Below, piece after piece: positions 1-62,772 of a stretch of DNA of 62,772 nucleotides; position 1 is the stretch's first letter; each line of letters starts with the position of its first letter. This stretch comes from Gluconobacter kanchanaburiensis NBRC 103587 (lineage in GTDB: Bacteria > Pseudomonadota > Alphaproteobacteria > Acetobacterales > Acetobacteraceae). Where the stretch lies: the NCBI RefSeq assembly GCF_007988905.1, contig NZ_BJVA01000016.1, positions 1 to 62,772 of the forward strand, given 5' to 3'. The notes under the pieces are model-generated. The model was given only the letters and a program-made list of their open reading frames with translations. It did not search any database and was not told the origin of the DNA. The position numbers and the translations under genes are program-made.

Positions 1-59
1 ATCTCTGTGTCAAACAAGGCGTATTTTTCTGCTAAAAACTATTTAAATCGTCGTTTCAG

Positions 60-1808
60 TCAGGCTCTGAGGGTGCGGGAGTGGAGAAATACCTTTCGTT
101 GTATTGAGTAGGTAATATTTTTTCCATTTAGAACATAAAGTCGAATTTCTCGCGTAATCAATGGTCCTGCAGTCATATTCTCAAATGACGCAAAAACAGA
201 ACAAGCCGTTTCGTATCCTAACGAAACAACCATATCTTTCATTTTCTCTCCTTGTTTATGGCCTCGAAATTTTCCGTATGTGGCGGCAACTTGTCGAGCA
301 AGGAACTCAGAATGTGTCCAAATATTTGATGTTTGCTCAATCACCTGAAGAATGTGTTTTCGTAGACCATATTTACACATTATCCACAAAGCGGCCATTA
401 AGAAAAAAGGGTTGCGATCTACATATTGGGAGGAAGCCAATTGTTCGGCTAAATTACGGATATCTCTATGTAATATACTGTTTGGAATAACGTGCCAGTC
501 AGTAAGAACCTTAGATGCGAACATAATCGACGCGTCGTCCAGAATATCTGGACCGGTCAGATATGTTGCTATGCTGTTAAATCTGTCTCGCCTTGGTCCG
601 AGCTCACTAAAATACCGTAAAATGCTATCGCGCATCCCTGGATCTGACGACAACCTATTTTTTGCGAATTTAAGTGCGTAGTTATCATCTACAGTTGTAA
701 AATGGTTCAAATACCGCTTTGAAACTTTCTCCCACTGCCCTGTGGGTTCTATTTTCTGGAATTTATCAAATTATTTTCGTACTTTATTAATAAATTTTTT
801 CTCCTATTTCCGGAAATAGGAATAGTTTTAAGATCATTTTTCACTTTATCTAAGAATTTATTTTCCTGTGCGTAGAAAATTTTCTTGCTTGGCTAGCAGA
901 AAGTATTCTGGTTTTACCAGAGTTTAATCGCAATCCCCGTGTCTGCAGTATTTGATCTAAGTCTCTAAGTAGACGATTGCCTCTCTGAGAGGGAATTTGT
1001 GGTTGCTGTTATGTCGTCAACCCACCTAACGAAGCAATTATTATTTGTTATCTTTAAAAAAGAATCTACTTTGTAAAGGTATACATGACTCAGAAGGCGT
1101 GGGGCGTCGAAATTTACTTGAGGGAGGCTTCGATTGGATGGTGGTAGATAATCTGGGCGCCAGCTAATTTTGTCAAGAACCAAAAATAAAATATCAAGAA
1201 TTACTTCCCCTGTGCTGTGAAGTTCTGAAATAATGTTGCGTAAGTGGGAATAGTCAATATTGTCAAAATATTTGGCTATATCGGTTACGCAAACATAATT
1301 ATGACCACTGGACATTGCTAATCGCATATTGGAAAATTTTTGCCATTGGCGAAACCAAATATAATCTCGTTCAAAAGAAATATCGGCTTGAGCAAATCCG
1401 TGAATTCTGCTAGAAAATTAATTTTTGGATGGTTGTTTTTTTTAGGGCGGTAGGTAAAATATTTTCCACAATACATTGAAGGATCAAGCAGTCATTGACG
1501 GATGGCAATACTAACGTTCTTGTTACACCCAACTTCTTTTCAATGCGAACGGGAACCGATCTCTGAGGAATATAATTTCCAGAGTATATTACATTACAGA
1601 GTCGTGAGAATATTTCTTTTCTATTCCAATGAAAATTATTATAGTCGTGTAGGTCTGGTATTTCTTGATCTCGAAGGCCGGGCCTTATATATTTCTTCCA
1701 TAAATTCTCCATAATTTTAGGTGAAAATACTTTTTCGAGTTCGGATATTCGGCTGGTAAGGCGTTTTGTATGGAAAGAATGGAATGGAGACAGCATTATA
1801 TAGCTCAT
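60..1808 (-). pseudogene. Reverse transcriptase (RNA-directed DNA polymerase), broken
   Basis: Three collinear minus-strand fragments together make one reverse transcriptase. The first (1410-1808) is the N-terminal part, starting at ATG 1808. The middle one carries the palm domain: VTDIAKYFDNIDYSHL (motif A) and FVRWVDDITA, a YxDD-type catalytic motif. After a shift it continues as LLRDLDQILQTRGLRLNSGK, the usual helix and thumb-entry segment. The last (60-770) is a helical C-terminal extension containing KRYL and RESILRY-like segments, as seen in group II-like and defence-associated (UG/DRT) reverse transcriptases. Frame changes fall near 1413-1420 and 985-1000, and in-frame stops occur at 850-852 and 771-773. 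No group II intron RNA or maturase/endonuclease domain was recognized, so a defence-type RT is likelier than an intron. The DNA is AT-rich compared with the right end of the window, which suggests transfer. Confidence 0.72.
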
Positions 1809-2080
1809 TTTTTTGGGTGGCGAATATTATTTTTTAATATGCGCAATTTTTGATTTTTTTGCATATATAAAAATATTATTATTCGGTTTATTGAAATAAT
1901 TTCTCTATTTAATACAAATATCCTGAAAACTTCGTAGCCTCATTGTGGATGGTTTCTCAAAAAACGTAAACAGAGAAAAAACTAAAGATTTTTCTGGTTT
2001 TGGTGAACCTTGCGATCCAATCAAACGTCCACGTGGAGGCGGAAGCGGCCATTGGAGACGGCATATTTTTCTATCTTTCA
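1809..2080. other. AT-rich intergenic stretch
   Basis: This lies between the reverse transcriptase remnant and the repeat next to integrase 1. It is very AT-rich at 1850-1920, then becomes GC-rich. The segment near 2035-2060 (GGCGGAAGCGGCCATTGGAG) has a close counterpart at 45858-45880 beside integrase 3, so it belongs to the shared integrase-end backbone. I see no gene. Confidence 0.5.
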
Positions 2081-2160
2081 GGGGGTCAACGGGGGAGGCA
2101 CTCCCCCTTGCCAGTTGCTCGATGCGACCCTTTGGGTAGCCATTGAGCACTGCTGGCTCC
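2081..2160 (-). repeat. Double-hairpin repeat, copy A
   Basis: This is one of five related copies. Read on the minus strand it has GCCAGCAGTG, an imperfect internal stem, CTGGC closing the outer stem, then GGGGGAGTGCCTCCCCC and TTGACCCCC. The internal stem is disturbed here compared with copies B, C and E. It ends 5 bases from the stop codon of integrase 1, exactly as copy D does at integrase 3. No YATCCTGY motif follows it, unlike copies B and E. Confidence 0.75.
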
Positions 2161-2164
2161 CGGC

Positions 2165-3550
2165 CTAACTCCAGCCTTTTCTGAAGATATCGTCGGGATA
2201 GGAAATCGCCTCGACGGTCTGTCTGAGATTGGTCGTCGTGATGCCGCTCAGATAGGTCGAAGTCCCTTGGCTCTTGTGCGTTGCCTCATGGCCGAGAAGC
2301 CTATCAATCCAGATTTCCCGAATGTCGGCTGAAGCGTTCCGCAGTTGCGTCGAGACGCTGTGCCGAAACGAATGGAACGTAATCTCAGCAGGAAGTCCAA
2401 GACGTGTTTTCATCGTGGAGAATGACCGTCCGAAGATTGTCCCTCGAACACCGTCCTTCGACATGTTGAGGCTGGGAATGAGATACGGGCCGTCCGTTGT
2501 GTCTTTCAGGATGAGCAGTCCTGCCTCAATGAGTTTGGAGTGCACAGGAACAATTCGTGTTCCAACGTCGGTCTTGGGTGACCATCCGCTGTCTGTATGA
2601 GGCTGGATGACAAAGCAGGGAATACCGTCAATCGTTTGAAGGTCTTCTGTTCTTAGATGACAGATTTCCCCCAGCCTCAGGCCTGAGTAAGCCCCTATCA
2701 TCGTGACGAGCCGGAATGTGCTTTCTGGGACGGAGCTACTGGGCCACTCTCCTGTCATGACGGTGTGTAATTCCTGAGTGCTCCAACCTCGCCGAATGGT
2801 CTTGGAGCCGTTCTCAAAGCTCCATCCGGTCAATGGGTTTTTCTTGACCAGTTCCCGTTGCAGCAACTGGTTCCAGAGGGCTGAGAGCCGCATCATGTGG
2901 TTCTTCACGCTCTTGCCGCTCAGAGTGGGGCGTTCGTCTTCTCTGGCACGGTCTGCCTCCTCTGTGAGTGTGAGACTGCTTTTCCGCTTTCCCAGTGAGG
3001 CAGGCAGGGAAAACAGTAAGTCCCGGAAGGCTCCGGCTTTCTCGCCGCCGATGATAGAGACAGGCGCATCACCAAAGGCTTGTAGGAACAGCTCTACGGC
3101 TCTCTGGGTGGCTTTGCAGGTGTCAGCGCTAGCGTGTGGGTTTTTGAGAACAAACCGCGTCAGAGCCTCAGACAGAAGCAAAGGCTGGGGCTTCGGCTTG
3201 GGTATTGTGACTGCCAAAGCCTTTCGCATGTTCTGCGGTCGTGGTCTCGGTCTTGAGACGGGTAAAGGTACCGCTTTAATGCTTGCCGGACTGTCGAGCA
3301 GGCGATGCAGGTCACTCAGTGCGTCCCGCACGTGCGGGACGGCTTGTCGCGCCTGTCCCGCAGCCAAAGCCTGAGAGGTCTTCTCAAAGAGTTCGGTTGT
3401 TCTCGCATGAAGCAAAGAGGCCCGCTTACGGGCTTCGTTCTGATAGCCTGTTTTTAAAGAAACCCAGATTTCTCGCTGGTTCAGCACAGAGCGTAGGGCA
3501 GGGGGTACGATCCGGCGGAAGTGATAAGTGGTGCCGCGAATACGGAGCAT
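2165..3550 (-). CDS. Tyrosine integrase 1 (island I)
   Basis: A 461-residue tyrosine recombinase of the phage/island integrase type that inserts and excises DNA at tRNA genes. The start is ATG 3550, giving MLRIRGTTYHFRR, an N-terminal arm-binding segment that recurs in the other integrases here. The C-terminal catalytic domain shows the first arginine (YSGLRLGEICHLR), the HxxR box (HSFRHSVSTQLRN) and the final box WIDRLLGHE...TYLSG with the nucleophilic tyrosine. The protein is nearly identical to integrase 3 (45975-47351), and the nucleotide similarity extends through the att site. It lies about 90 bases left of a tRNA-Leu 3'-end copy, as expected of an island integrase next to its attachment site. 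It appears intact. Confidence 0.93.
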   Translation of the reverse strand: MLRIRGTTYHFRRIVPPALRSVLNQREIWVSLKTGYQNEARKRASLLHARTTELFEKTSQALAAGQARQAVPHVRDALSDLHRLLDSPASIKAVPLPVSRPRPRPQNMRKALAVTIPKPKPQPLLLSEALTRFVLKNPHASADTCKATQRAVELFLQAFGDAPVSIIGGEKAGAFRDLLFSLPASLGKRKSSLTLTEEADRAREDERPTLSGKSVKNHMMRLSALWNQLLQRELVKKNPLTGWSFENGSKTIRRGWSTQELHTVMTGEWPSSSVPESTFRLVTMIGAYSGLRLGEICHLRTEDLQTIDGIPCFVIQPHTDSGWSPKTDVGTRIVPVHSKLIEAGLLILKDTTDGPYLIPSLNMSKDGVRGTIFGRSFSTMKTRLGLPAEITFHSFRHSVSTQLRNASADIREIWIDRLLGHEATHKSQGTSTYLSGITTTNLRQTVEAISYPDDIFRKGWS

Positions 3551-3637
3551 GAGACGTCCTTCAGTAGGGAAGGACGGTGGAGCAAAGAGTGTCTTTGCCC
3601 CATTCAGGCCGAAAAACCGTTCATTTCCGGGAAGTCT

Positions 3638-3663
3638 GTGGTGCGAGCTGCGGGACTCGAACC
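3638..3663. repeat. att core 1 (tRNA-Leu 3' end copy)
   Basis: A 26-base copy of the 3' end of the tRNA-Leu gene, beginning GTGGTGCGAGCTGCGGGACT and ending CGAACC in plus-strand orientation. The rest of the tRNA is absent, so it is an attachment-site scar and not a gene. It marks the border between islands I and II. Its left flank matches att 4 at 47439 for at least 40 bases. Confidence 0.88.
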
Positions 3664-3853
3664 CAATGTTGCGGGACGCGTCCCGCAGCCAAACTCTTGA
3701 AAAGATGTCGAAAACGCCGACGCCAGTCTTTCAGTTGCCATATACTCATCGGGATTCTGGCAGACATTCTGGTAACGTCAAGACGCCATAGAGCCCTCTG
3801 CGCGAGGGGGCCTTATCAGGAGCGTAGGCCGTGGAGCAGCCTGCTGGCCGTCA

Positions 3854-5074
3854 TTAAGACGGCGCGAAACCTTGCACTCCGACCTGAAGTGTAAAGAGGG
3901 AGCCTGCGGCACACATAAACAGATGGTCACGCTTGGGACCACCAAAGGTCAGGTTGGAGCAGCCTTGTGGCAGCCTGATGCGCCCAATGAGTTTTCCGGC
4001 AGGGTTGAACACCATGACGCCACAGAGGCCAAGCGGGCCTGAAGCGCCACACCAGAGATTTCCAAAAACGTCGACGCGGATGCCATCGGGATTCATCTGG
4101 ATGCCATTTAATTGCATGGTGCTGAAAATGCGACCGTTGCTCAGAGTGCCGTCTTTGACGTCGTAAACATGAATGGCCTGATCTCCCCCGACGGATTGAC
4201 CGGGGCCTTTGGGCGTGGAGACGACGTAAAGCTTTTTATAATCTGGCGAAAAGCAGAGGCCATTCGGGTCGCGAATGTCCTTTTCTTGCAGAACAGCTGT
4301 CAGTGTGCCGTCTGGAGCAATGCGAAACACGTGGTCTGCCTGGCGTTTTGTGCCGCCAATTTCGCCGATAAGTTCTCGCCCGATATTCCATCTGATTTTG
4401 CCGTCTGGATTTGTCGGACCACCGGGCGCATCGGGATGACCTTCGGCGAGATTTGTGCCGTATCCCGGGTCTGTAAACCAGACGCTGCCGTCAGGGTGCG
4501 GAACGATATCATTGGGAGAATTGAGACCCTGCTCATTATAGCGGTCAGCAAGGATTTTGACGCTGCCATCATGTTCCCAACGGACCACGCGACGGAAAAA
4601 ATCTTCGCAAACGATGAGACGTCCTGTGAAGTCGAAACAGTTTCCGTTGGCGGCATAGCTATCAGGACGGAAGTCTGAAATCTCGCCCGTCTCCCATGTA
4701 TACCGCAGAGCACGAGAACGGATGACATCGCTTAACACCAGAAAGCGGCCTTCCGTGCTCCATGCGGGCCCTTCCAGCCATCCGCCTTGGTCCCAAACGC
4801 GACGAATAGGGGCTGCAAAATAGGTCAGGTCTTTGAAGGACGGGTCGAGAAAGAGGACGTCAGGGTCAGGGAGGAAGCTGGGGCTAGCTTGTGCTCCCCA
4901 GGCTCGTGCAGGCTGGCTGACGACGCTGGAAGGGGTAATGCTTCCAGAAGGATTAGCCGCTTTTGCGTTTTTGAAGCCGAGGAGAGAGGCGCCTGCCAGC
5001 CCTGTGAGAATAGTACGGCGGGTCGGGGGCTTTTTCAAAAGGTCGGTCTTGGAAGATGAAAAGGGCGCAGTCAT
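3854..5074 (-). CDS. SMP-30/gluconolactonase-family protein, Tat-exported
   Basis: A 406-residue protein of the SMP-30/gluconolaconase/LRE-like six-bladed beta-propeller family. These metal-dependent enzymes hydrolyse sugar lactones such as glucono-delta-lactone. The N-terminus has a twin-arginine signal (PPTRRTILTGLAGASLLGF, about residues 17-36), so it should act in the periplasm. Family segments include GWLEGPAWS, NGNCFDFTGRLIVCED and LNSPNDIVPHPDGSVWFTDP, which supply metal and substrate ligands in known members. I chose ATG 5074 because AAGGAG lies 6-11 bases upstream; an in-frame GTG at 5077 is the alternative. It is the first cargo gene of island II and would complement the periplasmic sugar oxidases in the same island by opening their lactone products. 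Substrate specificity cannot be read from the sequence. Confidence 0.85.
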   Translation of the reverse strand: MTAPFSSSKTDLLKKPPTRRTILTGLAGASLLGFKNAKAANPSGSITPSSVVSQPARAWGAQASPSFLPDPDVLFLDPSFKDLTYFAAPIRRVWDQGGWLEGPAWSTEGRFLVLSDVIRSRALRYTWETGEISDFRPDSYAANGNCFDFTGRLIVCEDFFRRVVRWEHDGSVKILADRYNEQGLNSPNDIVPHPDGSVWFTDPGYGTNLAEGHPDAPGGPTNPDGKIRWNIGRELIGEIGGTKRQADHVFRIAPDGTLTAVLQEKDIRDPNGLCFSPDYKKLYVVSTPKGPGQSVGGDQAIHVYDVKDGTLSNGRIFSTMQLNGIQMNPDGIRVDVFGNLWCGASGPLGLCGVMVFNPAGKLIGRIRLPQGCSNLTFGGPKRDHLFMCAAGSLFTLQVGVQGFAPS

Positions 5075-5287
5075 CACGTTCTCCTTGGCTCATATGCGTC
5101 TTGTCACGACTGCCCAAGTGAGAGAAGTCACCATTTCGTATGGTTTTCCTTGAGGGATATTTTTTGAAAATTTTGAATTTCTCAAAATAAATCCACTCTA
5201 CTTTCGAAGTATTTTTATTTTTCGTCTGTCATTTTCTGAAATTCAGTTTCTGAATTGCTATTCTGTTTTTGGGAGTTCTTCTGTCCT

Positions 5288-5358
5288 GAGCCAGCAGTGC
5301 TTCGTGGCTACCCACGAAACAGCTGGCAAGGGGGAGTACCTCCCCCGTTGACCCCCTC
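5288..5358 (+). repeat. Double-hairpin repeat, copy B (probable oriT region)
   Basis: The outer stem is GCCAGC/GCTGGC, the inner stem TTCGTGG-CTA-CCACGAA, then a second hairpin GGGGGAG-TAC-CTCCCCC followed by TTGACCCCCTC. It lies 30 bases upstream of mobC and is nearly identical to copy E before the second mobC. The position and structure fit an origin of transfer. Confidence 0.75.
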
Positions 5359-5370
5359 AAACGCAAAAGA

Positions 5371-5380
5371 AAACAGGATG
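5371..5380 (-). other. Candidate relaxase nick site
   Basis: The minus strand reads CATCCTGTTT, fitting the YATCCTGY nick consensus of the RP4/Ti relaxase group. It lies between the double-hairpin repeat and mobC, and its reverse overlaps the presumed ribosome binding region of mobC. The same arrangement recurs at 48556-48566. This is a motif match only. Confidence 0.5.
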
Positions 5381-5387
5381 CCTCGTT

Positions 5388-5795
5388 ATGCCTACTGTTC
5401 CATCTCCATCTCATATCCGCTCTTCCCGTCTGTCCGTTCGTGCGTCGCCTGACGAAACAGAACGCTGGAACAATGCCGCTCATGCTCGTGGTCACGCCAC
5501 AACGGCTGCATGGGTTCGAACCTTGCTGCACGATGCAGAAGTCTCTCATCGTTTTGGCGGAGATGTCGGTGCTGAAATCCGTGGCCTGCGCGGCGAACTA
5601 TCTCGCATCGGCAATAACCTGAACCAATTGGCTCATATGGCCCATCTTGGCGATGCTGCGGCTTGTGCTGATACGCTGGAGCACATCGACCGCCTTAAGG
5701 ACCGGACAGATAGTTTGCTGAAAACTCTGCGTCCGGCACGTATCCGCAGGGTTAAGCTTCCGTCGCATTCTGCTCCCGTGCACTTGGTGCACTGA
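5388..5795 (+). CDS. mobC: MobC-like relaxosome accessory protein
   Basis: A 135-residue protein. Its N-terminal half (SSRLSVRASPDETERWNNAA) reads like a ribbon-helix-helix DNA-binding domain. The middle has IGNNLNQLAHMAH, the typical MobC-family segment (bacterial mobilization protein). Such proteins bind oriT and help the relaxase open the strands. It is followed 31 bases later by the relaxase gene, and a double-hairpin repeat and nick-like motif lie just upstream. The second copy at 48574 is highly similar, with identical C-terminal 45 residues or nearly so. It appears intact even though the relaxase next to it is frameshifted. Confidence 0.85.
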   Translation: MPTVPSPSHIRSSRLSVRASPDETERWNNAAHARGHATTAAWVRTLLHDAEVSHRFGGDVGAEIRGLRGELSRIGNNLNQLAHMAHLGDAAACADTLEHIDRLKDRTDSLLKTLRPARIRRVKLPSHSAPVHLVH

Positions 5796-5826
5796 ACACG
5801 CATCGGCCTTCGCAAAGTGCGATACG

Positions 5827-7628
5827 ATGATTGTGCAAGAAACCAGAATTAAAACGAGTAGCGGGCACAAGGCTGTCTCAAGGCATGTTCTGTCTGCCGC
5901 AAAGAACGAAGCCATCCGCCTCATGGCTGGCAGTGACTATCTGCTCAAGGATTGGATGAAAGAAGCGAAACGCGAAGGCATTCGATACGGCCTGCGGCAT
6001 ATCGCCTTCAATCCGTCTGAAGCGATGACAGACCAGCAGCTCTCTGACTTTGCGGGAGACATCTGCCGAGAACTTGGGGCTGATCCCGAACGAACAACAT
6101 TCGTTATTCATCAGAAAGACGGGAAAACTCACGGCCATCTCTTATTGCCTGAGTGGCAAGAGGACCATGTTCTCAGCAGCAAATTTTCATGGGTCAGATT
6201 GGAAAAACTGGCTCGTCTGACGGAGGTGAGGCTGGGGCATGCTTTGGTTCCAGGACGGCATGACAAAGCTATCGTCAAAGCCCTTAAAGAGGGTGGGGAG
6301 CATGACGCTGCCCGAAAAGTTGAAGCCCTGATTCCGACTGAGAAGACACCGCCTCCCGTTGCAGCCTATACGTCACAAGCAAGACGGATGGCGGAACGCC
6401 AGGATTTTGATCTTCCCACTGCACGACGGGAGATCATGACGTTCTGGGAGAACTCCGGGAATGATTTGCGGAAATTCAGGCATTTCCTGTCGAGCAAGAA
6501 CTGGCACATGCGGGCTGGAGATCGAACAGATCGCGGGCGTGAGGCCCACATCATCGAGACAGCTGATGGCGTGTTGATTGGGTCATTCACGCGACTGACG
6601 AAAGTCAGAATGAAAGACTTCCGACAGCTTCTTGAAGACGAAGCGTCCAAAAAGCCGCTTCTGGATCTGCGTCCTATCGCTCAAAAGAGCCAGGCACGAG
6701 AAGCCAGACGGATCTTCCTGAGCCAGCGGGAACATACTGACGAGACGACGGCAGAACGGCTTCGGATTCAAGAGCGTCTGCCCAGCATTGTGCCGTTCAA
6801 AAACCCTGAGCGTCTGAGCCCCGGATTGCAGATCTATTTCAAGGACTGGAAGACGGAAATGCAAGCGGCCCGTGGCGTTTTGAACGCCAAGCATCCGTTA
6901 GAAAAGAGGTATGGACCGGAGATACCGCTCGATATTCAATCTCAGCGGATCATGGCCTGGATTCAGCAAGGACGAGAGCGGTTAAAGAAAGCCCATGAGG
7001 CTGTGCAGCGTGCTCGCGAAGACTTGGAGCAGCTGGAAGCAGGGCGTTGGGTCCTGTTCAAAGGACAGAAAGTCTCGAAGGCAGAAGAGGCTCTACAACA
7101 AGCGTTAGCGCAGCTCGGTGAAATCCTGCGCTATATTGTGCAGGCAGTTCTTTATTATCTCGGACTGAGCGGCACAAAGCCTGCACCGTTGCAGCGCTCC
7201 CGGTTCCGATTGAACGGCAGATGAATTGTGCGGAGTATGCGGAGAGTAGGCAAAAGCTTCTCCGCACCCTTCTTAACGAAAAGGCATGTCGCGTTTGGGT
7301 GAAAGGGCATTGTCGCGATGCGGAGCACAAGCGTGCCCAACTTATTGAACAATGGCATGAAGAGCGTGCGCCAGAAGTTGAGAAGGCGGAACAGGCAGTC
7401 GTTCAGCTTCAAACGCTTGCACGACCGCCACGCCGTATCCCTGATGACGTCAGGACCCGCATCGTGACACTCAAACGGCGTGGAGACTTTCAGGGGGCTT
7501 TGAGTGAAATCGGTCTGTTTTGCTCTGCGCTTAAACTCCGGCCATCAGAAGATTTACCGCACATAGTGTTACATAAATCTTTTGATGTGATCCGTCGAGA
7601 AAATAACACTCAAGGAATTTTTCTGTAG
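5827..7628 (+). pseudogene. Relaxase (mobilization nuclease), frameshifted
   Basis: A relaxase that would nick and covalently hold the transferred strand at oriT. The first 455 or so residues are open, with the metal-binding motif FVIHQKDGKTHGHLLLPEW near residues 93-111 (histidines as in HUH nucleases). The reading frame ends at 7224. The homologous C-terminal part (CAEYAESRQKLLRTLLNEKA...) is open in another frame from about 7195 to 7628. Comparison with the intact 623-residue copy at 49013 places a one-base shift between about 7190 and 7215: the alternative frame reads LPVPIERQM where the intact copy has CPVPIEREV. The catalytic half is complete, so a truncated but active protein is possible. 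The C-terminus is also diverged relative to copy 2. Confidence 0.85.
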
Positions 7629-7908
7629 AGAGCTCATTTTGTGCTTTCGTCTAATAGACTGGCTCAAGAATCGTTCTGAATTATTTTTGTTAGAAAACTG
7701 CGCGTCGTTCGGATTAAAGTTTATGACGTTTGGGGATTATTATCATAATTTCATAACTATAAATCGTGATTTGAAGTTTAAAATGCCTAATCGAACTTTA
7801 GATGAATAAAATTTTTCTATATATAAATAGGTTATCGTTAATATAAAAGATTAATTTTATAAAAGGATGAATTTTTTAAAAAATTAGAAAATATTTACCA
7901 TATATATT

Positions 7909-8811
7909 TCATGATACTTTTAAATATTTTGACAGAGCATCGAGTGTCATCGATACTTTTGCACTTGTTTCGCGTTGTTTGGGCCAGACCAAGTGCAACT
8001 TCAGGCCTGAGGCGCTCATATCCGGCGCGAGATCGACCAGCTCGCCACTCTGCAACTCTTTTTCAATGAGCCAGCTTGCAAGCTGCGAGATTCCAAGTCC
8101 AGCCTTCACTGCTTCGACCTGTGCTTCCGCGCTACCTAGCACAAGAGATGAGGATATGTCGCGGCGCTCTGTGCCATCACGCCCTATATCGAACTGCCAT
8201 GGTGCTACAGTGCCATCCGAACGCCCGTAAGTGACACAGTCGAAACGAGAGAGATCAAATCGATCCGTTGGGCGTCCATGTCGTTTAGCAAAGGTCGGTG
8301 CTGCACAAAGAACCAGATTTTCCGTCCCAAGATATAAGGAGCTGAACCCTTCCCGTGCCTGATTTACTGATAAAAGGCGTACTGCAACATCGGCTTTTTC
8401 CTCGACTAGATCTAGCATTTTATCGTTAAACGCGACCTGCGGTCGTAAAGCCGAATGGGTGGAAGCAAGACGCAAAATGATAGGCATTACGCGCATGCGC
8501 CCAAATGCGACCGGCACATGGAGACGTAAAGCTCCGACAGGTTCCGCTCCCTGTGCTTGTAGCATTGCTTCGGCTTCGGCGAGCTCGGTCATTACCCTCA
8601 CGCAGGTTTCGTAATACGCGGTGCCAGCCTCGGTTATCTCCAGGCACCGGTTTGTTCGTTCGAACAACTTCTTGTTTAGCCGTATTTCCAGTCGCCCTAC
8701 CGCTTTGCTGACCGCAGAAACTGTCAGGTGCAAATGCTTAGCGGCGGCCGTAAAGCTGCCGCTTTCCACCACCGCTACAAAAACCTCGAGACCTTTCAGA
8801 TTGTCTGGCAT
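7909..8811 (-). CDS. LysR-family regulator, divergent from MFS exporter
   Basis: A 300-residue LysR-type transcriptional regulator. The first 60 residues are the winged helix-turn-helix (LKGLEVFVAVVESGSFTAAA...LTVSAVSKAVGRLE); the rest is the periplasmic-binding-like effector domain. I chose ATG 8811; an in-frame TTG at 8820 is possible. It is transcribed away from the MFS gene at 8914 across a ~100-base spacer, the classic arrangement in which a LysR protein controls its neighbour and itself. The 7629-7908 stretch downstream is AT-rich and holds no gene I can see. The effector is unknown. Confidence 0.88.
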   Translation of the reverse strand: MPDNLKGLEVFVAVVESGSFTAAAKHLHLTVSAVSKAVGRLEIRLNKKLFERTNRCLEITEAGTAYYETCVRVMTELAEAEAMLQAQGAEPVGALRLHVPVAFGRMRVMPIILRLASTHSALRPQVAFNDKMLDLVEEKADVAVRLLSVNQAREGFSSLYLGTENLVLCAAPTFAKRHGRPTDRFDLSRFDCVTYGRSDGTVAPWQFDIGRDGTERRDISSSLVLGSAEAQVEAVKAGLGISQLASWLIEKELQSGELVDLAPDMSASGLKLHLVWPKQRETSAKVSMTLDALSKYLKVS

Positions 8812-8913
8812 ATCGATCAAATGGTTTCCAAAAATTCAATCCTCATGCGAATTAATACCTCATGACTAGAATTTATATCAAGTTTAAGGGAAGGAAAACT
8901 GGAGAGTATCGCT

Positions 8914-10104
8914 ATGCATGGTCCTACCCCCAGCCTATCTGCTGGTGAGTCCAACACGGGGCTGACGGTAACCCTTTTATCTATCGCTGCATTCGCAATG
9001 ACGACGACGGAATTCATTATTGTTGGCCTTTTGCCGGCTCTGGCAAAGGAGTTTTCAGTTTCGATTGCGTCGGCTGGACAACTTGTGACGCTTTTTGCCT
9101 TCACGGTAATGGTATCTGGACCTCCCCTGACAGCCTTACTATCTCATTATAATCGTAAGCATCTGTTTCTTGTACTTATGCTCGTGTTGATGGCAGCCAA
9201 TATACTGGCTGCGGTTGCTCCTACCTTTTGGGTCCTGGCAGTAGCCCGCTTCGTCCCAGGTATGGTCATCCCGATCTTCTGGGGCACGGCGAGTGAAACA
9301 GCAGCTGATCTCGTTGGCACAAAAAAGGCAGGTAAGGCGGTTGCACATGTTTATATGGGTATCGCGGCCGGTATGGTGTTGGGGATCCCCATCGGCACGC
9401 TTGCGGCCACGGTTGTTGGGTGGCGCGGTACATTTTGGGGGCTGTCCGTTCTTTCATTAGCCATTTTCGGTTTACTCGCCCAGAGTATGCCATCGATTGC
9501 CGGGAATGACCGTGTCCATTTGTCACATCAGTTAAAAATTTTACATCAACCGATCTTTCTGGCTCATTTGCTGTTATCTGTGTTGGTCTTTACGGCAATG
9601 TTCACAGCCTATACCTACCTTGCTGACACGCTAGAAAAGATCGCTCATGTGCCTTCCTCGCAGATCGGATGGTGGTTGATGGGCTTTGGCGTGGTTGGTT
9701 TGGTCGGGAATTCTTTTGCTGCTCACTTTGTTGGTCGACACCCGATGCGCCCAACTATCGTCGCAATAATAGTTCTTGCGATTAGTACTGTTGCGACGGA
9801 TATGTGGGCTCATAATTCTTGTGAGCTGACAATCCCGCTCGCTCTGTGGGGCATGGCTAATACCGCGCTTTTTGCTATTTCGCAGGTTCGGGTGATGAGC
9901 GCTGCAAGTCATGCCCAAGCTCTCGCTGGCACTCTCAATGTATCGATGGCCAATTGCGGCATTGGTTTAGGCGCCATCATGGGAGGATTTGTAATTGAAA
10001 ATTTTGGCATCCAATTTTTGGGTTTGATAACCAGTATCATTGCGCTTTTAGCTATAGTACTGGCGATCGGTATCGGACGAAAAACAGGGAAGGTCGCGCA
10101 CTAA
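8914..10104 (+). CDS. MFS transporter, DHA1-type efflux family
   Basis: A 396-residue, roughly 12-helix major facilitator. The N-terminal segment TTTEFIIVGLLPALAKEFSV is typical of the AraJ/YdhP-like sugar or drug efflux group, and LVTLFAFTVMVSGPPLTALL matches the motif preceding the cytoplasmic loop 2-3. It should sit in the inner membrane and export small solutes by proton antiport. It is divergent from a LysR gene that probably controls it. The substrate cannot be assigned; sugar, sugar acid or drug are all possible. Confidence 0.86.
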   Translation: MHGPTPSLSAGESNTGLTVTLLSIAAFAMTTTEFIIVGLLPALAKEFSVSIASAGQLVTLFAFTVMVSGPPLTALLSHYNRKHLFLVLMLVLMAANILAAVAPTFWVLAVARFVPGMVIPIFWGTASETAADLVGTKKAGKAVAHVYMGIAAGMVLGIPIGTLAATVVGWRGTFWGLSVLSLAIFGLLAQSMPSIAGNDRVHLSHQLKILHQPIFLAHLLLSVLVFTAMFTAYTYLADTLEKIAHVPSSQIGWWLMGFGVVGLVGNSFAAHFVGRHPMRPTIVAIIVLAISTVATDMWAHNSCELTIPLALWGMANTALFAISQVRVMSAASHAQALAGTLNVSMANCGIGLGAIMGGFVIENFGIQFLGLITSIIALLAIVLAIGIGRKTGKVAH

Positions 10105-10193
10105 AAACTAAAATGGAGGAGTAGGCCGCGTTGACAAAAGGTCTATACCTCATCCTAAGATCTGATTCACTGGTTGCTTCGGGTGAAGCGGGG

Positions 10194-10450
10194 ATGGCAC
10201 GAGGGGATCTGACGGATCGTGAATGGTCGCTGATTAGTCCGCTTTTGCCATCCGAGTGTGGCCGCTGGGTACGGCCATCCGGAGACAACCACCGGTTTCT
10301 CAACGGCATGTTGTATGTCCTACGCACCGGTTGTCCGTTGCGGGGCATGCATGAGCGTACGGAAAATGGAACTCGGTCTATGTCAGGTTCCGGCGTTGGG
10401 CTGAATAGGGTGTCTGGGATGCCCTGCTGCAAACTCTGGTGGACCTAGAT
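10194..10450 (+). pseudogene. IS5-family transposase remnant
   Basis: The start MARGDLTDREWSLISPLLPS and RFLNGMLYVLRTGCPLRGMHER are the N-terminus of IS5-family (IS1031/IS402-like) transposases. A one-base loss after MHER shifts the frame; the following codons in the next frame read YGKWNSVYVRFRRWAE, then an in-frame TAG and GVWDALLQTLVDL. The sequence is cut off at about 10450 by an inverted-repeat element. It is an inactive fragment. Confidence 0.8.
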
Positions 10451-10546
10451 GGTTCGAACAACCCTCTTTTCCTGTTAATTCAGAATTGTAATCTATTGAT
10501 ATCGTTATGTAGTAGAAGCGCTTATGGTGGGTTTCTCGAACCCTCC
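10451..10546. repeat. ~96-base inverted-repeat mini-element
   Basis: The left end GGTTCGAACAACCCTC and the right end GGGTTTCTCGAACCCTCC are inverted copies of each other, and both resemble the ends of the IS element at 22306-23330 (GGAGGGTTCGAAAAACCCTC). The interior is AT-rich and non-coding. It could be a MITE-like or deletion derivative of that IS family, inserted next to a truncated transposase. Confidence 0.5.
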
Positions 10547-10548
10547 AG

Positions 10549-10712
10549 CTGGCTGCCCTAATCTAGTTCTGAAAGATGTTGCCCGGCGCATAAAGGAGCG
10601 GGGTAACCCACATAAACTGGCGATCATCGCGATCGCGCGGTGCCTCATCATAATCGCCAATGCCGTCCTTAAAACAGCAGGCCTGCGGTGGCGTATTGGC
10701 TCGGCTTCTTAA
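10549..10712 (+). pseudogene. IS110-like transposase C-terminal fragment
   Basis: The frame reads DVARRIKERGNPHKLAIIAI followed by ARCLIIIANAVLKT, which looks like the C-terminal end of IS110-family transposases. There is no start or DEDD catalytic part nearby. It is a scar of a former insertion. Confidence 0.55.
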
Positions 10713-10718
10713 GCACAG

Positions 10719-11666
10719 TTACTGGGCCATCCAGTCCGAAGTCGCGATGTTGGTCATTTTGCTAAGAACCGGGCATGTGCGTAGTTCATCCTGCAGAGAA
10801 AGTCGCAGAAAATCAATAAATGCTTTAACGCGCAATGGCTGATGATGACGAGAGGCCGAAACCGCTTGAATTGGAATAAATGGTGGACGCCAACCAGGCA
10901 ACACCTCGACAAGTCGCCCCGATGTAAGTTCGGAACGTGCACTCCAAATTGACTTAAGAGCGATACCGGCACCGCCAATGCAAGCTCCTTGGGCGGCGCC
11001 GCCGTCACTACTCAGAATGGTCCAGCTAACATCTGTCGACACCTGTTCCACTCCCCGCTTCAAACGCCAGGTTGTCACTGGCGGATCACCTAGTACAATA
11101 CAACGATGTGTTGCGAGGTCAGCGGGTGTCATAGGAGCTCCATGCTGAGCTATGTAGTCCGGCGATGCAACGAGGACGCGCCAATCCGGAGCGATTGCAC
11201 GCGCCACCAATCCAGAATCACGCAACGGAGCCTGACGAACCGCTATGTCAATATTCTCCCCCACAATATCTAACAATTTGTCCGTTGAAATCAGTTCAAT
11301 TTTCAGGCCTGGGTTCTGATGTAAAAATTTTCCAAGGATAGGAGCGATCAGTCCGGATGCGAATTCAATTGTAGCAGTGACGCGCAAGGTCCCAACCACT
11401 TCCGTTTTGTGCATGCTGACAGAAGCCTCGGCAGCTTCAATACGTGATAGAATATCGCGCACCATTGGGATAAACGCGTAACCTTCATCAGTCAGGCGCG
11501 TCTTGCGTGAAGATCTATTCACGAGGCGCACACCAAGGTCACGTTCTAACCTGTTTAATCTCTTGGAAACAACAGTCAGCGAGATACCTAGATTTCGCGC
11601 CGCTTTCGACAGGCTGCCAGTACTGGCAATCTGCGCAAACACACCCATATCCTCATGGTTGATCAT
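10719..11666 (-). CDS. LysR-family regulator, likely of sugar-oxidation cluster
   Basis: A 315-residue LysR-type regulator. The helix-turn-helix is in residues 1-60 (MGVFAQIASTGSLSKAARNL, GISLTVVSKRLNRLERDLGV) and the substrate-binding domain follows. The start is ATG 11666. It is divergent from the OprB porin and dehydrogenase operon across 330 bases, so I infer that it controls this cluster in response to a sugar or sugar acid. The inducer is unknown. Its 3' end abuts the IS110 scar. Confidence 0.88.
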   Translation of the reverse strand: MINHEDMGVFAQIASTGSLSKAARNLGISLTVVSKRLNRLERDLGVRLVNRSSRKTRLTDEGYAFIPMVRDILSRIEAAEASVSMHKTEVVGTLRVTATIEFASGLIAPILGKFLHQNPGLKIELISTDKLLDIVGENIDIAVRQAPLRDSGLVARAIAPDWRVLVASPDYIAQHGAPMTPADLATHRCIVLGDPPVTTWRLKRGVEQVSTDVSWTILSSDGGAAQGACIGGAGIALKSIWSARSELTSGRLVEVLPGWRPPFIPIQAVSASRHHQPLRVKAFIDFLRLSLQDELRTCPVLSKMTNIATSDWMAQ

Positions 11667-11997
11667 CAGAACAGCCTATTAATTTAGTTGCCCCTAAACG
11701 AGGGGGATTTGCTGTGCGCGCCAGATGCAGAAAAGGCTAAAAAACTCTTACACATCAAACCGCACATGCGAGTAGCGTGACCTAATGCCGATGTTGTAAT
11801 CTTTGCGCCAATAACAATTTAGATATCTCCCCCAGAGAACTCGTCCCCTTCGTCGAATGAGAAATCCAGCTTTCGCACTTTGATATCTTGATTCCCTGAG
11901 AAAACAAGAAAATATTGCATAGATAATAAAACCTATACCAACCACTTGTGAAAATAAAAAATGGAATAGATTTAAATATAATGTCGGGAGGAGGTTG
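11667..11997. promoter_or_regulatory. Divergent intergenic region between lysR and oprB
   Basis: A 331-base spacer that must hold both divergent promoters. The half next to oprB is AT-rich, and GGGAGGAGG at 11985-11993 is a strong ribosome binding site for ATG 11998. I could not pick out a convincing T-N11-A LysR box by eye. Confidence 0.4.
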
Positions 11998-13536
11998 ATG
12001 AATTGCGTTAAATACATAAACAATTCAAAAGAAATATTTCATAATCTATATTATTGCAACGAATCTATTATCAATAAAGTAAATATTTCCATTGTAGTAA
12101 TATTATTCGGCGCCGTTCTTCCTGAGGTCTCTATGGCGGCCCCCGGTGATGGTGGCGTATTTGCAAAATCAGATGCTGAACTCCAAATGGCAATGCCCTC
12201 TATGGCGTCCTCAATGGAGACTATCCCTGGATTTTTACAATCACCTGGTGGAGTTCCGTCTTTTGGCCCTCCATATGGCACAACACATGCGTTTGGGGAC
12301 TGGTTGGGTATACAGCCCTGGCTGCAGAAACGCGGCATTTATGTCGCGCTCGATGTTTATGAGAGTTTTGCAGGAAATATAACCGGCGGTAGGCAACGCA
12401 CTCAGACTGCCGCAGGACAAGTCGCTGCTACGGTCGACTTAGACTTCAACAAACTTATTGGGGGCAGGTGGTCTCAGGATTTCTGGCTGCACACATTGGC
12501 TGTAAACGGTAATGGACGGAACCTGAGCGGCAATATCGGCGACAACGTCACACAGGCACAGCAAATCTACGGTGCACGTGGAAATGTCGTGGCGCATCTT
12601 GTCGATGCCTATTTTGAGAAGGCTTGGCTAAATCGAAAAGTTGACTGGTCTATTGGCTGGATTCCAACTGGCACTTTTTTTAATCAGGCTCCTTGGGTCT
12701 GTAGTTTTATGAATGTCTCTCTTTGCGGCAACGTCACACCTACCAAATACCTTAATGGTGGGCGAGACTGGCCATCTGGCAATATCGGGACTGTCCTGCG
12801 ACTTATGCCAAACCCCCATTATTACGTAATGGGAGGCCTATTTGCAGTCTCGCCCCACAATTATAATGGTGGCATTTCTGGCTGGTCCTGGGGGCAAAGC
12901 GGACTCAAAAAGCTATCTGCCGAAGCTGAAATAGGTTGGAATCCAGAATTTGGACCCGACAGGTTGATCGGCCATTACAAACTAGGCGCGATGTATGACA
13001 ATTCGCGATACAAAGACCTGTATGACGATGGAACCGGCCATGCATGGGTTCTTTCAGGCAAACCTGCACGGTATCAAAGTGGTCAGGCATCAATGTGGGT
13101 GATGGCCGACCAAATGTTGATACGCCACGGTGAAGGGCCCATGAACGGTTTGGTACTAGCCGGATCCTATTCTTATGCTCCCGGCCAGACATCAGCCGTC
13201 AATCATCACCTTGTCGGTGCGTTGCTGGATACAGGACACGCATGGGGTCGGCCGAAAGATGCTGTTGGCATCGCCTTTCAATGGCTTAACTTCAGCCGCT
13301 CCGTAATCATGCAGGAAGAGGCATCAGCTTCGGCAGGTCTCCCCTTTCAATCATCAAACTTTGGCACACCGCAGGGCATCCAGTCTCACGAAGATATTTA
13401 CGAATTTTTCTACACCTATCACATCATGACAGGTATGAGCCTTCAGACTGACTTCCAATACATGAACCGCCTTGGTGCGACGACACGATACCATGATGCC
13501 GCAATCCTAGGCATGGCATTCAATGTCTCGCTTTAA
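11998..13536 (+). CDS. OprB-type carbohydrate porin
   Basis: A 512-residue outer-membrane porin of the carbohydrate-selective OprB family. These are beta-barrels that admit glucose and other sugars. The N-terminus has a long signal region with a hydrophobic core (ISIVVILFGAVLPEVSMA, about residues 30-47). Family features include FGDWLGIQPWLQKRGIYV near the start of the mature protein and repeated amphipathic strands ending in an aromatic/hydrophobic residue (AFNVSL at the C-terminus). ATG 11998 was chosen because of the strong GGGAGGAGG upstream. It leads the FAD-dehydrogenase genes, 142 bases upstream of sldS, and would supply sugar to the periplasmic enzymes. Confidence 0.9.
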   Translation: MNCVKYINNSKEIFHNLYYCNESIINKVNISIVVILFGAVLPEVSMAAPGDGGVFAKSDAELQMAMPSMASSMETIPGFLQSPGGVPSFGPPYGTTHAFGDWLGIQPWLQKRGIYVALDVYESFAGNITGGRQRTQTAAGQVAATVDLDFNKLIGGRWSQDFWLHTLAVNGNGRNLSGNIGDNVTQAQQIYGARGNVVAHLVDAYFEKAWLNRKVDWSIGWIPTGTFFNQAPWVCSFMNVSLCGNVTPTKYLNGGRDWPSGNIGTVLRLMPNPHYYVMGGLFAVSPHNYNGGISGWSWGQSGLKKLSAEAEIGWNPEFGPDRLIGHYKLGAMYDNSRYKDLYDDGTGHAWVLSGKPARYQSGQASMWVMADQMLIRHGEGPMNGLVLAGSYSYAPGQTSAVNHHLVGALLDTGHAWGRPKDAVGIAFQWLNFSRSVIMQEEASASAGLPFQSSNFGTPQGIQSHEDIYEFFYTYHIMTGMSLQTDFQYMNRLGATTRYHDAAILGMAFNVSL

Positions 13537-13677
13537 TCAACCTTGCTCCAGTCATCTGACAACCCTGAAAGGGTATGATCACTTTCGTACAAAATCGTCT
13601 TCATCCACGCTTCGTACGTGTCGTCAATCGGCGCGATTTTCTCTGCCGTTAAGAATATCCAACTGTGGAACAAACAA

Positions 13678-14247
13678 ATGACATATGAAAAACCGCTCAC
13701 ACGACAGCCGCAGATATTAAGCCGCCGTATCCTACTAAGAACGGCAGCTGCAATATCTGCATTGGGGGCCATTCCTTCAAATTTTTCTCGCGCGCAGGCA
13801 GCAGTATCCTACGGCCGACAGGATTTTCTGGCACTGTCACAAATCCTGACGGTTCGCGATAAATTAAATCCAGAAATTGCCGCGCGTATTAGCGCTGCCC
13901 TTTCTGCCAAAGATGCAAATTTTACGTCTTTGGCAGAAAGGCTGTTTACAACAATAAAGGCTGATAATTTTTCTGATATGCGCAAGTTCAACGACTTCGC
14001 CGATGCGTATCCGGATTTAAAACCCACAGCCATGACGATCATTTCGGCATGGTATCTGGGTTACATCGGAACGCCGTCCATGAGTGCGACCCCCGCCGTC
14101 AACCACCCCGTCGACGACGCGCAGTTTGTCTCATACGCAGAAGCACTGATGTACGAACCGACAATCGATACAACGGTGATCCCCACTTATTCGCGTGGGC
14201 ACACCAATTACTGGATCGATGCCCCAAAAAACGTTGCGGCTGACTGA
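13678..14247 (+). CDS. sldS: FAD-dependent sugar dehydrogenase, small subunit (sorbitol type)
   Basis: A 189-residue small subunit of the membrane-bound FAD-sorbitol/fructose dehydrogenase family. A Tat signal (SRRILLRTAAAISALGAIPS, about residues 15-34) carries the complex to the periplasm, because the large subunit has no signal of its own. The body (FLALSQILTVRDKLNPEIAA, AWYLGYIGTP, then TNYWIDAP near the end) matches the FAD-SLDH small-subunit family. ATG 13678 is preferred over upstream in-frame codons because it directly precedes the Tat region. The gene order small-large-cytochrome fits sldSLC of Gluconobacter; fructose dehydrogenase uses small-cytochrome-large. The assignment to sorbitol is therefore supported by order only. 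Confidence 0.8.
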   Translation: MTYEKPLTRQPQILSRRILLRTAAAISALGAIPSNFSRAQAAVSYGRQDFLALSQILTVRDKLNPEIAARISAALSAKDANFTSLAERLFTTIKADNFSDMRKFNDFADAYPDLKPTAMTIISAWYLGYIGTPSMSATPAVNHPVDDAQFVSYAEALMYEPTIDTTVIPTYSRGHTNYWIDAPKNVAAD

Positions 14248-14284
14248 ATCACACATCCTGACAGAACAGGGAAAAATTAAAGAC

Positions 14285-15874
14285 ATGGCAATGCAATATG
14301 ATGCCGACGTAATCGTCGTCGGTTCTGGCGCAGTCGGCAGCAACACTGCTTATGAACTCGCCAAAAAAGGGAAATCCGTTATCATCCTTGAATCTGGCGT
14401 CTGGATTCCTCGATGGAAAATTGTTGAGAATTTTCGATCCTCGCCTCGCAAGGGCAATCACAACGATCCCTATCCTAACGAACCATGGGCACCGACATCG
14501 TTCGATCCAAATTATATTGAAAACGTTGGGTCGTTTAAGTTTCTTCCTGGCATGTTGCGTCTGGTGGGCGGCACAACATGGCACTGGGCTGCAGCAACAT
14601 GGCGCTTCCTGCCGAACGACATGAAGCTTAAAACCTTGTATGGTGTCGGTCGTGACTGGCCAATTTCGTATGACGAACTAGAGCCATATTACGATATTGC
14701 CGAATATAATCTTGGTGTTTCCGGTAGTGATACTCAGGATCAATCCGGACAGGGGGGGGCAGCTTTTCCACCTCGATCCCGTCCTTATCCAGTGCCACCG
14801 GAAGCTGAAACCTATTATTTTCAACGCCTAAAGGCTCGTATCGGCGCAGAGGGTTTCCATTTCATTCATGAACCAAACGGCCGCACAAACCAGCCATGGG
14901 ATGGCCGGCCCGGTTGTTCAGGTAATAACAATTGCATGCCCGTTTGCCCGATTGGTGCCATGTATTCCGGCGACGTACATGCCCGTCACGCGCAAGCCGC
15001 AGGGGCTAAAATCCTGACAGACGCAACAGCATACAAGCTAGAAAAGGGCGAAGGCGGTAAGATTGTTGCCGTGCATTATCGCACGTCCAAAGGTGACGAT
15101 GTCCGCCTGACAGCACGGTATTTCATTATAGCATGCAATGGCCTTGAAACACCGAAATTATTGTTGATGTCCGATGTTGCGAATTCGTCCGATCAGGTCG
15201 GGCGTAACCTGATGGACCATACCGGTATGGGCCTACAGTTTCTCGCAGACGAACCCCTTTGGCCGGGTCGGGGGCAAGTCCAGCAAGGTGGTATCTTCAA
15301 TTGGCGTGATGGTCCGTTTCGCAAGGAACGTTCTGCCATCAAACACGCGTTGACAAACACCGTCCCTAATCGTGCCATTACCCAACTGCTGTTAAAGCAG
15401 GGTGTTGTTGGACCGGAATTAGACGAAAAAATAAAACATATGGCGGCACATTGGGTTGATATATCAACGGTGTTTGAAATGCTGCCAAATGCTGAAAACC
15501 GTATTCAGCCGTCGACAACACGTAAAGATGCGCTGGGCATTCCAACGATGCGCATCAATTACAACACTGATGACTATGTCGAACGCGGCGCAGTTCAGGC
15601 CAAAAAGGACTATGCCGATTTCGTCAGGATCATGGGCGGCACGGTGATCGAAGACAATACAGGCTGGCAGAACCGTGATCATATCATGGGTACAGTCCTG
15701 ATGGGCGATGACGCAAAGACTTCGGTCGTCAATTCAGAATGTCGCAGTTGGGATCATAGTAATCTATTCATGGCGACGACCGGTGTTATTCCAGCCTGTG
15801 GTGTCGTGAACCCAACGTTGGCTGGCGTTGCGATGGGTATTCGTTCGGCGCACATTATCGCAAAGGAAATCTGA
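14285..15874 (+). CDS. sldL: FAD-dependent sugar dehydrogenase, large catalytic subunit (sorbitol type)
   Basis: A 529-residue GMC-family flavoprotein that oxidizes a sugar alcohol or sugar (D-sorbitol to L-sorbose is the likely reaction) in the periplasm. The FAD-binding motif VVGSGAVGSNTAYELA is at residues 11-26. A cysteine cluster at residues 211, 217 and 221 (GCSGNNNCMPVCPIGA) matches the [3Fe-4S] site of this dehydrogenase class. The C-terminal region holds the GMC active-site block (CGVVNPTLAGVAMGIRSAHI). ATG 14285 lies 37 bases after sldS. It has no signal peptide and is probably co-exported with the small subunit. Fructose dehydrogenase or another sugar specificity remains possible. 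Confidence 0.85.
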   Translation: MAMQYDADVIVVGSGAVGSNTAYELAKKGKSVIILESGVWIPRWKIVENFRSSPRKGNHNDPYPNEPWAPTSFDPNYIENVGSFKFLPGMLRLVGGTTWHWAAATWRFLPNDMKLKTLYGVGRDWPISYDELEPYYDIAEYNLGVSGSDTQDQSGQGGAAFPPRSRPYPVPPEAETYYFQRLKARIGAEGFHFIHEPNGRTNQPWDGRPGCSGNNNCMPVCPIGAMYSGDVHARHAQAAGAKILTDATAYKLEKGEGGKIVAVHYRTSKGDDVRLTARYFIIACNGLETPKLLLMSDVANSSDQVGRNLMDHTGMGLQFLADEPLWPGRGQVQQGGIFNWRDGPFRKERSAIKHALTNTVPNRAITQLLLKQGVVGPELDEKIKHMAAHWVDISTVFEMLPNAENRIQPSTTRKDALGIPTMRINYNTDDYVERGAVQAKKDYADFVRIMGGTVIEDNTGWQNRDHIMGTVLMGDDAKTSVVNSECRSWDHSNLFMATTGVIPACGVVNPTLAGVAMGIRSAHIIAKEI

Positions 15875-15876
15875 GG

Positions 15877-17283
15877 ATGATGCGTTTTCGCATTGCAGCC
15901 CTCGCATTTGCGAGCGTCGCATTGATGCCGCTTTCGGGCCAGGCCGCAGTAGATACCGGAACCCTAATAAAGAAGGGCGAATATGTCGCCCGTGCATCAG
16001 ACTGTATGGCCTGCCACACAGGCAACGACGGCACACCTTATGCTGGGGGTTATGCCATTTCGTCACCGATGGGGGCGATCTTTGCAACCAACATTTCACC
16101 CTCCAAAAGCTATGGAATTGGGAATTGGACTGAAACACAATTCGCAGATGCCGTACGTAAGGGGGTGTCTCCAAACGGGCATCTTTATCCTGCGATGCCT
16201 TATACAGCATATGCTGGCATGTCCGATGCAGATATTCACGCGCTTTATGTCTATATGATGCAAGGCGTTAAAGCAGTTGATCGCGCGCCAAAAATCAAGA
16301 CATCGCTTCCATTCCCCTTTAATCAACGTCTGTTGATGGCTGGATGGAATTTGATGTTTGCTGGAGGCGAACCTATGGATGCGGCTAAGACGCAACCTGG
16401 AGGTTCGCAGCGCGGTGAATACCTGGTCAAGGTTCTGGAGCATTGCTCGACCTGCCATACCCCACGTAATGCGATGATGGCTGAACAAAACAGCCGTTTC
16501 CTTACTGGCGCGGATCTGGGTGGCTGGCATGCCCCCAACATCACTTCCGACCCAATCAGCGGCATTGGTGGTTGGAGCCGCGAGGACCTGATCAACTATT
16601 TGCGCAACGGATCGGCACACGGCAAAAGTCAGGCTGCTGGGGCCATGGCAGAAGCCGTTGAGCACAGTCTTCGTTTTCTAGATGATGCCGACCTTGCTGC
16701 CATCGCGGATTATCTGAAAACCGTCCCGGCAGTTCGTGACCCTTCACAAACAGAAGCAGGTTTTGCAACAACCAACGCCAAACCTGTTGATATCGCCACT
16801 TTCGATAAGCCAATTGATCGTAGTCCTGATGCGATGAGAAACGGAACGAGCACCAATGGTCAGGAACTCTACGCGGGTGCATGCGCGAGTTGTCATCAGT
16901 TGAAAGGTGAAGGAACCCAAGATCAATTCTATCCATCGCTGACAGCAAACACAGCAACGGGGGGTGTGATCTCGGAGAACCTCGTCATGGCTATTCTTCA
17001 CGGTATACACCGTGCAACTAACCATGATGTTGTTGCAATGCCGGCGTTTGCCGATGAATTGAACGACGCGCAAATTGCGTCTGTCGCGAATTATGTCTTT
17101 TCAAACTTTGGTAATGCCAAGCTGAGCGTCACAGAACAACAGGTAACGACCCTACGTAACGGAACAGGCCATCGTCCACTGTTGGTGACGATGGCACCAG
17201 TCGCGTCAATCGCAGGGATTATCTTTGTTATCCTGATTGTCGTTGGAAGTTTGTTTGCATTTACACGCCGTAAGCGCGCGTAA
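15877..17283 (+). CDS. sldC: Tri-heme cytochrome c subunit of sugar dehydrogenase (sorbitol type)
   Basis: A 468-residue membrane-anchored cytochrome c subunit. A Sec signal (ALAFASVALMPLSGQAA) is followed by three heme-binding motifs: CMACH, CSTCH and CASCH. One C-terminal transmembrane helix (IAGIIFVILIVVGSLFAF) is followed by RRKRA. It takes electrons from the flavin subunit and gives them to ubiquinone. The start codon is 2 bases after the sldL stop, so the genes are cotranscribed. Confidence 0.9.
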   Translation: MMRFRIAALAFASVALMPLSGQAAVDTGTLIKKGEYVARASDCMACHTGNDGTPYAGGYAISSPMGAIFATNISPSKSYGIGNWTETQFADAVRKGVSPNGHLYPAMPYTAYAGMSDADIHALYVYMMQGVKAVDRAPKIKTSLPFPFNQRLLMAGWNLMFAGGEPMDAAKTQPGGSQRGEYLVKVLEHCSTCHTPRNAMMAEQNSRFLTGADLGGWHAPNITSDPISGIGGWSREDLINYLRNGSAHGKSQAAGAMAEAVEHSLRFLDDADLAAIADYLKTVPAVRDPSQTEAGFATTNAKPVDIATFDKPIDRSPDAMRNGTSTNGQELYAGACASCHQLKGEGTQDQFYPSLTANTATGGVISENLVMAILHGIHRATNHDVVAMPAFADELNDAQIASVANYVFSNFGNAKLSVTEQQVTTLRNGTGHRPLLVTMAPVASIAGIIFVILIVVGSLFAFTRRKRA

Positions 17284-17290
17284 GTTTGGA

Positions 17291-17325
17291 GAAGGAGGAA
17301 GAAGCTGAAATCCGCTTCTTCCTTC
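17291..17325 (+). terminator. Hairpin after sldC
   Basis: The stem is GGAAGAAGC/GCTTCTTCC with an 8-base loop, starting just after the cytochrome gene stop. No clear T run follows, so it may be a terminator or an RNA-stabilizing hairpin between the two dehydrogenase operons. The rest of 17284-17586 shows no gene; AGGAG at 17575-17579 serves the next gene. Confidence 0.45.
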
Positions 17326-17586
17326 ACTCGGCAACAGATATTTAATTTTGATCAAATTCGGCTGCTCTCGTTGTTTTTTAGCATCTACGATGCCAGCCTG
17401 GCACGCTGCCTTAACAAGAAGAATTTAAAAATGTCGTCATGATGAATGCCCCCCCCCTCAGTCGGAACAGCACATAATGATTGTCTGACGTTCACAACGC
17501 TCCGTTTATGAACGCATTGAATCAGCAGACACAAATACCATCCGCCACCGCCACGAAGGTGCCCTTAAAGCAACAGGAGAATAATT

Positions 17587-18315
17587 ATGCGACGACGCGT
17601 CGTCTTAAAAGCCGGACTTGTGCTGATGAGCACCGCAACAGCCGCTGCTATTATGCGCCCGGTTGGCGCTGCAGCCCGTGTGCTGCGTGGCGGCGCTGGT
17701 AAGTGGATCGCCCGCGAAACACCTCCGCCCGTGCCAGTTGACCCGTCGAAGCGTATTTTCTTTACGCCACAGGAAGAAAACCTGGTCAAAGCGATTTTTG
17801 ACCAACTAATTCCGGCAGATGATTTAAGTGTCAGCGCATCAGATGCCGGCTGCGTTGTGTTTATCGATCACCAGCTTGCTGGCAGTTACGGAAAGGCGTC
17901 CTCGCGCTTCAAGGGTGGGCCGTTTCAGGAAGGAACACCTGAACAAGGTGATCAGAGCAAACTTACACCGGCAGATATTTACAAAATTGGCCTTGCCGAA
18001 ATGAATGACCACTGCCGCAAGATGAGCGGTAAAGCCTTCGAGGAATTACCGGCGCCTCAACAGGTTGAATATCTCGAGGCCATGGAGGCCGGGAAATTCA
18101 CCTATAAAACCATTAAATCATCTGAACTTTTCACACAGTTTCTGACAAATGTTCAGGAAGGGTTTTTATCTGACCCCGTGTATGGCGGTAACCGTAACAT
18201 GGTTGGTTGGCGCATGATCGGATTTCCCGGCGCACGATATGATTATCGCGATGTCGCGGAACTCAAGGGGCAGCGATTAGAAATTGAGCCCGTCAGCATA
18301 AGCGATCGAATTTAA
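17587..18315 (+). CDS. Gluconate 2-dehydrogenase-type small subunit (subunit 3)
   Basis: A 242-residue protein of the gluconate 2-dehydrogenase subunit 3 family. The Tat-type N-terminus (MRRRVVLKAGLVLMSTATAA) exports the complex. FFTPQEENLVKAIFDQLIPA and GGNRNMVGWRMIGFPGARYD are typical family segments. AGGAG lies 7-11 bases before ATG 17587. It forms an operon with the GMC large subunit (28 bases downstream) and a cytochrome c. The family includes gluconate 2-dehydrogenase (to 2-ketogluconate) and 2-ketogluconate dehydrogenase (to 2,5-diketogluconate), which I cannot separate by eye. Confidence 0.85.
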   Translation: MRRRVVLKAGLVLMSTATAAAIMRPVGAAARVLRGGAGKWIARETPPPVPVDPSKRIFFTPQEENLVKAIFDQLIPADDLSVSASDAGCVVFIDHQLAGSYGKASSRFKGGPFQEGTPEQGDQSKLTPADIYKIGLAEMNDHCRKMSGKAFEELPAPQQVEYLEAMEAGKFTYKTIKSSELFTQFLTNVQEGFLSDPVYGGNRNMVGWRMIGFPGARYDYRDVAELKGQRLEIEPVSISDRI

Positions 18316-18343
18316 ACGATAAAAAGATAGCAGGGAAACAGAA

Positions 18344-20116
18344 ATGGATTACACAAGACCAAAAGCTGACGCCGTGATTGTCGGGCTCGGTTGGGCGGGA
18401 TCTCTGATGGCAGAAGAGTTGACCCGCGCCGGCTTGAATGTCGTAGCGATTGAACGCGGTCCGTGGGAGACGACGAGCGTCAATTTTCCGCCTGCCATTG
18501 CGGCCGACGAACTGCGTTACGGCGTCAGACGCGAAATCCTAAAGCCACCGAGTGTAGAAACACTGACATTTAGAAACGATAGTTCACAGACAGCATTGCC
18601 AGGTCGTGACTGGAATAGTTGGCAGATGGGCTATAGCGTCGGTGGAGCAGGCAAACACTGGGCAGCCAATGCATGGCGCTTTTCCGTTGCCGATTTTCAG
18701 ATGGCAACGCGCGTGCGCGAACGATATTCGAATATGAAGCTGGCGGACGGGTTAATTGTTCAGGATTGGGGCATTACCTATGATGAGCTTGAGCCCCACT
18801 ACGACCGCTTTGAAAAAATTGCTGGAATTTCAGGAAAAGCCGGTGTCATCAATGGGCAGGTGCAGGCAGGTGGCAATCCGTTTGAAGGATCGCGAAGGAA
18901 CGAATTTCCAACACCACCTCTGGTGCGCTCGCATTGGAATGATATTTTCCATGACACGACCGAAAAAATGGGTTACCATCCCTTCCCCATTCCTGCGGGC
19001 ACCATTGGCGGTGCATTTCGCAATCCACTGGGTATTGAATTAGCCCCTTGCACCTACTGTGGGTTCTGCGGGTTTTACGGCTGCGGAAATTTTTCAAAAT
19101 CGTCGCCAAATATATGCGTTATCCCTGCGCTAACCCAGCGTAGTAATTTTACACTTCTGACTGAGTGCACTGTATTGCGAATAAACAAATCCAAAGACGA
19201 GAAAACGGTCACAGGTGTGACTTTTCTAGATTCAGACGGGAATATTGGTTATCAGCCAGCAGATATTGTCTGCGTATCTGCCTACCAATTGGATAATGTG
19301 CGTCTTTTGTTCTTATCCCAGATTGGTCGCCCCTATGACCCAACGACCGGCGAAGGCACTTTAGGCCGTGCCTATAATTATCAGACCATGTCATATGGCT
19401 TCCTGTATTTTGAAAATGAATACATGAATCCGTTTATATCGACGGGGGCACTGTCCACCCAGATTGACGATTTCAACGGCGATAATTTTGATCACACAGG
19501 ATTGGGATTCCTTGGTGGCGCGGGCATTCAGGCTCTTTCCGATCAGGGAACACCGCTAGGCATGACAGATCGGCTTCCTGCTGGGACGACGCAGTGGGGT
19601 TCTGCTTGGAAAAAAGCTTTTGCCCATTCCTATCAGAATTACGCTAAGATTCAGGGCCAAGGAACATCTTATTCCCATCGCGGTTCATATTTGTCACTTG
19701 ATCCGACTTATAAAGATGCAAATGGTCAGGCTCTATTGCGTATGACATTTGACTATAACGAAAACGACCGGAAAATGTCGTCATTCGTACGTGGTAAAAT
19801 CGATGATATCTGCAAACAGACCGGCGCAAAATCGTGGGAGACCGTTTCTTTCCCCGACAAGCATAATTCTCCCTTCAGACCATACGACAGTTCCCATACG
19901 ATTGGCGGAGCCGTTATGGGTCTGGATCCCGCGACATCGGTTCTGAACCGATATCAACAGCATTGGGATGCACATAATCTATTTGTGTTGGGTGCTTCAT
20001 CTTACCCCAATAACGGAGGATACAACCCGACCGGGACACTCAGTGCCCTGACATTATGGACGGCGAAGGCCATCATCGACAATTATGTCAAAAGCCCTGG
20101 CTCGCTCATGCGCTGA
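18344..20116 (+). CDS. Gluconate/ketogluconate dehydrogenase large flavoprotein subunit
   Basis: A 590-residue GMC oxidoreductase. The FAD motif VIVGLGWAGSLMAEELTRAG starts near residue 9. A cysteine cluster CTYCGFCGFYGC near residues 236-247 is the probable iron-sulfur site of this class. The C-terminal active-site block contains HTIGGAVMG and NNGGYNPTGTLSAL. It should oxidize D-gluconate at C2 or 2-keto-D-gluconate at C5 in the periplasm and pass electrons to the cytochrome subunit. It shares its fold with SldL, but the cysteine spacing and the C-terminus differ, so the two operons are not recent duplicates. Confidence 0.85.
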   Translation: MDYTRPKADAVIVGLGWAGSLMAEELTRAGLNVVAIERGPWETTSVNFPPAIAADELRYGVRREILKPPSVETLTFRNDSSQTALPGRDWNSWQMGYSVGGAGKHWAANAWRFSVADFQMATRVRERYSNMKLADGLIVQDWGITYDELEPHYDRFEKIAGISGKAGVINGQVQAGGNPFEGSRRNEFPTPPLVRSHWNDIFHDTTEKMGYHPFPIPAGTIGGAFRNPLGIELAPCTYCGFCGFYGCGNFSKSSPNICVIPALTQRSNFTLLTECTVLRINKSKDEKTVTGVTFLDSDGNIGYQPADIVCVSAYQLDNVRLLFLSQIGRPYDPTTGEGTLGRAYNYQTMSYGFLYFENEYMNPFISTGALSTQIDDFNGDNFDHTGLGFLGGAGIQALSDQGTPLGMTDRLPAGTTQWGSAWKKAFAHSYQNYAKIQGQGTSYSHRGSYLSLDPTYKDANGQALLRMTFDYNENDRKMSSFVRGKIDDICKQTGAKSWETVSFPDKHNSPFRPYDSSHTIGGAVMGLDPATSVLNRYQQHWDAHNLFVLGASSYPNNGGYNPTGTLSALTLWTAKAIIDNYVKSPGSLMR

Positions 20117-20127
20117 GGAAACATCCC

Positions 20128-21453
20128 ATGAAAACCTCAATCAAGAAAACTCTGGGTATCACGGCTCTAGCGGGTGGCATCGTTGTCGCAGCAGGCGTTG
20201 GTGTGATCGAGTATAACCTGCATCGTGATTATCCGATGACGATCACAGTTGCCTCTGGCGACGCCTTAAAAGCAAAAATTGCTCGCGGCCAATATGTCGC
20301 ATTTGCCGCCGATTGTGCCGCATGCCACACAGTGCCTGGTGGTGCGTCGTATGCCGGTGGGTATTCATTGGATACGCCGTTTGGAAAAATCCTCGCATCG
20401 AACATCACAAGCGACAAAGAAACCGGTATTGGTGCTTGGTCGGAGCAACAGTTTAACAGGGCCGTGCGCCACGGTATCGGTAGCCATGGCTATCTTTATC
20501 CGGCCATGCCTTATACCGCGTATGCAAAAATGACCGATCAGGACATTGATGATCTTTGGGCTTACATTCGCACTGTGCCCGCAGTCGACAAAGCGGTCGT
20601 CGAGAATCAGTTACCATTTCCCTATAATCAAAGGTTTCTTCTTGCCGGATGGAATTTTTTATTCTTTCACACCGGGGTTTTTGAGCCACGCAAAAGCCTG
20701 AACCCAGAACAGAATCGTGGTGCGTATCTGGTGGAAGGCGCAGGTCACTGCGCAGCATGCCACACCCCGAAAAATGCCCTTGGCGGGGACAGTTCCGGCC
20801 ATGCTTTTCAGGGCGGTACACTTCAGGGGTGGTATGCACCCGATCTGACTCCCAACCCATATATTGGTCTGGGCGGGCAAAGTGTCGCAGACATCGTGAC
20901 CTATCTTAAGACCGGCTCCAACAAGACGTCGGTTGCATCCGGCCCGATGACGGAAGCAGTTGAGAACTCTACACAACATCTTACAGACGCAGACCTACAC
21001 GCGATTGTGACCTACCTTAGGACACTACCGGCAAGCTCGACCAGCGTTCCAATCGTGCTTGCCGCCAATGATCCTCGTATGTTGAAAGGCAAGCTAGTTT
21101 TCCAAGCAGCGTGCATGGCGTGCCATGTCCCAAATGCATCAGGAATCCCAAACATGATTCCTGCTTTTGCCAAGAACCCAATTATCAATGCGCCAGACCC
21201 TTCCTCTTTAATCCATACTGTTCTTCGAGGTATGCTTGGTCCGCAGACTTGGCAAAACCCCACAGGAGCTGGGATGCCGCGTTTCGACTGGAAGATGCCT
21301 GACGATAATATGGCTGATGTTTTGACATTTATCCGTAATAGCTGGGGTAATGCTGCACCTCCCGTTACAGCTGCCATGATCTCGCAAATGAGAAAAAATA
21401 TACACGCAGATATGTGGAGTGGCATAAAAAAACCTGAGAATGGGTTAAACTAA
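20128..21453 (+). CDS. Tri-heme cytochrome c subunit of gluconate/ketogluconate dehydrogenase
   Basis: A 441-residue cytochrome c subunit. An N-terminal hydrophobic segment (ITALAGGIVVAAGVGVIEY) acts as signal or anchor. The heme motifs are CAACH, CAACH and CMACH. Unlike SldC there is no obvious C-terminal helix. ATG 20128 is 11 bases after the large-subunit stop, preceded by GAGGAA. It links the flavoprotein to ubiquinone. Confidence 0.9.
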   Translation: MKTSIKKTLGITALAGGIVVAAGVGVIEYNLHRDYPMTITVASGDALKAKIARGQYVAFAADCAACHTVPGGASYAGGYSLDTPFGKILASNITSDKETGIGAWSEQQFNRAVRHGIGSHGYLYPAMPYTAYAKMTDQDIDDLWAYIRTVPAVDKAVVENQLPFPYNQRFLLAGWNFLFFHTGVFEPRKSLNPEQNRGAYLVEGAGHCAACHTPKNALGGDSSGHAFQGGTLQGWYAPDLTPNPYIGLGGQSVADIVTYLKTGSNKTSVASGPMTEAVENSTQHLTDADLHAIVTYLRTLPASSTSVPIVLAANDPRMLKGKLVFQAACMACHVPNASGIPNMIPAFAKNPIINAPDPSSLIHTVLRGMLGPQTWQNPTGAGMPRFDWKMPDDNMADVLTFIRNSWGNAAPPVTAAMISQMRKNIHADMWSGIKKPENGLN

Positions 21454-21800
21454 AAAATCAGGAATTAGGCTTATAAATCCCCTTAGTTTTGAGTTTTTGT
21501 CTGTGCATGTATGCCGTTATGTAAGAGAAATCTCGCTGGTTTCTGTGATGTTGGTGAGCGTCGATCCGGATGTAGTCAGGTTGACGATCTATATATATGA
21601 TATTTTTCCGGTTGACCCCGATATCAATAAGTATTGATTAATATAAATTTGACATATACACTTTACGAATATAGGGATAAACAAAACGATAATGTATCAC
21701 ATAATATAAAATAATGATGTATATATTAATAATTTAATGTTTATTTTAATTTTTTCTATCTTTAAGGTGTAATTATCTCTTTTTAACTTAATCTAGTAGG
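21454..21800. other. AT-rich intergenic region
   Basis: About 350 bases, strongly AT-rich from 21640 to 21780. No gene or clear terminator is visible. It probably holds the promoter of the GlcG-like gene. GTAGGATG at 21795-21802 could be a weak ribosome binding site. Confidence 0.4.
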
Positions 21801-22295
21801 ATGTCCAAAATGTTTCCAATATTCAGAATTGGTTCTCTTTTTTTTTCACTCTGCATGATGGTTTTTTGCCTTACTTCTAGCGCGTATGCCATTTCTCGGC
21901 GTCCTGCACTGGACGATGAAGACGTAATTAAAATTTCCAATGCAGCCCGCGATTCATTCGCCAAATCACATATTCACGGTTGTATTGTCGTAGCCGACGA
22001 GGACGGCATGCCATTATTTGTGCTCAGGCAGGCCGATGCTGTAGCTAATTGTCTTTCATCGGCATTGGCAAAAGCAAAGTCAGCCGCACTTTTCCAGTCG
22101 GATACGAACAACGCGTATGTATCTTTAATGAAGGGTGAAACGCATGAACTGGCAGTTCCGGATTTATCCGCTAATCCCGGTGGTTTGCCTTTATTCGTCG
22201 GAAAAAGACTAGTTGGCTCTGTGGCCGTTAGTACACCCGACGGCAATGCTGATTTGGCCGCAGTACGCGCTGGATTGGCGGCATTTGAAAAGTGA
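21801..22295 (+). CDS. GlcG/HbpS-family (DUF336) exported protein
   Basis: A 164-residue protein with a clear Sec signal (IGSLFFSLCMMVFCLTSSAYA), so it is periplasmic. The mature part matches the GlcG/HbpS heme-binding-like family: a central VVADEDGMPLFVLRQADA strand and GGLPLFVGKRLVGSVAVS near the C-terminus. Members bind heme or small acids and often accompany glycolate or sugar-oxidation genes. It directly follows the dehydrogenase operons. The exact role is unknown. Confidence 0.8.
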   Translation: MSKMFPIFRIGSLFFSLCMMVFCLTSSAYAISRRPALDDEDVIKISNAARDSFAKSHIHGCIVVADEDGMPLFVLRQADAVANCLSSALAKAKSAALFQSDTNNAYVSLMKGETHELAVPDLSANPGGLPLFVGKRLVGSVAVSTPDGNADLAAVRAGLAAFEK

Positions 22296-22305
22296 ATTTT
22301 TTGCC

Positions 22306-23330
22306 CTTGGAGGGTTCGAAAAACCCTCTGGTTTTGAGGATTTCTCTGTGATTCCATTTTCCCTTAGTTGATTGGGGAGGATGGAAGATGAAGCAGCCGG
22401 GTTTCTTTGATGTTGAAGAGCGGCTTGCCCGGTTAAGCGGGCTTGGCGATCAGCTCGAAGCATTTTCCCGGACTGTGGATTTTGAAGCGTTCCGTCCTGA
22501 TCTGGAGAAGGCTCTGGCCTATTCAGATGGAAGCAAAGGCGGGCGACCGCCATTTGATCCGTTGCTAATGTTCAAGATCCTAGTCATCCAGACGCTCAAC
22601 AATTTGTCTGATGAGCGGACGGAGTATCTCGTCAACGACCGCCTGTCCTTCATGCGCTTCCTTGGCCTGGGACTGTCAGATCGAGTTCCGGATGCCAAAA
22701 CACTCTGGCTGTTCCGTGAACGCCTGACCCAGGCGGGAGCAATCGAGGGTCTGTTCAATCGCTTTGATACAATCCTGCGGCACGCAGGCTATCTGCCGAT
22801 GTCGGGCCAGATCCTGGATGCAACGCTGGTCGCTGCTCCAAAGCAGCGCAGTACGAATGCTGAGAAAGCCGACCTCCGGGCAGGACGTATTCCTGAAGAC
22901 TGGCAGGACAAGCCGTCAAAGCTGTCGCACAAGGATCGTCATGCGCGCTGGACACTGAAGTTCACGAAGGCGAAGCGGCAGGATGATGGAAGCATGCCAT
23001 CCAGCGATCTCGCCATTCCGTTCTTTGGCTACAAGTCGCACATTTCAATCGACCGGAAGTTCCGGTTCATCCGGAAATGGGTCTGTTCATCCGAACTGTC
23101 GGTATCACCCGGGCCACCATGAGGATCGGGCTGGCCAATATCGTCTACAACATGCGCCGCTTCTTCTTCCTCAAAAGGTTGAACGCGAGCGCATAGTCAT
23201 CCAGAGGGGGCAGCACTCGATTTTCTCAAAACGCAGATCAAAAGCGAACCCAAAAGTAGCAAATCAAATCGTTTCGAGCATGAAATAACCAGCTAAGCGT
23301 ATCAATCAAGGGTTCTTTGATCCCTCCAAG
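22306..23330 (+). mobile_element. IS5-family insertion sequence, internally deleted
   Basis: A ~1.0 kb element with terminal inverted repeats CTTGGAGGGTTCGAAAAACC (left) and, on the opposite strand, CTTGGAGGGATCAAAGAACC (right). It encloses one transposase gene that has lost its middle. It sits 10 bases after the GlcG-like gene. Flanking target duplications are not certain, because the outermost CTT/AAG could be either repeat or target. Confidence 0.78.
22388..23196 (+). pseudogene. IS5-family transposase, internal deletion and frameshift
   Basis: The N-terminal two thirds are open (MKQPGFFDVEERLARLSGLG; GGRPPFDPLLMFKILVIQTL; DATLVAAPKQRS with a catalytic aspartate; FFGYKSHISIDRKFRFIRKW). 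After RKW about 90 residues are missing. The C-terminus resumes in another frame as GLFIRTVGITRATMRIGLAN and ends at 23196. It is inactive, and a related active copy would be needed to move it. Confidence 0.85.
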
Positions 23331-23694
23331 TGACGACATTAACGCCGGTTCGCCCCGAAGAAGCGTATTAGGAAAACTCATAATAATTCCCAGCACGAGC
23401 GGCTGAGTCATCTGAACTACCTGTTTGATTTGCGCTGCGGGATCAGACAGGCGGCAGTCGCCTCATCGCGGTCATACAACTTGCCAACAGGCGTTTCCGC
23501 TTAGCAGACGCAACCTTCACGACATTAAATGATCAAATTGGGCCGGGAGCGGACGGACGGGTTTCGGGTGGTCACCCAAAAAAAGCTGCCATTTCCTAGT
23601 CGCCCCTTCTCGGGCATTTGAGCCAGTTTTTATACCACCCTAAAACTGATACAGAGTGGTGTATAATTCGAGCTAAGCTTGCGCGAGAACTCTC
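23331..23694. promoter_or_regulatory. Intergenic region with inverted repeat before unknown gene
   Basis: It contains TTATACCACC (about 23630) and GTGGTGTATAA (about 23656), an imperfect inverted repeat that could be an operator of the following gene. The upstream 250 bases look like non-coding debris, and no frame gives a recognizable protein. Confidence 0.35.
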
Positions 23695-24489
23695 ATGGAC
23701 ATTTCCATCTTTCGGCAACTTGCCGATCAAACCGCTCAAATTATCACGTCGTGGCCAAACGATCTAATTGCACAATACCAGTTTCTGAGCCTGCCCCAGA
23801 CAGGAAATTATACGAAGGACTTCATAGGAGATGAGTTATACAATCGCATTCGTGAAGCATTCATTCCAGGCGAAATTAAAATCGCTGAACAATGCAGAGC
23901 GCTAATAGGTGAACTTATCTATGATCAAATTTTAGACAGCCGACCTATCGAGCCATATTGTGAACTGCTAGAGAAAATTAGAGATGCTACTCAGTTCCAA
24001 CAGACAGTTGGAAATAATACCTGCGAAGAATGGCGTAATGCTATCGAATATGCTCATCTCAGCGTTCAGCAAATAAGTCTTAATACAACAAAAAGTTTAC
24101 AACGCACATATCCAAACTACTTTGCAGTGGAATTCGCTACTCTACGTCTGAGGAGTATAGGATACTCGATCGATCGTGATGGAAGCAAGATGACTCTGAG
24201 CGACCAAATGGAGTTGCACTTAGTCGCAAAAATAGAAAGCTTGGTTCACGAGTTTGGAGGTTTATCTGTCACAAGACAGATTAGTGACTTCCTACGAGCA
24301 GTGTATGACGAACAACAAGAGCGATACCACCTTGTCATTCTTAAACCAAAAGTATCAGAACCCCAGCAACCATTAATACCTTGGGGATACTTATTCCAAT
24401 TAGCCGTGAAGCATTACCAAGGCGGAAAATCCAGTGGAATAGCTGATCATAGAAGATTCAAATTCTTTTTTTCTCTGTATTTTCAATAG
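23695..24489 (+). CDS. Hypothetical protein, C-terminus formed by att flank
   Basis: A 264-residue protein that I do not recognize. It is mostly helical by appearance and has no signal peptide or membrane segment. The region at about residues 200-225 (LSVTRQISDFLRAVYDEQQE, then RYHLVILKPK) is the most ordered-looking. Its last codons (FFFSLYFQ, then TAG) lie in the 27-base sequence that also flanks the tRNA gene at 57690-57714. The natural C-terminus may therefore have been cut by integration or excision. The position, inside island II against the att site, suggests accessory or defence cargo, but no function can be claimed. Confidence 0.6.
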   Translation: MDISIFRQLADQTAQIITSWPNDLIAQYQFLSLPQTGNYTKDFIGDELYNRIREAFIPGEIKIAEQCRALIGELIYDQILDSRPIEPYCELLEKIRDATQFQQTVGNNTCEEWRNAIEYAHLSVQQISLNTTKSLQRTYPNYFAVEFATLRLRSIGYSIDRDGSKMTLSDQMELHLVAKIESLVHEFGGLSVTRQISDFLRAVYDEQQERYHLVILKPKVSEPQQPLIPWGYLFQLAVKHYQGGKSSGIADHRRFKFFFSLYFQ

Positions 24490-24493
24490 GTTA

Positions 24494-24519
24494 GTGGTGC
24501 GAGCTGCGGGACTCGAACC
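24494..24519. repeat. att core 2 (tRNA-Leu 3' end copy)
   Basis: An exact 26-base copy of the tRNA-Leu 3' end. The preceding ~27 bases (TTTTTCTCTGT, TTTTCAATAGGTTA) also match the flank of the real tRNA at 57690-57714, with one substitution. No integrase gene lies to its left, unlike the other four sites. Confidence 0.88.
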
Positions 24520-24773
24520 TGCTCCCCAACATTTTTAGGGTGCTGGGACGCTCTTAATTCCAGCAGAAAACTGCGGATATGATGCTCTTCTCAGTGAACA
24601 TTATGGAGAACAGGTTTGGAGAAAAACTGAGGCCCGTCAAGGGTTCTGTTGTGATGGTCATACTGGCGTAAAGGGAGGTGCGTCTCATTCTGAAATCATT
24701 CCGGGGAGCTACGGGTCGCTCCGGGTTAGCGTGCGGGATAATCGGTTATGTCGGGTGATGGATAGATTGCGCT

Positions 24774-24811
24774 TCTATCAATCATATTTTGTAGTTAAAG
24801 TGATTGATAGA
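24774..24811. promoter_or_regulatory. Perfect 11-base inverted repeat upstream of fic
   Basis: The arms are TCTATCAATCA and TGATTGATAGA, separated by 16 AT-rich bases and ending 17 bases before the fic start codon. The size and place suggest an operator for a dimeric regulator. A matching half-site, CTATCAATCA, occurs again at 26061-26070 beyond the fic terminator. The rest of 24520-24773 shows no gene. Confidence 0.55.
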
Positions 24812-24828
24812 GGGTTGAGGTATCGATC

Positions 24829-25932
24829 ATGCGTTGGAATTGGCAGCGTCCGGACTGGCCGCAGTTTCAGTTTGAGAAAAGCCATTTACGTGAGGCTGAA
24901 ACGCAGTTCCTGAAAGGTTCGGGCGTTGTCGTGGGCGCGATGCAACATCTGGACAAAGATGCTAATCAACAGCTCATTGTTCAGCTGATCTCACAGGAAA
25001 TGGTCGAGAGTTCTGCCATTGAAGGTGAGGTTCTTGATCGGGCCAGTGTGCAATCTTCGATTGCCCGCCAGTTGGGCTTTGCTCCAGACAAGCGGCGCTC
25101 CACGCCAGCAGAGGCTGGGGCTGCGGAATTGATGGTCGATCTCTATCGACATTATGCGGCTCCTTTAACCGACCAAATTCTGTTCGACTGGCATGCCATG
25201 CTGATGAATGGTCGCCGTGATCTGGACGTCATCGGTGGATATCGGATGCATGCAGAAGCCATGCAGATTATCTCAGGCCCTCTCCACGCCTCACATATTC
25301 ATTTTGCAGCCCCGCCGTCGAAAAATGTGTCCTTCGAGATGGCTCGGTTTATTGAGTGGTTTAACAGAACGGCCCCAACCGGAGCGGAGCCTCTCCCTGC
25401 TATCGAACGGGCGGCGGTTGCCCATTTGTGGTTTGAGACCATCCATCCCTTCGAAGATGGCAATGGCCGTATCGGGCGGGCTCTTGCTGAGAAAGCATTA
25501 GCGCAAAGCCTTGAGGCCCCGACGCTTACGGCACTGGCCGCAACCATCAACGTACACAAGAAAGCCTATTATCTCGAATTGCATTGTGCCAGCGAAACCA
25601 ATCACATTGATGCGTGGATGGAATGGTTTGGAAATGTCGTTCTGGAAGCCCAGTCTCGTACGCTTCAGAATATTCGTTTTTTAATTGAGAAAACGCGTTT
25701 TCTGGATCGCCTCCGCGACAAGCTGAACACGCGTCAGGAAAAGGCTCTGCTTCGGATGCTGGCAGAAGGGCCTGACGGCTTCCAAGGCGGTCTAAGCGCC
25801 CAGAACTATCGTTCGATCACAGGCGCCACATCTGCCACGGCGACACGTGATCTGGCCGATCTGGTGTCTCTCGGTGCCCTTAATCGGACGGGAGAAAACC
25901 GCTATGCACGATATTCTCTTTGTCTCGGGTAA
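24829..25932 (+). CDS. Fic-family protein (AMP transferase type)
   Basis: A 367-residue Fic-domain protein. The catalytic motif HPFEDGNGRIGR lies at about residues 206-217 and matches the consensus HxFx(D/E)GNGRxxR for transfer of AMP from ATP to a hydroxyl side chain. An upstream SSAIEGE (about residues 61-67) fits the inhibitory helix motif (S/T)xxxE(G/N), so it is a self-inhibited class II Fic. A C-terminal winged-helix-like region (LSAQNYRSITGATSATATRD) may bind DNA, as in many Fic proteins of this architecture. It is monocistronic, with an inverted repeat before it and a strong terminator after it. In this island it may act in stress or defence; the target is unknown. Confidence 0.9.
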   Translation: MRWNWQRPDWPQFQFEKSHLREAETQFLKGSGVVVGAMQHLDKDANQQLIVQLISQEMVESSAIEGEVLDRASVQSSIARQLGFAPDKRRSTPAEAGAAELMVDLYRHYAAPLTDQILFDWHAMLMNGRRDLDVIGGYRMHAEAMQIISGPLHASHIHFAAPPSKNVSFEMARFIEWFNRTAPTGAEPLPAIERAAVAHLWFETIHPFEDGNGRIGRALAEKALAQSLEAPTLTALAATINVHKKAYYLELHCASETNHIDAWMEWFGNVVLEAQSRTLQNIRFLIEKTRFLDRLRDKLNTRQEKALLRMLAEGPDGFQGGLSAQNYRSITGATSATATRDLADLVSLGALNRTGENRYARYSLCLG

Positions 25933-25970
25933 ACAGGGTATTTGCCGTTCCGCTGCAGAAAAATAATGAG

Positions 25971-26003
25971 GGGGCGTCGCCTTTATGCGACGCCCCGTTT
26001 TGT
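25971..26003 (+). terminator. Rho-independent terminator after fic
   Basis: A 10-base perfect GC-rich stem, GGGGCGTCGC/GCGACGCCCC, with loop CTTTAT, followed by GTTTTGTT. It lies 38 bases after the fic stop. It could also act on transcripts from the converging GTPase operon. Confidence 0.85.
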
Positions 26004-26121
26004 TGCCCAGACCTTCCAGATACGGGGGGAGCCATTGCTCAAGATCCTCCTGCTAGCCTCCTATCAATCATGCAATCAGCGACATAGAAATCCTAAAAAT
26101 CATATTTTTGTCAGGATGGTG

Positions 26122-26784
26122 CTAATGATGCGCTACGGATCCCGAAATATATAATATCACGGCAATGCATAAGATTAGTATGAGAATACCAAGCGTTGCG
26201 ACACATAATATCTGCATGAATCCTGTTTTGCGCTCGAGCTCAGTTATGCGGATTTGCAGTGCGGCGTTTTTTTTGTCGATAGATTGGGAAACTATGCTCA
26301 CAGTGCTAGATAGAGATTCACTGAGTTTCTCATTGCGCTGCATTGCGGCTTCTTGGGCAGCCGCGATGGCACTATTCAGTTCATGCACCTGAGTTTCAGA
26401 TTGCAACTTAAATTGCACCTGCAATGCTTCGCACATAGCTACGATATTTAGTCGCGCTCCGTGAATTTTCGTACTTAGACCCGCATTAGATTCGGTAAGG
26501 ACCTGTATCAGCTGTTCGCTTTGTTGCGTGGAAATATCTCCAACTTTAGTAATATTGGAATTTAAATACTTGGTTTGCACTTCGAATTGCTGTTCCAGTT
26601 CTTCTTCGACTAGCTCCGTAATCTTCTTGGGAAGCCTGGGCAACTCTATGCAAGATTTTGTCAGAGTGGAGACTGAATCTGATAATTTCTGGACTTGTGC
26701 GGTCAGCCCGTTCAACTGTGTGGACAATACGCGATCAAGCAACGCGCGTAATTCGTCCTCCAACTGCTCATCTGTGTTGTTCAT
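26122..26784 (-). CDS. Coiled-coil protein with C-terminal membrane anchor (GTPase module, gene 3)
   Basis: A 220-residue protein without a recognizable family. Residues 1-185 are rich in heptad-like E/L/Q patterns (DEQLEDELRALLDRVL; ITELVEEELEQQFEVQTKYL) and probably form a long coiled coil. Residues about 190-213 are one transmembrane helix (ILCVATLGILILILCIAVIL) with a short tail, so it is tail-anchored. Its ATG overlaps the stop of the preceding GTPase gene (ATGA), so translation is coupled. It is the last gene of a three-gene operon. I infer that it tethers or signals for the two GTPases at the membrane. Confidence 0.65.
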   Translation of the reverse strand: MNNTDEQLEDELRALLDRVLSTQLNGLTAQVQKLSDSVSTLTKSCIELPRLPKKITELVEEELEQQFEVQTKYLNSNITKVGDISTQQSEQLIQVLTESNAGLSTKIHGARLNIVAMCEALQVQFKLQSETQVHELNSAIAAAQEAAMQRNEKLSESLSSTVSIVSQSIDKKNAALQIRITELERKTGFMQILCVATLGILILILCIAVILYISGSVAHH

Positions 26785-28733
26785 TGCAAATCCTCTGTGC
26801 TCGCCAACAATGTAGTAAAGCGCTCGCGAAAGCGATAGCTTATGGTCACCGCCTCGATGAGTTGCAGAAAGCGCTTGGTTGGAACGGTCTCTGTGATCAT
26901 GGCATCGCGACGGGCGCGTAGATCTTTGCGCAGAGCTGCGCGAAGTATTTCGTCGAACTCCGACGCACGCTGCCTGTCGGCGGCGAGGGCACCCCGGAGG
27001 TTTGCGATCTCTTTGGCCTGTTTCATCATTGCATCTTGTTGTGCTGCTCCGTCGCCTTCTAACTGCTCAATACGCGCCTGTACGCGCTGCAGGCCACGTC
27101 TCATCCGCGTCTGCTGTTGCTTTAGTGCGTTCTTCTGAACTTTAACGGCTCTATTGCACGCCTCAGCGAAGCGCTCGCGCAGCCAAATGGTAGCTTTCTC
27201 CATGCAACTGCCGAGTTGAGCCCGGTCTGCAATGAACTTGGGTCCTGGTACCAAGAGCCAGTAATTATCGAATATAGGACTGTCGATCTTCTTGATGAAT
27301 TCCTCGAAGAAGAATGCGGCGTCGTCGTTGTTTTCTTTCTCTCGGAGCTCCGCTATCAGGAATGTGAGGATTTTAGATGTGTATTCGTTATCAGAATCTA
27401 GACTTTCCAGTCTGGAGATACAGCGCCAGAGAGCTGTCTGGAAGTTTAGGCTGAAGCGACGGAGGTAACTTTTTTTCATGGCGCTGGTATCGTCAGCAGC
27501 AGGTAGCCGTGGCAGCATTTCTTTCAGGTTTTTTTCAAATTCTAAACGCACTTCATGGGAAGCGTTGGAAATCGAGTTTTCGTCCCCAATTTCGACAAGA
27601 CGTTTTTTACGCTTTTCTTGCTGTTTTTTGTATTTATTCAGCGCAGATTTTCGTTTTCGCATAGCTAAGTCCGCGTCTCTCTGTGCGTCGTTAAGATGCA
27701 TTAACGCCGCGCTGTCTAGTTTGACCGCAATGTTGAAGGCGTCACGCACGTGGTGCAAGCGGCCCAGGGGATCCGCAGCATTAGCGATACGTTCACACAA
27801 TTCCTGGCGTAACTCATTCATTAGTGGGCCAGCTAGTTCACGCCGTCGCGCGGGAGCATTGGCCCAGGAATCACCGAAATCCAGCGGGAAAAGGCAATCC
27901 GGGGGCGGGGGCGTGATGCCGAAAGTATCCAGTTGCTCAGCACAACGCTGCCGCAGCGAGCTTACGGTGCACGTCTTTCCCGGTGTGTCGAGCCAAATCT
28001 GTACCGACTCAAACTTGCAGGCGTAAGTGGTGACTATACAGAAGCGGGCGGGGGAGAGGCGCCAATCCAATGCCCACAAACCGTCTTCCGTGAGTGTTTC
28101 CGGATTCAGAAAACTCAGACTATCCGCACGAGTTATCAGCAGCACGAGATCCGCCGTAGGTACGTATTTTTGCGCTACGCTTCGAACAAATTCTGCTTCG
28201 TTTTGATTTTGGGGATGGATACCAGGTAAGTCAAGAATCCGCACGCGTGGCAGGGCGTGTCGGTCCGGATCGAAATATCGTCGTGGAATGTATAATGTTG
28301 CAACGCGCGTGTGTTCCATCCCCCCGGCTTCGACATGCTGGCGAATGGTCTTAAGTGCGTCCTTCAGACTATCGACACTCAGTGGAGTGCTATTATCGAG
28401 CCGCCAGTGCTCATCGGCACTTTCATGATAGATCATCGGAATCGATGTAGAAGATGTTCCGACCGGTTGGCCCGCACGGAGTGTATCACTTACATTCTTT
28501 AGTTCAGAAGTGGAAACGCCTAGAAGCTCTAGTAATAGTGTAGTTTTACCTACTTGAGTGGGGCCACAGAGAACGATCGTGGTCTCGCTCTTGGCTTCGG
28601 GGAGCTGGCACTGGGTCCACGTACTCAGTTCCATACGGAAATGCTCATAGGCGTTCAGCGCCCAGCTCTTACGCGCTCTTTCTCCCTTAGCCCAGAGGGA
28701 TTGCAATGTTGGAGCGGGTTTGCCCATAGCCAT
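26781..28733 (-). CDS. Dynamin-like P-loop GTPase (GTPase module, gene 2)
   Basis: A 650-residue protein. The P-loop GPTQVGKTT is at residues 57-65. Candidate switch I threonines are in VGTSSTSIP (91-99). The G3 motif DLPG is at 168-171 within VRILDLPGIHPQNQNEAEFV, which resembles dynamin-family large GTPases. TRAD at about 201-204 may be G4. The C-terminal half is helical and basic, with coiled-coil stretches (RKRKSALNKYKKQQEKRKKR; LKQQQTRMRRGLQRVQARIE). The start ATG 28733 overlaps the stop of the gene before it (TAATG). The pairing of two large GTPases recalls the Eleos (LeoA/LeoBC) defence system, but I cannot show direct homology. Confidence 0.75.
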   Translation of the reverse strand: MAMGKPAPTLQSLWAKGERARKSWALNAYEHFRMELSTWTQCQLPEAKSETTIVLCGPTQVGKTTLLLELLGVSTSELKNVSDTLRAGQPVGTSSTSIPMIYHESADEHWRLDNSTPLSVDSLKDALKTIRQHVEAGGMEHTRVATLYIPRRYFDPDRHALPRVRILDLPGIHPQNQNEAEFVRSVAQKYVPTADLVLLITRADSLSFLNPETLTEDGLWALDWRLSPARFCIVTTYACKFESVQIWLDTPGKTCTVSSLRQRCAEQLDTFGITPPPPDCLFPLDFGDSWANAPARRRELAGPLMNELRQELCERIANAADPLGRLHHVRDAFNIAVKLDSAALMHLNDAQRDADLAMRKRKSALNKYKKQQEKRKKRLVEIGDENSISNASHEVRLEFEKNLKEMLPRLPAADDTSAMKKSYLRRFSLNFQTALWRCISRLESLDSDNEYTSKILTFLIAELREKENNDDAAFFFEEFIKKIDSPIFDNYWLLVPGPKFIADRAQLGSCMEKATIWLRERFAEACNRAVKVQKNALKQQQTRMRRGLQRVQARIEQLEGDGAAQQDAMMKQAKEIANLRGALAADRQRASEFDEILRAALRKDLRARRDAMITETVPTKRFLQLIEAVTISYRFRERFTTLLASTEDLQ

Positions 28734-30835
28734 TAGTTCAGTGGCGGGAGGAGGTTATCTAGTGTATCGGCCGCTTTTTGCAATCGACGCAGGGCACGGG
28801 CTAAACGATCCCGCTCATAGACGCCTGTACTCAGTCCCAACTTCTTGCGCTGTACTTCCATGACGCGATCTTTGACCTTTTCGATGGTTTCATCGAAGCT
28901 GGCCGCATAGGCTGCGCGGTGGGCGTCCTCTAGAGCGATTAGTACCGCTTCTGCTTGGCCAAGCCGCTCTTTTTCTGCGGCGCGAACTAGCAGACCGACA
29001 GCTACGATGCCGGTCCCAGCCACTGCCGCGGCGCCGGCGCCGGCGATGAAAATATCCGCGGACAGCAGTAGGGCGCCCGCGACCCGGTCGATGCGTCCTG
29101 CATCCTTGCCCTTCGGCACGCGGCTTTTGAGTTCATTGATCAGCGTGTAGAAATTACTATCGGGCTTGACGCCGAATACGGCGCCGATGGTAACAACCAC
29201 CTCATTCTGAATGCCCATCAGCGCGTTAAAATTATCCTTCGCCTGGGTGGCAGCGTCGAGGGCGGACATGTTCTCTCTTTGGGGCCCTAGGCTTTTTAAG
29301 TCGACCGCGGCAAGTTGGGACAGCCGGCTGAATTCCGCCGCCAGCGCGGGCAAGAGCGCAATATCCTCATCCACGCTGTGGCTCGGGTCTCGTTCATCCT
29401 CCGCGGTAAGAAGTATGGTAAGATTTTTCTCTGCCTCGGACGGGAGAACCCATTGGTTCCGGTTCGTCATTTCCTGGTAACCGGTACGCTCGACGAGGGG
29501 GGTCTCGTGTGAAAATGCCGGGCGAGGAAGTAGCTCCATGCCAGTGTCACTGAATTTCTCCAATGTTGCATGCGTTAGGGCCTGCAGATGGCATTCCTGG
29601 CAGTCGCCTGGGGCCTTCCAGGCCTGCTCGATCAAGGCGCGCTGGCGTTCCAGACGTTCGCTCGTGGATCTGGTCAGCCCACCGAGCCATCCTTGGAACC
29701 CCTCATCAGGCTTGACGGCTTGCAGAACATGTTGCCAGGCTTCGTCTCGATGCTTGGCGAGTGAGCTGTTCAGTTGCTTGAGATAGGAGGTGCGCAGTTT
29801 CCTCGCGGCTTTGTCATAAGGTTTGAGTTGCCCCTCGATGAAATCTTCCCATAGGTCGTCTTCCTTGTCTCGATCTATGGACAGCTCTTCTTCGACATCG
29901 TTGGTGAGTTGTCGGACTTCGTCCAGCAATTGGGTGAGATGCTTGGTGCGTAAGCCCTGGACGCTGCTAGCGCTGTTGCCAGTGCTTCTAATCGCGTCGA
30001 TGAGCGCGCTGCTCCATTTTTTGATAAAGTCGGGGTCGAAACTGGTGTCGAGACCAGTGCAGATAACGGTGCTGACCTGGCCACCAGCGGCTTTAAAGGT
30101 TTGGGCCGCGCTCGCACGCAGCTCTTCACGTAAAACTTCGTCGTCTTCCTCGGTCTTGGTGATGATCACCACCGGTTCGATGCCAGATAATTCGCGGTCG
30201 CGCAGGATTTCCTGATTAGCTGCGTCCGCAAGACGCCTTTGATCTGTAACAATAACGCAGCCGCCAGCCAGCGCCAGGGCCTGACGCATCAACTCCTGCC
30301 AGACTTCATTCAGACGGTGGCGGTGCTCGTAGCCGGGCAGTAGCAGCAGTGCCATGCTGCTGGCGTAAAAATGCCGCACCGGAACTTTGAGGACGGGCAA
30401 TAAGTAGGAGGGATTGGTGCCGCGTGTGGCATGATGAAATTGCTCCGCATCGACCCGCTTCAACTCCACAGTATAGACGCCCTGCACATCGGTGGGGGGA
30501 ATAAGCTGATACACCCAGCCTTCGGGTTCGGTAACATCCGGAGATTCCTCAATGAGGACGGGGATGCGCTCCCCCTGTCCTTCATTAGCGGGAAGCCACT
30601 CGGAACTGTTGCCTATGTCATAGAGTTGACGGACCAAAGTGGTTTTTCCGGCGCCTTGGGTGCCCCCAATAGCCACCACTACATGTTGCGAGATAAGTCT
30701 GGCGACGAATATACGCTGTAGGAGAGTATCTAATTTAGCACGCAGAGCCGCGTCATTTTTTAGGGTGAGTGTACCGCGTAACTGCAAGGACGCACTCAGC
30801 ATATCATCTAAAACGGTTGTCGATACCAGAAACAT
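28733..30835 (-). CDS. Dynamin-like P-loop GTPase with membrane segment (GTPase module, gene 1)
   Basis: A 700-residue protein, first gene of the operon, start ATG 30835. The P-loop GGTQGAGKTT is at residues 57-66 and a G4-like TKTE lies in PVVIITKTEEDDE. The DxxG position reads LLLPGYE, so the G3 aspartate may be missing. The middle is helical with many charged residues. Residues about 583-617 form a Gly/Ala-rich hydrophobic stretch (IFIAGAGAAAVAGTGIVAVG) like the membrane-inserting paddle of bacterial dynamin-like proteins, followed by helices. Together with gene 2 it would make a membrane-remodelling or membrane-sensing pair. No known family name is certain. Confidence 0.75.
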   Translation of the reverse strand: MFLVSTTVLDDMLSASLQLRGTLTLKNDAALRAKLDTLLQRIFVARLISQHVVVAIGGTQGAGKTTLVRQLYDIGNSSEWLPANEGQGERIPVLIEESPDVTEPEGWVYQLIPPTDVQGVYTVELKRVDAEQFHHATRGTNPSYLLPVLKVPVRHFYASSMALLLLPGYEHRHRLNEVWQELMRQALALAGGCVIVTDQRRLADAANQEILRDRELSGIEPVVIITKTEEDDEVLREELRASAAQTFKAAGGQVSTVICTGLDTSFDPDFIKKWSSALIDAIRSTGNSASSVQGLRTKHLTQLLDEVRQLTNDVEEELSIDRDKEDDLWEDFIEGQLKPYDKAARKLRTSYLKQLNSSLAKHRDEAWQHVLQAVKPDEGFQGWLGGLTRSTSERLERQRALIEQAWKAPGDCQECHLQALTHATLEKFSDTGMELLPRPAFSHETPLVERTGYQEMTNRNQWVLPSEAEKNLTILLTAEDERDPSHSVDEDIALLPALAAEFSRLSQLAAVDLKSLGPQRENMSALDAATQAKDNFNALMGIQNEVVVTIGAVFGVKPDSNFYTLINELKSRVPKGKDAGRIDRVAGALLLSADIFIAGAGAAAVAGTGIVAVGLLVRAAEKERLGQAEAVLIALEDAHRAAYAASFDETIEKVKDRVMEVQRKKLGLSTGVYERDRLARALRRLQKAADTLDNLLPPLN

Positions 30836-31289
30836 AATCCATCCTGAACATGATCTTGAATTGAGTTAATAATGATCTAGATTTAGAATGCTTTCGTTTA
30901 ACTAGGCAGTTGGTAGTCGAATGAATGTAGTGGATCAAATTTGAAGCAACCTGTTGCAGACCTTATGAAGGAAGGCGGCGTGGCCGCTTGAGTAACATTT
31001 TGACATGAGGTCACGCAATCCGGATACATAAGACGATCTTCATGGATCTGCTACTAACGCTTACGATGAGTGGTGGTCCCAAGTTCGACGAACTGGTATA
31101 AGAATTCGGCTAGGTCTACAAGGCGATAGTCGACGGAAGTGAAGAGGCTTATCGTAGGTCGCACTCTGGAAATGGTCTGACGGTAACACATTCGATGATG
31201 CAATCATCCTTGTCCATTGCTTGGTTTGACTATTCCTACATTATGACAGAGATTATTTCGCAGGTATGATCGCGGCAAAGGTCTGGTGA
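30836..31289. other. Intergenic region between GTPase module and hsdR
   Basis: A 454-base divergent spacer that should carry the promoters of both operons. AATGATCTAGATTTAGAATG near 30869-30888 is AT-rich and may be part of the GTPase promoter. Frames across 31000-31230 contain stops and resemble no known protein. I see no RNA gene. Confidence 0.4.
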
Positions 31290-34200
31290 GTGAAAGAGTT
31301 TGCGGATCAGGTGGGTAATTTTTCGTTTCTGGCAAAAGATGCGCCGGAACTGACCAAACTGGGCCGGCTCGCCGAACATTTCTTCATTCTCGATCCGCCG
31401 ACATCTCTCATCAAGACACGGCAGTTCGCTGAACTGACAGCCAAGGATATCGCCGCCAGACATGGTGAGCTGCCTGACACACATGCTACTTTCGACGTAG
31501 TCCTTCGCGTTCTTCAGCGCCGCGGATTTCTGCAATTTCAGATTGCCGACTTGTTCTTTTACATCAAGCGCGTCGGTAATACAGCCGTCCATGAAAACGC
31601 AGGCACACGCTCTGAAGCGCTTGAAGCGCTTAAAATGGCCCGCCTGATCGGCATCTGGTTCCATCAGGTTTACAATCAGGCCCCCAATTTCCGCGCCGGA
31701 CCGTTCGTCCCGCCCCGGCCACCGGAAGACGCGACACCGGCCCTGCGTGAAGAAATCGACGCCTTGCGCAAAGCCGTTTCCGATAGTGCCGACGCTGAAG
31801 CCAAGGCCCGTATGGCCGCGCAGGAAGCCATCGCAGCACAGATAACCCTCCAGGAACGCGCGGCCAGGGAAGCCGAAGACCGTGCATTCTGGGAGAACTA
31901 TGCTGCCGAGGCGGACCGGGAACGTCAAACAGCCGAACGCACTCTGGCGCAGGTACAGGCTCAGGCCGTCGCCTCGCCTGTGACAGAGCTTTCGGATCTG
32001 GCACAGATGGCCGATCAGAAAGCGCAGGCACTGGAGATCGACGAGGCGACCACGCGCGTACTCATTGACGCGCAGCTTCGTGCCGCAGGCTGGGAAGCGG
32101 ATAGCAGGACACTCCGCCACGCCAGAGGCACGCGCCCCGAAGCCGGGCGGGCGATCGCCATTGCGGAATGGCCGACCGAAAGCGGTCGCGTCGATTATGC
32201 GCTCTTTATTGATGGTCAGGCCGTCGGCGTCATTGAGGCCAAGCGCGCCATCAGGAACGTGGCCGAACGCCTCGGCCAGTCCAGACGCTATGGTCGGGAC
32301 ATTATCCTGACGCCCGAACAGAAACTGACCTTCACCTCGTCGGAAGACGCCACAGCGTTTCGCGTTCCGTTTGTATTTGCGACCAATGGCCGCCCCTATT
32401 TCAAACGGCTGGAAACCCTCTCCGGTATCTGGTTCTGGGACGCCCGAACCGGGGAGCCACAACGCGCCCTGATGGACTGGTTTTCGCCGTATGATCTGAC
32501 CGCAAGACTGGAGCAGAAGTTCGATCTCGCAGTCCTGGAAGATCCCGACCGCCAGCTCGGCGTCACGGGCCTGCGTGATTATCAGGTTGATGCGATCCAT
32601 GCCGTCGAGGCGGCCATCGCCAATGGGCAACGGCGCCTTCTCATCGCCATGGCGACCGGAACCGGGAAAACCCGCCTAGCCATCGCGCTGATGTACGAGC
32701 TTCTTCGCGCCCAGCGGTTCCGGCGCATCCTGTTTCTGGTCGACCGGAAAGCTCTCGGTATCCAGACGTTGGATTCCATGAGCAATACCGAAACCGCCAG
32801 CCTGCTCAAATTCGATAAGATTTTTCCGATTGCCGGAATGGACAAGGCGATCCCCGACCTTGAGGACCGGGTTCAGGTTTCCACCGTGCAGGCCATGATC
32901 CGTCGTCTCTTTGATAACCCGGACAGCCAGCATCCGACACCGGGCAGCTACGATCTGATCATCGTCGATGAGGCGCATCGTGGTTACGTGCTGGATGCCG
33001 AATTACGGGATGACGATCTGGGTTTCCGCAATCTGGACGACTACCTCTCCGCCTATCGGCGTGTCCTCGATTATTTCGACGCCACCCAGATCGCCCTGAC
33101 GGCAACGCCAGCCCTGCATACAAGAGAGATTTTCGGCGCACCGGTCTTTCATTACAGCTATCGTCAGGCCGTCATCGCGGGACATCTCATCGACCATCGC
33201 CCGCCACGCCGCATCACGACAGCTCTCAGCCAGACGGGCATTCACTTTGACGCAGGCGAGGAAGTCGCCGTCGTGGACTCCCGCACCAATCAGGTCGATC
33301 TCTTCGATCTTGAAGACGAAGTTGATTTCGAAGTCGCCGAGTTCAACAAGAAGGTTCACACAGAACCCTTCAACCGCGCAGTGGCCACCGCCGTCGCGTT
33401 GGAATGCCCGCCGGACAAGCCCGGCAAGACGCTGATCTTCGCGGCCCGCGACACGCATGCCGATATTCTGGTCAAGGCGCTGCGTCAGGCGTTAAACGAA
33501 GAATACGGTCCCCAGCCGCATGACATGGTCGAGAAGATCACCGGTGAGGTGGACCGGCCGAATGAACGGATCAAGGTCTTCCGAAGTGACCCTCGTCCGA
33601 AATACGTCGTCACCGTCGATCTGCTGACCACAGGGATCGACATCCCTTCCATCGTCAACCTCGTCTTCGTGCGGCGCGTCAACAGCCGTATCCTGTATGA
33701 CCAGATGATCGGTCGCGCGACACGCCGTTGCGATGAGATCGGCAAGGAATATTTCCGCATTTTCGATGCGGTCGATATCTACGCCAATCTGCAAACCGTC
33801 ACCGACATGAAGCCAGTGGTGGTCAATCCTTCACTCAGCTTCGCGACCCTTCTTGTTGATCTGAACCGCGCTACCACGGATGAAGACCGTGCCTGGGTCC
33901 GCGATCAGATCATCGTCAAACTGCGCCAGCGCGTCCGCCACATCGACCCCGAATACGCCGCACCGCTTGAAGCCGTACTTGGCCCGCTGGCTGCCCTGCC
34001 AGACCAGCTTCGTGAAGCACCACCATCGGCGACGGCGGACCTGTTCGCCCGGCATCCTTCCCTCGCGACCATCCTCGACCACGCGGGGACCCGCCCGCGT
34101 CCGAACGGTATCTATATCTCTGAGCATGAGGACGAGCTTGTTTCCATCACCGATACCTTCGGGAAACAGGCCAGCCCCGCCGATTACATCGAAAGTTTCG

Positions 34201-34697
34201 AGGCTTACATCCGCGCCAACATGAACGCGCTTCCCGCTCTGATCGCGGCAACACAGAAGCCCCGTGACCTCACACGGCAGGATCTCAAGGACCTCGCCAC
34301 CGCACTGGATGAACATGGGTTCTCCGAAGCCAGTCTCCGCCGCGCCTACGGCACCGCACGCAATGCCGACATCGCCGCCCACATCCTCGGATTCGTGCGG
34401 CAGGCAGCTCTTGGCGATCCACTGGTGCCTTACGCGACCCGCGTGGAAAACGGCGTGCAGAAGATACTTGCCTCGCGGAACTGGACGTCGAAACAGGCCC
34501 AGTGGCTGAACCGGATCGGCCGTGCCCTGAAAGACCAGCCCGTGGGCGATCCGGCCCTGCTGTCCGACCCGCTGTTTGCACAGCAGGGCGGATTTGACGT
34601 GATCAACCAGACCTTTGATTCTGGCCTCGGTGATGTATTGAAGGATCTCAATGCCGCCATCTGGTCCGATGGATCAGAAGGAGGCCGAGCCGCGTAA
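31290..34697 (+). CDS. hsdR: Type I restriction enzyme, R (helicase/nuclease) subunit
   Basis: A 1135-residue HsdR that translocates DNA and cuts unmethylated DNA. The N-terminal ~130 residues look like the DUF4145 accessory domain. A nuclease region follows with VDYALFIDGQAVGVIEAK (the D...ExK triad, about residues 298-315). The helicase motor has Walker A MATGTGKT (about 451-458), DEAH (about 559-562) and a C-terminal helicase segment (VDLLTTGIDIPSIVNLVFVR and QMIGRATRR). The start is GTG 31290. It is 17 bases upstream of hsdM, in order R-M-S. It appears intact. Confidence 0.93.
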   Translation: MKEFADQVGNFSFLAKDAPELTKLGRLAEHFFILDPPTSLIKTRQFAELTAKDIAARHGELPDTHATFDVVLRVLQRRGFLQFQIADLFFYIKRVGNTAVHENAGTRSEALEALKMARLIGIWFHQVYNQAPNFRAGPFVPPRPPEDATPALREEIDALRKAVSDSADAEAKARMAAQEAIAAQITLQERAAREAEDRAFWENYAAEADRERQTAERTLAQVQAQAVASPVTELSDLAQMADQKAQALEIDEATTRVLIDAQLRAAGWEADSRTLRHARGTRPEAGRAIAIAEWPTESGRVDYALFIDGQAVGVIEAKRAIRNVAERLGQSRRYGRDIILTPEQKLTFTSSEDATAFRVPFVFATNGRPYFKRLETLSGIWFWDARTGEPQRALMDWFSPYDLTARLEQKFDLAVLEDPDRQLGVTGLRDYQVDAIHAVEAAIANGQRRLLIAMATGTGKTRLAIALMYELLRAQRFRRILFLVDRKALGIQTLDSMSNTETASLLKFDKIFPIAGMDKAIPDLEDRVQVSTVQAMIRRLFDNPDSQHPTPGSYDLIIVDEAHRGYVLDAELRDDDLGFRNLDDYLSAYRRVLDYFDATQIALTATPALHTREIFGAPVFHYSYRQAVIAGHLIDHRPPRRITTALSQTGIHFDAGEEVAVVDSRTNQVDLFDLEDEVDFEVAEFNKKVHTEPFNRAVATAVALECPPDKPGKTLIFAARDTHADILVKALRQALNEEYGPQPHDMVEKITGEVDRPNERIKVFRSDPRPKYVVTVDLLTTGIDIPSIVNLVFVRRVNSRILYDQMIGRATRRCDEIGKEYFRIFDAVDIYANLQTVTDMKPVVVNPSLSFATLLVDLNRATTDEDRAWVRDQIIVKLRQRVRHIDPEYAAPLEAVLGPLAALPDQLREAPPSATADLFARHPSLATILDHAGTRPRPNGIYISEHEDELVSITDTFGKQASPADYIESFEAYIRANMNALPALIAATQKPRDLTRQDLKDLATALDEHGFSEASLRRAYGTARNADIAAHILGFVRQAALGDPLVPYATRVENGVQKILASRNWTSKQAQWLNRIGRALKDQPVGDPALLSDPLFAQQGGFDVINQTFDSGLGDVLKDLNAAIWSDGSEGGRAA

Positions 34698-34714
34698 CAG
34701 GAAGTGTCTGACGT

Positions 34715-36193
34715 ATGAACCCCGCTGCCGATCTGGTGAACAAGCTCTGGCGCCTTTGTGCCTTGCTCCGCAAGGATGGCGTCACCTACCAGCAATACGT
34801 CACGGAACTGACCTATCTGCTCTTTCTGAAAATGGCGTCCGAGCAGAAGGACGAGACGCGTATTCCCGCGCAATACCGCTGGAACACCCTGAAAAGCGCG
34901 AACGAAACCGAAGTTCTCAAACTCTATCGACAAGCCCTGATCGACCTTGGAGACGGGGAAAAAGTTTCTGACCGCGCCATCGTCTCCATTTTCCAGAATG
35001 CCGCGACCATCGTGCGTGATCCGGCGAACTTGCGGAAGCTGATCAACGCGATTGATGAACTGCACTGGTTCACGGAAGAGCGAGATTCCTTCGGCGACGC
35101 CTATGAAGGCCTGCTCCAGCGTATGGCTGAAGAGACCAAACGCGGCGCCGGTCAGTATTTCACCCCCCGCGCCCTGATCGACGTCATGGTCCGTCTGATG
35201 CAGCCGGAAGCAGGCGAGATCATCGAAGACCCGGCCTGTGGCACCGGCGGCTTCCTGATTGCCGCCAATCTGCACATGAAAGCCGAAACGGACGATTACT
35301 TCACCCTGTCTCCCAAACAGCAGGCCTTCCAGCTTCAGGATGCGTTGCGCGGCGTCGAGAACGTCCCCGACACCTATCGCCTGCTGCTGATGAACCTCTA
35401 TCTGCACAGCATTGACCCGAACAACGTCCTGCTCGGCGACACGCTCAGTCCGACCGGTGCACGGGCTCAGTTCAAAAATGTCGATCTGATCCTGACCAAC
35501 CCCCCTTTCGGTCCCGCAGGTGGTCCGCCGACACGCGACGATCTGACGATCACCTCGGCCGTCTCCTCCTACCAGCTTCCCTTCGTGGAACACTGCATTC
35601 GCGCCCTGAAGCCGGGCGGCCGCGCCGCCGTTATTATCCCGGATAACGTGTTGTTCGATGACGGGCGCGGCAAGGCTCTGCGCAAAATGCTGATGAACTG
35701 GTGCGACCTGCACACGATTTTGCGCCTGCCCGTCGGCATCTTCTACGCGCAGGGCGTGAAAACAAACGTGCTGTTCTTCACCCGTTCGGAAGACGAGGCG
35801 CCGGTCACGGACGCCACGAAAGCCGTCTGGATCTACGATGCCCGCTCCGGCGCGCCCTCCTACGGCAAGACCAACCCGTTCCGCATCAGCGATCTGGATG
35901 ACTTCGTCAAAGCCTTCGGCTCGGACCGTAATGGACGTGCAAAACGCAAGGATCAGGGCGAGGAAGGCCGCTTTCGGCGCTTCACGCGCGAGGAGATCGC
36001 GGCAAGAGGCGACAACCTCGATATCACCTGGCTGAAAGACACCACCGATCAGGCCGAAGACGGGCTGGAAACGCCGGAGGATATCGCCGCTGCTATTGAG
36101 GGGCACCTGAAATCGGCGCTGGAAGAGATAGCGGCACTGATGGTGGAACTTGAAGGCAATGCGGTGGATGCTGAGGCGGAGGCAGCGGAGTGA
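34715..36193 (+). CDS. hsdM: Type I DNA methyltransferase, M subunit
   Basis: A 492-residue N6-adenine methyltransferase subunit. The SAM-binding motif DPACGTGGF is at about residues 172-180 and the catalytic NPPF at about 262-265. The N-terminal helical domain (ELTYLLFLKMASEQKD) is typical of HsdM. It pairs with HsdS for methylation and with HsdR for restriction. Its stop overlaps the hsdS start (TGATG). Confidence 0.94.
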   Translation: MNPAADLVNKLWRLCALLRKDGVTYQQYVTELTYLLFLKMASEQKDETRIPAQYRWNTLKSANETEVLKLYRQALIDLGDGEKVSDRAIVSIFQNAATIVRDPANLRKLINAIDELHWFTEERDSFGDAYEGLLQRMAEETKRGAGQYFTPRALIDVMVRLMQPEAGEIIEDPACGTGGFLIAANLHMKAETDDYFTLSPKQQAFQLQDALRGVENVPDTYRLLLMNLYLHSIDPNNVLLGDTLSPTGARAQFKNVDLILTNPPFGPAGGPPTRDDLTITSAVSSYQLPFVEHCIRALKPGGRAAVIIPDNVLFDDGRGKALRKMLMNWCDLHTILRLPVGIFYAQGVKTNVLFFTRSEDEAPVTDATKAVWIYDARSGAPSYGKTNPFRISDLDDFVKAFGSDRNGRAKRKDQGEEGRFRRFTREEIAARGDNLDITWLKDTTDQAEDGLETPEDIAAAIEGHLKSALEEIAALMVELEGNAVDAEAEAAE

Positions 36194-37506
36194 TGTTGCC
36201 AAAGGGGTGGAAAAGCATCGCACTAAGCGAACTACAAACAAAGACGCCTTCTGTCGATCCAAGGCGCTATCCAACGGAAATGTTCGATCTTTTTAGCGTG
36301 CCGTCTTATACTTCTGACGCGCCAGAATGCGTTACTGGTGACAAAATAGGAAGCGTAAAGCAAGAAGTTCAAAGTAATGACATTTTGCTTTGCAAGATTG
36401 TTCCGCATATACGACGCGCATGGAGTGTTCCGCAAAGAACACAGCGAAGGCAAATTGCGTCCGGCGAATGGATTGTCTTCAGAAGCGATTATATAAATTC
36501 CCAATATCTTAGAAATTTTCTAATTTCAGACGGCTTTCATGAGCAATTTATGCATACCGTTTCTGGCGTCGGTGGCTCGCTTATGCGAGCTCGACCGTCT
36601 GAAGCAGTAAAAATTTCATTCCCGCTTCCCCCTCTCGCCGAACAACGCCGCATCGTCGCCAAACTGGACAGCCTGACCGCCCGCATCGCCCGCGCCCGGG
36701 CAGAGTTGGAGCGTGTCCCTGTTCTCATAGAGCGGTATAAAAAAAATCTTCTGAAAAGAGCATTTGCAGGAGAATTGACAAATAAATGGCGTCTGATGAA
36801 TGGCGTTTCTGAAATTGAAATGACCCCTTTATCCGATGTTTGTACAAGCATTACAGATGGCGATCACCAAGCTCCTCCCCGTGCAAAACATGGAGTGCCC
36901 TTTATTACGATTTCTGCCATGAATAATGGCGAAATAGATCTTTCCAAGGCGACCCGATTTGTCCCGTCAAGTTATCTTGACGCTCTTAAAGATTCTCGCA
37001 AAGCAAAAACAGGAGATGTTCTTTTTTCTGTCACTGGCTCAATCGGTATTCCTGCGGTAGTCAAGCATGAATGCCCATTCGTTTTTCAACGTCATATTGC
37101 CATCCTGAAGCCGGACACCAAACGTGTTTCAGGTCTTTTTCTCAAATTGATGCTTCAGTCGCCCGATGTACAAGTTCAATGCGCTGCAGTCGCTACGGGG
37201 ACGGCCCAACTAACTGTTCCTTTGAATAGATTGCGCAATTTCCTTATCCCATTACCCACGATTGCAGAACAAATCGAAGTCATTCGTCTCGTTGAATCTA
37301 CCTTCAAACGGCTTGAACGGATGCAAGAAGATTATGTTGACGCTGATCATCTTCTATCAAAGTTAGAATCCTCCCTTCTCGCCAAAGCCTTCCGGGGCGA
37401 ACTCGTCCCACAGGATCCGAACGACGAACCCGCCAGCGTGTTGCTCGACCGTATCCGGGCCGAACGTGCTGCGGATACGAAACCGGGACGGAAACGCCGG
37501 GCATGA
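36193..37506 (+). CDS. hsdS: Type I restriction specificity subunit
   Basis: A 437-residue HsdS with two target-recognition domains, each followed by a conserved helix: PLPPLAEQRRIVAKLDSLTA after the first and PLPTIAEQIEVIRLVESTFK after the second. These spacer helices set the gap between the half-sites. The recognition-domain DNA is noticeably more AT-rich than the hsdR/hsdM genes around it, the usual mark of domain swapping. I chose ATG 36193, overlapping the hsdM stop; GTG 36190 is an alternative. The target sequence cannot be read from here. Confidence 0.92.
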   Translation: MLPKGWKSIALSELQTKTPSVDPRRYPTEMFDLFSVPSYTSDAPECVTGDKIGSVKQEVQSNDILLCKIVPHIRRAWSVPQRTQRRQIASGEWIVFRSDYINSQYLRNFLISDGFHEQFMHTVSGVGGSLMRARPSEAVKISFPLPPLAEQRRIVAKLDSLTARIARARAELERVPVLIERYKKNLLKRAFAGELTNKWRLMNGVSEIEMTPLSDVCTSITDGDHQAPPRAKHGVPFITISAMNNGEIDLSKATRFVPSSYLDALKDSRKAKTGDVLFSVTGSIGIPAVVKHECPFVFQRHIAILKPDTKRVSGLFLKLMLQSPDVQVQCAAVATGTAQLTVPLNRLRNFLIPLPTIAEQIEVIRLVESTFKRLERMQEDYVDADHLLSKLESSLLAKAFRGELVPQDPNDEPASVLLDRIRAERAADTKPGRKRRA

Positions 37507-37859
37507 CCGACGAACCGTTGCTGCCGCCGGACAAATGGCTCGCCATGGGTGGAGACCTGACAAACTGCCTGTGGGACAGCACCGGCGATCTGGCGTTTTA
37601 CGAGGATCTTCCGATCACCGATGCGCTCAAGGCACGTCTGGAAGCATGGGAAAGATGGGCAGGCGACTATGAGGACTTTTTGCCACGCGAAAAGCGAGCG
37701 CCTTTCGATCTGAAGGGCTTCACAGCCTCGGGCCTCGAAATCGCGCGTGCCCTGAAAGCGGAACTTCCCGACTGGACCATCATCTATCGCGACGAGTTCA
37801 GATGGCAGTACCAGAAGGAACTCGGGCTCACACCCGCCGAATGTGAATACGAGGTTTGA
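37503..37859 (+). CDS. Small acidic hypothetical protein in hsd operon
   Basis: A 118-residue protein whose ATG overlaps the hsdS stop (ATGA). It is rich in W, D and E (WERWAGDYEDFLP; ELPDWTIIYRDEFRWQYQKE). I do not recognize a named family. The tight coupling with hsdS and with the Mrr-like gene after it suggests a regulatory or immunity-like role in the restriction operon, which is inference only. Confidence 0.7.
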   Translation: MTDEPLLPPDKWLAMGGDLTNCLWDSTGDLAFYEDLPITDALKARLEAWERWAGDYEDFLPREKRAPFDLKGFTASGLEIARALKAELPDWTIIYRDEFRWQYQKELGLTPAECEYEV

Positions 37860-37867
37860 TCCAACTC

Positions 37868-38797
37868 ATGGCCATTCCTGATTACCAGTCTCTCATGCTC
37901 CCCGTCCTGCGCCTCGCCGCTAAAGGCATGCGTCGCGTGCCAGAAGTCGCGGAGGCGATTGCGGACGAGTTTGCGTTGTCATCGGAAGACCGGGCTGCAC
38001 TCCTTCCGAGCGGCACGCAAAGATTGCTACCCAACCGCGTTCATTGGGCCAAGACATATCTGATGAAGGCGGGTCTGCTGTCTTCTCCCGCGCGGGGACA
38101 GTTCATTATCACGCCGGCGGGTAATGACCTTATTGCCTCCAACCCGTCTGCCATTACGCGCACCATGCTCGAGCAGTATCCGTCGTTCGTCAGCTTTGTA
38201 AGTGGCAAGCCAGAGGGAACTACGGAACAGACAACCCTATCCCTAACGACCGATGCTACTGCGGCAGACAACCAGACGCCCGAAGAGCGAATTGAAGCAG
38301 CTCATACGGAACTGATGTCCGAGCTGCGCTCGGACCTTCTGGAACAGATCCTGCAACAGAGTCCCGCTTTCTTTGAACAACTGATCGTCGATCTGCTGGT
38401 CGCGATGGGTTACGGGGGCAGCCACGAAGATGCGGCAAAACGCCTTGGCGGCACGGGGGACGGCGGCGTGGACGGTGTGATTAACGAAGATCGCCTTGGG
38501 CTGGATCGGATCTATGTGCAGGCGAAGCGTTATGCCGCTCATGTCAGTGTCGGGCGCCCCGACATACAGGCGTTTGTTGGCTCGCTTGTGGGGCATGGAT
38601 CGAACAAAGGCGTATTTGTCACCACCTCATCCTTCAGCGCCCCGGCAATGGACTTCGTCCGCCATCTGAGCCAGCGCGTCATTTTGATCGATGGAGCAAC
38701 CCTGGCCGACCTGATGATTGAACATGGCGTGGGTGTTCGTGTCAGCCGCGCGGTAGAGATCAAGAAGCTCGATCTAGATTTCTTCGATCCGGGCTGA
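37868..38797 (+). CDS. mrr: Mrr-like restriction endonuclease
   Basis: A 309-residue Mrr-type protein. The N-terminal ~90 residues form the Mrr winged-helix DNA-binding domain (LPVLRLAAKGMRRVPEVAEA, NRVHWAKTYLMKAGLLSSPA). The C-terminal half is the PD-(D/E)xK nuclease: GGTGDGGVDGVI, then IYVQAKRYA with the QxK variant at about residue 218. Mrr enzymes cut DNA carrying foreign methylation. I chose ATG 37868 over the in-frame TTG 37856. It is the last gene of the hsd operon, so this locus restricts both unmethylated and perhaps wrongly methylated DNA. Confidence 0.88.
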   Translation: MAIPDYQSLMLPVLRLAAKGMRRVPEVAEAIADEFALSSEDRAALLPSGTQRLLPNRVHWAKTYLMKAGLLSSPARGQFIITPAGNDLIASNPSAITRTMLEQYPSFVSFVSGKPEGTTEQTTLSLTTDATAADNQTPEERIEAAHTELMSELRSDLLEQILQQSPAFFEQLIVDLLVAMGYGGSHEDAAKRLGGTGDGGVDGVINEDRLGLDRIYVQAKRYAAHVSVGRPDIQAFVGSLVGHGSNKGVFVTTSSFSAPAMDFVRHLSQRVILIDGATLADLMIEHGVGVRVSRAVEIKKLDLDFFDPG

Positions 38798-38887
38798 ACG
38801 ATCTTGCGTAGTAGGTGTGTATGTCTGGTTTATTGAACTCCAAGCACAAACTGGCAATTCCGTAATCCCCCCTGGCCCCACCAGTCA

Positions 38888-40534
38888 TCAAGGCTCTGGA
38901 TTGTGATGCCGACCAATCGAGCGGGAGCTGTTTGGCGTGTGTGACACAGGTGCCGTCGCGTCCCTTTTGTTAAATGCAGCCATCGCGTCCAGAGATTGAC
39001 GTAACTGCCCCTGCTGCTTCAGGTCTCTGATGGTGTTTCTGACAGTGTCGGGAAGTGCTTTTGGAGGCCGTGCGACGTCAAGTAACGCAGTGATATGTTC
39101 TTCAGCATGATCTTTTTCAGGCTGACGCTCGTCGTGCCATTTCTCAATAACACGTGCACGCTGCTGCTCCGCTTCCCGACAACGGTCTTTAATCCAATCA
39201 CGTCGGGTTTTCTCGCTGAGTAAAGTCTGAAGCAGCTCTTGCCTGTTCTCCAGATACTGTTGGCGGCTCATTTCCTGTTCCATAGGAACCGGGATCTGAA
39301 GCGGCGCAGGTTTCCGGCTGCTTAGTCCGAGATGATAGAGGATAAATTCGACCACATAGCGCAGGATCTCAGCCAGCTGGGCTAAAGCCTGCTGGAGCTG
39401 CTTTTCAGCTTCCGAAATTTTCCTCTGTCTTGAGAAAACCCATTGCTGGGCCTCAAGATCATTCAGGTCTTTGCGTGCCTGAAGAACTGCATGATTGGCG
39501 TTTCTGAGCCTTTTCCAGCCGTCTTGCATCATCAGGATTATGCAGTGTGTCTGAATGTCCAAAGGACTTTCCGGCCCATAGCGTTTTTCCAAGGGATGTC
39601 TTGCATTCAGAACCGCCCGTGCGGCTTGCGTCTCTCGTTTCCAGTCTTTCAGATAGATCTGAAAGCCTTCGCTGAGTTTTTCCGTATCCAAAGGTGAGGC
39701 AATGGACGGGAGGTGCCTTTGTATGGCTTTCACTTCGGCCTGAGCACGCTCTGCAAGTCTCTGTCTTTGCGGCTCTGACAAAAGCGATGGTTCGGTCCAG
39801 AGCAGCTCTTGTTCCGCCTGATTGACAGAAGCTCTTTGCTGACGTCGAAGATCGGAGCGTTTTAGCCGTCGTGCGACGGGACGTAAGTCAATCGCAGCAT
39901 GGATTGTGGCCTCTTTCTCTAAAAGCTCCCGGAAATCCTTCATTCTGACTTTCGTCAGCCGCGTGAAGGAACCGATCAGCATTCCGTCACGGGTCTCAAT
40001 GATATGAGTATTCCGACGCCCGTCTGTGCGATCCCCTGATCTCATACGCCAGTTCTTGGTGGCTAACAGATTTCGAAAGGCTGTCAGGTCATTGTCTGAG
40101 GCTTGCCAGAAGCTCAGGATTTCGCGCCTGGCTGTCGGGAGGTCAAAATCTTGCCGCTCCGTTATCCTGCGAGCTTGTGATGTATAGGCTGCAACCGGAC
40201 GAACAGATTTGTCTTCAGGCACAAGGGCTATAATTTTGTCCGCAGCGTCGTGGTGACCTTCTGCTCTCAACGCCTTTGCGATAGCGTGATCATGCCGTTG
40301 TCGGCAATCTTCTCCTGTAATGCATCTGCTGCATTTTGCAGATCTTTGTATGGGGGGGGTCTGATCGAGTTCGGCATTAAAGAGGTCTAGCAGTTGTGCA
40401 CCCGTGCCGAGCGTTTCTTCAGGCTTGAAATTCAGACAATCCGCAGAAAACCCAGCGCCGCAAAACAGAATACCACCGCCGTTGCGAGCTAGGTCGAGAC
40501 GCCTTGCCAACTCATCCAAAGAGTTTAGTTCCAT
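38888..40534 (-). CDS. Chimera: SIR2-like N-terminus fused to relaxase C-terminal fragment
   Basis: A 548-residue open frame made of two unrelated parts. Residues 1 to about 80 (LARNGGGILFCGAGFSADCL, GTGAQLLDLFNAEL) match the start of SIR2-like NAD-binding proteins; GAGFSAD is the nucleotide-binding loop. From RHDHAIAKALRAEG onward the rest follows the relaxases at 5827 and 49013 from about residue 150 to the end (PVAAYTSQARR, ERQDFDLPTARREIL). The relaxase catalytic HUH motif and most of the SIR2 catalytic domain are absent. It probably arose by a deletion joining a defence gene to a mob gene. The frame has stayed open for 1.6 kb, so it may be expressed, but enzyme activity is unlikely. Confidence 0.75.
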   Translation of the reverse strand: MELNSLDELARRLDLARNGGGILFCGAGFSADCLNFKPEETLGTGAQLLDLFNAELDQTPPIQRSAKCSRCITGEDCRQRHDHAIAKALRAEGHHDAADKIIALVPEDKSVRPVAAYTSQARRITERQDFDLPTARREILSFWQASDNDLTAFRNLLATKNWRMRSGDRTDGRRNTHIIETRDGMLIGSFTRLTKVRMKDFRELLEKEATIHAAIDLRPVARRLKRSDLRRQQRASVNQAEQELLWTEPSLLSEPQRQRLAERAQAEVKAIQRHLPSIASPLDTEKLSEGFQIYLKDWKRETQAARAVLNARHPLEKRYGPESPLDIQTHCIILMMQDGWKRLRNANHAVLQARKDLNDLEAQQWVFSRQRKISEAEKQLQQALAQLAEILRYVVEFILYHLGLSSRKPAPLQIPVPMEQEMSRQQYLENRQELLQTLLSEKTRRDWIKDRCREAEQQRARVIEKWHDERQPEKDHAEEHITALLDVARPPKALPDTVRNTIRDLKQQGQLRQSLDAMAAFNKRDATAPVSHTPNSSRSIGRHHNPEP

Positions 40535-40971
40535 AGATCCTAACTCCTAAATTTGATTTTATTTCCAAAAACACTATATTTTCTTGCTTATATTTTCTCA
40601 TAGAGATGTCGAGAAGCTTTGGTCGACGCAGTCCAGATGAGTTCGACATGCATGGATGGCCGATTATGTAATGATCGGACCCAAGGACAAAGACCTTATC
40701 GAAGGTCGGCTTTCAACATTTCTGCATGTCAATATCCATTTTGTGCGACTACACATCCAAAAGCGTTCTTCCTTCTTATTGTTCACCTCGGGGGCAAAGA
40801 GATTGTGATGCTTATGTCTGCTATATGGAGAGTTCTCCTAGGCATCTATGTCCGAGATGGAAGCGAAAGCAGCCGGTTTTCTTTTCTAACCACAACAAGA
40901 AATTAGTTCCTAAATGGTACTTTGTATCACGTGGGTTTTGCCGTGGAATAAAGGAAGAGACATTTGAGCCC
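40535..40971. other. Intergenic region between SIR2/relaxase chimera and integrase 2
   Basis: AT-rich from 40535 to 40610, where the SIR2 promoter should lie. The plus-strand frame at 40726-41103 is open but overlaps the integrase 3' end and matches nothing I know. I see no repeat copy here. Confidence 0.4.
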
Positions 40972-42674
40972 TCATCCAAGAAGGGGGAGGTTGAAGGCGG
41001 TATACTGAATTGCTTCGACCGTTCTCTTCAGGTTCTGCATCTCAATGCCGCTCAGATATGTCGTCGCTCCTTGGCTCTTATGGCTGGCTTCATGTCCCAG
41101 TAGGGCATCAATCCAAAGCTCCCGAATATCGCTGTTCTGGTTTCGCAAAAGCGTCGAGACCGTATGCCGGAACCCATGGAATGTGACTGCTGGGGGAAGC
41201 TCCATCATCATTTTGTAGCGTGAGAAGGCCCGACTGAAGTCAGCACCACGATTGCCATCCGTTGATGTCTTCAACTCAGAGAAGAGATATTTCTCGCCCG
41301 TCTTCTGGACATTCAGAATGCCCCAGTCGAGTAAGGTGGAGTGGATGGGAACGAGGCGTTCTCCAGCCTCAGTCTTAGGCGACCAACTGTCTTCCGGATG
41401 GGCACAAATGCGGAAGCATAGAACGCCATCGATAGTCTCAATGTCCTCATTGCGCAGATTGCAGATTTCTCCCAGACGCATGCCGCTATACGCCGCGACC
41501 ATCGTGATGCCTTTGAAAGTATCAGCAGGAATACTGCACAAGGGCCATGGCGTTTGCAGGAGTTTGTCCATCTCTTCTGCTGTCCAGGCGCGACGCGGGT
41601 TCTTCTTGGTCAGATTGAAGTCCCAATTTCCCCAAGGGTTTTTCTCAACCATGTCTCTTCGGAGTAGGTCGTTCCAAAGCGATGAGAGGCGCATAAAATG
41701 GTTTTTCACAGTCTTTGCGCTCAGCGTCGATACATCGTGAGATGCGGCTCTTTCGATTTCCTCTTGTAGAGAGAGGTTTTTGGTTTTGCCATGTGATGCT
41801 GGCAACGAGAATAAGACATCCCTGAAATCACCGGCGACTTTGCCATCGATGTTCCGTATCGACAGGTCTCCGAAAGCTTCGATGAAGAGCGCCACGGTTC
41901 TGCTGGTGTCTCTCTGAGTTTCGAGGCTTTTGGTAGGCTTGCTGTTCAAAAAGCGGTTAAGAGCCTCAGTGAGCAAAATGGCGGGCCGTGTCTTCGGTGT
42001 TGCGGTGACCTTTTTGGGCTTTGTCTCAGTTTCAGCAGTTGCAGGCACTGAAATCTCGGTTGCAGCACTCCGACTGTCGAGAGCCTTGGTGAAGGTGCTC
42101 AGAAGGGTGTCATGAAGACGCTTAATTTCGTTCTCGAGAACTTTTTTCTCAGCGGAATTGATATTGGCTGCTTCGATGAGCTTTCGTGTCATCGCTGTCA
42201 TATGATTCTGGCTGTCGAGCGCGACGGCAATGACTTTTTCGATGCCCGCGCTCAAAACACGGACGTCGTGAGCGTGTTGCATCACGCTTTTGTAGTATTT
42301 GATTTGTCCGGCCATCTCAGCAGATGAGATGTCATTCTTTCGAATGGTCTCCTGTGTTGCCAACATGTCTTTGTATTTTTTCAGCAAAGCCCGATAGACG
42401 TCGTCTTTAGTTTTGAAGCCGTGCTTCGTCATGAAGTCCGCGTTATCGTCCATGGGCATCACATTCATTTCAGAAGGCGGTTTGGAACGGCTCACGCTGC
42501 GAAGTCCTCTAAACACATCACTCGTCTGCGCATGCAGCTCTGCTGCGCGACGTCGGGCTTCAACTTTGCCTGCTGTTCCCAGCGAGATCCAGATCTCGTT
42601 TTTTCGAGAATCGGACGAAGTGCTTCGGGTACCACACGGCGAAAGTGGAATCGTGAACCAACTTGTTTGAGCAC
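40972..42674 (-). pseudogene. Tyrosine integrase 2 (island III), frameshifted
   Basis: A tyrosine recombinase of the same type as integrases 1 and 3 but clearly diverged. The main frame (40972-42516) has the catalytic boxes AYSGMRLGEICNLR, TFHGFRHTVSTLLRN and LWIDALLGHEASHKS...TYLSG. The N-terminal arm-binding part is in another frame (SRFHFRRVVPEALRPILEK). The shift lies in the six-T run near 42598-42603; the alternative reading gives NEIWISLGTAGKVEARRRA, matching the other integrases. GTG 42674 is the likely original start (MLKQVGSRFHFRR). The att copy lies 94 bases to the right. Confidence 0.85.
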
Positions 42675-42767
42675 GAAGCTTCTCCAGATTTTGGAGAAGA
42701 GCTTTGGAGAACCAACCCGCAGATTGCGGGTCATATCCTCATATTTCCAATGAAATCAGAGAGTTAT

Positions 42768-42793
42768 GTGGTGCGAGCTGCGGGACTCGAACC
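42768..42793. repeat. att core 3 (tRNA-Leu 3' end copy)
   Basis: An exact 26-base copy of the tRNA-Leu 3' end. It separates island III from island IV. The left flank differs from those of the other att sites, in keeping with the diverged integrase 2. Confidence 0.88.
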
Positions 42794-42991
42794 CTCACGC
42801 TCTGCAAAGCACCAAGCAGACAACACACTGAAAACGAACGACAATTTCAGCCGTTACCGTCCTTCAAGGTTGGTAATCCCGTACAACCTGCGGGCAACCC
42901 GGTGGAGCAGTCAAGCTGCGCGAAAGACATTGCCCTTAAGTCGGAGAATGAAGTAGATACATCGTATAAACTTTTCGCTTTGGAGGCTCCT

Positions 42992-43234
42992 ATGCAGGGT
43001 ATCGTCAGAAAATGGGGAAACAGCGCTGCTGTCCGTCTTCCTGCCTCTGTGCTGGAGGCTGTCAGTCTAAAGGTTGATCAGGCTGTGGACGTCCGTGAAG
43101 AAGACGGACGGATTATCATCGAGCCTGTTCGTGCTACGGCTCTCAGCCTGGAGGCTTTGGTGTCTGGTATTACTGAGAGCAATCGACATGAAGAAGCCAG
43201 CTATGGACCTGCTGTCGGTGGTGAAGTCTGGTGA
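42992..43234 (+). CDS. mazE: MazE-like antitoxin (AbrB fold)
   Basis: An 80-residue AbrB/MazE-type antitoxin. VRKWGNSAAVRLPASVLEAV is the swapped-hairpin DNA-binding domain; the acidic C-terminus should cover the toxin. TGGAGG lies 6-11 bases before ATG 42992. Its stop overlaps the GTG start of the toxin. It probably represses its own operon and stabilizes island IV. Confidence 0.88.
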   Translation: MQGIVRKWGNSAAVRLPASVLEAVSLKVDQAVDVREEDGRIIIEPVRATALSLEALVSGITESNRHEEASYGPAVGGEVW

Positions 43235-43575
43235 GTGGTAAGAGTAAAGCCTCGTGGGTTCCAGATTGCGGAGATATTGTCTGGCTTGAGTTTGACCCAC
43301 AGGCAGGAAGAGAGCAGGCGGGGCACCGTCCTGCTGTTGTGCTCAGTCCTGCCAGCTACAACGCCAAGGCAGGCATGATGCTGTGTTGTCCGACGACCAC
43401 GAAAATTAAGGCCTATCCGTTTGAAGTAGCCATCGCTGGTAAGACGGCGAGTGTCGCTTTGTCTGACCAGGTCAGAAGCCTTGATTGGCGTGTTCGGAAT
43501 GCGAAGCTCAAGGGGAAGGTAACGCCGGAAGAACTGGAAGCCATCCGTCAACGCGTTCGGCTTTTGGTCGGCTGA
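43231..43575 (+). CDS. mazF: MazF-like toxin, mRNA interferase
   Basis: A 114-residue MazF/PemK-family ribonuclease. PDCGDIVWLEFDPQAGREQAG and HRPAVVLSPASYN form the first strands and active-site region. CCPTTTKIKAYPFEVAI and LSDQVRSLDWRVR are conserved family blocks. The GTG start overlaps the antitoxin stop by 4 bases. When the antitoxin is lost it would cleave mRNA at short motifs. Confidence 0.9.
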   Translation: MSGKSKASWVPDCGDIVWLEFDPQAGREQAGHRPAVVLSPASYNAKAGMMLCCPTTTKIKAYPFEVAIAGKTASVALSDQVRSLDWRVRNAKLKGKVTPEELEAIRQRVRLLVG

Positions 43576-43617
43576 AAAGCCGAGAGTTTTTCTAGGGTTT
43601 AGAAGGCGAAAGAACGC

Positions 43618-43690
43618 GGGAGCCAGCAGTGCTCAATGGCTACCCATTGAGCAGCAGGCAAGGGGGAATGCTTCCCCCGTTGACCCCCTT
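43618..43690 (+). repeat. Double-hairpin repeat, copy C
   Basis: The stem is GCTCAATGG-CTA-CCATTGAGC, then GGGGGAA-TGC-TTCCCCC and TTGACCCCC. Compared with copy B, both stems changed bases on both sides (TTCGTGG to CTCAATGG; GAG/CTC to GAA/TTC), so pairing is kept. No mob gene follows. It lies in the 332-base gap after mazF, which otherwise shows no gene. Confidence 0.75.
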
Positions 43691-43908
43691 GGTTTTTTGA
43701 AATCCGTTCCGTTTGGGGATAAACAGAACGTCCGGCTTTGGAGGTAATCGTTCAAAGCTGGGCATTCTGATGCAATCAGAACAGCAGCATAACATCATAC
43801 AAGCCGCTTTATATCTTCACCAGGGCAGCATATGATAAAATACATTCTTATAATCATGCATAAAAATAGACGCAGTGTTTATCTTCTGACTACGTATTTT
43901 TCCTTTAA

Positions 43909-44343
43909 TTAAAGATGTTGAATCGTCACCCCAGTCATTGCTTCCGAAAGGTATTCTGCCGCCAGCCTCCTGTGGCAGTGCTCAGGCGTTGCTTCACTGC
44001 AAAGTAAGCAAACATGATCGAGATTGGTGTGCGCCATATGATGCTCTACTTTACGGTTGGATAGAAGTTCCAAATATCGTCGAGCATACTCATTCCATCC
44101 AATTTCTTTTTTTCTATAAGAAGACAAAATATCTTCTGTAGGAGCTAGAATATGTTCTACTGAATATTCGATTGATCCAATTTTTTCTAAAAAAAACTTT
44201 AGATCATCTTCTTTGGCGAAGCCAGAAAGCTGAGATGAACGATTAATTCGCGTATCAATAACCCGTCTGATCCGTGAGTGCTCGAGTCGACCAAAGAAAT
44301 TCCTAGCTTTACTTTTTGTGAAGCCAATAGTGAATAATTTCAT
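43909..44343 (-). CDS. DUF488-family protein, short
   Basis: A 144-residue DUF488 protein. The start MKLFTIGFTKSKA and the C-terminal motif CSEATPEHCHRR are characteristic of the family, whose biochemical role is not established. DTRINRSSQ replaces the usual DVR block. Its ATG overlaps the stop of the larger DUF488 gene (ATGA). It is the last gene of a three-gene operon. Confidence 0.82.
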   Translation of the reverse strand: MKLFTIGFTKSKARNFFGRLEHSRIRRVIDTRINRSSQLSGFAKEDDLKFFLEKIGSIEYSVEHILAPTEDILSSYRKKEIGWNEYARRYLELLSNRKVEHHMAHTNLDHVCLLCSEATPEHCHRRLAAEYLSEAMTGVTIQHL

Positions 44344-44957
44344 TCATCCTCTCCCTGCTTTTTATCGTTGTCAGGCTCTCGATAAGCGATTGCACGACCT
44401 TGTCGCTCATAGGCCAAAGATACTGATTTTTCCCAGTCTTTTGGAACTCTAAAAAGTGGAGGAGGGGCCGAATTATGATATTGAACTAAGCGCTCGTCGA
44501 ATTGATCCTGTGTCTCGATTTTCCCGTCCGTATGGATATGCGAGATGACCGTCCGCAAATCTGGCAAGTTCCGACAGATCAGTAGAGCCCGGTGGCATTC
44601 GATTGGATCACGCTCCGAGCATACAAGTGCCAAATTTAATTGTTTAACCCCTAATCTCAGTCGCTCAAGCCCTTTTTTGAATGGCTGGGTTGCAGCTATT
44701 CTTTCGTAAGTTGCTTGGCTTCCTACATAGCAGGTGCGATCCTTCGGTCTCGCCCCTAGTTGGTCTCCCATGAATGCATATTTTATGTCTGATTCATTAA
44801 GAAAAGCTCGAAATGGCCCTCTCGAGAAATCAGGTTTGTAGGTTGAGTAGGGTGAGGACCTCACATCGCATACAACGTTCACATCGTTTGCTTGCAGGAG
44901 TTTTACGAACCCAGCGCTATCTAATCCTGAATATCCAATGGTGAAAAGTTTACTCAT
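44340..44957 (-). CDS. DUF488-family protein, full length
   Basis: A 205-residue DUF488 protein. The opening MSKLFTIGYSGLDSAGFVKL, the DVRSSPYS block and CSERDPIECHR are the family hallmarks. I chose ATG 44957, 5 bases after the stop of the upstream gene; an in-frame ATG at 44987 would overlap that gene. The conserved Cys/His/Arg residues look catalytic, but the family reaction is unknown to me. Two adjacent, diverged DUF488 genes suggest a heterodimer. Confidence 0.84.
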   Translation of the reverse strand: MSKLFTIGYSGLDSAGFVKLLQANDVNVVCDVRSSPYSTYKPDFSRGPFRAFLNESDIKYAFMGDQLGARPKDRTCYVGSQATYERIAATQPFKKGLERLRLGVKQLNLALVCSERDPIECHRALLICRNLPDLRTVISHIHTDGKIETQDQFDERLVQYHNSAPPPLFRVPKDWEKSVSLAYERQGRAIAYREPDNDKKQGEDE

Positions 44958-44961
44958 TTTA

Positions 44962-45687
44962 TCATTGGTCCGGAAAAATAATACCATTTACTTGCACGTA
45001 GCACCTTTTTGGATTGTAATTATTATTAGTTCCAGCCCAAGGACGCGCAAGTCCTAGCCGAAGCGCAATCGGTTGTACGACGCTTGAGCATGCCAACCTG
45101 TTTTTTAAGCATTCTATGCCAGTACTTATTTCTTCATAACTCTTGGTAACTAAGTCGGTTATTTTTAGGTTGTGCCAAATACTATTTTTATCCAAATAAG
45201 AAACCTGTATTTTTCCGAATGATTCTTGGATTTTAATCTCTCTACGGGGAAGCATGATGCAGCCAAGAGACCGGCAGCAGGTACCTGCCACAACGTATTT
45301 ATTCTCGATCAGGTTGTTATCAAATATGCTCTCTATATCGTTATATGCTGTTTCATGACAGGCCTCATAAAGATCATGTTGAGAAACCTGCCCAAGACAA
45401 TTTACCTGAGAGACTCGAAAGTCCTCACTGGCGTGGGGATAATCTGGATGTCCTTGGTTGGCAGAGACGAATGAAAGAACGTTACCTACGCGCATGTATC
45501 CGTTTGTAACCCATTTTGTCTCTTCCCAATTCGTGCCATCTCCTTGAAGGGGCCGGACCATAGTTCCCACATGAATATCCAACCCAGCCGCACATATAAG
45601 GCCACCAGACATTCGAGTTACCTCGGTAATGAGGACTTGGCGCTCGCCATTAATCCGATAGTCTTCCCTCAGTCTTTCGAGACCCAT
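44962..45687 (-). CDS. DUF488-associated protein, possible dual-OB fold
   Basis: A 241-residue protein, first in the DUF488 operon, ATG 45687. No enzyme motif is visible. The opening VLITEVTRMSGGLICAAGLD and the beta-rich segments WVTNGYMRVGNVLSFV and IKIQESFGKIQVSYLDKNSI, together with the conserved-looking tail RPWAGTNN, suggest a nucleic-acid-binding beta-barrel protein such as the dual OB domain found beside DUF488 genes. That identification rests on recall of the family and is tentative. The operon position makes it the likely nucleic-acid-recognizing partner. Confidence 0.6.
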   Translation of the reverse strand: MGLERLREDYRINGERQVLITEVTRMSGGLICAAGLDIHVGTMVRPLQGDGTNWEETKWVTNGYMRVGNVLSFVSANQGHPDYPHASEDFRVSQVNCLGQVSQHDLYEACHETAYNDIESIFDNNLIENKYVVAGTCCRSLGCIMLPRREIKIQESFGKIQVSYLDKNSIWHNLKITDLVTKSYEEISTGIECLKNRLACSSVVQPIALRLGLARPWAGTNNNYNPKRCYVQVNGIIFPDQ

Positions 45688-45901
45688 TTTCTCTTTCCTA
45701 TCAGATATCCATATGCCCGCAGTTAGTTATTGTAGAAGACAATATAAGTCTTGCCTATGCAATAGGTTAATAAGAGATGGAGAAAAACTCGTCGTAACTC
45801 AGTAGGCGCACGTCTGTTTTTGTCAGGATTGATGAAGATTGGGATGTCTTGAAAGAAGGCGGAAGCGGCCATCAGAGAAGGGCTTATTTTTTCTCTCGGT
45901 T

Positions 45902-45972
45902 AGGGGTTCAACGGGGATGCAATCCCCCTTGCCAGATGCTTAATGGGTAGCCATTGAGCACTGCTGGCTCCC
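45902..45972 (-). repeat. Double-hairpin repeat, copy D
   Basis: The minus strand reads GAGCCAGCAGTGCTCAATGG, CTACCCATTAAGCATCTGGC, then GGGGGATTGCATCCCC and TTGAACCCC. It stands directly at the 3' end of integrase 3, as copy A does at integrase 1. The stems carry a few mismatches. Confidence 0.72.
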
Positions 45973-45974
45973 GC

Positions 45975-47351
45975 CTAACTCCAGCCTTTTCTGAAGATGT
46001 CGTCGGGATAGATAATGGCCTCGACGGTCTGTTTGAGATTGGCCGTCGTAATGCCGCTGAGATAGGTCGAAGTGCCTTGGCTTTTATGGGTTGCCTCGTG
46101 GCCCAAAAGCCTATCAATCCAGATTTCCCGAATATCGGCTGAAGCGTTTCGCAATTGCGTGGAGACGCTGTGTCGAAACGAATGGAACGTAATTTCCGCA
46201 GGCAGCCCAAGGCGGGTTTTCATGGTCGAGAACGACCGCCCGAAGACTGTCCCTCGAACACCGTCCTTCGACGTGTTGAGTCCGGGAATGAGATAGGGGC
46301 CGTCCACTGTGTCTTTCAGGATGAGAAGTCCCGCCTCAATGAGTCTGGAGTGCACCGGGACAATTCGTGTTCCAGCGTCGGTCTTGGGTGACCATCCGCT
46401 GTCTGTGTGCGGCTGGATAACAAAGCAGGGAACGCCATCAATCGTTTGGAGGTCTTCTGTTCTCAGATGACAGATTTCCCCCAGCCTCATGCCTGAATAA
46501 GCCCCTATCATCGTGATAAGCCGGAATGTGCTTTCAGAGACAGAACTACTGCGCCAATCTCCTGTCATGAGGGTTTGCAATTCTTGAGTGGTCCAGCCCC
46601 TACGGATGGTTTTGGAGCCATTCTCAAAGCTCCATCCGGTCCATGGGTTCTTTTTGACTAATTCCCTTTGAAGTAACTGGTTCCACAGGGCTGAGAGCCG
46701 CATCATGTGGTTCTTCACGCTCTTGCCGCTCAGGGTGGGGCGTTCGTCTTCTCTGGCACGGTCTGCCTCCTCTGTGAGTGTGAGACTGCTTTTCCGCTTT
46801 CCGAGGGATGCGGGCAGGGAAAACAGCAAGTCCCGGAAGGCTCTGGCCTTCTCTCCTCCGATGATAGAAACAGGCGCATCTCCAAAGGCTCGCAGGAACA
46901 GCTCTACGGCTCGCTGCGTCGCTTTTTTGGTATCGGCGCTGGCATGTGGGTTTTTGAGAACAAAACGCGTCAGAGCCTCAGACAGAAGCAAGGGTTGGCG
47001 TTTACTTTGCATCTTGGGAGCCTTCCGCATGTTCTGCGGTCGTAGTCTCGGTTTTGAGGCGGGCAAAGGTATCGCTTCAATGCCTATCGGTGCTTCGAGC
47101 AAGCGATGTAGGTCCTTCAGTGCGTCCCGCACGTGCGGGACAGCGTGTCGCTCCTGTCCCTCAGTCAAAGCCCGAGAGGTCTCGTCAAAAAGTTCGGTCG
47201 TTCTTGCATGCAGCAACGAAGCCCGTTTGCGGGCTTCGCTCTGATAGCCTGTTTTTAAAGAAACCCAGATTTCCCGCTGGTCCAGAACACTACGAAGGGC
47301 AGGGGGGACGATTCGGCGAAAGTGATAGGTGGTGCCGCGAATACGGAGCAT
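45975..47351 (-). CDS. Tyrosine integrase 3 (island IV)
   Basis: A 458-residue tyrosine recombinase nearly identical to integrase 1; differences are scattered, with a few residues deleted in the linker. Catalytic boxes: AYSGMRLGEICHLR, TFHSFRHSVSTQLRN and RLLGHEATHKSQGTSTYLSG. An in-frame extension upstream to 47582 exists, but it runs through the att site, and MLRIRGTTYHFRR at 47351 matches the integrase 1 start. It lies 88 bases left of att 4. It appears intact and is a candidate mobilizer of island IV and relatives. Confidence 0.93.
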   Translation of the reverse strand: MLRIRGTTYHFRRIVPPALRSVLDQREIWVSLKTGYQSEARKRASLLHARTTELFDETSRALTEGQERHAVPHVRDALKDLHRLLEAPIGIEAIPLPASKPRLRPQNMRKAPKMQSKRQPLLLSEALTRFVLKNPHASADTKKATQRAVELFLRAFGDAPVSIIGGEKARAFRDLLFSLPASLGKRKSSLTLTEEADRAREDERPTLSGKSVKNHMMRLSALWNQLLQRELVKKNPWTGWSFENGSKTIRRGWTTQELQTLMTGDWRSSSVSESTFRLITMIGAYSGMRLGEICHLRTEDLQTIDGVPCFVIQPHTDSGWSPKTDAGTRIVPVHSRLIEAGLLILKDTVDGPYLIPGLNTSKDGVRGTVFGRSFSTMKTRLGLPAEITFHSFRHSVSTQLRNASADIREIWIDRLLGHEATHKSQGTSTYLSGITTANLKQTVEAIIYPDDIFRKGWS

Positions 47352-47438
47352 GAGACGTCCTTCGGTGGGGAAGGACGGTGGAGCAAAGGATACCTTTGCC
47401 CCATTCAGGCCGAAAAACCGTTCATTTCCGGGAAGTCT

Positions 47439-47464
47439 GTGGTGCGAGCTGCGGGACTCGAACC
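47439..47464. repeat. att core 4 (tRNA-Leu 3' end copy)
   Basis: An exact 26-base copy of the tRNA-Leu 3' end between islands IV and V. About 120 bases to its right (to about 47590) closely match the sequence right of att 1 (3664-3790), so islands II and V begin with the same end sequence. Confidence 0.88.
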
Positions 47465-47653
47465 TAGTGTTGCGGGACGCGTCCCGCACACAAACCGTTG
47501 AAAATACGTCGAAAACGCCGACGCCAGTCTTTCCATTGCCATATACTCGTCGTGAGTCTGGCAGACATTCTGGTAACGTCAAGACGCCATGAAAGCGATA
47601 TGAGCTGCACGTGTTTGGACGACTGGAAGCTCATCAGAGGGAAGGGGGCTGAG

Positions 47654-47791
47654 ATGCCGGAAGACAACGATAAGGACGTTTGGGAGCCTTCGCGCAAAAG
47701 CCAGGAAGAGGCTTTGCAGTCCCTGAAAACGATAGGCCGGAAGTTACCCGCTGATTTTCGTTTTGAACGTCCTCAAGACCAGGAGCGTTGA
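47654..47791 (+). CDS. Small hypothetical protein
   Basis: A 45-residue frame starting MPEDNDKDVWEPSRKSQEEA and ending KLPADFRFERPQDQER. AAGGGGG lies 7-13 bases before ATG 47654. It is highly charged, with no known domain. It could be an antitoxin-like small protein or a spurious frame. Confidence 0.4.
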   Translation: MPEDNDKDVWEPSRKSQEEALQSLKTIGRKLPADFRFERPQDQER

Positions 47792-47914
47792 GAGCCGCCA
47801 ATTGTCTTCACCGGCATGTGACGGCAGCAAAGCTGTGAGGGTATCGTCTCGCAGTTTAACGTTCGGTCCGAAGTTCCAGCGCCTTTCTGTGCTGTGTTGA
47901 TGTCAGGACAAACG

Positions 47915-48349
47915 ATGCCCCTTATTTATATCAATTACCCGGTTGGAACCTTCAGCAAAGAAAAACAGGACGGTTTGGCAGAGACGCTGACCACTATCGC
48001 CCTCGATGCGGAACAACTGCCCGACACGCCTTTTGTTCGGAGTACGACCTGGATTTATTTTCGAGAATACGCCGAGGGCATGGTTTATCACGGTGGCAAA
48101 ACAGATGGTCGCAATGTGATTGGCATTGAGGTCAATGCATTCGAAGGCGGCTTTGACACCGCCGCCAAGCAAAAACTGTTTGCCGGGTTTACAGACGCTG
48201 TCCGCGAAGCAGCTGGTTTGGCCGCTGATGATTTGGTGCCTGTCTATATTGTTCTACGGGATGTTCCCCCTGAAAATTGGGGTGTGTTTGGACAAACAAT
48301 TTCATTGAATGACCTGCGTTATCCACCAGAAAATGCTGAGCCCGTTTAA
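47915..48349 (+). CDS. Tautomerase-family protein
   Basis: A 144-residue protein of the 4-oxalocrotonate tautomerase/MIF superfamily. The start MPLIYINYPVGTFSKEKQDG puts proline at position 2, where it becomes the catalytic amino-terminal proline after methionine removal. I therefore chose ATG 47915 with CAGGA just upstream, rather than the ORF start at 47894. The later block VYIVLRDVPPENWGVFGQ is typical of this family. Its substrate is unknown. It stands alone between the island V end and the mob module. Confidence 0.8.
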   Translation: MPLIYINYPVGTFSKEKQDGLAETLTTIALDAEQLPDTPFVRSTTWIYFREYAEGMVYHGGKTDGRNVIGIEVNAFEGGFDTAAKQKLFAGFTDAVREAAGLAADDLVPVYIVLRDVPPENWGVFGQTISLNDLRYPPENAEPV

Positions 48350-48473
48350 GGGGCGTTTTCAGTCAAACGATGGGAAGAAATAATAAAACGCGAAGTATTT
48401 TGATTTTTCTTCTGTCGTTTTCTGAAATCTGATTTCTGAATTGCTATCCTGTTTTCTGAGGTTCTTTTGAGCT

Positions 48474-48543
48474 GAGCCAGCAGTGTTCCGTGGCTACCCA
48501 CGAAACAGCTGGCAAGGGGGAGTACCTCCCCCGTTGACCCCCT
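48474..48543 (+). repeat. Double-hairpin repeat, copy E (probable oriT region)
   Basis: It has the same form as copy B: outer stem GCCAGC/GCTGGC, inner stem TCCGTGG-CTA-CCCACGA, then GGGGGAG-TAC-CTCCCCC. It lies 30 bases before the second mobC, whose relaxase is intact. The surrounding 350-base stretch holds no gene. Confidence 0.75.
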
Positions 48544-48555
48544 CAAACGCAAAAG

Positions 48556-48566
48556 AAAACAGGATG
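48556..48566 (-). other. Candidate relaxase nick site
   Basis: The minus strand reads CATCCTGTTTTC, fitting YATCCTGY, between repeat copy E and mobC. It is the same in sequence and position as the site at 5371. This is a motif match only. Confidence 0.5.
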
Positions 48567-48573
48567 CCCTGCT

Positions 48574-48981
48574 ATGCCCGATGCTTCATCTCCATCCCGT
48601 ACTCGGTCCTCTCGCCTCTCTGTTCGTGTCTCTCCGGATGAGCTTGAACGCTGGAACAATGCAGCGCATGCGCTTGGCCATGCCACAACGGCTGCATGGG
48701 TTCGGAGCTTGCTGCACGATGCAGAAGTTTCTCATCGCTCAGGCGGCGACATTGGTTCCGAGATCCGTAGCCTGCGAAGCGAATTGTCTCGTATCGGCAA
48801 TAACCTGAACCAATTGGCTCATATGGCCCATCTTGGCGATGCTGCGGCTTGTGCCGACACACTTCAGCACATCGACCGCCTCAAAGACCGGACAGATAGT
48901 TTGCTGAAAACTCTGCGTCCTGCACGTATCCGCAGGGTTAAGCTTCCGTCGCATTCTGCTCCCGTGCACTTGGTGCACTGA
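48574..48981 (+). CDS. mobC: MobC-like relaxosome accessory protein
   Basis: A 135-residue protein nearly identical to the copy at 5388, with a ribbon-helix-helix-like N-terminus and IGNNLNQLAHMAH in the centre. It binds oriT with the relaxase that follows 31 bases later. It is intact and forms a working pair with an intact relaxase. Confidence 0.85.
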   Translation: MPDASSPSRTRSSRLSVRVSPDELERWNNAAHALGHATTAAWVRSLLHDAEVSHRSGGDIGSEIRSLRSELSRIGNNLNQLAHMAHLGDAAACADTLQHIDRLKDRTDSLLKTLRPARIRRVKLPSHSAPVHLVH

Positions 48982-49012
48982 ACACACATCGGTCTTCGCA
49001 AGGTGCGATACG

Positions 49013-50884
49013 ATGATTGTTCAAGAAACCAGAATTAAGAGCAGCAGCGGGCATCAGGCGGTTTCGCGTCATGTTCTCTCGGGAGCCAAGAACGAAGCCA
49101 TCCGGCTCGTGTCTGGCGGTGACTATCTGCTCAAGGATTGGATGAAAGAAGCGAGGCGTGAGGGTATTCGGTACGGCCTGAGACACATCGCGTTTAATCC
49201 GTCTGAACCGATGACAGACCAGCAGCTCTCTGCCTTTGCGAAAGATATCTGCCGAGAACTGGGCGCTGATCCCGAACGCACAATCTTTGTGATTCATCAG
49301 AAGTGCGGGAAAACTCACGGGCACCTCCTGCTTCCCGAGTGGCAGGATTCTCATGTTCTCAGCAGCAAATTTTCGTGGGTCAGGTTGGAAAAGCTGGCCC
49401 GGCTGACGGAGATAAAGCTGGGACACGCTTTGGTGCCAGGCAGACATGACAAGGCTATCGTCAAAGCCCTCAAGGAGGCCGGGGAGTATGAAGCTGCCAG
49501 CAAAGTTAAAGCTCTTATTCCCGATGAAAAGACACTGCCTCCCGTTGCAGCTTACACGTCACAAGCAAGACGGATGGTGGAGCGGCAGGATTTTGATCTT
49601 CCCACTGCCCGACGTGAGATCATGGCGTTTTGGGAGAAGTCGGAAAATGACCTGAAGACGTTCCGCCGCCATCTTGTCGAGAAAAACTGGCGCATGCGAC
49701 CGGGAGACCGCACGGACCGACGGCGGGACGCTCATGTCATTGAGACAGCTGAGGGTCTGCTGATCGGATCATTCACACGCCTGACAAAGGTCCGCCCAAA
49801 AGAATTTCGTCTTCTTCTGGAAGCAGAGGCGTCCAGGCCATCCCCTCTGGATCTTCGTCCTGTCGTGCAACGTCTGGAACAACAGGAAAGACGGCATCGT
49901 CAGCGGGCAGAGCGGAAACGTGCCGTGAAGGACCTGATCTGGGCGCCGCCAGCCTCATTGTCCGCCATGGATCGCCAGAGGCTCCATGAACAGGGCCGAA
50001 GAGAAGCGGCTGCGATCCGAAAGCGTCTGCCTGCTCTGACGTCTCTTCGATCTCAGGAACAGGGCTGCGAGGGGTTTCGGATCTATTTGAAAGACTGGAA
50101 GCAGGACATGCAGGCTGCCCGAAGCGTCCTGAATGCCCGGCATCCTCTGGAACGGCGCTATGGGCCGGACAGTCCGCTCGATATCCAGAGTGCGTGCATC
50201 GTGCGGATGATGAAAGAAGGATGGAGCAGACTGAAGCAGGCCCATCAGGCTGTTGAGCGGGCGCGACAGGAACTGGATGAATTGGAAGCCCGGAAAATCC
50301 TGTTCTCCCGGAAGAGGAGATTGTCTCAAGCAGAGGAGCAGTACCGCCAGGCGCTGGCTCAACTGGCCGAAATCCTGCGCTATCTCGTCCAGTTCATTTT
50401 GTACCACTTAGGACTGAGCAGTCAGAAGCCTGATCCGATCCAGTGTCCGGTTCCGATAGAACGGGAAGTGACATTGCAGGATTATCTGCAAGAGAGACGC
50501 GAGTTGCTTCAGACCCTGCTGGATGAGAAAGCCCGTCGCCTGTGGATCAAGGATCGCTGCCGAGAGGCGGAGCACAAACGGGCCCGGATAATTGCCGAAT
50601 GGCATGCGGAGCGTGTGCCGGAATGTGAGCAGGCCCAGCAGAGCATTGCCAGGCTTGATCGCTTGCACCGGCTGTCATGGTCGCTTCCTGAGGAAGTTCG
50701 CATGGAAATCAGGGATTTGAAACGACAGGGGCAGCTTCAGATGGCCCTGCGGGAGCTGGAGCGTTTTTATGAAAGGGATGCCCCAGTATCGTCGACGCCT
50801 GCTCAACGCTCTGATGTCACTCGATGGTCTCAGATCACGCCATTGCAAAAAAGGACGTTACCGAACTCGTCTCTATCTCCATAG
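49013..50884 (+). CDS. Relaxase (mobilization nuclease), intact
   Basis: A 623-residue relaxase of the MobA/MobL-like kind. It starts MIVQETRIKSSSGHQAVSRH. The metal-binding HUH motif lies in FVIHQKCGKTHGHLLLPEW (about residues 93-111). A second conserved region is SSKFSWVRLEKLARL. The long charged C-terminal half with coiled-coil stretches (KQAHQAVERARQELDELEAR) probably binds DNA and partners. It would nick at the site upstream of mobC and pilot the strand through a helper conjugation system, since no type IV secretion genes are present. It is the only complete relaxase in the window. Confidence 0.87.
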   Translation: MIVQETRIKSSSGHQAVSRHVLSGAKNEAIRLVSGGDYLLKDWMKEARREGIRYGLRHIAFNPSEPMTDQQLSAFAKDICRELGADPERTIFVIHQKCGKTHGHLLLPEWQDSHVLSSKFSWVRLEKLARLTEIKLGHALVPGRHDKAIVKALKEAGEYEAASKVKALIPDEKTLPPVAAYTSQARRMVERQDFDLPTARREIMAFWEKSENDLKTFRRHLVEKNWRMRPGDRTDRRRDAHVIETAEGLLIGSFTRLTKVRPKEFRLLLEAEASRPSPLDLRPVVQRLEQQERRHRQRAERKRAVKDLIWAPPASLSAMDRQRLHEQGRREAAAIRKRLPALTSLRSQEQGCEGFRIYLKDWKQDMQAARSVLNARHPLERRYGPDSPLDIQSACIVRMMKEGWSRLKQAHQAVERARQELDELEARKILFSRKRRLSQAEEQYRQALAQLAEILRYLVQFILYHLGLSSQKPDPIQCPVPIEREVTLQDYLQERRELLQTLLDEKARRLWIKDRCREAEHKRARIIAEWHAERVPECEQAQQSIARLDRLHRLSWSLPEEVRMEIRDLKRQGQLQMALRELERFYERDAPVSSTPAQRSDVTRWSQITPLQKRTLPNSSLSP

Positions 50885-51172
50885 GAAGAAGGAGAGCATG
50901 CGACCGCTGATGTCTTATCTCAGAGATGGCGGCTTCGCGAAAGATAACATTATTAAGCGAAGCATGATGGGCTGGAGTTGGGACAAAGCGGATCCTGCTG
51001 GATAGTTCGAAAGTTCAATCTTTCCAAAGAGTGGCGTGCGGCGTCAAAGGCTCCTGAGTTTATAAATCTTGGGGACTAGATGTTCCTTCAATGGCTGCAT
51101 CCGGACGGCTGCCATTATACCAACCGTTGATTGCTAAATTTTTTGAAGCAGCAGTCAGGTGGCCGATCTGTG

Positions 51173-52336
51173 TTATTGAAGATTTGGAGCAAGCAACGCA
51201 TTGAGAGCTTTGACGATAAACCTAGCGGATAACACACATCCATATTCGTGATATCTGTCATCTTTGTTTTCGTCAGCTAGATCGACCACCGTCTTGGCTG
51301 CGAAGAATATCCCGCCTCCGTTAAAAAAGTCGTGGGCAGCAGCAAAAACTGAAGCAACCTCCATGTCCAGCGCTCCAACTTTTCGGCTTTGCAGCGCAAT
51401 ACTGCTTGCAACATCCTTATCTGACACAACCTGAGAGCCCGAAACCATGGGAGGCGTGAGGATCTTCCGCTGGGAAAGCTCAGAATGAAATAGTCCCTTC
51501 CTTATTGCCCGCGACATATCTCCGTTAGCCATCTGCTGTAGTTTTGTTTGCGCGTTGGGTGGAATGTGCGTCTGCACAAGTTCGGGCTTCAACCTTCCAC
51601 CAACAATTTTTCCAGCCTGATAATTCCAGCTGATGTCGGGAACGATGAGGTCGCCAAGTTCCGACTCTCCTTCGATCCCACCGCAGATTCCACACATCGT
51701 GATCGCCTTGGGTCGAAACATCTCAGCCGCTTTAACCGTACCAATGGCCGCACTCACCAAACCGGCCCGTGGAAGTGTGACAGCAACGCCGCTCAGGGTT
51801 CCAATCTTGATGTCTCGGCAGTCTAGCCCAGTGACTGTCATAAAATTACCGAGACTGACATCGTCGCAGTGCTGCAGAGCCGCTCTTTCTTTTTCAAGGG
51901 CGCAGATGATCACGAAGTCCATGGGGGGGTTAACAAATTGCTCTTTAATTCGATTCGATAAAATTTTTCTCCAAGAGTCTCCATCATCGTATTCGATGAC
52001 GGCAACGCCATGGCGAGCAAAGCTTTGCCGGGCGTCTTTAGCTATGTCCGAGTAGCCGGTCATAATTACCCAAGATGACAAGCGCGAACTTGCATGGTTT
52101 TCGATATGCTCGCACCATTGAGATGTCGCGTCCTGTGAATCTAAGGATCCTGTAATCTGAGGGAGAACCAGGTCCGCAATAATTAGATCGAAGTTTCCGC
52201 CGCCAAGAGCATGTATTGCTTCATTTATACTACGAACTTCTGTCACATTCGGCTGGCTCGGGTCGCAAGTCTCTACAATGAGCGTTCGTATCTTTTCGGA
52301 CTTTAGTGCCTCATCCTCGATAATCAAAATATTCAT
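51173..52336 (-). CDS. dtcC: Detocs effector: receiver domain + nucleoside phosphorylase-like domain
   Basis: A 387-residue two-domain protein. Residues 1-125 are a response-regulator receiver (MNILIIEDE acidic pocket, phospho-acceptor Asp55 in DLIIADLVLP). Residues about 138-387 are a nucleoside phosphorylase-like domain: FVIICALEKERAAL, GICGGIEGESELGDLIVPD (216-234), ALDMEVASV (322-330) and AKTVVDLADEN. This matches DtcC of the Detocs anti-phage system, where phosphorylation activates an enzyme that cleaves ATP to adenine and ribose triphosphate. ATG 52336 is fixed by the 4-base overlap with dtcB (ATGA). It is the last gene of the dtcABC operon. The base-cleaving activity is known for the family, not shown here. 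Confidence 0.9.
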   Translation of the reverse strand: MNILIIEDEALKSEKIRTLIVETCDPSQPNVTEVRSINEAIHALGGGNFDLIIADLVLPQITGSLDSQDATSQWCEHIENHASSRLSSWVIMTGYSDIAKDARQSFARHGVAVIEYDDGDSWRKILSNRIKEQFVNPPMDFVIICALEKERAALQHCDDVSLGNFMTVTGLDCRDIKIGTLSGVAVTLPRAGLVSAAIGTVKAAEMFRPKAITMCGICGGIEGESELGDLIVPDISWNYQAGKIVGGRLKPELVQTHIPPNAQTKLQQMANGDMSRAIRKGLFHSELSQRKILTPPMVSGSQVVSDKDVASSIALQSRKVGALDMEVASVFAAAHDFFNGGGIFFAAKTVVDLADENKDDRYHEYGCVLSARFIVKALNALLAPNLQ

Positions 52337-52779
52337 GTGTTTGGCTCCAAAATATCGTGCAGTTGTGACTGCCACTTCCCATCGTCGGCGAACAAAATAA
52401 CACCGTCGACATTGAAAATGTCATCAGCCTTCAGCGTTTCACGTAGCTTGCTGAGTGGAACGTGCTCTCGATTATATTCGACAGTTGGGTATTGGGTCAT
52501 AATAATCACTCGCTCGGGACGGTCTTGAACAGACAAGTAGAGGAGGACATCGAGACCGCCCACTGGTTGCGAATAAATATCTGCAGAGCCAGCCTCGCCA
52601 GCGTGGCTTGGAATAGCCATGTCGAGTAGGACGATATCATATTGGTCTGCAACAAGACCATTCATGGCTTCTTGGAGCGAGGCTCCACGAGCGATCGGGG
52701 TTCCGCCCCGATATTTATCCACTTCTCTTGCTAGTTGACTAAATTTAAAGTTGTCGTCCTCGACTATAAATATTTTCAT
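52333..52779 (-). CDS. dtcB: Detocs stand-alone receiver protein
   Basis: A 148-residue single receiver-domain protein. MKIFIVEDD gives the acidic pocket; Asp53 in DIVLLDMAIPSH is the phospho-acceptor; IIMTQYP supplies the threonine. It has no output domain. In Detocs such a protein drains phosphate from the kinase and prevents accidental triggering of the effector. The TGATG junction with dtcA and the ATGA junction with dtcC show a translationally coupled operon. Confidence 0.88.
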   Translation of the reverse strand: MKIFIVEDDNFKFSQLAREVDKYRGGTPIARGASLQEAMNGLVADQYDIVLLDMAIPSHAGEAGSADIYSQPVGGLDVLLYLSVQDRPERVIIMTQYPTVEYNREHVPLSKLRETLKADDIFNVDGVILFADDGKWQSQLHDILEPNT

Positions 52780-55700
52780 CAAACAATTCCTGTGAGAGGA
52801 AATACCACAGATACTTTTATTTCAGATGGAGAATCTTGACACTCTCTGTATTTGAAGTCCAACAGTGCTTTGTCCATTTGCATTTTTTGCAATTTTCTTG
52901 TTCCGCTCCATCCCTCGACTACGTCAGCACCGACAGGACCAGCGAGACCCGCTTTCGCCATCCGTGCGGCAGCCTTGGCACCGCTGTCGCCGGTTTTAGT
53001 CCGTGAAATTACGTCGATTGTGAGAATTCTCCTAAGATCGTGTTCATCGACCTGAGCAGATATTTCTAAGGTTCCTGGATGGTCGCCATGCTTTCCTGCA
53101 TTCCGTACGATGACCGATAAAGCATCATACACATGATAGTAAACTCCGCCGCTGAGTTCAAATTTTGTGCCAATTAGACGAGGTTCAGGATTGAAATCTG
53201 GAAATTCTGCTCTTGTTTCTCGAAGAGTCACTTCGACAATATCACTGATTTCGGCGACGGGCGATATATTAGGCGGCTTGTGAAACCATGACGCGACGGT
53301 ATTGAATCTATTTGCAAGCGCTATATTGACGGATTTTTCAAACCCAATTGCTTTTTGCTCCAATGCAGCGTGTTTCATTTTAAAAACGCCAAATTCCGAG
53401 CGGGCTTCTGCGATTGCATTTTGTACATGTCGAAGCTCTACTTCGAAAATATACCAACAATATTGTTCGACAATTAGTGACGCTGAGCCTTGGTCTGCTT
53501 GAGATTTCTCGTGCATCGTCTTGAGGCAAGCTAGAAGAATTTCCCATTTGTCCTTATTGTCGATCTCTGCGCTGATAACCGCTCCGCTAGGCGTCCCTTT
53601 CCCAGAAAAATGTAGGCGGGCGGTAATTGCCTCAATCGACTTCCGGAACGTTTCTAGCCATACTTCATATTGCGCCGTTGAAGAGGCACTAAGTTTATAC
53701 TCTGCGGGCTCGGGAAGGGCGTCGAGAAGTGTTCCGCGAAGCGTACCATGTCGAATACGGCGGCCGAGATACGACGCGACGCCGAAGTCTGGATTTACAC
53801 AGAATTCCCTATAACAATCTATGACTGCAAGAAGCGCTCGGACGTTGGGATCCCGATGTGCGGTCAGCTTCAGTTCCGAAAGCATTTTCTTTCCCTTGAA
53901 GTCGAAGCCCAATGGGATCGTAAATATCTCCTGGCGGATTAGGCCTGAAAAATCAGACAGTTTGGTCGAGTCGATCCACTGGCGGAAGCGAAGTGCATCG
54001 ATGTTTAGTCGAGTTTCATTGATCTGGCCCCGGACAGCTGCGATTTTGCGATCAATTCGCAATTGCTTGGCTTTGTCTCGAGAGTTCTGATCCCCGGATA
54101 TTCCCGCGTACCACTCAAGGACTTTTGCGCGGGTCTCATATACGCCCTCCGCCGTCTTAACCAAGAAAGGTATCTTGCTCAGCATCGTTTCATCTAAAAA
54201 TAATACGAAATATGGTACGATTGCTGGGTCGAGTTGGTAAACAGATTTAATAAAAGAGACTATATCGCCATCATGATGACTTATAACATAATCCTGAAAG
54301 TCGTATTTGAATTGGAAATTATCTTTTGTGCTCGGGCTGTGTTCTCGCAGGAGGGTTTGGAGAATTAATCTAACAAACGGATCATTTGCACTTTTGGCAC
54401 CGGCCCGGAGCGTGGAGGTAGAAAGAAGCCTATCGACTTCGATTGTGAGTCCCATCAAACCGCCTATGTCTTCCCGAGTCAATCCTGAGAAGTCTGGATT
54501 GCGCTCGGCAAGTTTGACCAGACCGCAGCTGCGCGAAAGGACACCTGCTGTCGCGTTGTTAAATATATTCGGCACGGGGTCGAAAATTTCAGACTGCGTC
54601 GGAACAAGATCGGCTATCGTAGCGACGCCATCGTAAAATTTTGACTCATACGCGTTAATGCCCGTCAAATCTCGTGCTCTCATCTCAGGGGTGTCGTAAA
54701 GCCGTTGAGTAGACGCACGAAAATTTCTGAAAGCTTCATTTTCCAAAAATGCTGGCGATGCTCGGAACGCGCTAAGATCTAAATGAGATTTCTCATCGCG
54801 GGGGAAGAGACCGAAGTCATAGTGAGCTGGTTGCAATCTTGCCCAAGTTTCCTCGATATCAGGATGAAATCGGATCTCTGAGGATATCACGCCGAGATCT
54901 CTATGGCATAGAATGTATAAAACAGCGTCCAGAAGGCTAAGATTGTAACTGGCGGCGATACCTTCCCTTGCGATTTCCGGAGAGAATGTGATGGGGCGAA
55001 AGCTGAGATATGAGATTTTCCGGGAGATTGTGGAACGTGGTGATAAACTTGAGAAATGTTCAAAGCCGGATTTGATGTCGAGGTATGAGAATTCAGCGCC
55101 GATTGAATCGGCGAGTGCCATCATTCCATAGTTTCTTTCGTTAATTCCATAACTGGCGAAGGTCCTTGTTGCCATTCTCCAGCATTCGGTATCTTTATTC
55201 CAGTGCCCAAGTATGAACGCAAGCTTTCGTGCTATACACAACGAATGCCCATATCGTTCGAAATTGAGTTCAAAGTTCGCGACAACTTCTTCATCATTAT
55301 CGAGAAATATCGACCGATTGATCATACCTAACGATTGTATTGCACCCGCGATTGCGTCGCTGTTTAAATTTGCGCGCAGGACTATATAGGCCGCGCGCAA
55401 GTCAGCGCGAGGAGAAAAGACAAGATCCGGTGTGCCAAAGAATGGTGGTATTGTGATGGGGAATTCTTGATGCAAATTGATGTGATTGAAGAGCGGATCG
55501 TTACGCAAGAGCTCATCAACAATAGGGAGATCTGTAGCGGTGAGGCTGCTCATCAGATTCGAGAATGTAGCTCTCGGATTTGCCTCTTCGTTTTTTGCGA
55601 GAAGACCACGAAGTAAGTCGCGGGTCCGAGTGTGTTTGATATCTCGAATGGACATTTTATTGAACTGCCGGTCTTTATTTGTTGGTGTATTTTTAATCAT
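52779..55700 (-). CDS. dtcA: Detocs sensor kinase-like protein
   Basis: A 973-residue protein, first gene of the operon, ATG 55700. The long N-terminal region (about 1-700) is helical without a recognizable motif or membrane segment, so it is a cytoplasmic sensor. The C-terminal ATPase looks like a diverged GHKL kinase: N-box YHVYDALSVIVRNAGKHG (about 855-872) and a G-rich lid GLAGPVGADVVEGWSGTRKL (about 919-938). A possible phospho-histidine is His758 in ELRHVQNAIAEA. In Detocs the kinase senses phage and phosphorylates the two receivers. The sequence is diverged enough that the sensor type cannot be named. Confidence 0.82.
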   Translation of the reverse strand: MIKNTPTNKDRQFNKMSIRDIKHTRTRDLLRGLLAKNEEANPRATFSNLMSSLTATDLPIVDELLRNDPLFNHINLHQEFPITIPPFFGTPDLVFSPRADLRAAYIVLRANLNSDAIAGAIQSLGMINRSIFLDNDEEVVANFELNFERYGHSLCIARKLAFILGHWNKDTECWRMATRTFASYGINERNYGMMALADSIGAEFSYLDIKSGFEHFSSLSPRSTISRKISYLSFRPITFSPEIAREGIAASYNLSLLDAVLYILCHRDLGVISSEIRFHPDIEETWARLQPAHYDFGLFPRDEKSHLDLSAFRASPAFLENEAFRNFRASTQRLYDTPEMRARDLTGINAYESKFYDGVATIADLVPTQSEIFDPVPNIFNNATAGVLSRSCGLVKLAERNPDFSGLTREDIGGLMGLTIEVDRLLSTSTLRAGAKSANDPFVRLILQTLLREHSPSTKDNFQFKYDFQDYVISHHDGDIVSFIKSVYQLDPAIVPYFVLFLDETMLSKIPFLVKTAEGVYETRAKVLEWYAGISGDQNSRDKAKQLRIDRKIAAVRGQINETRLNIDALRFRQWIDSTKLSDFSGLIRQEIFTIPLGFDFKGKKMLSELKLTAHRDPNVRALLAVIDCYREFCVNPDFGVASYLGRRIRHGTLRGTLLDALPEPAEYKLSASSTAQYEVWLETFRKSIEAITARLHFSGKGTPSGAVISAEIDNKDKWEILLACLKTMHEKSQADQGSASLIVEQYCWYIFEVELRHVQNAIAEARSEFGVFKMKHAALEQKAIGFEKSVNIALANRFNTVASWFHKPPNISPVAEISDIVEVTLRETRAEFPDFNPEPRLIGTKFELSGGVYYHVYDALSVIVRNAGKHGDHPGTLEISAQVDEHDLRRILTIDVISRTKTGDSGAKAAARMAKAGLAGPVGADVVEGWSGTRKLQKMQMDKALLDFKYRECQDSPSEIKVSVVFPLTGIV

Positions 55701-55975
55701 GGTATTTAACTTTGTATATCAGTGAAAAAGCCCGTCAAGGTTCGAAATTCTCCAATATTATATGCTTTATTGTATTCAAGAAGAATGTCAACCGAGATCC
55801 AAGAGGAGGTGCTTTTTTGGTCGAAGAAAGTTGTATTCTTGTGTCTAAACCGGATATTTAAAACGAAAATCCTAAACGTCTTGAGGTAGTTGAGAGCTTC
55901 GTAAAGCCGAACGTAGAAAATGACGGCATTCTATTAAGTTTTTCCGATACCTGAAAGCTCCCCCCATAGCTGCCG

Positions 55976-57624
55976 TCAGGTCTCCGGAATGTCTAATTTG
56001 AACATTGGGAATTCCAACGCTTCGATAACGCTCTTCAGGTTCTGCACGTCAATTGAGCTGGTGTAGTTCATCGTCCCTTGGCTGCGGTGTGAGGCTTCGT
56101 GTCCCAGCACCCGGTCAATCCATAACTCCCGGAAGCTCGCATTCTGATTGCGTAGCTTCGTGGAAACTGTGTGCCGAAAGCTGTGGAACGTAATCTCGGC
56201 AGGAAGGTCGAGCTTCGTTTTGAGTTTTGAGAACGCCTGTCCGAACGCGGCGCCCCTGACACCTTCGCTTGATGTCGGGAGATCCGGGAAGAGAAAGTGC
56301 TGGTCGGGCTTTAAAAAGCTCATGATGCCCGCCTTAATGAGCTGGGAGTGATGGGAACGAGCCGTGTTCCTGCGGCAGATTTCGGAGACCAGCCGTCCTC
56401 TGGATGGGGGCGGACATGGAAGCACGCCACACCTTGGATATTCTCTATGTCTTGGCCGCGCAGATTGCAGATTTCGCCCAATCGTAAGCCTGTATAGAGA
56501 GCGACGTTGACCATCCCCGCATAAGTCCTGCGGGAGATTCCGCGATGCTCCCATTGTGCCTGTGTGAGAAGAGCCAATTCTTCATCGGTCCAACAGCGTC
56601 GTTCTGTCTTCTTGGTCGTATTGAAGGACCACTGCGCCCAGGGGTTCTTGGCAACGATTTCGCGTTGCACGAGTACGGACCAGAGAGACGACAGGCGGGA
56701 GAAATGGTTCTTCACGGTCTTGCCGCTGACGGTCTCAAGCCCTTGTTCTTTGGCTGCTTCAACGGCCTTTCGAACGGGCAGGCGGTTCTTGGATTTTCCG
56801 TGTGTTGCGGGAAGGCCGAGGAGCAAATCGTGAAAGTCGCCTGCTGTTGTCCCAGTCACTTGGCTGACAGGTAGGTCTCCAAAAGCTTCGATAAATAGGT
56901 CGAGGGTTGTTTTCGTGCCCTTTATCGTGTCTGCGCTCTTGCTTGCGTCATTGAGAACAAAGCGTTGAGCCATCGCGCTAATGGTCTGGGCCTTGGTGTT
57001 CTTGCGCTTCGTTGTGACTGGAGGCAGCAAGGCTTGAGGCGGTTCGTCTTCTGGTCTCTCCTCAGCAGAGAGGGCAGGCGCAGACGTGATAGCGCTGCCT
57101 GAAGCTTTGATGTCGACGACAAGTTTGCGAAGCCCCGCAATCTCATCGCGCAGCATAGCCTCGCGGGTCTTCGTGACGGCCGCACCTACAGCCTGTGTCT
57201 GCTTCAAGCCGTTGAGGAAAGCATCGGTCTGTTCGAAATGTCCTGCGATGATGTCTAGAAAAGTGTCGACCTGCTGCGTGTAGGCTTTTGTCCGGAGCGC
57301 CTGTTGAGCCATTTCGACCTCATGTTTGGCCTCTTCTTCTTTCAGCCGGACGTTGTGATAGTTTTCCCAATCCTTCACGAACTGCTCGTAGAAACGGATG
57401 ATATCGACAGCGGTCAGGGATTTTTGTGTTGGCTCTGTCGTCATGCGCCGAATCTCCTGAAAACACTGGCCCGTTTTGGCGTACAGCAGAGCCGCTTTTT
57501 GCCGTGCGATAAGCTTACTGGAGGTTTTCAGGGGATGCGAGACTTCGCCTCGACCCAACCAAGGGCGTAGGTCTAGCGGGACAGAACGCCTGAAATAATA
57601 TTGCGATCCGACGATTCGCAGCAT
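55976..57624 (-). pseudogene. Tyrosine integrase 4 (island V), frameshifted
   Basis: A tyrosine recombinase next to the real tRNA-Leu. The N-terminal frame (56320-57624, start MLRIVGSQYYFRRSVPLDLR) holds the first catalytic arginine (LYTGLRLGEICNLR) and ends at HPEDGWSPKSAAGTRLVPI. The rest (HSQLIKAGIMSF, TFHSFRHTVSTKLRN, DRVLGHEASHRS with the final YTSS) lies in another frame. One base is missing near 56345-56352: the alternative reading joins VPI to HSQLIKAG as in the other integrases (VPVHSRLIEAG). It carries a longer coiled-coil N-terminal linker than integrases 1 and 3. As shown, it cannot make a full enzyme. Confidence 0.87.
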
Positions 57625-57714
57625 GCGTCTAACTTTCCCATTCTGGGAAAGACTGTGGGACAAAGGCCCATTTTAACGCCGAATGGTGTTTTTCTCTGTC
57701 TTTTCAATAGGTTA

Positions 57715-57740
57715 GTGGTGCGAGCTGCGGGACTCGAACC
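57715..57740. repeat. att core 5, inside tRNA-Leu (attachment target)
   Basis: The 26 bases of the tRNA-Leu 3' end (T-arm 3' half, acceptor strand, CCA and one base beyond) that recur exactly at 3638, 24494, 42768 and 47439. This is the native target because only this copy belongs to a full tRNA. Confidence 0.9.
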
Positions 57741-57801
57741 CGCACGTCCTTGAGGACTCGAGATTTTAAGTCTCGTGCGTCTACCATTCCGCCAAGCTCG
57801 C
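57716..57801 (-). tRNA. tRNA-Leu(UAA)
   Basis: An 86-base class II tRNA on the minus strand. The acceptor stem is GCGAGCT/AGCTCGC, followed by A73 and an encoded CCA. The anticodon arm is CGAGA-CTTAAAA-TCTCG with anticodon TAA. There is a long variable arm (GTCCTCAAGGAC) and a T-arm GCGGG-TTCGAGT-CCCGC. It lies 8 bases downstream of the ygjP-like gene on the same strand and may be cotranscribed with it. It is the integration target of the island array. Confidence 0.97.
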
Positions 57802-57808
57802 ACAGCCC

Positions 57809-58492
57809 TCAAGCGGCGCGCAGGAGGGCTGTACCGTTTTCTCTCAACCAGCGTTCCGCTGCAAGTCGTCCTCTGTGTCCGTTGGGTACAAAATGATCGA
57901 CCAGCGCCCAGAACTGAGGGCCGTGATTAAAATGTTGCAGATGGGCGAGTTCATGGATGATGACATAGTCACAAACATTCGTAGGAGCCATGAGCAGCCG
58001 CCAGCTTAGCATGATACGCCCTGCGCGTGTGCAACTGCCCCATCGTGTTCGGACGTCCCGTAAATCCAGACGGGTTGGATGGAGATTCATTTTTTCGGAA
58101 TGGAGCGCCAGTGTGCGAGGCAGGCGCTCTTGGGCCAGTAATTGAAGAAAATCCCGCACACGGCGAGCTGTGTGTGACGCTTCCCCGCTGACATGTAATC
58201 CTTTCTCGTCAAGCCAAGTTCCGCGCCGGGCTTCGGGTTCATGAAGGATGGGGACGCTCTGCCCTTCGATCATTACCTTTGATCCGTCAGTCAGTTCCGG
58301 GGTGGCTTGTAAGTCTGCCAGTGTTTTTGTGATCCACTCCGCCTGTTGATGTACGAACGCTAGGGCACGGTCCCGACTGATGTGGTCGGGGAGCGTGACA
58401 ATGACGTCGCCACGAACGGGCTCGATCCGCAAGGTGATACGTTTTGCCCGTTTCGAACGTTTCCAGATTAGGGGAACAGTCGGCGGCAACAT
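57809..58492 (-). CDS. YgjP/SprT-like zinc metallopeptidase (M48-type, DUF45)
   Basis: A 227-residue protein of the YgjP-like metallopeptidase family. HELAH at residues 180-184 with H190 (HLQHFNHGPQFW) gives the zinc site. WGSCTRAGRIMLSW near 151-164 is the conserved block before it. It is predicted to be cytoplasmic; the substrate is unknown in the family. It lies 4 bases downstream of the YcgN-like gene and 8 bases upstream of the tRNA, so it is the end of an operon of core genes. Confidence 0.88.
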   Translation of the reverse strand: MLPPTVPLIWKRSKRAKRITLRIEPVRGDVIVTLPDHISRDRALAFVHQQAEWITKTLADLQATPELTDGSKVMIEGQSVPILHEPEARRGTWLDEKGLHVSGEASHTARRVRDFLQLLAQERLPRTLALHSEKMNLHPTRLDLRDVRTRWGSCTRAGRIMLSWRLLMAPTNVCDYVIIHELAHLQHFNHGPQFWALVDHFVPNGHRGRLAAERWLRENGTALLRAA

Positions 58493-58496
58493 GAGT

Positions 58497-59006
58497 TCAG
58501 CCGTGGGGTCTCTTTAATGGAGGCCTCTTCAATGCATGACATAACGGGGAGCGGTCTGGCCATTCACCGGGCCAGTCTTCCAGATGATCCTCGAGAGGGC
58601 CGGCACGACGCTCGCTGATGCATCGGTCCTGCACGGAGGCACGCGAGGCATGGACGCCGAGTTCGTTCCCTGTGCGAAGAGGATGCCAGTCGGGAAGATC
58701 GAAACCATCGCGTAGCAGGCGGTAGGAACAGCTCGGAGGGAGCCAGTCGATTTCAGCTAGAAGTTTCGGGGTGAGCGTTACGCAGTCCGGAACCTTGCGA
58801 TGGCGATCTGCATAGTCGGTGCAGCGACAGGTATGGGTATCCAAAAGTCGGCAGGCAACGTTTGTGTAAACGACTTCGTCCGTGTCTTCGTCGCGCAGTT
58901 TGTTAAGACAGCAGCGGCCGCATCCGTCACAAAGGGATTCCCACTGTTCAGAAGACATCTGATCCAGCGGAACGGTTTGCCAGAAAGGGGCAGAAGGAGA
59001 GCTCAT
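58497..59006 (-). CDS. YcgN-family cysteine-cluster protein
   Basis: A 169-residue member of the UPF0260/YcgN family. The cysteine set CDGCGRCC at residues 26-33 and further cysteines at 52, 60, 62 and 75 suggest a metal or Fe-S site. DWLPPSCSYRLLRDGFDLPD and WHPLRTG are the conserved family blocks. Its ATG overlaps the stop of the permease-like gene (ATGA). The function is unknown. Confidence 0.9.
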   Translation of the reverse strand: MSSPSAPFWQTVPLDQMSSEQWESLCDGCGRCCLNKLRDEDTDEVVYTNVACRLLDTHTCRCTDYADRHRKVPDCVTLTPKLLAEIDWLPPSCSYRLLRDGFDLPDWHPLRTGNELGVHASRASVQDRCISERRAGPLEDHLEDWPGEWPDRSPLCHALKRPPLKRPHG

Positions 59007-59407
59007 AAATGGTCCACAAGGGCGCAGGCAACGGAGAAAACGGTTGCAAGAGCCAGAGAAAGAAACAGGGAAGGCATGAGGAGGGGAAGCCAGATCAGGC
59101 GCAGGCGCATTTGAAGATTGGCCCCTAGACCAATTGCTGCCCGTGTGGTGCCAGGAGGCAGGGTCAGCAGCGTTGCGGCCGTAGGGAAAATGACAGCCGG
59201 CGCGATCAGGACGCCCTCCAGCCAGCGTGGTCCGTAATGTGTGCTGGCCAGTGCGAGGGCCAGCCCTGGGCCGGGCAGAAGCAGGATCAGCCCTAGGCGC
59301 CGTAGCAAAGAGGCAGGCAATACCCGCATGAGTAGCCCGAACAGCAAACAGGCTCCCATGAGGCCCGAGAGAATGGGCGGCAGATTAAGCCTTAACAGGA
59401 AAGCCAT
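59003..59407 (-). CDS. Short ABC-permease-like membrane protein
   Basis: A 134-residue very hydrophobic protein with about four membrane segments (LSGLMGACLLFGLLMRVLPA; LGLILLLPGPGLALALAST; VLIAPAVIFPTAATLLTLPP; LPLLMPSLFLSLALATVFSV). GANLQMRLRLIWLPLLMPS resembles the EAA loop of ABC permeases, but the length is about half the usual. ATG 59407 overlaps the stop of the binding-protein-like gene (TGATG). It lies in an operon with a binding protein and a degenerate ATPase, so it is either a reduced permease or a remnant of one. Confidence 0.65.
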   Translation of the reverse strand: MAFLLRLNLPPILSGLMGACLLFGLLMRVLPASLLRRLGLILLLPGPGLALALASTHYGPRWLEGVLIAPAVIFPTAATLLTLPPGTTRAAIGLGANLQMRLRLIWLPLLMPSLFLSLALATVFSVACALVDHL

Positions 59408-60615
59408 CAGGGCGTCTGAGGTGCAAAATGGTTCTCGAACTGCTGCTCGAGAGCCGGGCCGTTCAGGGACCAGAACGCGTCGTCGACTGTCAGGAATGTT
59501 GGCGTCGTGCCAGAGGCACTGGGCATGTCCTGCAGATGTGGAGCATGCATCCTCAGTTGTGCCAGCGTGTGGCGTGCGGTGTCCGCAGGAATATTTGCCG
59601 GTACGGCCCAGAAGAGAGGCGATCGCAGGACGTCCCGGGTTCCGGCAACAAAAAGCGATGTTGCCGGACCGGCAGGTACTCTGGATTCGACGCTTGTAAC
59701 TTCCGTGCTGGGCGCGCTGAGCATGAGCGCGCTGCTCTGCTCCATGATGCGGCCTGCGTCCGCCGGGGTATGCCACCACACGATGTAGGGGCGGAGTAGA
59801 TCCAGTTTGCGAAACGCCCGGTCGACACCCTGTTGCGTACCCAGTGTCCTGTATATGTCCCGCGGAGCAACGCCATCGGCAAGAAGAGCAATTTCCAGCG
59901 TCGTTCTTGCTCCGAAATGCAGTCCGCGGCGACCGGGGTGCCGGGCCACATCCCAGAAATCCTGCCAGTTTGGCGCCGCAGGCAACCGGGATCGATCCCA
60001 GGTCAGAACGAGATCACTGACGCCGCCCGGAATACCACACTCCGGACTGTCGTCGACAGGATGCACCCACCCTCCTTGACAGGCCTGGGCCAACTGGGAG
60101 CCAGATACCAGAACGGCCATCCATTGTGGTTTGGCTGTATGCGTTCCGGTCTCGAGGGTTGACGTGATGCCATCCCACTCGACTAGCCGGAGCGTACTGT
60201 CGCCCGATGTCAGGGCGTGGGCAGCGATCGTTCCTTCGGGAACGCCAAAGCCTGGTTCGGAAACGGCGGGGGTGGCGGTCTTGCGATGGGCGGTCCGGCG
60301 ACGGTGGTGGGAGCGTGCGTGACTGTGGGCCGAGGCGGAGCCCGGCAGAAAGAGGGTGTTAAACCCATGGCTGACGGATGCCAGGAGCCTGTCCACGCCT
60401 GAGCCGGCATGACCTGAATGCTCTGTCGCATGGGCAATTGGGGGTAGCGTCAGCAGGCCGCACAGGACGGCAGCGCACAGGGCCCTTTTCCCGGAAGTCC
60501 GGTCATGGACTGGTAGAGCCTGTCGCAGGGAAGGGGCGGGCCGTATCAGAACAGAAGGATCCTCGGGGTTGAATTGGACTGAAAGGTTTCGGGCATGTTC
60601 GCGCGGGACAGGCAT
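59407..60615 (-). CDS. Periplasmic binding protein-like component
   Basis: A 402-residue protein. A signal-like segment (RALCAAVLCGLLTLPPIAHA) lies at about residues 44-63, after an unusually long N-terminal extension, so the true start may be internal. The body resembles ABC solute-binding proteins: GGVSDLVLTWDRSRLPAAPN, NWQDFWDVARHPGRRGLHFG and GVDRAFRKLDLLRPYIVWWH are typical of the spermidine/putrescine or iron type. It is encoded between the ATPase and the short permease, each junction 4 bases or less. The ligand is unknown. Confidence 0.72.
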   Translation of the reverse strand: MPVPREHARNLSVQFNPEDPSVLIRPAPSLRQALPVHDRTSGKRALCAAVLCGLLTLPPIAHATEHSGHAGSGVDRLLASVSHGFNTLFLPGSASAHSHARSHHRRRTAHRKTATPAVSEPGFGVPEGTIAAHALTSGDSTLRLVEWDGITSTLETGTHTAKPQWMAVLVSGSQLAQACQGGWVHPVDDSPECGIPGGVSDLVLTWDRSRLPAAPNWQDFWDVARHPGRRGLHFGARTTLEIALLADGVAPRDIYRTLGTQQGVDRAFRKLDLLRPYIVWWHTPADAGRIMEQSSALMLSAPSTEVTSVESRVPAGPATSLFVAGTRDVLRSPLFWAVPANIPADTARHTLAQLRMHAPHLQDMPSASGTTPTFLTVDDAFWSLNGPALEQQFENHFAPQTP

Positions 60616-60619
60616 ACTC

Positions 60620-61795
60620 TTAGTCTATTCCGGAGGCTGCCGGAAAGGCTGTTGCATGGGCAGCAGGCCAGGCAAGCTGAACGAGTGTCCCGGCAGAGGG
60701 AATTTTCTGGGATTGCAGAGGAGGACGACGTAGCTCGATTTCCGTTCCCTCGGCACAGCGGACACGCATGCGGATGTGATCGCCAAGATGGAGGCTTTCC
60801 GTCAGAATGCCTTGAACCGGCCTTTCGTCCTCGTCATCTACGCCGAGACCCTGGGAGCCGAAAAAAGGCGAAATCCGATCTGGCCTGACGCAGACTAGAC
60901 ATTCCTGTCCGACCTCGAGCTGTTCCGAAGCGATCGCCTCGACGACTCCTTCGCAGGCAAGGTGGATCCGGGCGACATCATCGCCGATGTCGAGAACCTG
61001 CCCGACCAGCGTATTGGTTTCGCCAAACAGTGTTGCAACCTGGGCGGAGGCTGGGCGGTCGTAAAGCTGTGCGGCATCCGCACACTGAAGAAGCGTGCTT
61101 CCCTGGAAAACGGCAATTTTCCCTCCAGACCTCAGAGCATCTTCCCGTCGCGAAACGGACTGGATTACGCTGAGGTTCAGGGCACGCGATACCGTTCCCA
61201 GCAGAACCGAGACACGGCGCGTAGCTTGGGGGTCGAGCTGATGCAGAGGATCGTCAAGCAGCAGCACGTCAGGGGACGTGACGAGGGCGCGGGCAAGACG
61301 CGCTCTAAACAACTGTTCGGGGGAGAGTTGTGCCGGACGAAGGCTGGAGATCCCGTCAAGGCCCAGAAGAGCAATCATCCGTCCCGCAGCCGCGTATGCC
61401 TCGGCTCGATTCATGAAGGCGGCCCGGAGGCTGAATGCGATATTGTCCCGTAGGTCCAGATGAGGAAACAGGGGGTCGCGCGGGCTGACGATCCGCATGC
61501 CCCGCTCTGAAGGAGCAGAGGATGTCACGTCCCGTTCGTTGATTCGGATGGTGCCACCCAGATGCGGCAGAAAACCGGCAAGCGCATCGAGGACAAGCGA
61601 AAGGGTATGAGGCCTGTCGCCGAAAAGGGTCAGGGTCGATGCGGGCATGAGGCGCAGGTCGATCGGGGGGGAAGCGATAGTAGTTCGCAATCCAACGACG
61701 TCCAGCACAGGCACCGCTGGCAGAGGGGCGGGGCGGGAAGAGCGGAGACTCCCCTTTTTCGGAGCCATGCGGGAAATGCCGGACAGGCCTGACAT
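60620..61795 (-). CDS. ABC ATPase-like protein with degenerate nucleotide motifs
   Basis: A 391-residue protein shaped like the ATPase of a polyamine/iron ABC importer, including a C-terminal TOBE region (LVGQVLDIGDDVARIHLACE, VCVRPDRISPF). The Walker A position reads LFGDRPHTLSLVLDALAGF, lacking GxGKS/T. The Q-loop position reads VSPRDPLFPHLDLRDNIAF with no Q. The signature is LSPEQ instead of LSGGQ, and the switch histidine is replaced (VIQSVSRREDAL). Walker B is kept (VLLLDDPL). I chose ATG 61795 with AGAGG 5-9 bases upstream; the frame extends further upstream without support. It heads the operon ATPase-binding protein-permease-ycgN-ygjP. Confidence 0.75.
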   Translation of the reverse strand: MSGLSGISRMAPKKGSLRSSRPAPLPAVPVLDVVGLRTTIASPPIDLRLMPASTLTLFGDRPHTLSLVLDALAGFLPHLGGTIRINERDVTSSAPSERGMRIVSPRDPLFPHLDLRDNIAFSLRAAFMNRAEAYAAAGRMIALLGLDGISSLRPAQLSPEQLFRARLARALVTSPDVLLLDDPLHQLDPQATRRVSVLLGTVSRALNLSVIQSVSRREDALRSGGKIAVFQGSTLLQCADAAQLYDRPASAQVATLFGETNTLVGQVLDIGDDVARIHLACEGVVEAIASEQLEVGQECLVCVRPDRISPFFGSQGLGVDDEDERPVQGILTESLHLGDHIRMRVRCAEGTEIELRRPPLQSQKIPSAGTLVQLAWPAAHATAFPAASGID

Positions 61796-61882
61796 GCAAC
61801 CTCTGTGAGAATGGATCGTTATAGGCGAAACAAAATTCAGGCCGGGAAAGCTCCGGTCGGATATACAGGAAAGGGTTTGAAG

Positions 61883-62161
61883 ATGAGCCGTAAAAGCGTC
61901 AAGGATAACATTGAAGTAGCCACGGAAACCACGCAGGCTCAGATTGACGGTCTGCGGAAGCAGTTGCAGGAACTGCTGGAAAACCGGATCAACCCCGCCC
62001 TGCTCGATGCGGCTGACCGTACGGATCACGCCGTTGCAAATGCCCGCAAAATCACGGATCATGAAATTGAAAATGTTTCGACGCGTGTGCGGGCGCGTCC
62101 GATTGCAGCCGTTCTGATTTCGGCCGTTGTCGGTTTCTTTGCCGGCCGTTTCTCCAAGTAA
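61883..62161 (+). CDS. DUF883/ElaB-like membrane-anchored protein
   Basis: A 92-residue protein. A charged helical N-terminus (AQIDGLRKQLQELLENRI) is followed by a C-terminal glycine-containing helix VLISAVVGFFAGRFSK, the hallmark of the ElaB/YqjD (DUF883) family, whose members bind ribosomes at the inner membrane in stationary phase. ATG 61883 is preceded by AGGAAAGG. It is divergent from the ABC-like operon and is followed by another small membrane protein. Confidence 0.82.
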   Translation: MSRKSVKDNIEVATETTQAQIDGLRKQLQELLENRINPALLDAADRTDHAVANARKITDHEIENVSTRVRARPIAAVLISAVVGFFAGRFSK

Positions 62162-62238
62162 CAGCCCGGTTCTTTCCAGGCGGGGGACGGGCGGCATTGC
62201 GTCCGGCCCCGTCCTGAAGAAGAGGCAAGCTACTTTCC

Positions 62239-62673
62239 ATGAAGCCTATCGAACTTGGACAGGATGTCCTTTCAGCCCAGGGGCAGATCCTTTCCCGCTC
62301 TGCAATGCGAATCGGCCGCAGAGTGGCCTACGGTATCGTTGCTGCGGTTTTCCTGTTCTTTACGGCGATCTCTTTTCACGGGTTCCTTTGGGCGTTCTTC
62401 GTTGATGTCGCCGGTCTGAGCTATGTGAAGTCGGCGCTTTGTGTGATCGGCGTTGATCTTCTGTTCGTCGTGATTTTCGGACTTCTGGCTGCCCGTTCCA
62501 TCCCGGATCCGGTGGAAATCGAGGCCCGTATCCGCCGTGATCGCAAATTCATCGAGTTCAAACAGTCTCTGGCTATGGCAGCGCTGACGGGGTTGGTCTT
62601 CGGACCGGCCGGCCGTTTCACGATTGCCCGTTTGTTCGCCATTGTGCGGAATTTGTTCGGTCTCAGAAAATAA
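62239..62673 (+). CDS. Small membrane protein, holin/YqjE-like
   Basis: A 144-residue protein with two clear central membrane helices (IVAAVFLFFTAISFHGFLWA; ALCVIGVDLLFVVIFGLLAA) and a hydrophobic C-terminal part. Its pairing with a DUF883/ElaB-like gene 77 bases upstream resembles the yqjD-yqjE arrangement, where the partner is an actinobacteriophage-holin-like/YqjE membrane protein. This is inferred from context and hydropathy. Confidence 0.62.
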   Translation: MKPIELGQDVLSAQGQILSRSAMRIGRRVAYGIVAAVFLFFTAISFHGFLWAFFVDVAGLSYVKSALCVIGVDLLFVVIFGLLAARSIPDPVEIEARIRRDRKFIEFKQSLAMAALTGLVFGPAGRFTIARLFAIVRNLFGLRK

Positions 62674-62772
62674 GATATTTTGTGGCTGATATTGATCAAA
62701 GCCATATAGTCAGTCTCCGCGTAATGGCGTAAGCACTTCGCCAGCTACCGACTCTTTTCTTATTTGAGTGGG

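Follow-up and report, generated by a model that had tools for sequence, protein, structure and literature searches.

The three coupled genes at positions 26122-30835 of the window (the whole 62,772-nucleotide stretch of Gluconobacter kanchanaburiensis contig NZ_BJVA01000016.1 that was analyzed) lie on the minus strand and are best read as a mobile trio, in which a heterotypic pair of dynamin-like GTPases is provided with a dedicated tail-anchored docking protein. On balance, the trio probably acts against phage at the inner membrane, a role that we infer from its genomic context. The reading builds on direct observations of the operon, its co-conservation, the dynamin fold of both large proteins, losses of G-domain motifs, a membrane anchor and a defense-island setting. 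As an earlier note on this DNA had described, the genes are chained by stop/start overlaps and are positioned between a Fic gene and type I restriction genes. The overlaps measure 1 bp between genes 1 and 2 and 4 bp between genes 2 and 3. The Fic gene (Pfam Fic, 2.3e-19) is convergent with the trio, and the opposite flank carries hsdR, hsdM and hsdS together with an Mrr-type endonuclease. The features of the locus are collected in Table 1.

Table 1. Positions of the trio and its sequence features within the window.
Feature	Position	Strand	Description	Basis
Gene 1	28733..30835	-	700-aa dynamin-like protein	ORF; AlphaFold pLDDT 70.7; best Foldseek match BDLP 2j69, E 4.9e-11
Gene 1 P-loop (G1), residues 58-65	30641..30664	-		K64 and T65 in 28/28
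Gene 1 G3 place LLPGYE, residues 165-170	30326..30343	-	Leu replaces the DxxG aspartate	L165 in 28/28; follows model strand 161-165
Gene 1 G4-like TKTE, residues 226-229	30149..30160	-		E229 in 28/28, K227 in 26/28; end of model strand 222-226
Gene 1 hydrophobic Gly/Ala-rich segment, residues 595-613	28997..29053	-		Hydropathy
Gene 2	26781..28733	-	650-aa dynamin-like protein, long helical bundle	AlphaFold pLDDT 84.0; best Foldseek match BDLP 2j69, E 5.3e-9
Gene 2 P-loop (G1), residues 57-64	28542..28565	-		K63 and T64 in 30/30
Gene 2 G3 motif DLPG, residues 168-171	28221..28232	-		D168 and G171 in 30/30
Gene 2 G4 place TTYA, residues 235-238	28020..28031	-	Without NKxD	Y237 in 30/30; end of model strand 231-236
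Gene 3	26122..26784	-	220-aa helical, P/G-poor, tail-anchored protein	ORF, hydropathy, composition, conserved position
Gene 3 N-terminal motif LRALLDRVLSTQL, residues 12-24	26713..26751	-		Pattern in 31/31 homologues, the same set on which it was fitted
Gene 3 C-terminal membrane helix, residues 192-210	26155..26211	-		Hydropathy, mean Kyte-Doolittle 3.26
Terminator-like hairpin, 10 pairs	25971..25996	Readable on both	Between Fic and gene 3	Consensus scan, which by itself does not indicate function

The trio members are more than chance neighbors, because all three genes are found in identical order in 28/28 genome loci collected with gene 2. A separate search of 790 species with gene 1 alone yielded 16 positives (8/398 Pseudomonas and 8/392 Oxalobacteraceae), and the trio is complete in 13 of the 14 loci opened, 7 of which are strains present in the first set. 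The survey proposed in the earlier note thus finds gene 3 kept together with the GTPases. Protein distances between the members correlate with r = 0.987, 0.917 and 0.910. Spacing is tight, at -4 to +3 bp between genes 1 and 2 in 23/29 loci, of which 28 come from genomes and one from a viral contig, and between genes 2 and 3 in 13 of 24 measured loci. When positions 20001-45000 of the window are compared with the Acidocella facilis locus at the DNA level, a single 4188-column match (73%) spans gene 1, gene 2 and the beginning of gene 3, accompanied by a 59-bp patch. Occurrence is sporadic: a phylum-wide draw of 398 genomes has gene 1 solely in the window's own genome, and 5/5426 E. coli genomes carry at least 80% of the operon. 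Plasmid records include 12 with gene 2 and 11 with gene 1. Among phages, a single record from a phage collection matches 36% of gene 2 at 27%, and two scans of viral contigs found one contig.

Two further candidates for components were rejected. The window and Acidocella Fic proteins are 28% identical, versus 76%, 61% and 52% for genes 1, 2 and 3; moreover, SoFic matched 1/115 neighbor proteins and is not among the 25 families listed for the other 117. Two small upstream genes seen at several enterobacterial loci were also set aside, as an IS occupies that place in the Klebsiella copy.

AlphaFold models of both large proteins exhibit the features of the dynamin superfamily, a G-domain and a long helical bundle, and Foldseek identifies bacterial and mitochondrial dynamins as their best matches, in agreement with the earlier assignment as dynamin-like. 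Nostoc BDLP1 and mycobacterial IniA are the best matches of gene 1 and also rank high for gene 2, but sequence identity in the alignments is 11-13%; we know of no trio of this kind for either protein. Full-chain TM-scores against known dynamins are low for both chains (~0.2-0.3). Gene 2 exceeds the Pfam Dynamin_N cut-off (29.2 versus 27 bits), two further gene 2 proteins examined singly fall under it (21.9 and 15.7 bits), and gene 1 passes no Pfam cut-off.

The P-loops predicted for gene 1 (GGTQGAGKT) and gene 2 (GPTQVGKT) are both present, as is the DLPG motif of gene 2. A complete G1-G4 set is found in neither protein. The losses are complementary and invariant, with gene 1 missing the DxxG aspartate in 28/28 and gene 2 missing NKxD in 30/30. 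Judged by the models, the dynamin fold is not in doubt despite these losses; GTPase activity of either chain by itself is in doubt on sequence grounds, and the G3 motif of gene 1 is inactive-looking. The loss of NKxD need not be functional, since a different motif may recognize the base in the gene 2 family. The single Gly/Ala-rich hydrophobic segment of gene 1, also anticipated, has a similar counterpart in full-length homologues and sits in the place of a dynamin paddle, although model confidence is low there.

Gene 3 passes no Pfam cut-off and contains no P-loop. Its description as a protein with one C-terminal hydrophobic helix holds across the family: the hydrophobic maximum is C-terminal in 25/25 proteins, 22 of which pass a strict tail-anchor test, and it is terminal all the same in the three that fail. 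Among 155 other neighbor ORFs, from which gene 3 copies had been removed, two pass as tail-anchored and one has the N-terminal motif pattern. This conserved motif and the complementary losses in the G-domains, both recognized from sequence comparison, are new findings beyond the earlier note.

These features suggest how the trio may operate. Gene 3 would reside in the inner membrane via its C-terminal helix, and its conserved N-terminal motif would hold one or both dynamins. The gene 1 and gene 2 proteins would pair such that their G-domains complement one another, with gene 2 supplying DxxG for hydrolysis and gene 1 supplying TKTE for base recognition. Disturbance of the membrane by phage could then lead to insertion of the gene 1 hydrophobic segment, and the inserted pair may polymerize or tether and remodel the membrane, as does DynA of Bacillus subtilis when delaying lysis. 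Drp1 is recruited by tail-anchored receptors, including MFF, and FIS1 is described as a receptor for Dnm1. Though tail-anchored helical proteins recruit dynamins in these eukaryotic systems, they are related to the trio by analogy only; gene 3 matches no Pfam family at cut-off, and recruitment by gene 3 is a prediction. The full proposal is that a dynamin pair of split competence has a tail-anchored receptor of its own, which recruits it to the inner membrane for phage defense, so that the trio would be the bacterial equivalent of Drp1 with its receptors on mitochondria; this is possible rather than probable.

Membrane-active effectors are common in defense systems, and the same anatomy and context would be expected if the complex, once triggered by infection, ruptured or depolarized the host's own inner membrane ahead of the release of phage. 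We consider this form of abortive infection fairly unlikely and favor sealing or delay of lysis over deliberate membrane damage. DynA, an experimentally studied phage-protective dynamin, is reported to protect the membrane and delay lysis (PMC8844932). Like the trio, it has two cooperating dynamin-like units and provides phage protection at the membrane, but it is a single fused protein rather than the product of three genes, and the account consulted describes no dedicated anchor protein (PMC8844932). The Cj-DLP1/Cj-DLP2 proteins of Campylobacter jejuni are likewise a heterotypic pair and rank among the best structural matches of genes 1 and 2; they are described as active solely as a complex, though their operon includes an HcpA-like gene and that account describes no tail-anchored rod partner (PMC6104087).

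The surroundings of the trio are defensive, as had been claimed. At 1e-10, neighbor proteins match 127 PADLOC families (115 proteins) and 371 families (117 proteins), compared with 3 for 95 control genes taken from the window's own family and not taxon-matched; these figures represent mutually correlated families, not gene counts. The scan covered 232/271 ORFs, omitting four gene 3 copies, ORFs of 169, 157 and 118 aa, and 32 ORFs below 115 aa. Two E. coli copies sit in a variable island beside Hachiman, Abi or restriction genes, and operon remnants are also present in the variable island. By context the trio resembles a defense system, being patchy, mobile and situated among defense genes. Of the suggestion that it is a new one, the defense context stands, and no named system with the same three components is found in the 2023 edition of PADLOC; phage defense itself is inferred from that context, and membrane surveillance, the function that the earlier note considered plausible, is likewise a candidate role.

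The trio could instead be a non-defense module for envelope stress, vesicles or plasmid maintenance that merely rides islands and plasmids. The plasmid-borne copies agree with this idea, as does the report that ETEC LeoA/B mutants release fewer vesicles (PMC4159319). Defense is nevertheless favored because of the patchy occurrence in E. coli, Pseudomonas and Oxalobacteraceae, the defense-rich neighbors and the island remnants, which leaves a non-defense module unlikely.

Eleos (LeoBC and LeoA; LeoA/B/C in ETEC), which we take to be a defense system and which is entered in PADLOC, also encodes two dynamin-like proteins from one operon in a defense context. That the trio is a divergent Eleos is nonetheless very improbable, even though gene 2 proteins match LeoBC and LeoA in 20/30 cases each at E<=0.01 (best 1.4e-13 and 9.7e-8) and both systems are dynamin-like pairs. 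The LeoBC match of the window's gene 2 (3.6e-7) is restricted to residues 49-205, part of the G-domain, and gene 1 matches neither LeoBC nor LeoA in PADLOC at E<=1. In profile-profile comparison with Pseudomonas LeoA and LeoBC, gene 2 reaches probabilities of 31% and 61%, respectively, and gene 1 probabilities of 3% and 29%; the aligned stretches span 37-109 columns. None of the nine Pseudomonas Eleos loci opened has a tail-anchored third gene or one matching gene 3, and searching their ORFs with profiles of genes 1 and 2 yields no match at E<=1. Conversely, trio-bearing genomes G592 and G603 have no LeoBC match at 1e-20. Unlike the trio, Eleos keeps DxPG in both whole proteins at 7/9 loci and also in the split LeoB and LeoA of locus L107. 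The gene 3 profile matches LeoBC and LeoC proteins weakly (9.7e-6 and 4.9e-4), which we take as a probable bias of helical composition. LeoC of split Eleos is described with its own anchor but also with a P-loop, and the trio differs from both Eleos compositions (two genes, or LeoC, LeoB and LeoA) by its P-loop-free tail-anchored gene. The distinction from Eleos drawn in the earlier note is therefore upheld by the absence of a third gene at the nine loci and by similarity confined to parts of the G-domain.

Assignment to the DO-GTPase/GAP1 conflict systems, in which GTPases likewise come in pairs and membrane components are frequent (PMC7159879), is hardly tenable. Pfam DO-GTPase2 matches 14/28 gene 1 proteins at E<=0.01 (best 4.7e-5), but in six checked singly, four of them listed for DO-GTPase2 at 0.05, the match covers 22-25 residues at the P-loop and reaches at most 22.8 versus 27 bits. 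In Pseudomonas, the best copies of this family reach 158-222 bits, and their frames are 318-358 aa long. Gene 3 of the window matches no Pfam GAP1 model at E<=1, and GAP1 is not among the matches listed in the Pfam scan of neighbors, which covered A7 only.

Paired dynamins are common in bacteria, but little is known of how they are activated and placed at the membrane. Both questions become testable in E. coli with a portable operon that brings its own anchor and whose G-domain losses are complementary and seemingly obligate. If the defensive role is true, the trio would add a membrane-remodeling branch to bacterial immunity.

The three genes overlap, by 1 bp between genes 1 and 2 and by 4 bp between genes 2 and 3. 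As the earlier note had described, they are flanked by a Fic gene on one side and a type I restriction system on the other. The Fic gene is convergent, and an Mrr-type endonuclease comes after the restriction system. The window's 2.9-Mb assembly holds a single copy of gene 2. Two further ORFs stand nearby. The 548-aa ORF adjoins the Mrr endonuclease and has no Pfam or PADLOC match; its N-terminus reads ILFCGAGFSAD, which we take to resemble the beginning of SIR2-like domains. Neither Pfam nor NCBIfam matches the 264-aa ORF, which has the Fic gene on one side and a transposase-like ORF on the other; its PADLOC match is only weak (0.014).

Positions of the three genes and of neighbouring features in the window
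Feature	Position	Strand	Remark
Gene 1	28733-30835	minus	ORF, 700 aa
Gene 2	26781-28733	minus	ORF, 650 aa
Gene 3	26122-26784	minus	ORF, 220 aa
Terminator-like hairpin	25971-25996		between Fic gene and trio
Phage-type integrase	40972-42516		beyond restriction system and Mrr-type endonuclease
Phage-type integrase	45975-47582		beyond restriction system and Mrr-type endonuclease
548-aa ORF	38888-40534	minus	adjoins Mrr endonuclease
264-aa ORF	23695-24489	plus	between transposase-like ORF and Fic gene

Gene 2 of the window passes the Pfam Dynamin_N cut-off narrowly (29.2 bits vs 27), and genes 1 and 3 pass no Pfam cut-off. AlphaFold models, for which 28 gene 1 sequences and 30 gene 2 sequences were aligned, have mean pLDDT values of 70.7 and 84.0, respectively. 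BDLP is the top Foldseek match in the PDB for each (E = 4.9e-11 and 5.3e-9, respectively), which bears out the proposal that both large proteins are dynamin-like. The next matches of gene 1 are IniA, Cj-DLP, OPA1, Drp1, Mgm1 and mitofusin; those of gene 2 include Drp1, Cj-DLP, IniA and MxA, with LeoA at rank 15. Whole-chain TM-scores to the matched dynamins are low for both proteins, about 0.2-0.3, which limits the claim to the fold and excludes detailed shape. At that level, the predicted models show that genes 1 and 2 share the dynamin fold. Comparison of their profiles gives 93% across 214 G-domain columns.

The two G-domains depart from the canonical motifs at different places, as counted on the same alignments. 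Gene 1 retains the P-loop (28/28), and at its G3 place, LLPGYE, a leucine replaces the DxxG aspartate in every sequence; a G4-like motif contains E229 in 28/28 and K227 in 26/28. Gene 2 retains the P-loop, the switch-I S-x-T and DLPG in all 30 sequences, while its G4 place reads TTY or a variant (Y237 in 30/30) and NKxD is absent. These places are consistent with the strands of the models. Judged from sequence, each G-domain looks incomplete singly and complete as a pair, and we infer that the two may complement each other. Cj-DLP1/2 offer a precedent, as their activity requires both proteins to be present (PMC6104087).

In all 25 aligned gene 3 homologues the hydrophobic maximum is C-terminal and is followed by 1-15 residues. 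A strict tail-anchor test is passed by 22 of the 25, vs two of the 155 other neighbour ORFs that are comparable in size, and proline plus glycine before the anchor amount to 2.5-8.6%, against a mean of 12% in the 155. Lengths range from 139 to 339 aa, with a single protein of 462 aa. A motif near the N-terminus, approximately L-x-x-L-L-x-x-V-L-x-x-P-L, occurs in 31/31 homologues, to which the pattern was itself fitted, and in 1/155 other neighbour ORFs. We read gene 3 as a putative docking motif, a helical rod and a tail anchor.

A single profile scan of genome contigs with the gene 2 alignment yielded 28 loci, with gene 1 upstream (as two ORFs in L010, truncated by the contig end in L026) and gene 3 downstream in 28/28. 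Gene 3 was assigned by profile in 23 (L026 in two pieces) and by inspection in four (L018, L021, L034 and L035); in L033 it forms the last part of a longer ORF. The taxa include Acidocella, Croceibacterium, Sphingomonas, Novosphingobium, Pararobbsia, Zoogloea, Variovorax, Burkholderiaceae, Cupriavidus, Janthinobacterium, Massilia, Serratia, Citrobacter, Klebsiella, Erwinia, Rouxiella, Pseudomonas and Acinetobacter; within the window's family, gene 2 is present in 2/200 genomes, its own counted. Gaps of -4 to +3 bp separate genes 1 and 2 in 23/29 loci (one viral contig included) and genes 2 and 3 in 13 of the 24 loci with a measured gap. Gene 1 as the sole query matched 8/398 Pseudomonas and 8/392 Oxalobacteraceae genomes, two of the 16 being genomes that served as centres. 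The remaining 14 loci were opened (seven strains shared with the gene 2 scan, seven new), and 13 hold the complete trio (gene 1 of L078 in pieces), L079 having a gene 1 fragment only. Both searches uphold the conservation of the trio, with gene 3 accompanying the GTPases. Pairwise distances correlate at 0.987 (genes 1-2, 28 loci), 0.917 (2-3, 25 loci) and 0.910 (1-3, 24 loci), values partly explained by shared ancestry alone. The nearest named trio is that of Acidocella facilis, and the Acetobacteraceae are the probable family of the host. The DNA match between the window and Acidocella is confined to gene 1, gene 2, the start of gene 3 and a 59-bp patch, a pattern suggesting that the three genes travel as one cassette.

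Some loci diverge. Four Pseudomonas loci (L075-L078) form a diverged branch, with gene 1 profile E-values of about 1e-126 to 1e-151 where the gene is whole and gene 3 proteins of 210-462 aa. A Sphingomonas sp. NIC1 plasmid (L006:7000-11168) carries a 1250-aa ORF with a helicase-like first half and a gene 2-like second half that lacks the P-loop region. A phospholipase D-like gene precedes it and a gene 3 relative of 139 aa comes after it; this ORF is possibly a recombination product of two island systems.

The earlier note had set the trio apart from Eleos by its third, membrane-anchored component, and the comparison agrees. The LeoBC model matched 24/249 Pseudomonas genomes at 1e-20, and neither of the trio carriers G592 and G603. 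In nine Eleos loci opened from LeoBC-positive Pseudomonas genomes (ORFs of at least 90 aa), no P-loop-free, tail-anchored rod gene lies beside the Eleos pair. LeoBC and LeoA are whole in seven, each with a D-x-PG motif; L107 has a split LeoC, LeoB and LeoA, and the ORFs chosen from L106 showed no LeoB. LeoC of these last two loci has a C-terminal anchor but also a P-loop, which gene 3 lacks; the same combination is described for ETEC LeoC (PMC4159319). The gene 1 and gene 2 profiles have zero matches at E ≤ 1 to the ORFs of the nine loci. PADLOC LeoBC matches 20/30 gene 2 proteins at E ≤ 0.01 (best 1.4e-13), and the G-domains are indeed distantly akin. Identity with Eleos was rejected on the missing third gene, the profiles without match and the LeoBC-negative carriers; DO-GTPase2 was likewise ruled out. 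No description of a dynamin-like pair with a tail-anchored third gene was recognised among the matches listed in a literature search mostly without subscription papers and preprints, and novelty is unproven.

The defence-island setting also proved well founded. Up to five ORFs on each side of 29 loci (28 genome, one viral contig) gave 271 ORFs, of which 232 were scanned. At E ≤ 1e-10, 127 PADLOC families match one set of 115 neighbour proteins and 371 the other 117, against three for 95 control genes in eight stretches of unselected relatives; owing to overlap between families, the figures do not count genes. Among the matches listed are DrmD, DrmA, DruE, BrxL, BrxH, ZacB, ZacC, an oligonucleotide cyclase, a 2TM effector, viperin and IetA.

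Of 5426 E. coli genomes, five carry the operon (at least 80% of its length in near-identical DNA), three on the chromosome and two on a plasmid. The ydeT region holds two of the chromosomal copies: AbiTii and HamA genes lie beyond one, and the other is accompanied by HNH and restriction endonuclease genes. The third lies elsewhere. Two of the partial matches were opened, both near ydeT (L037 and L043); they either keep no more of the trio than the end of gene 3 or have a shortened gene 1, each with an ABC-three-component system downstream, which suggests turnover within a variable island. On the Gluconobacter plasmid pGOX1, gene 2 is split into two ORFs, the gene 3 profile has no match up to an IS5 copy, and Mov34/MPN/PAD-1 and patatin genes follow, an arrangement presumably like CBASS. 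Two small genes (141 and 129 aa) precede the trio in the enterobacterial loci L038-L041 (8615-9575), L003 (5388-6348) and L036 (4387-5348), and may be regulators or island cargo.

We lean towards a membrane-docked, heterotypic dynamin machine that serves phage defence. The analysis shows the operon and its co-conservation, the fold, the anchor, the motif losses and the genomic context; the docking, pairing, trigger and outcome we infer. Genes 1 and 2 would form the heterotypic pair, docked at the membrane. Deliberate membrane damage by the same machine seems to us an unlikely outcome; the preferred one is that the docked pair would seal the membrane or delay lysis.
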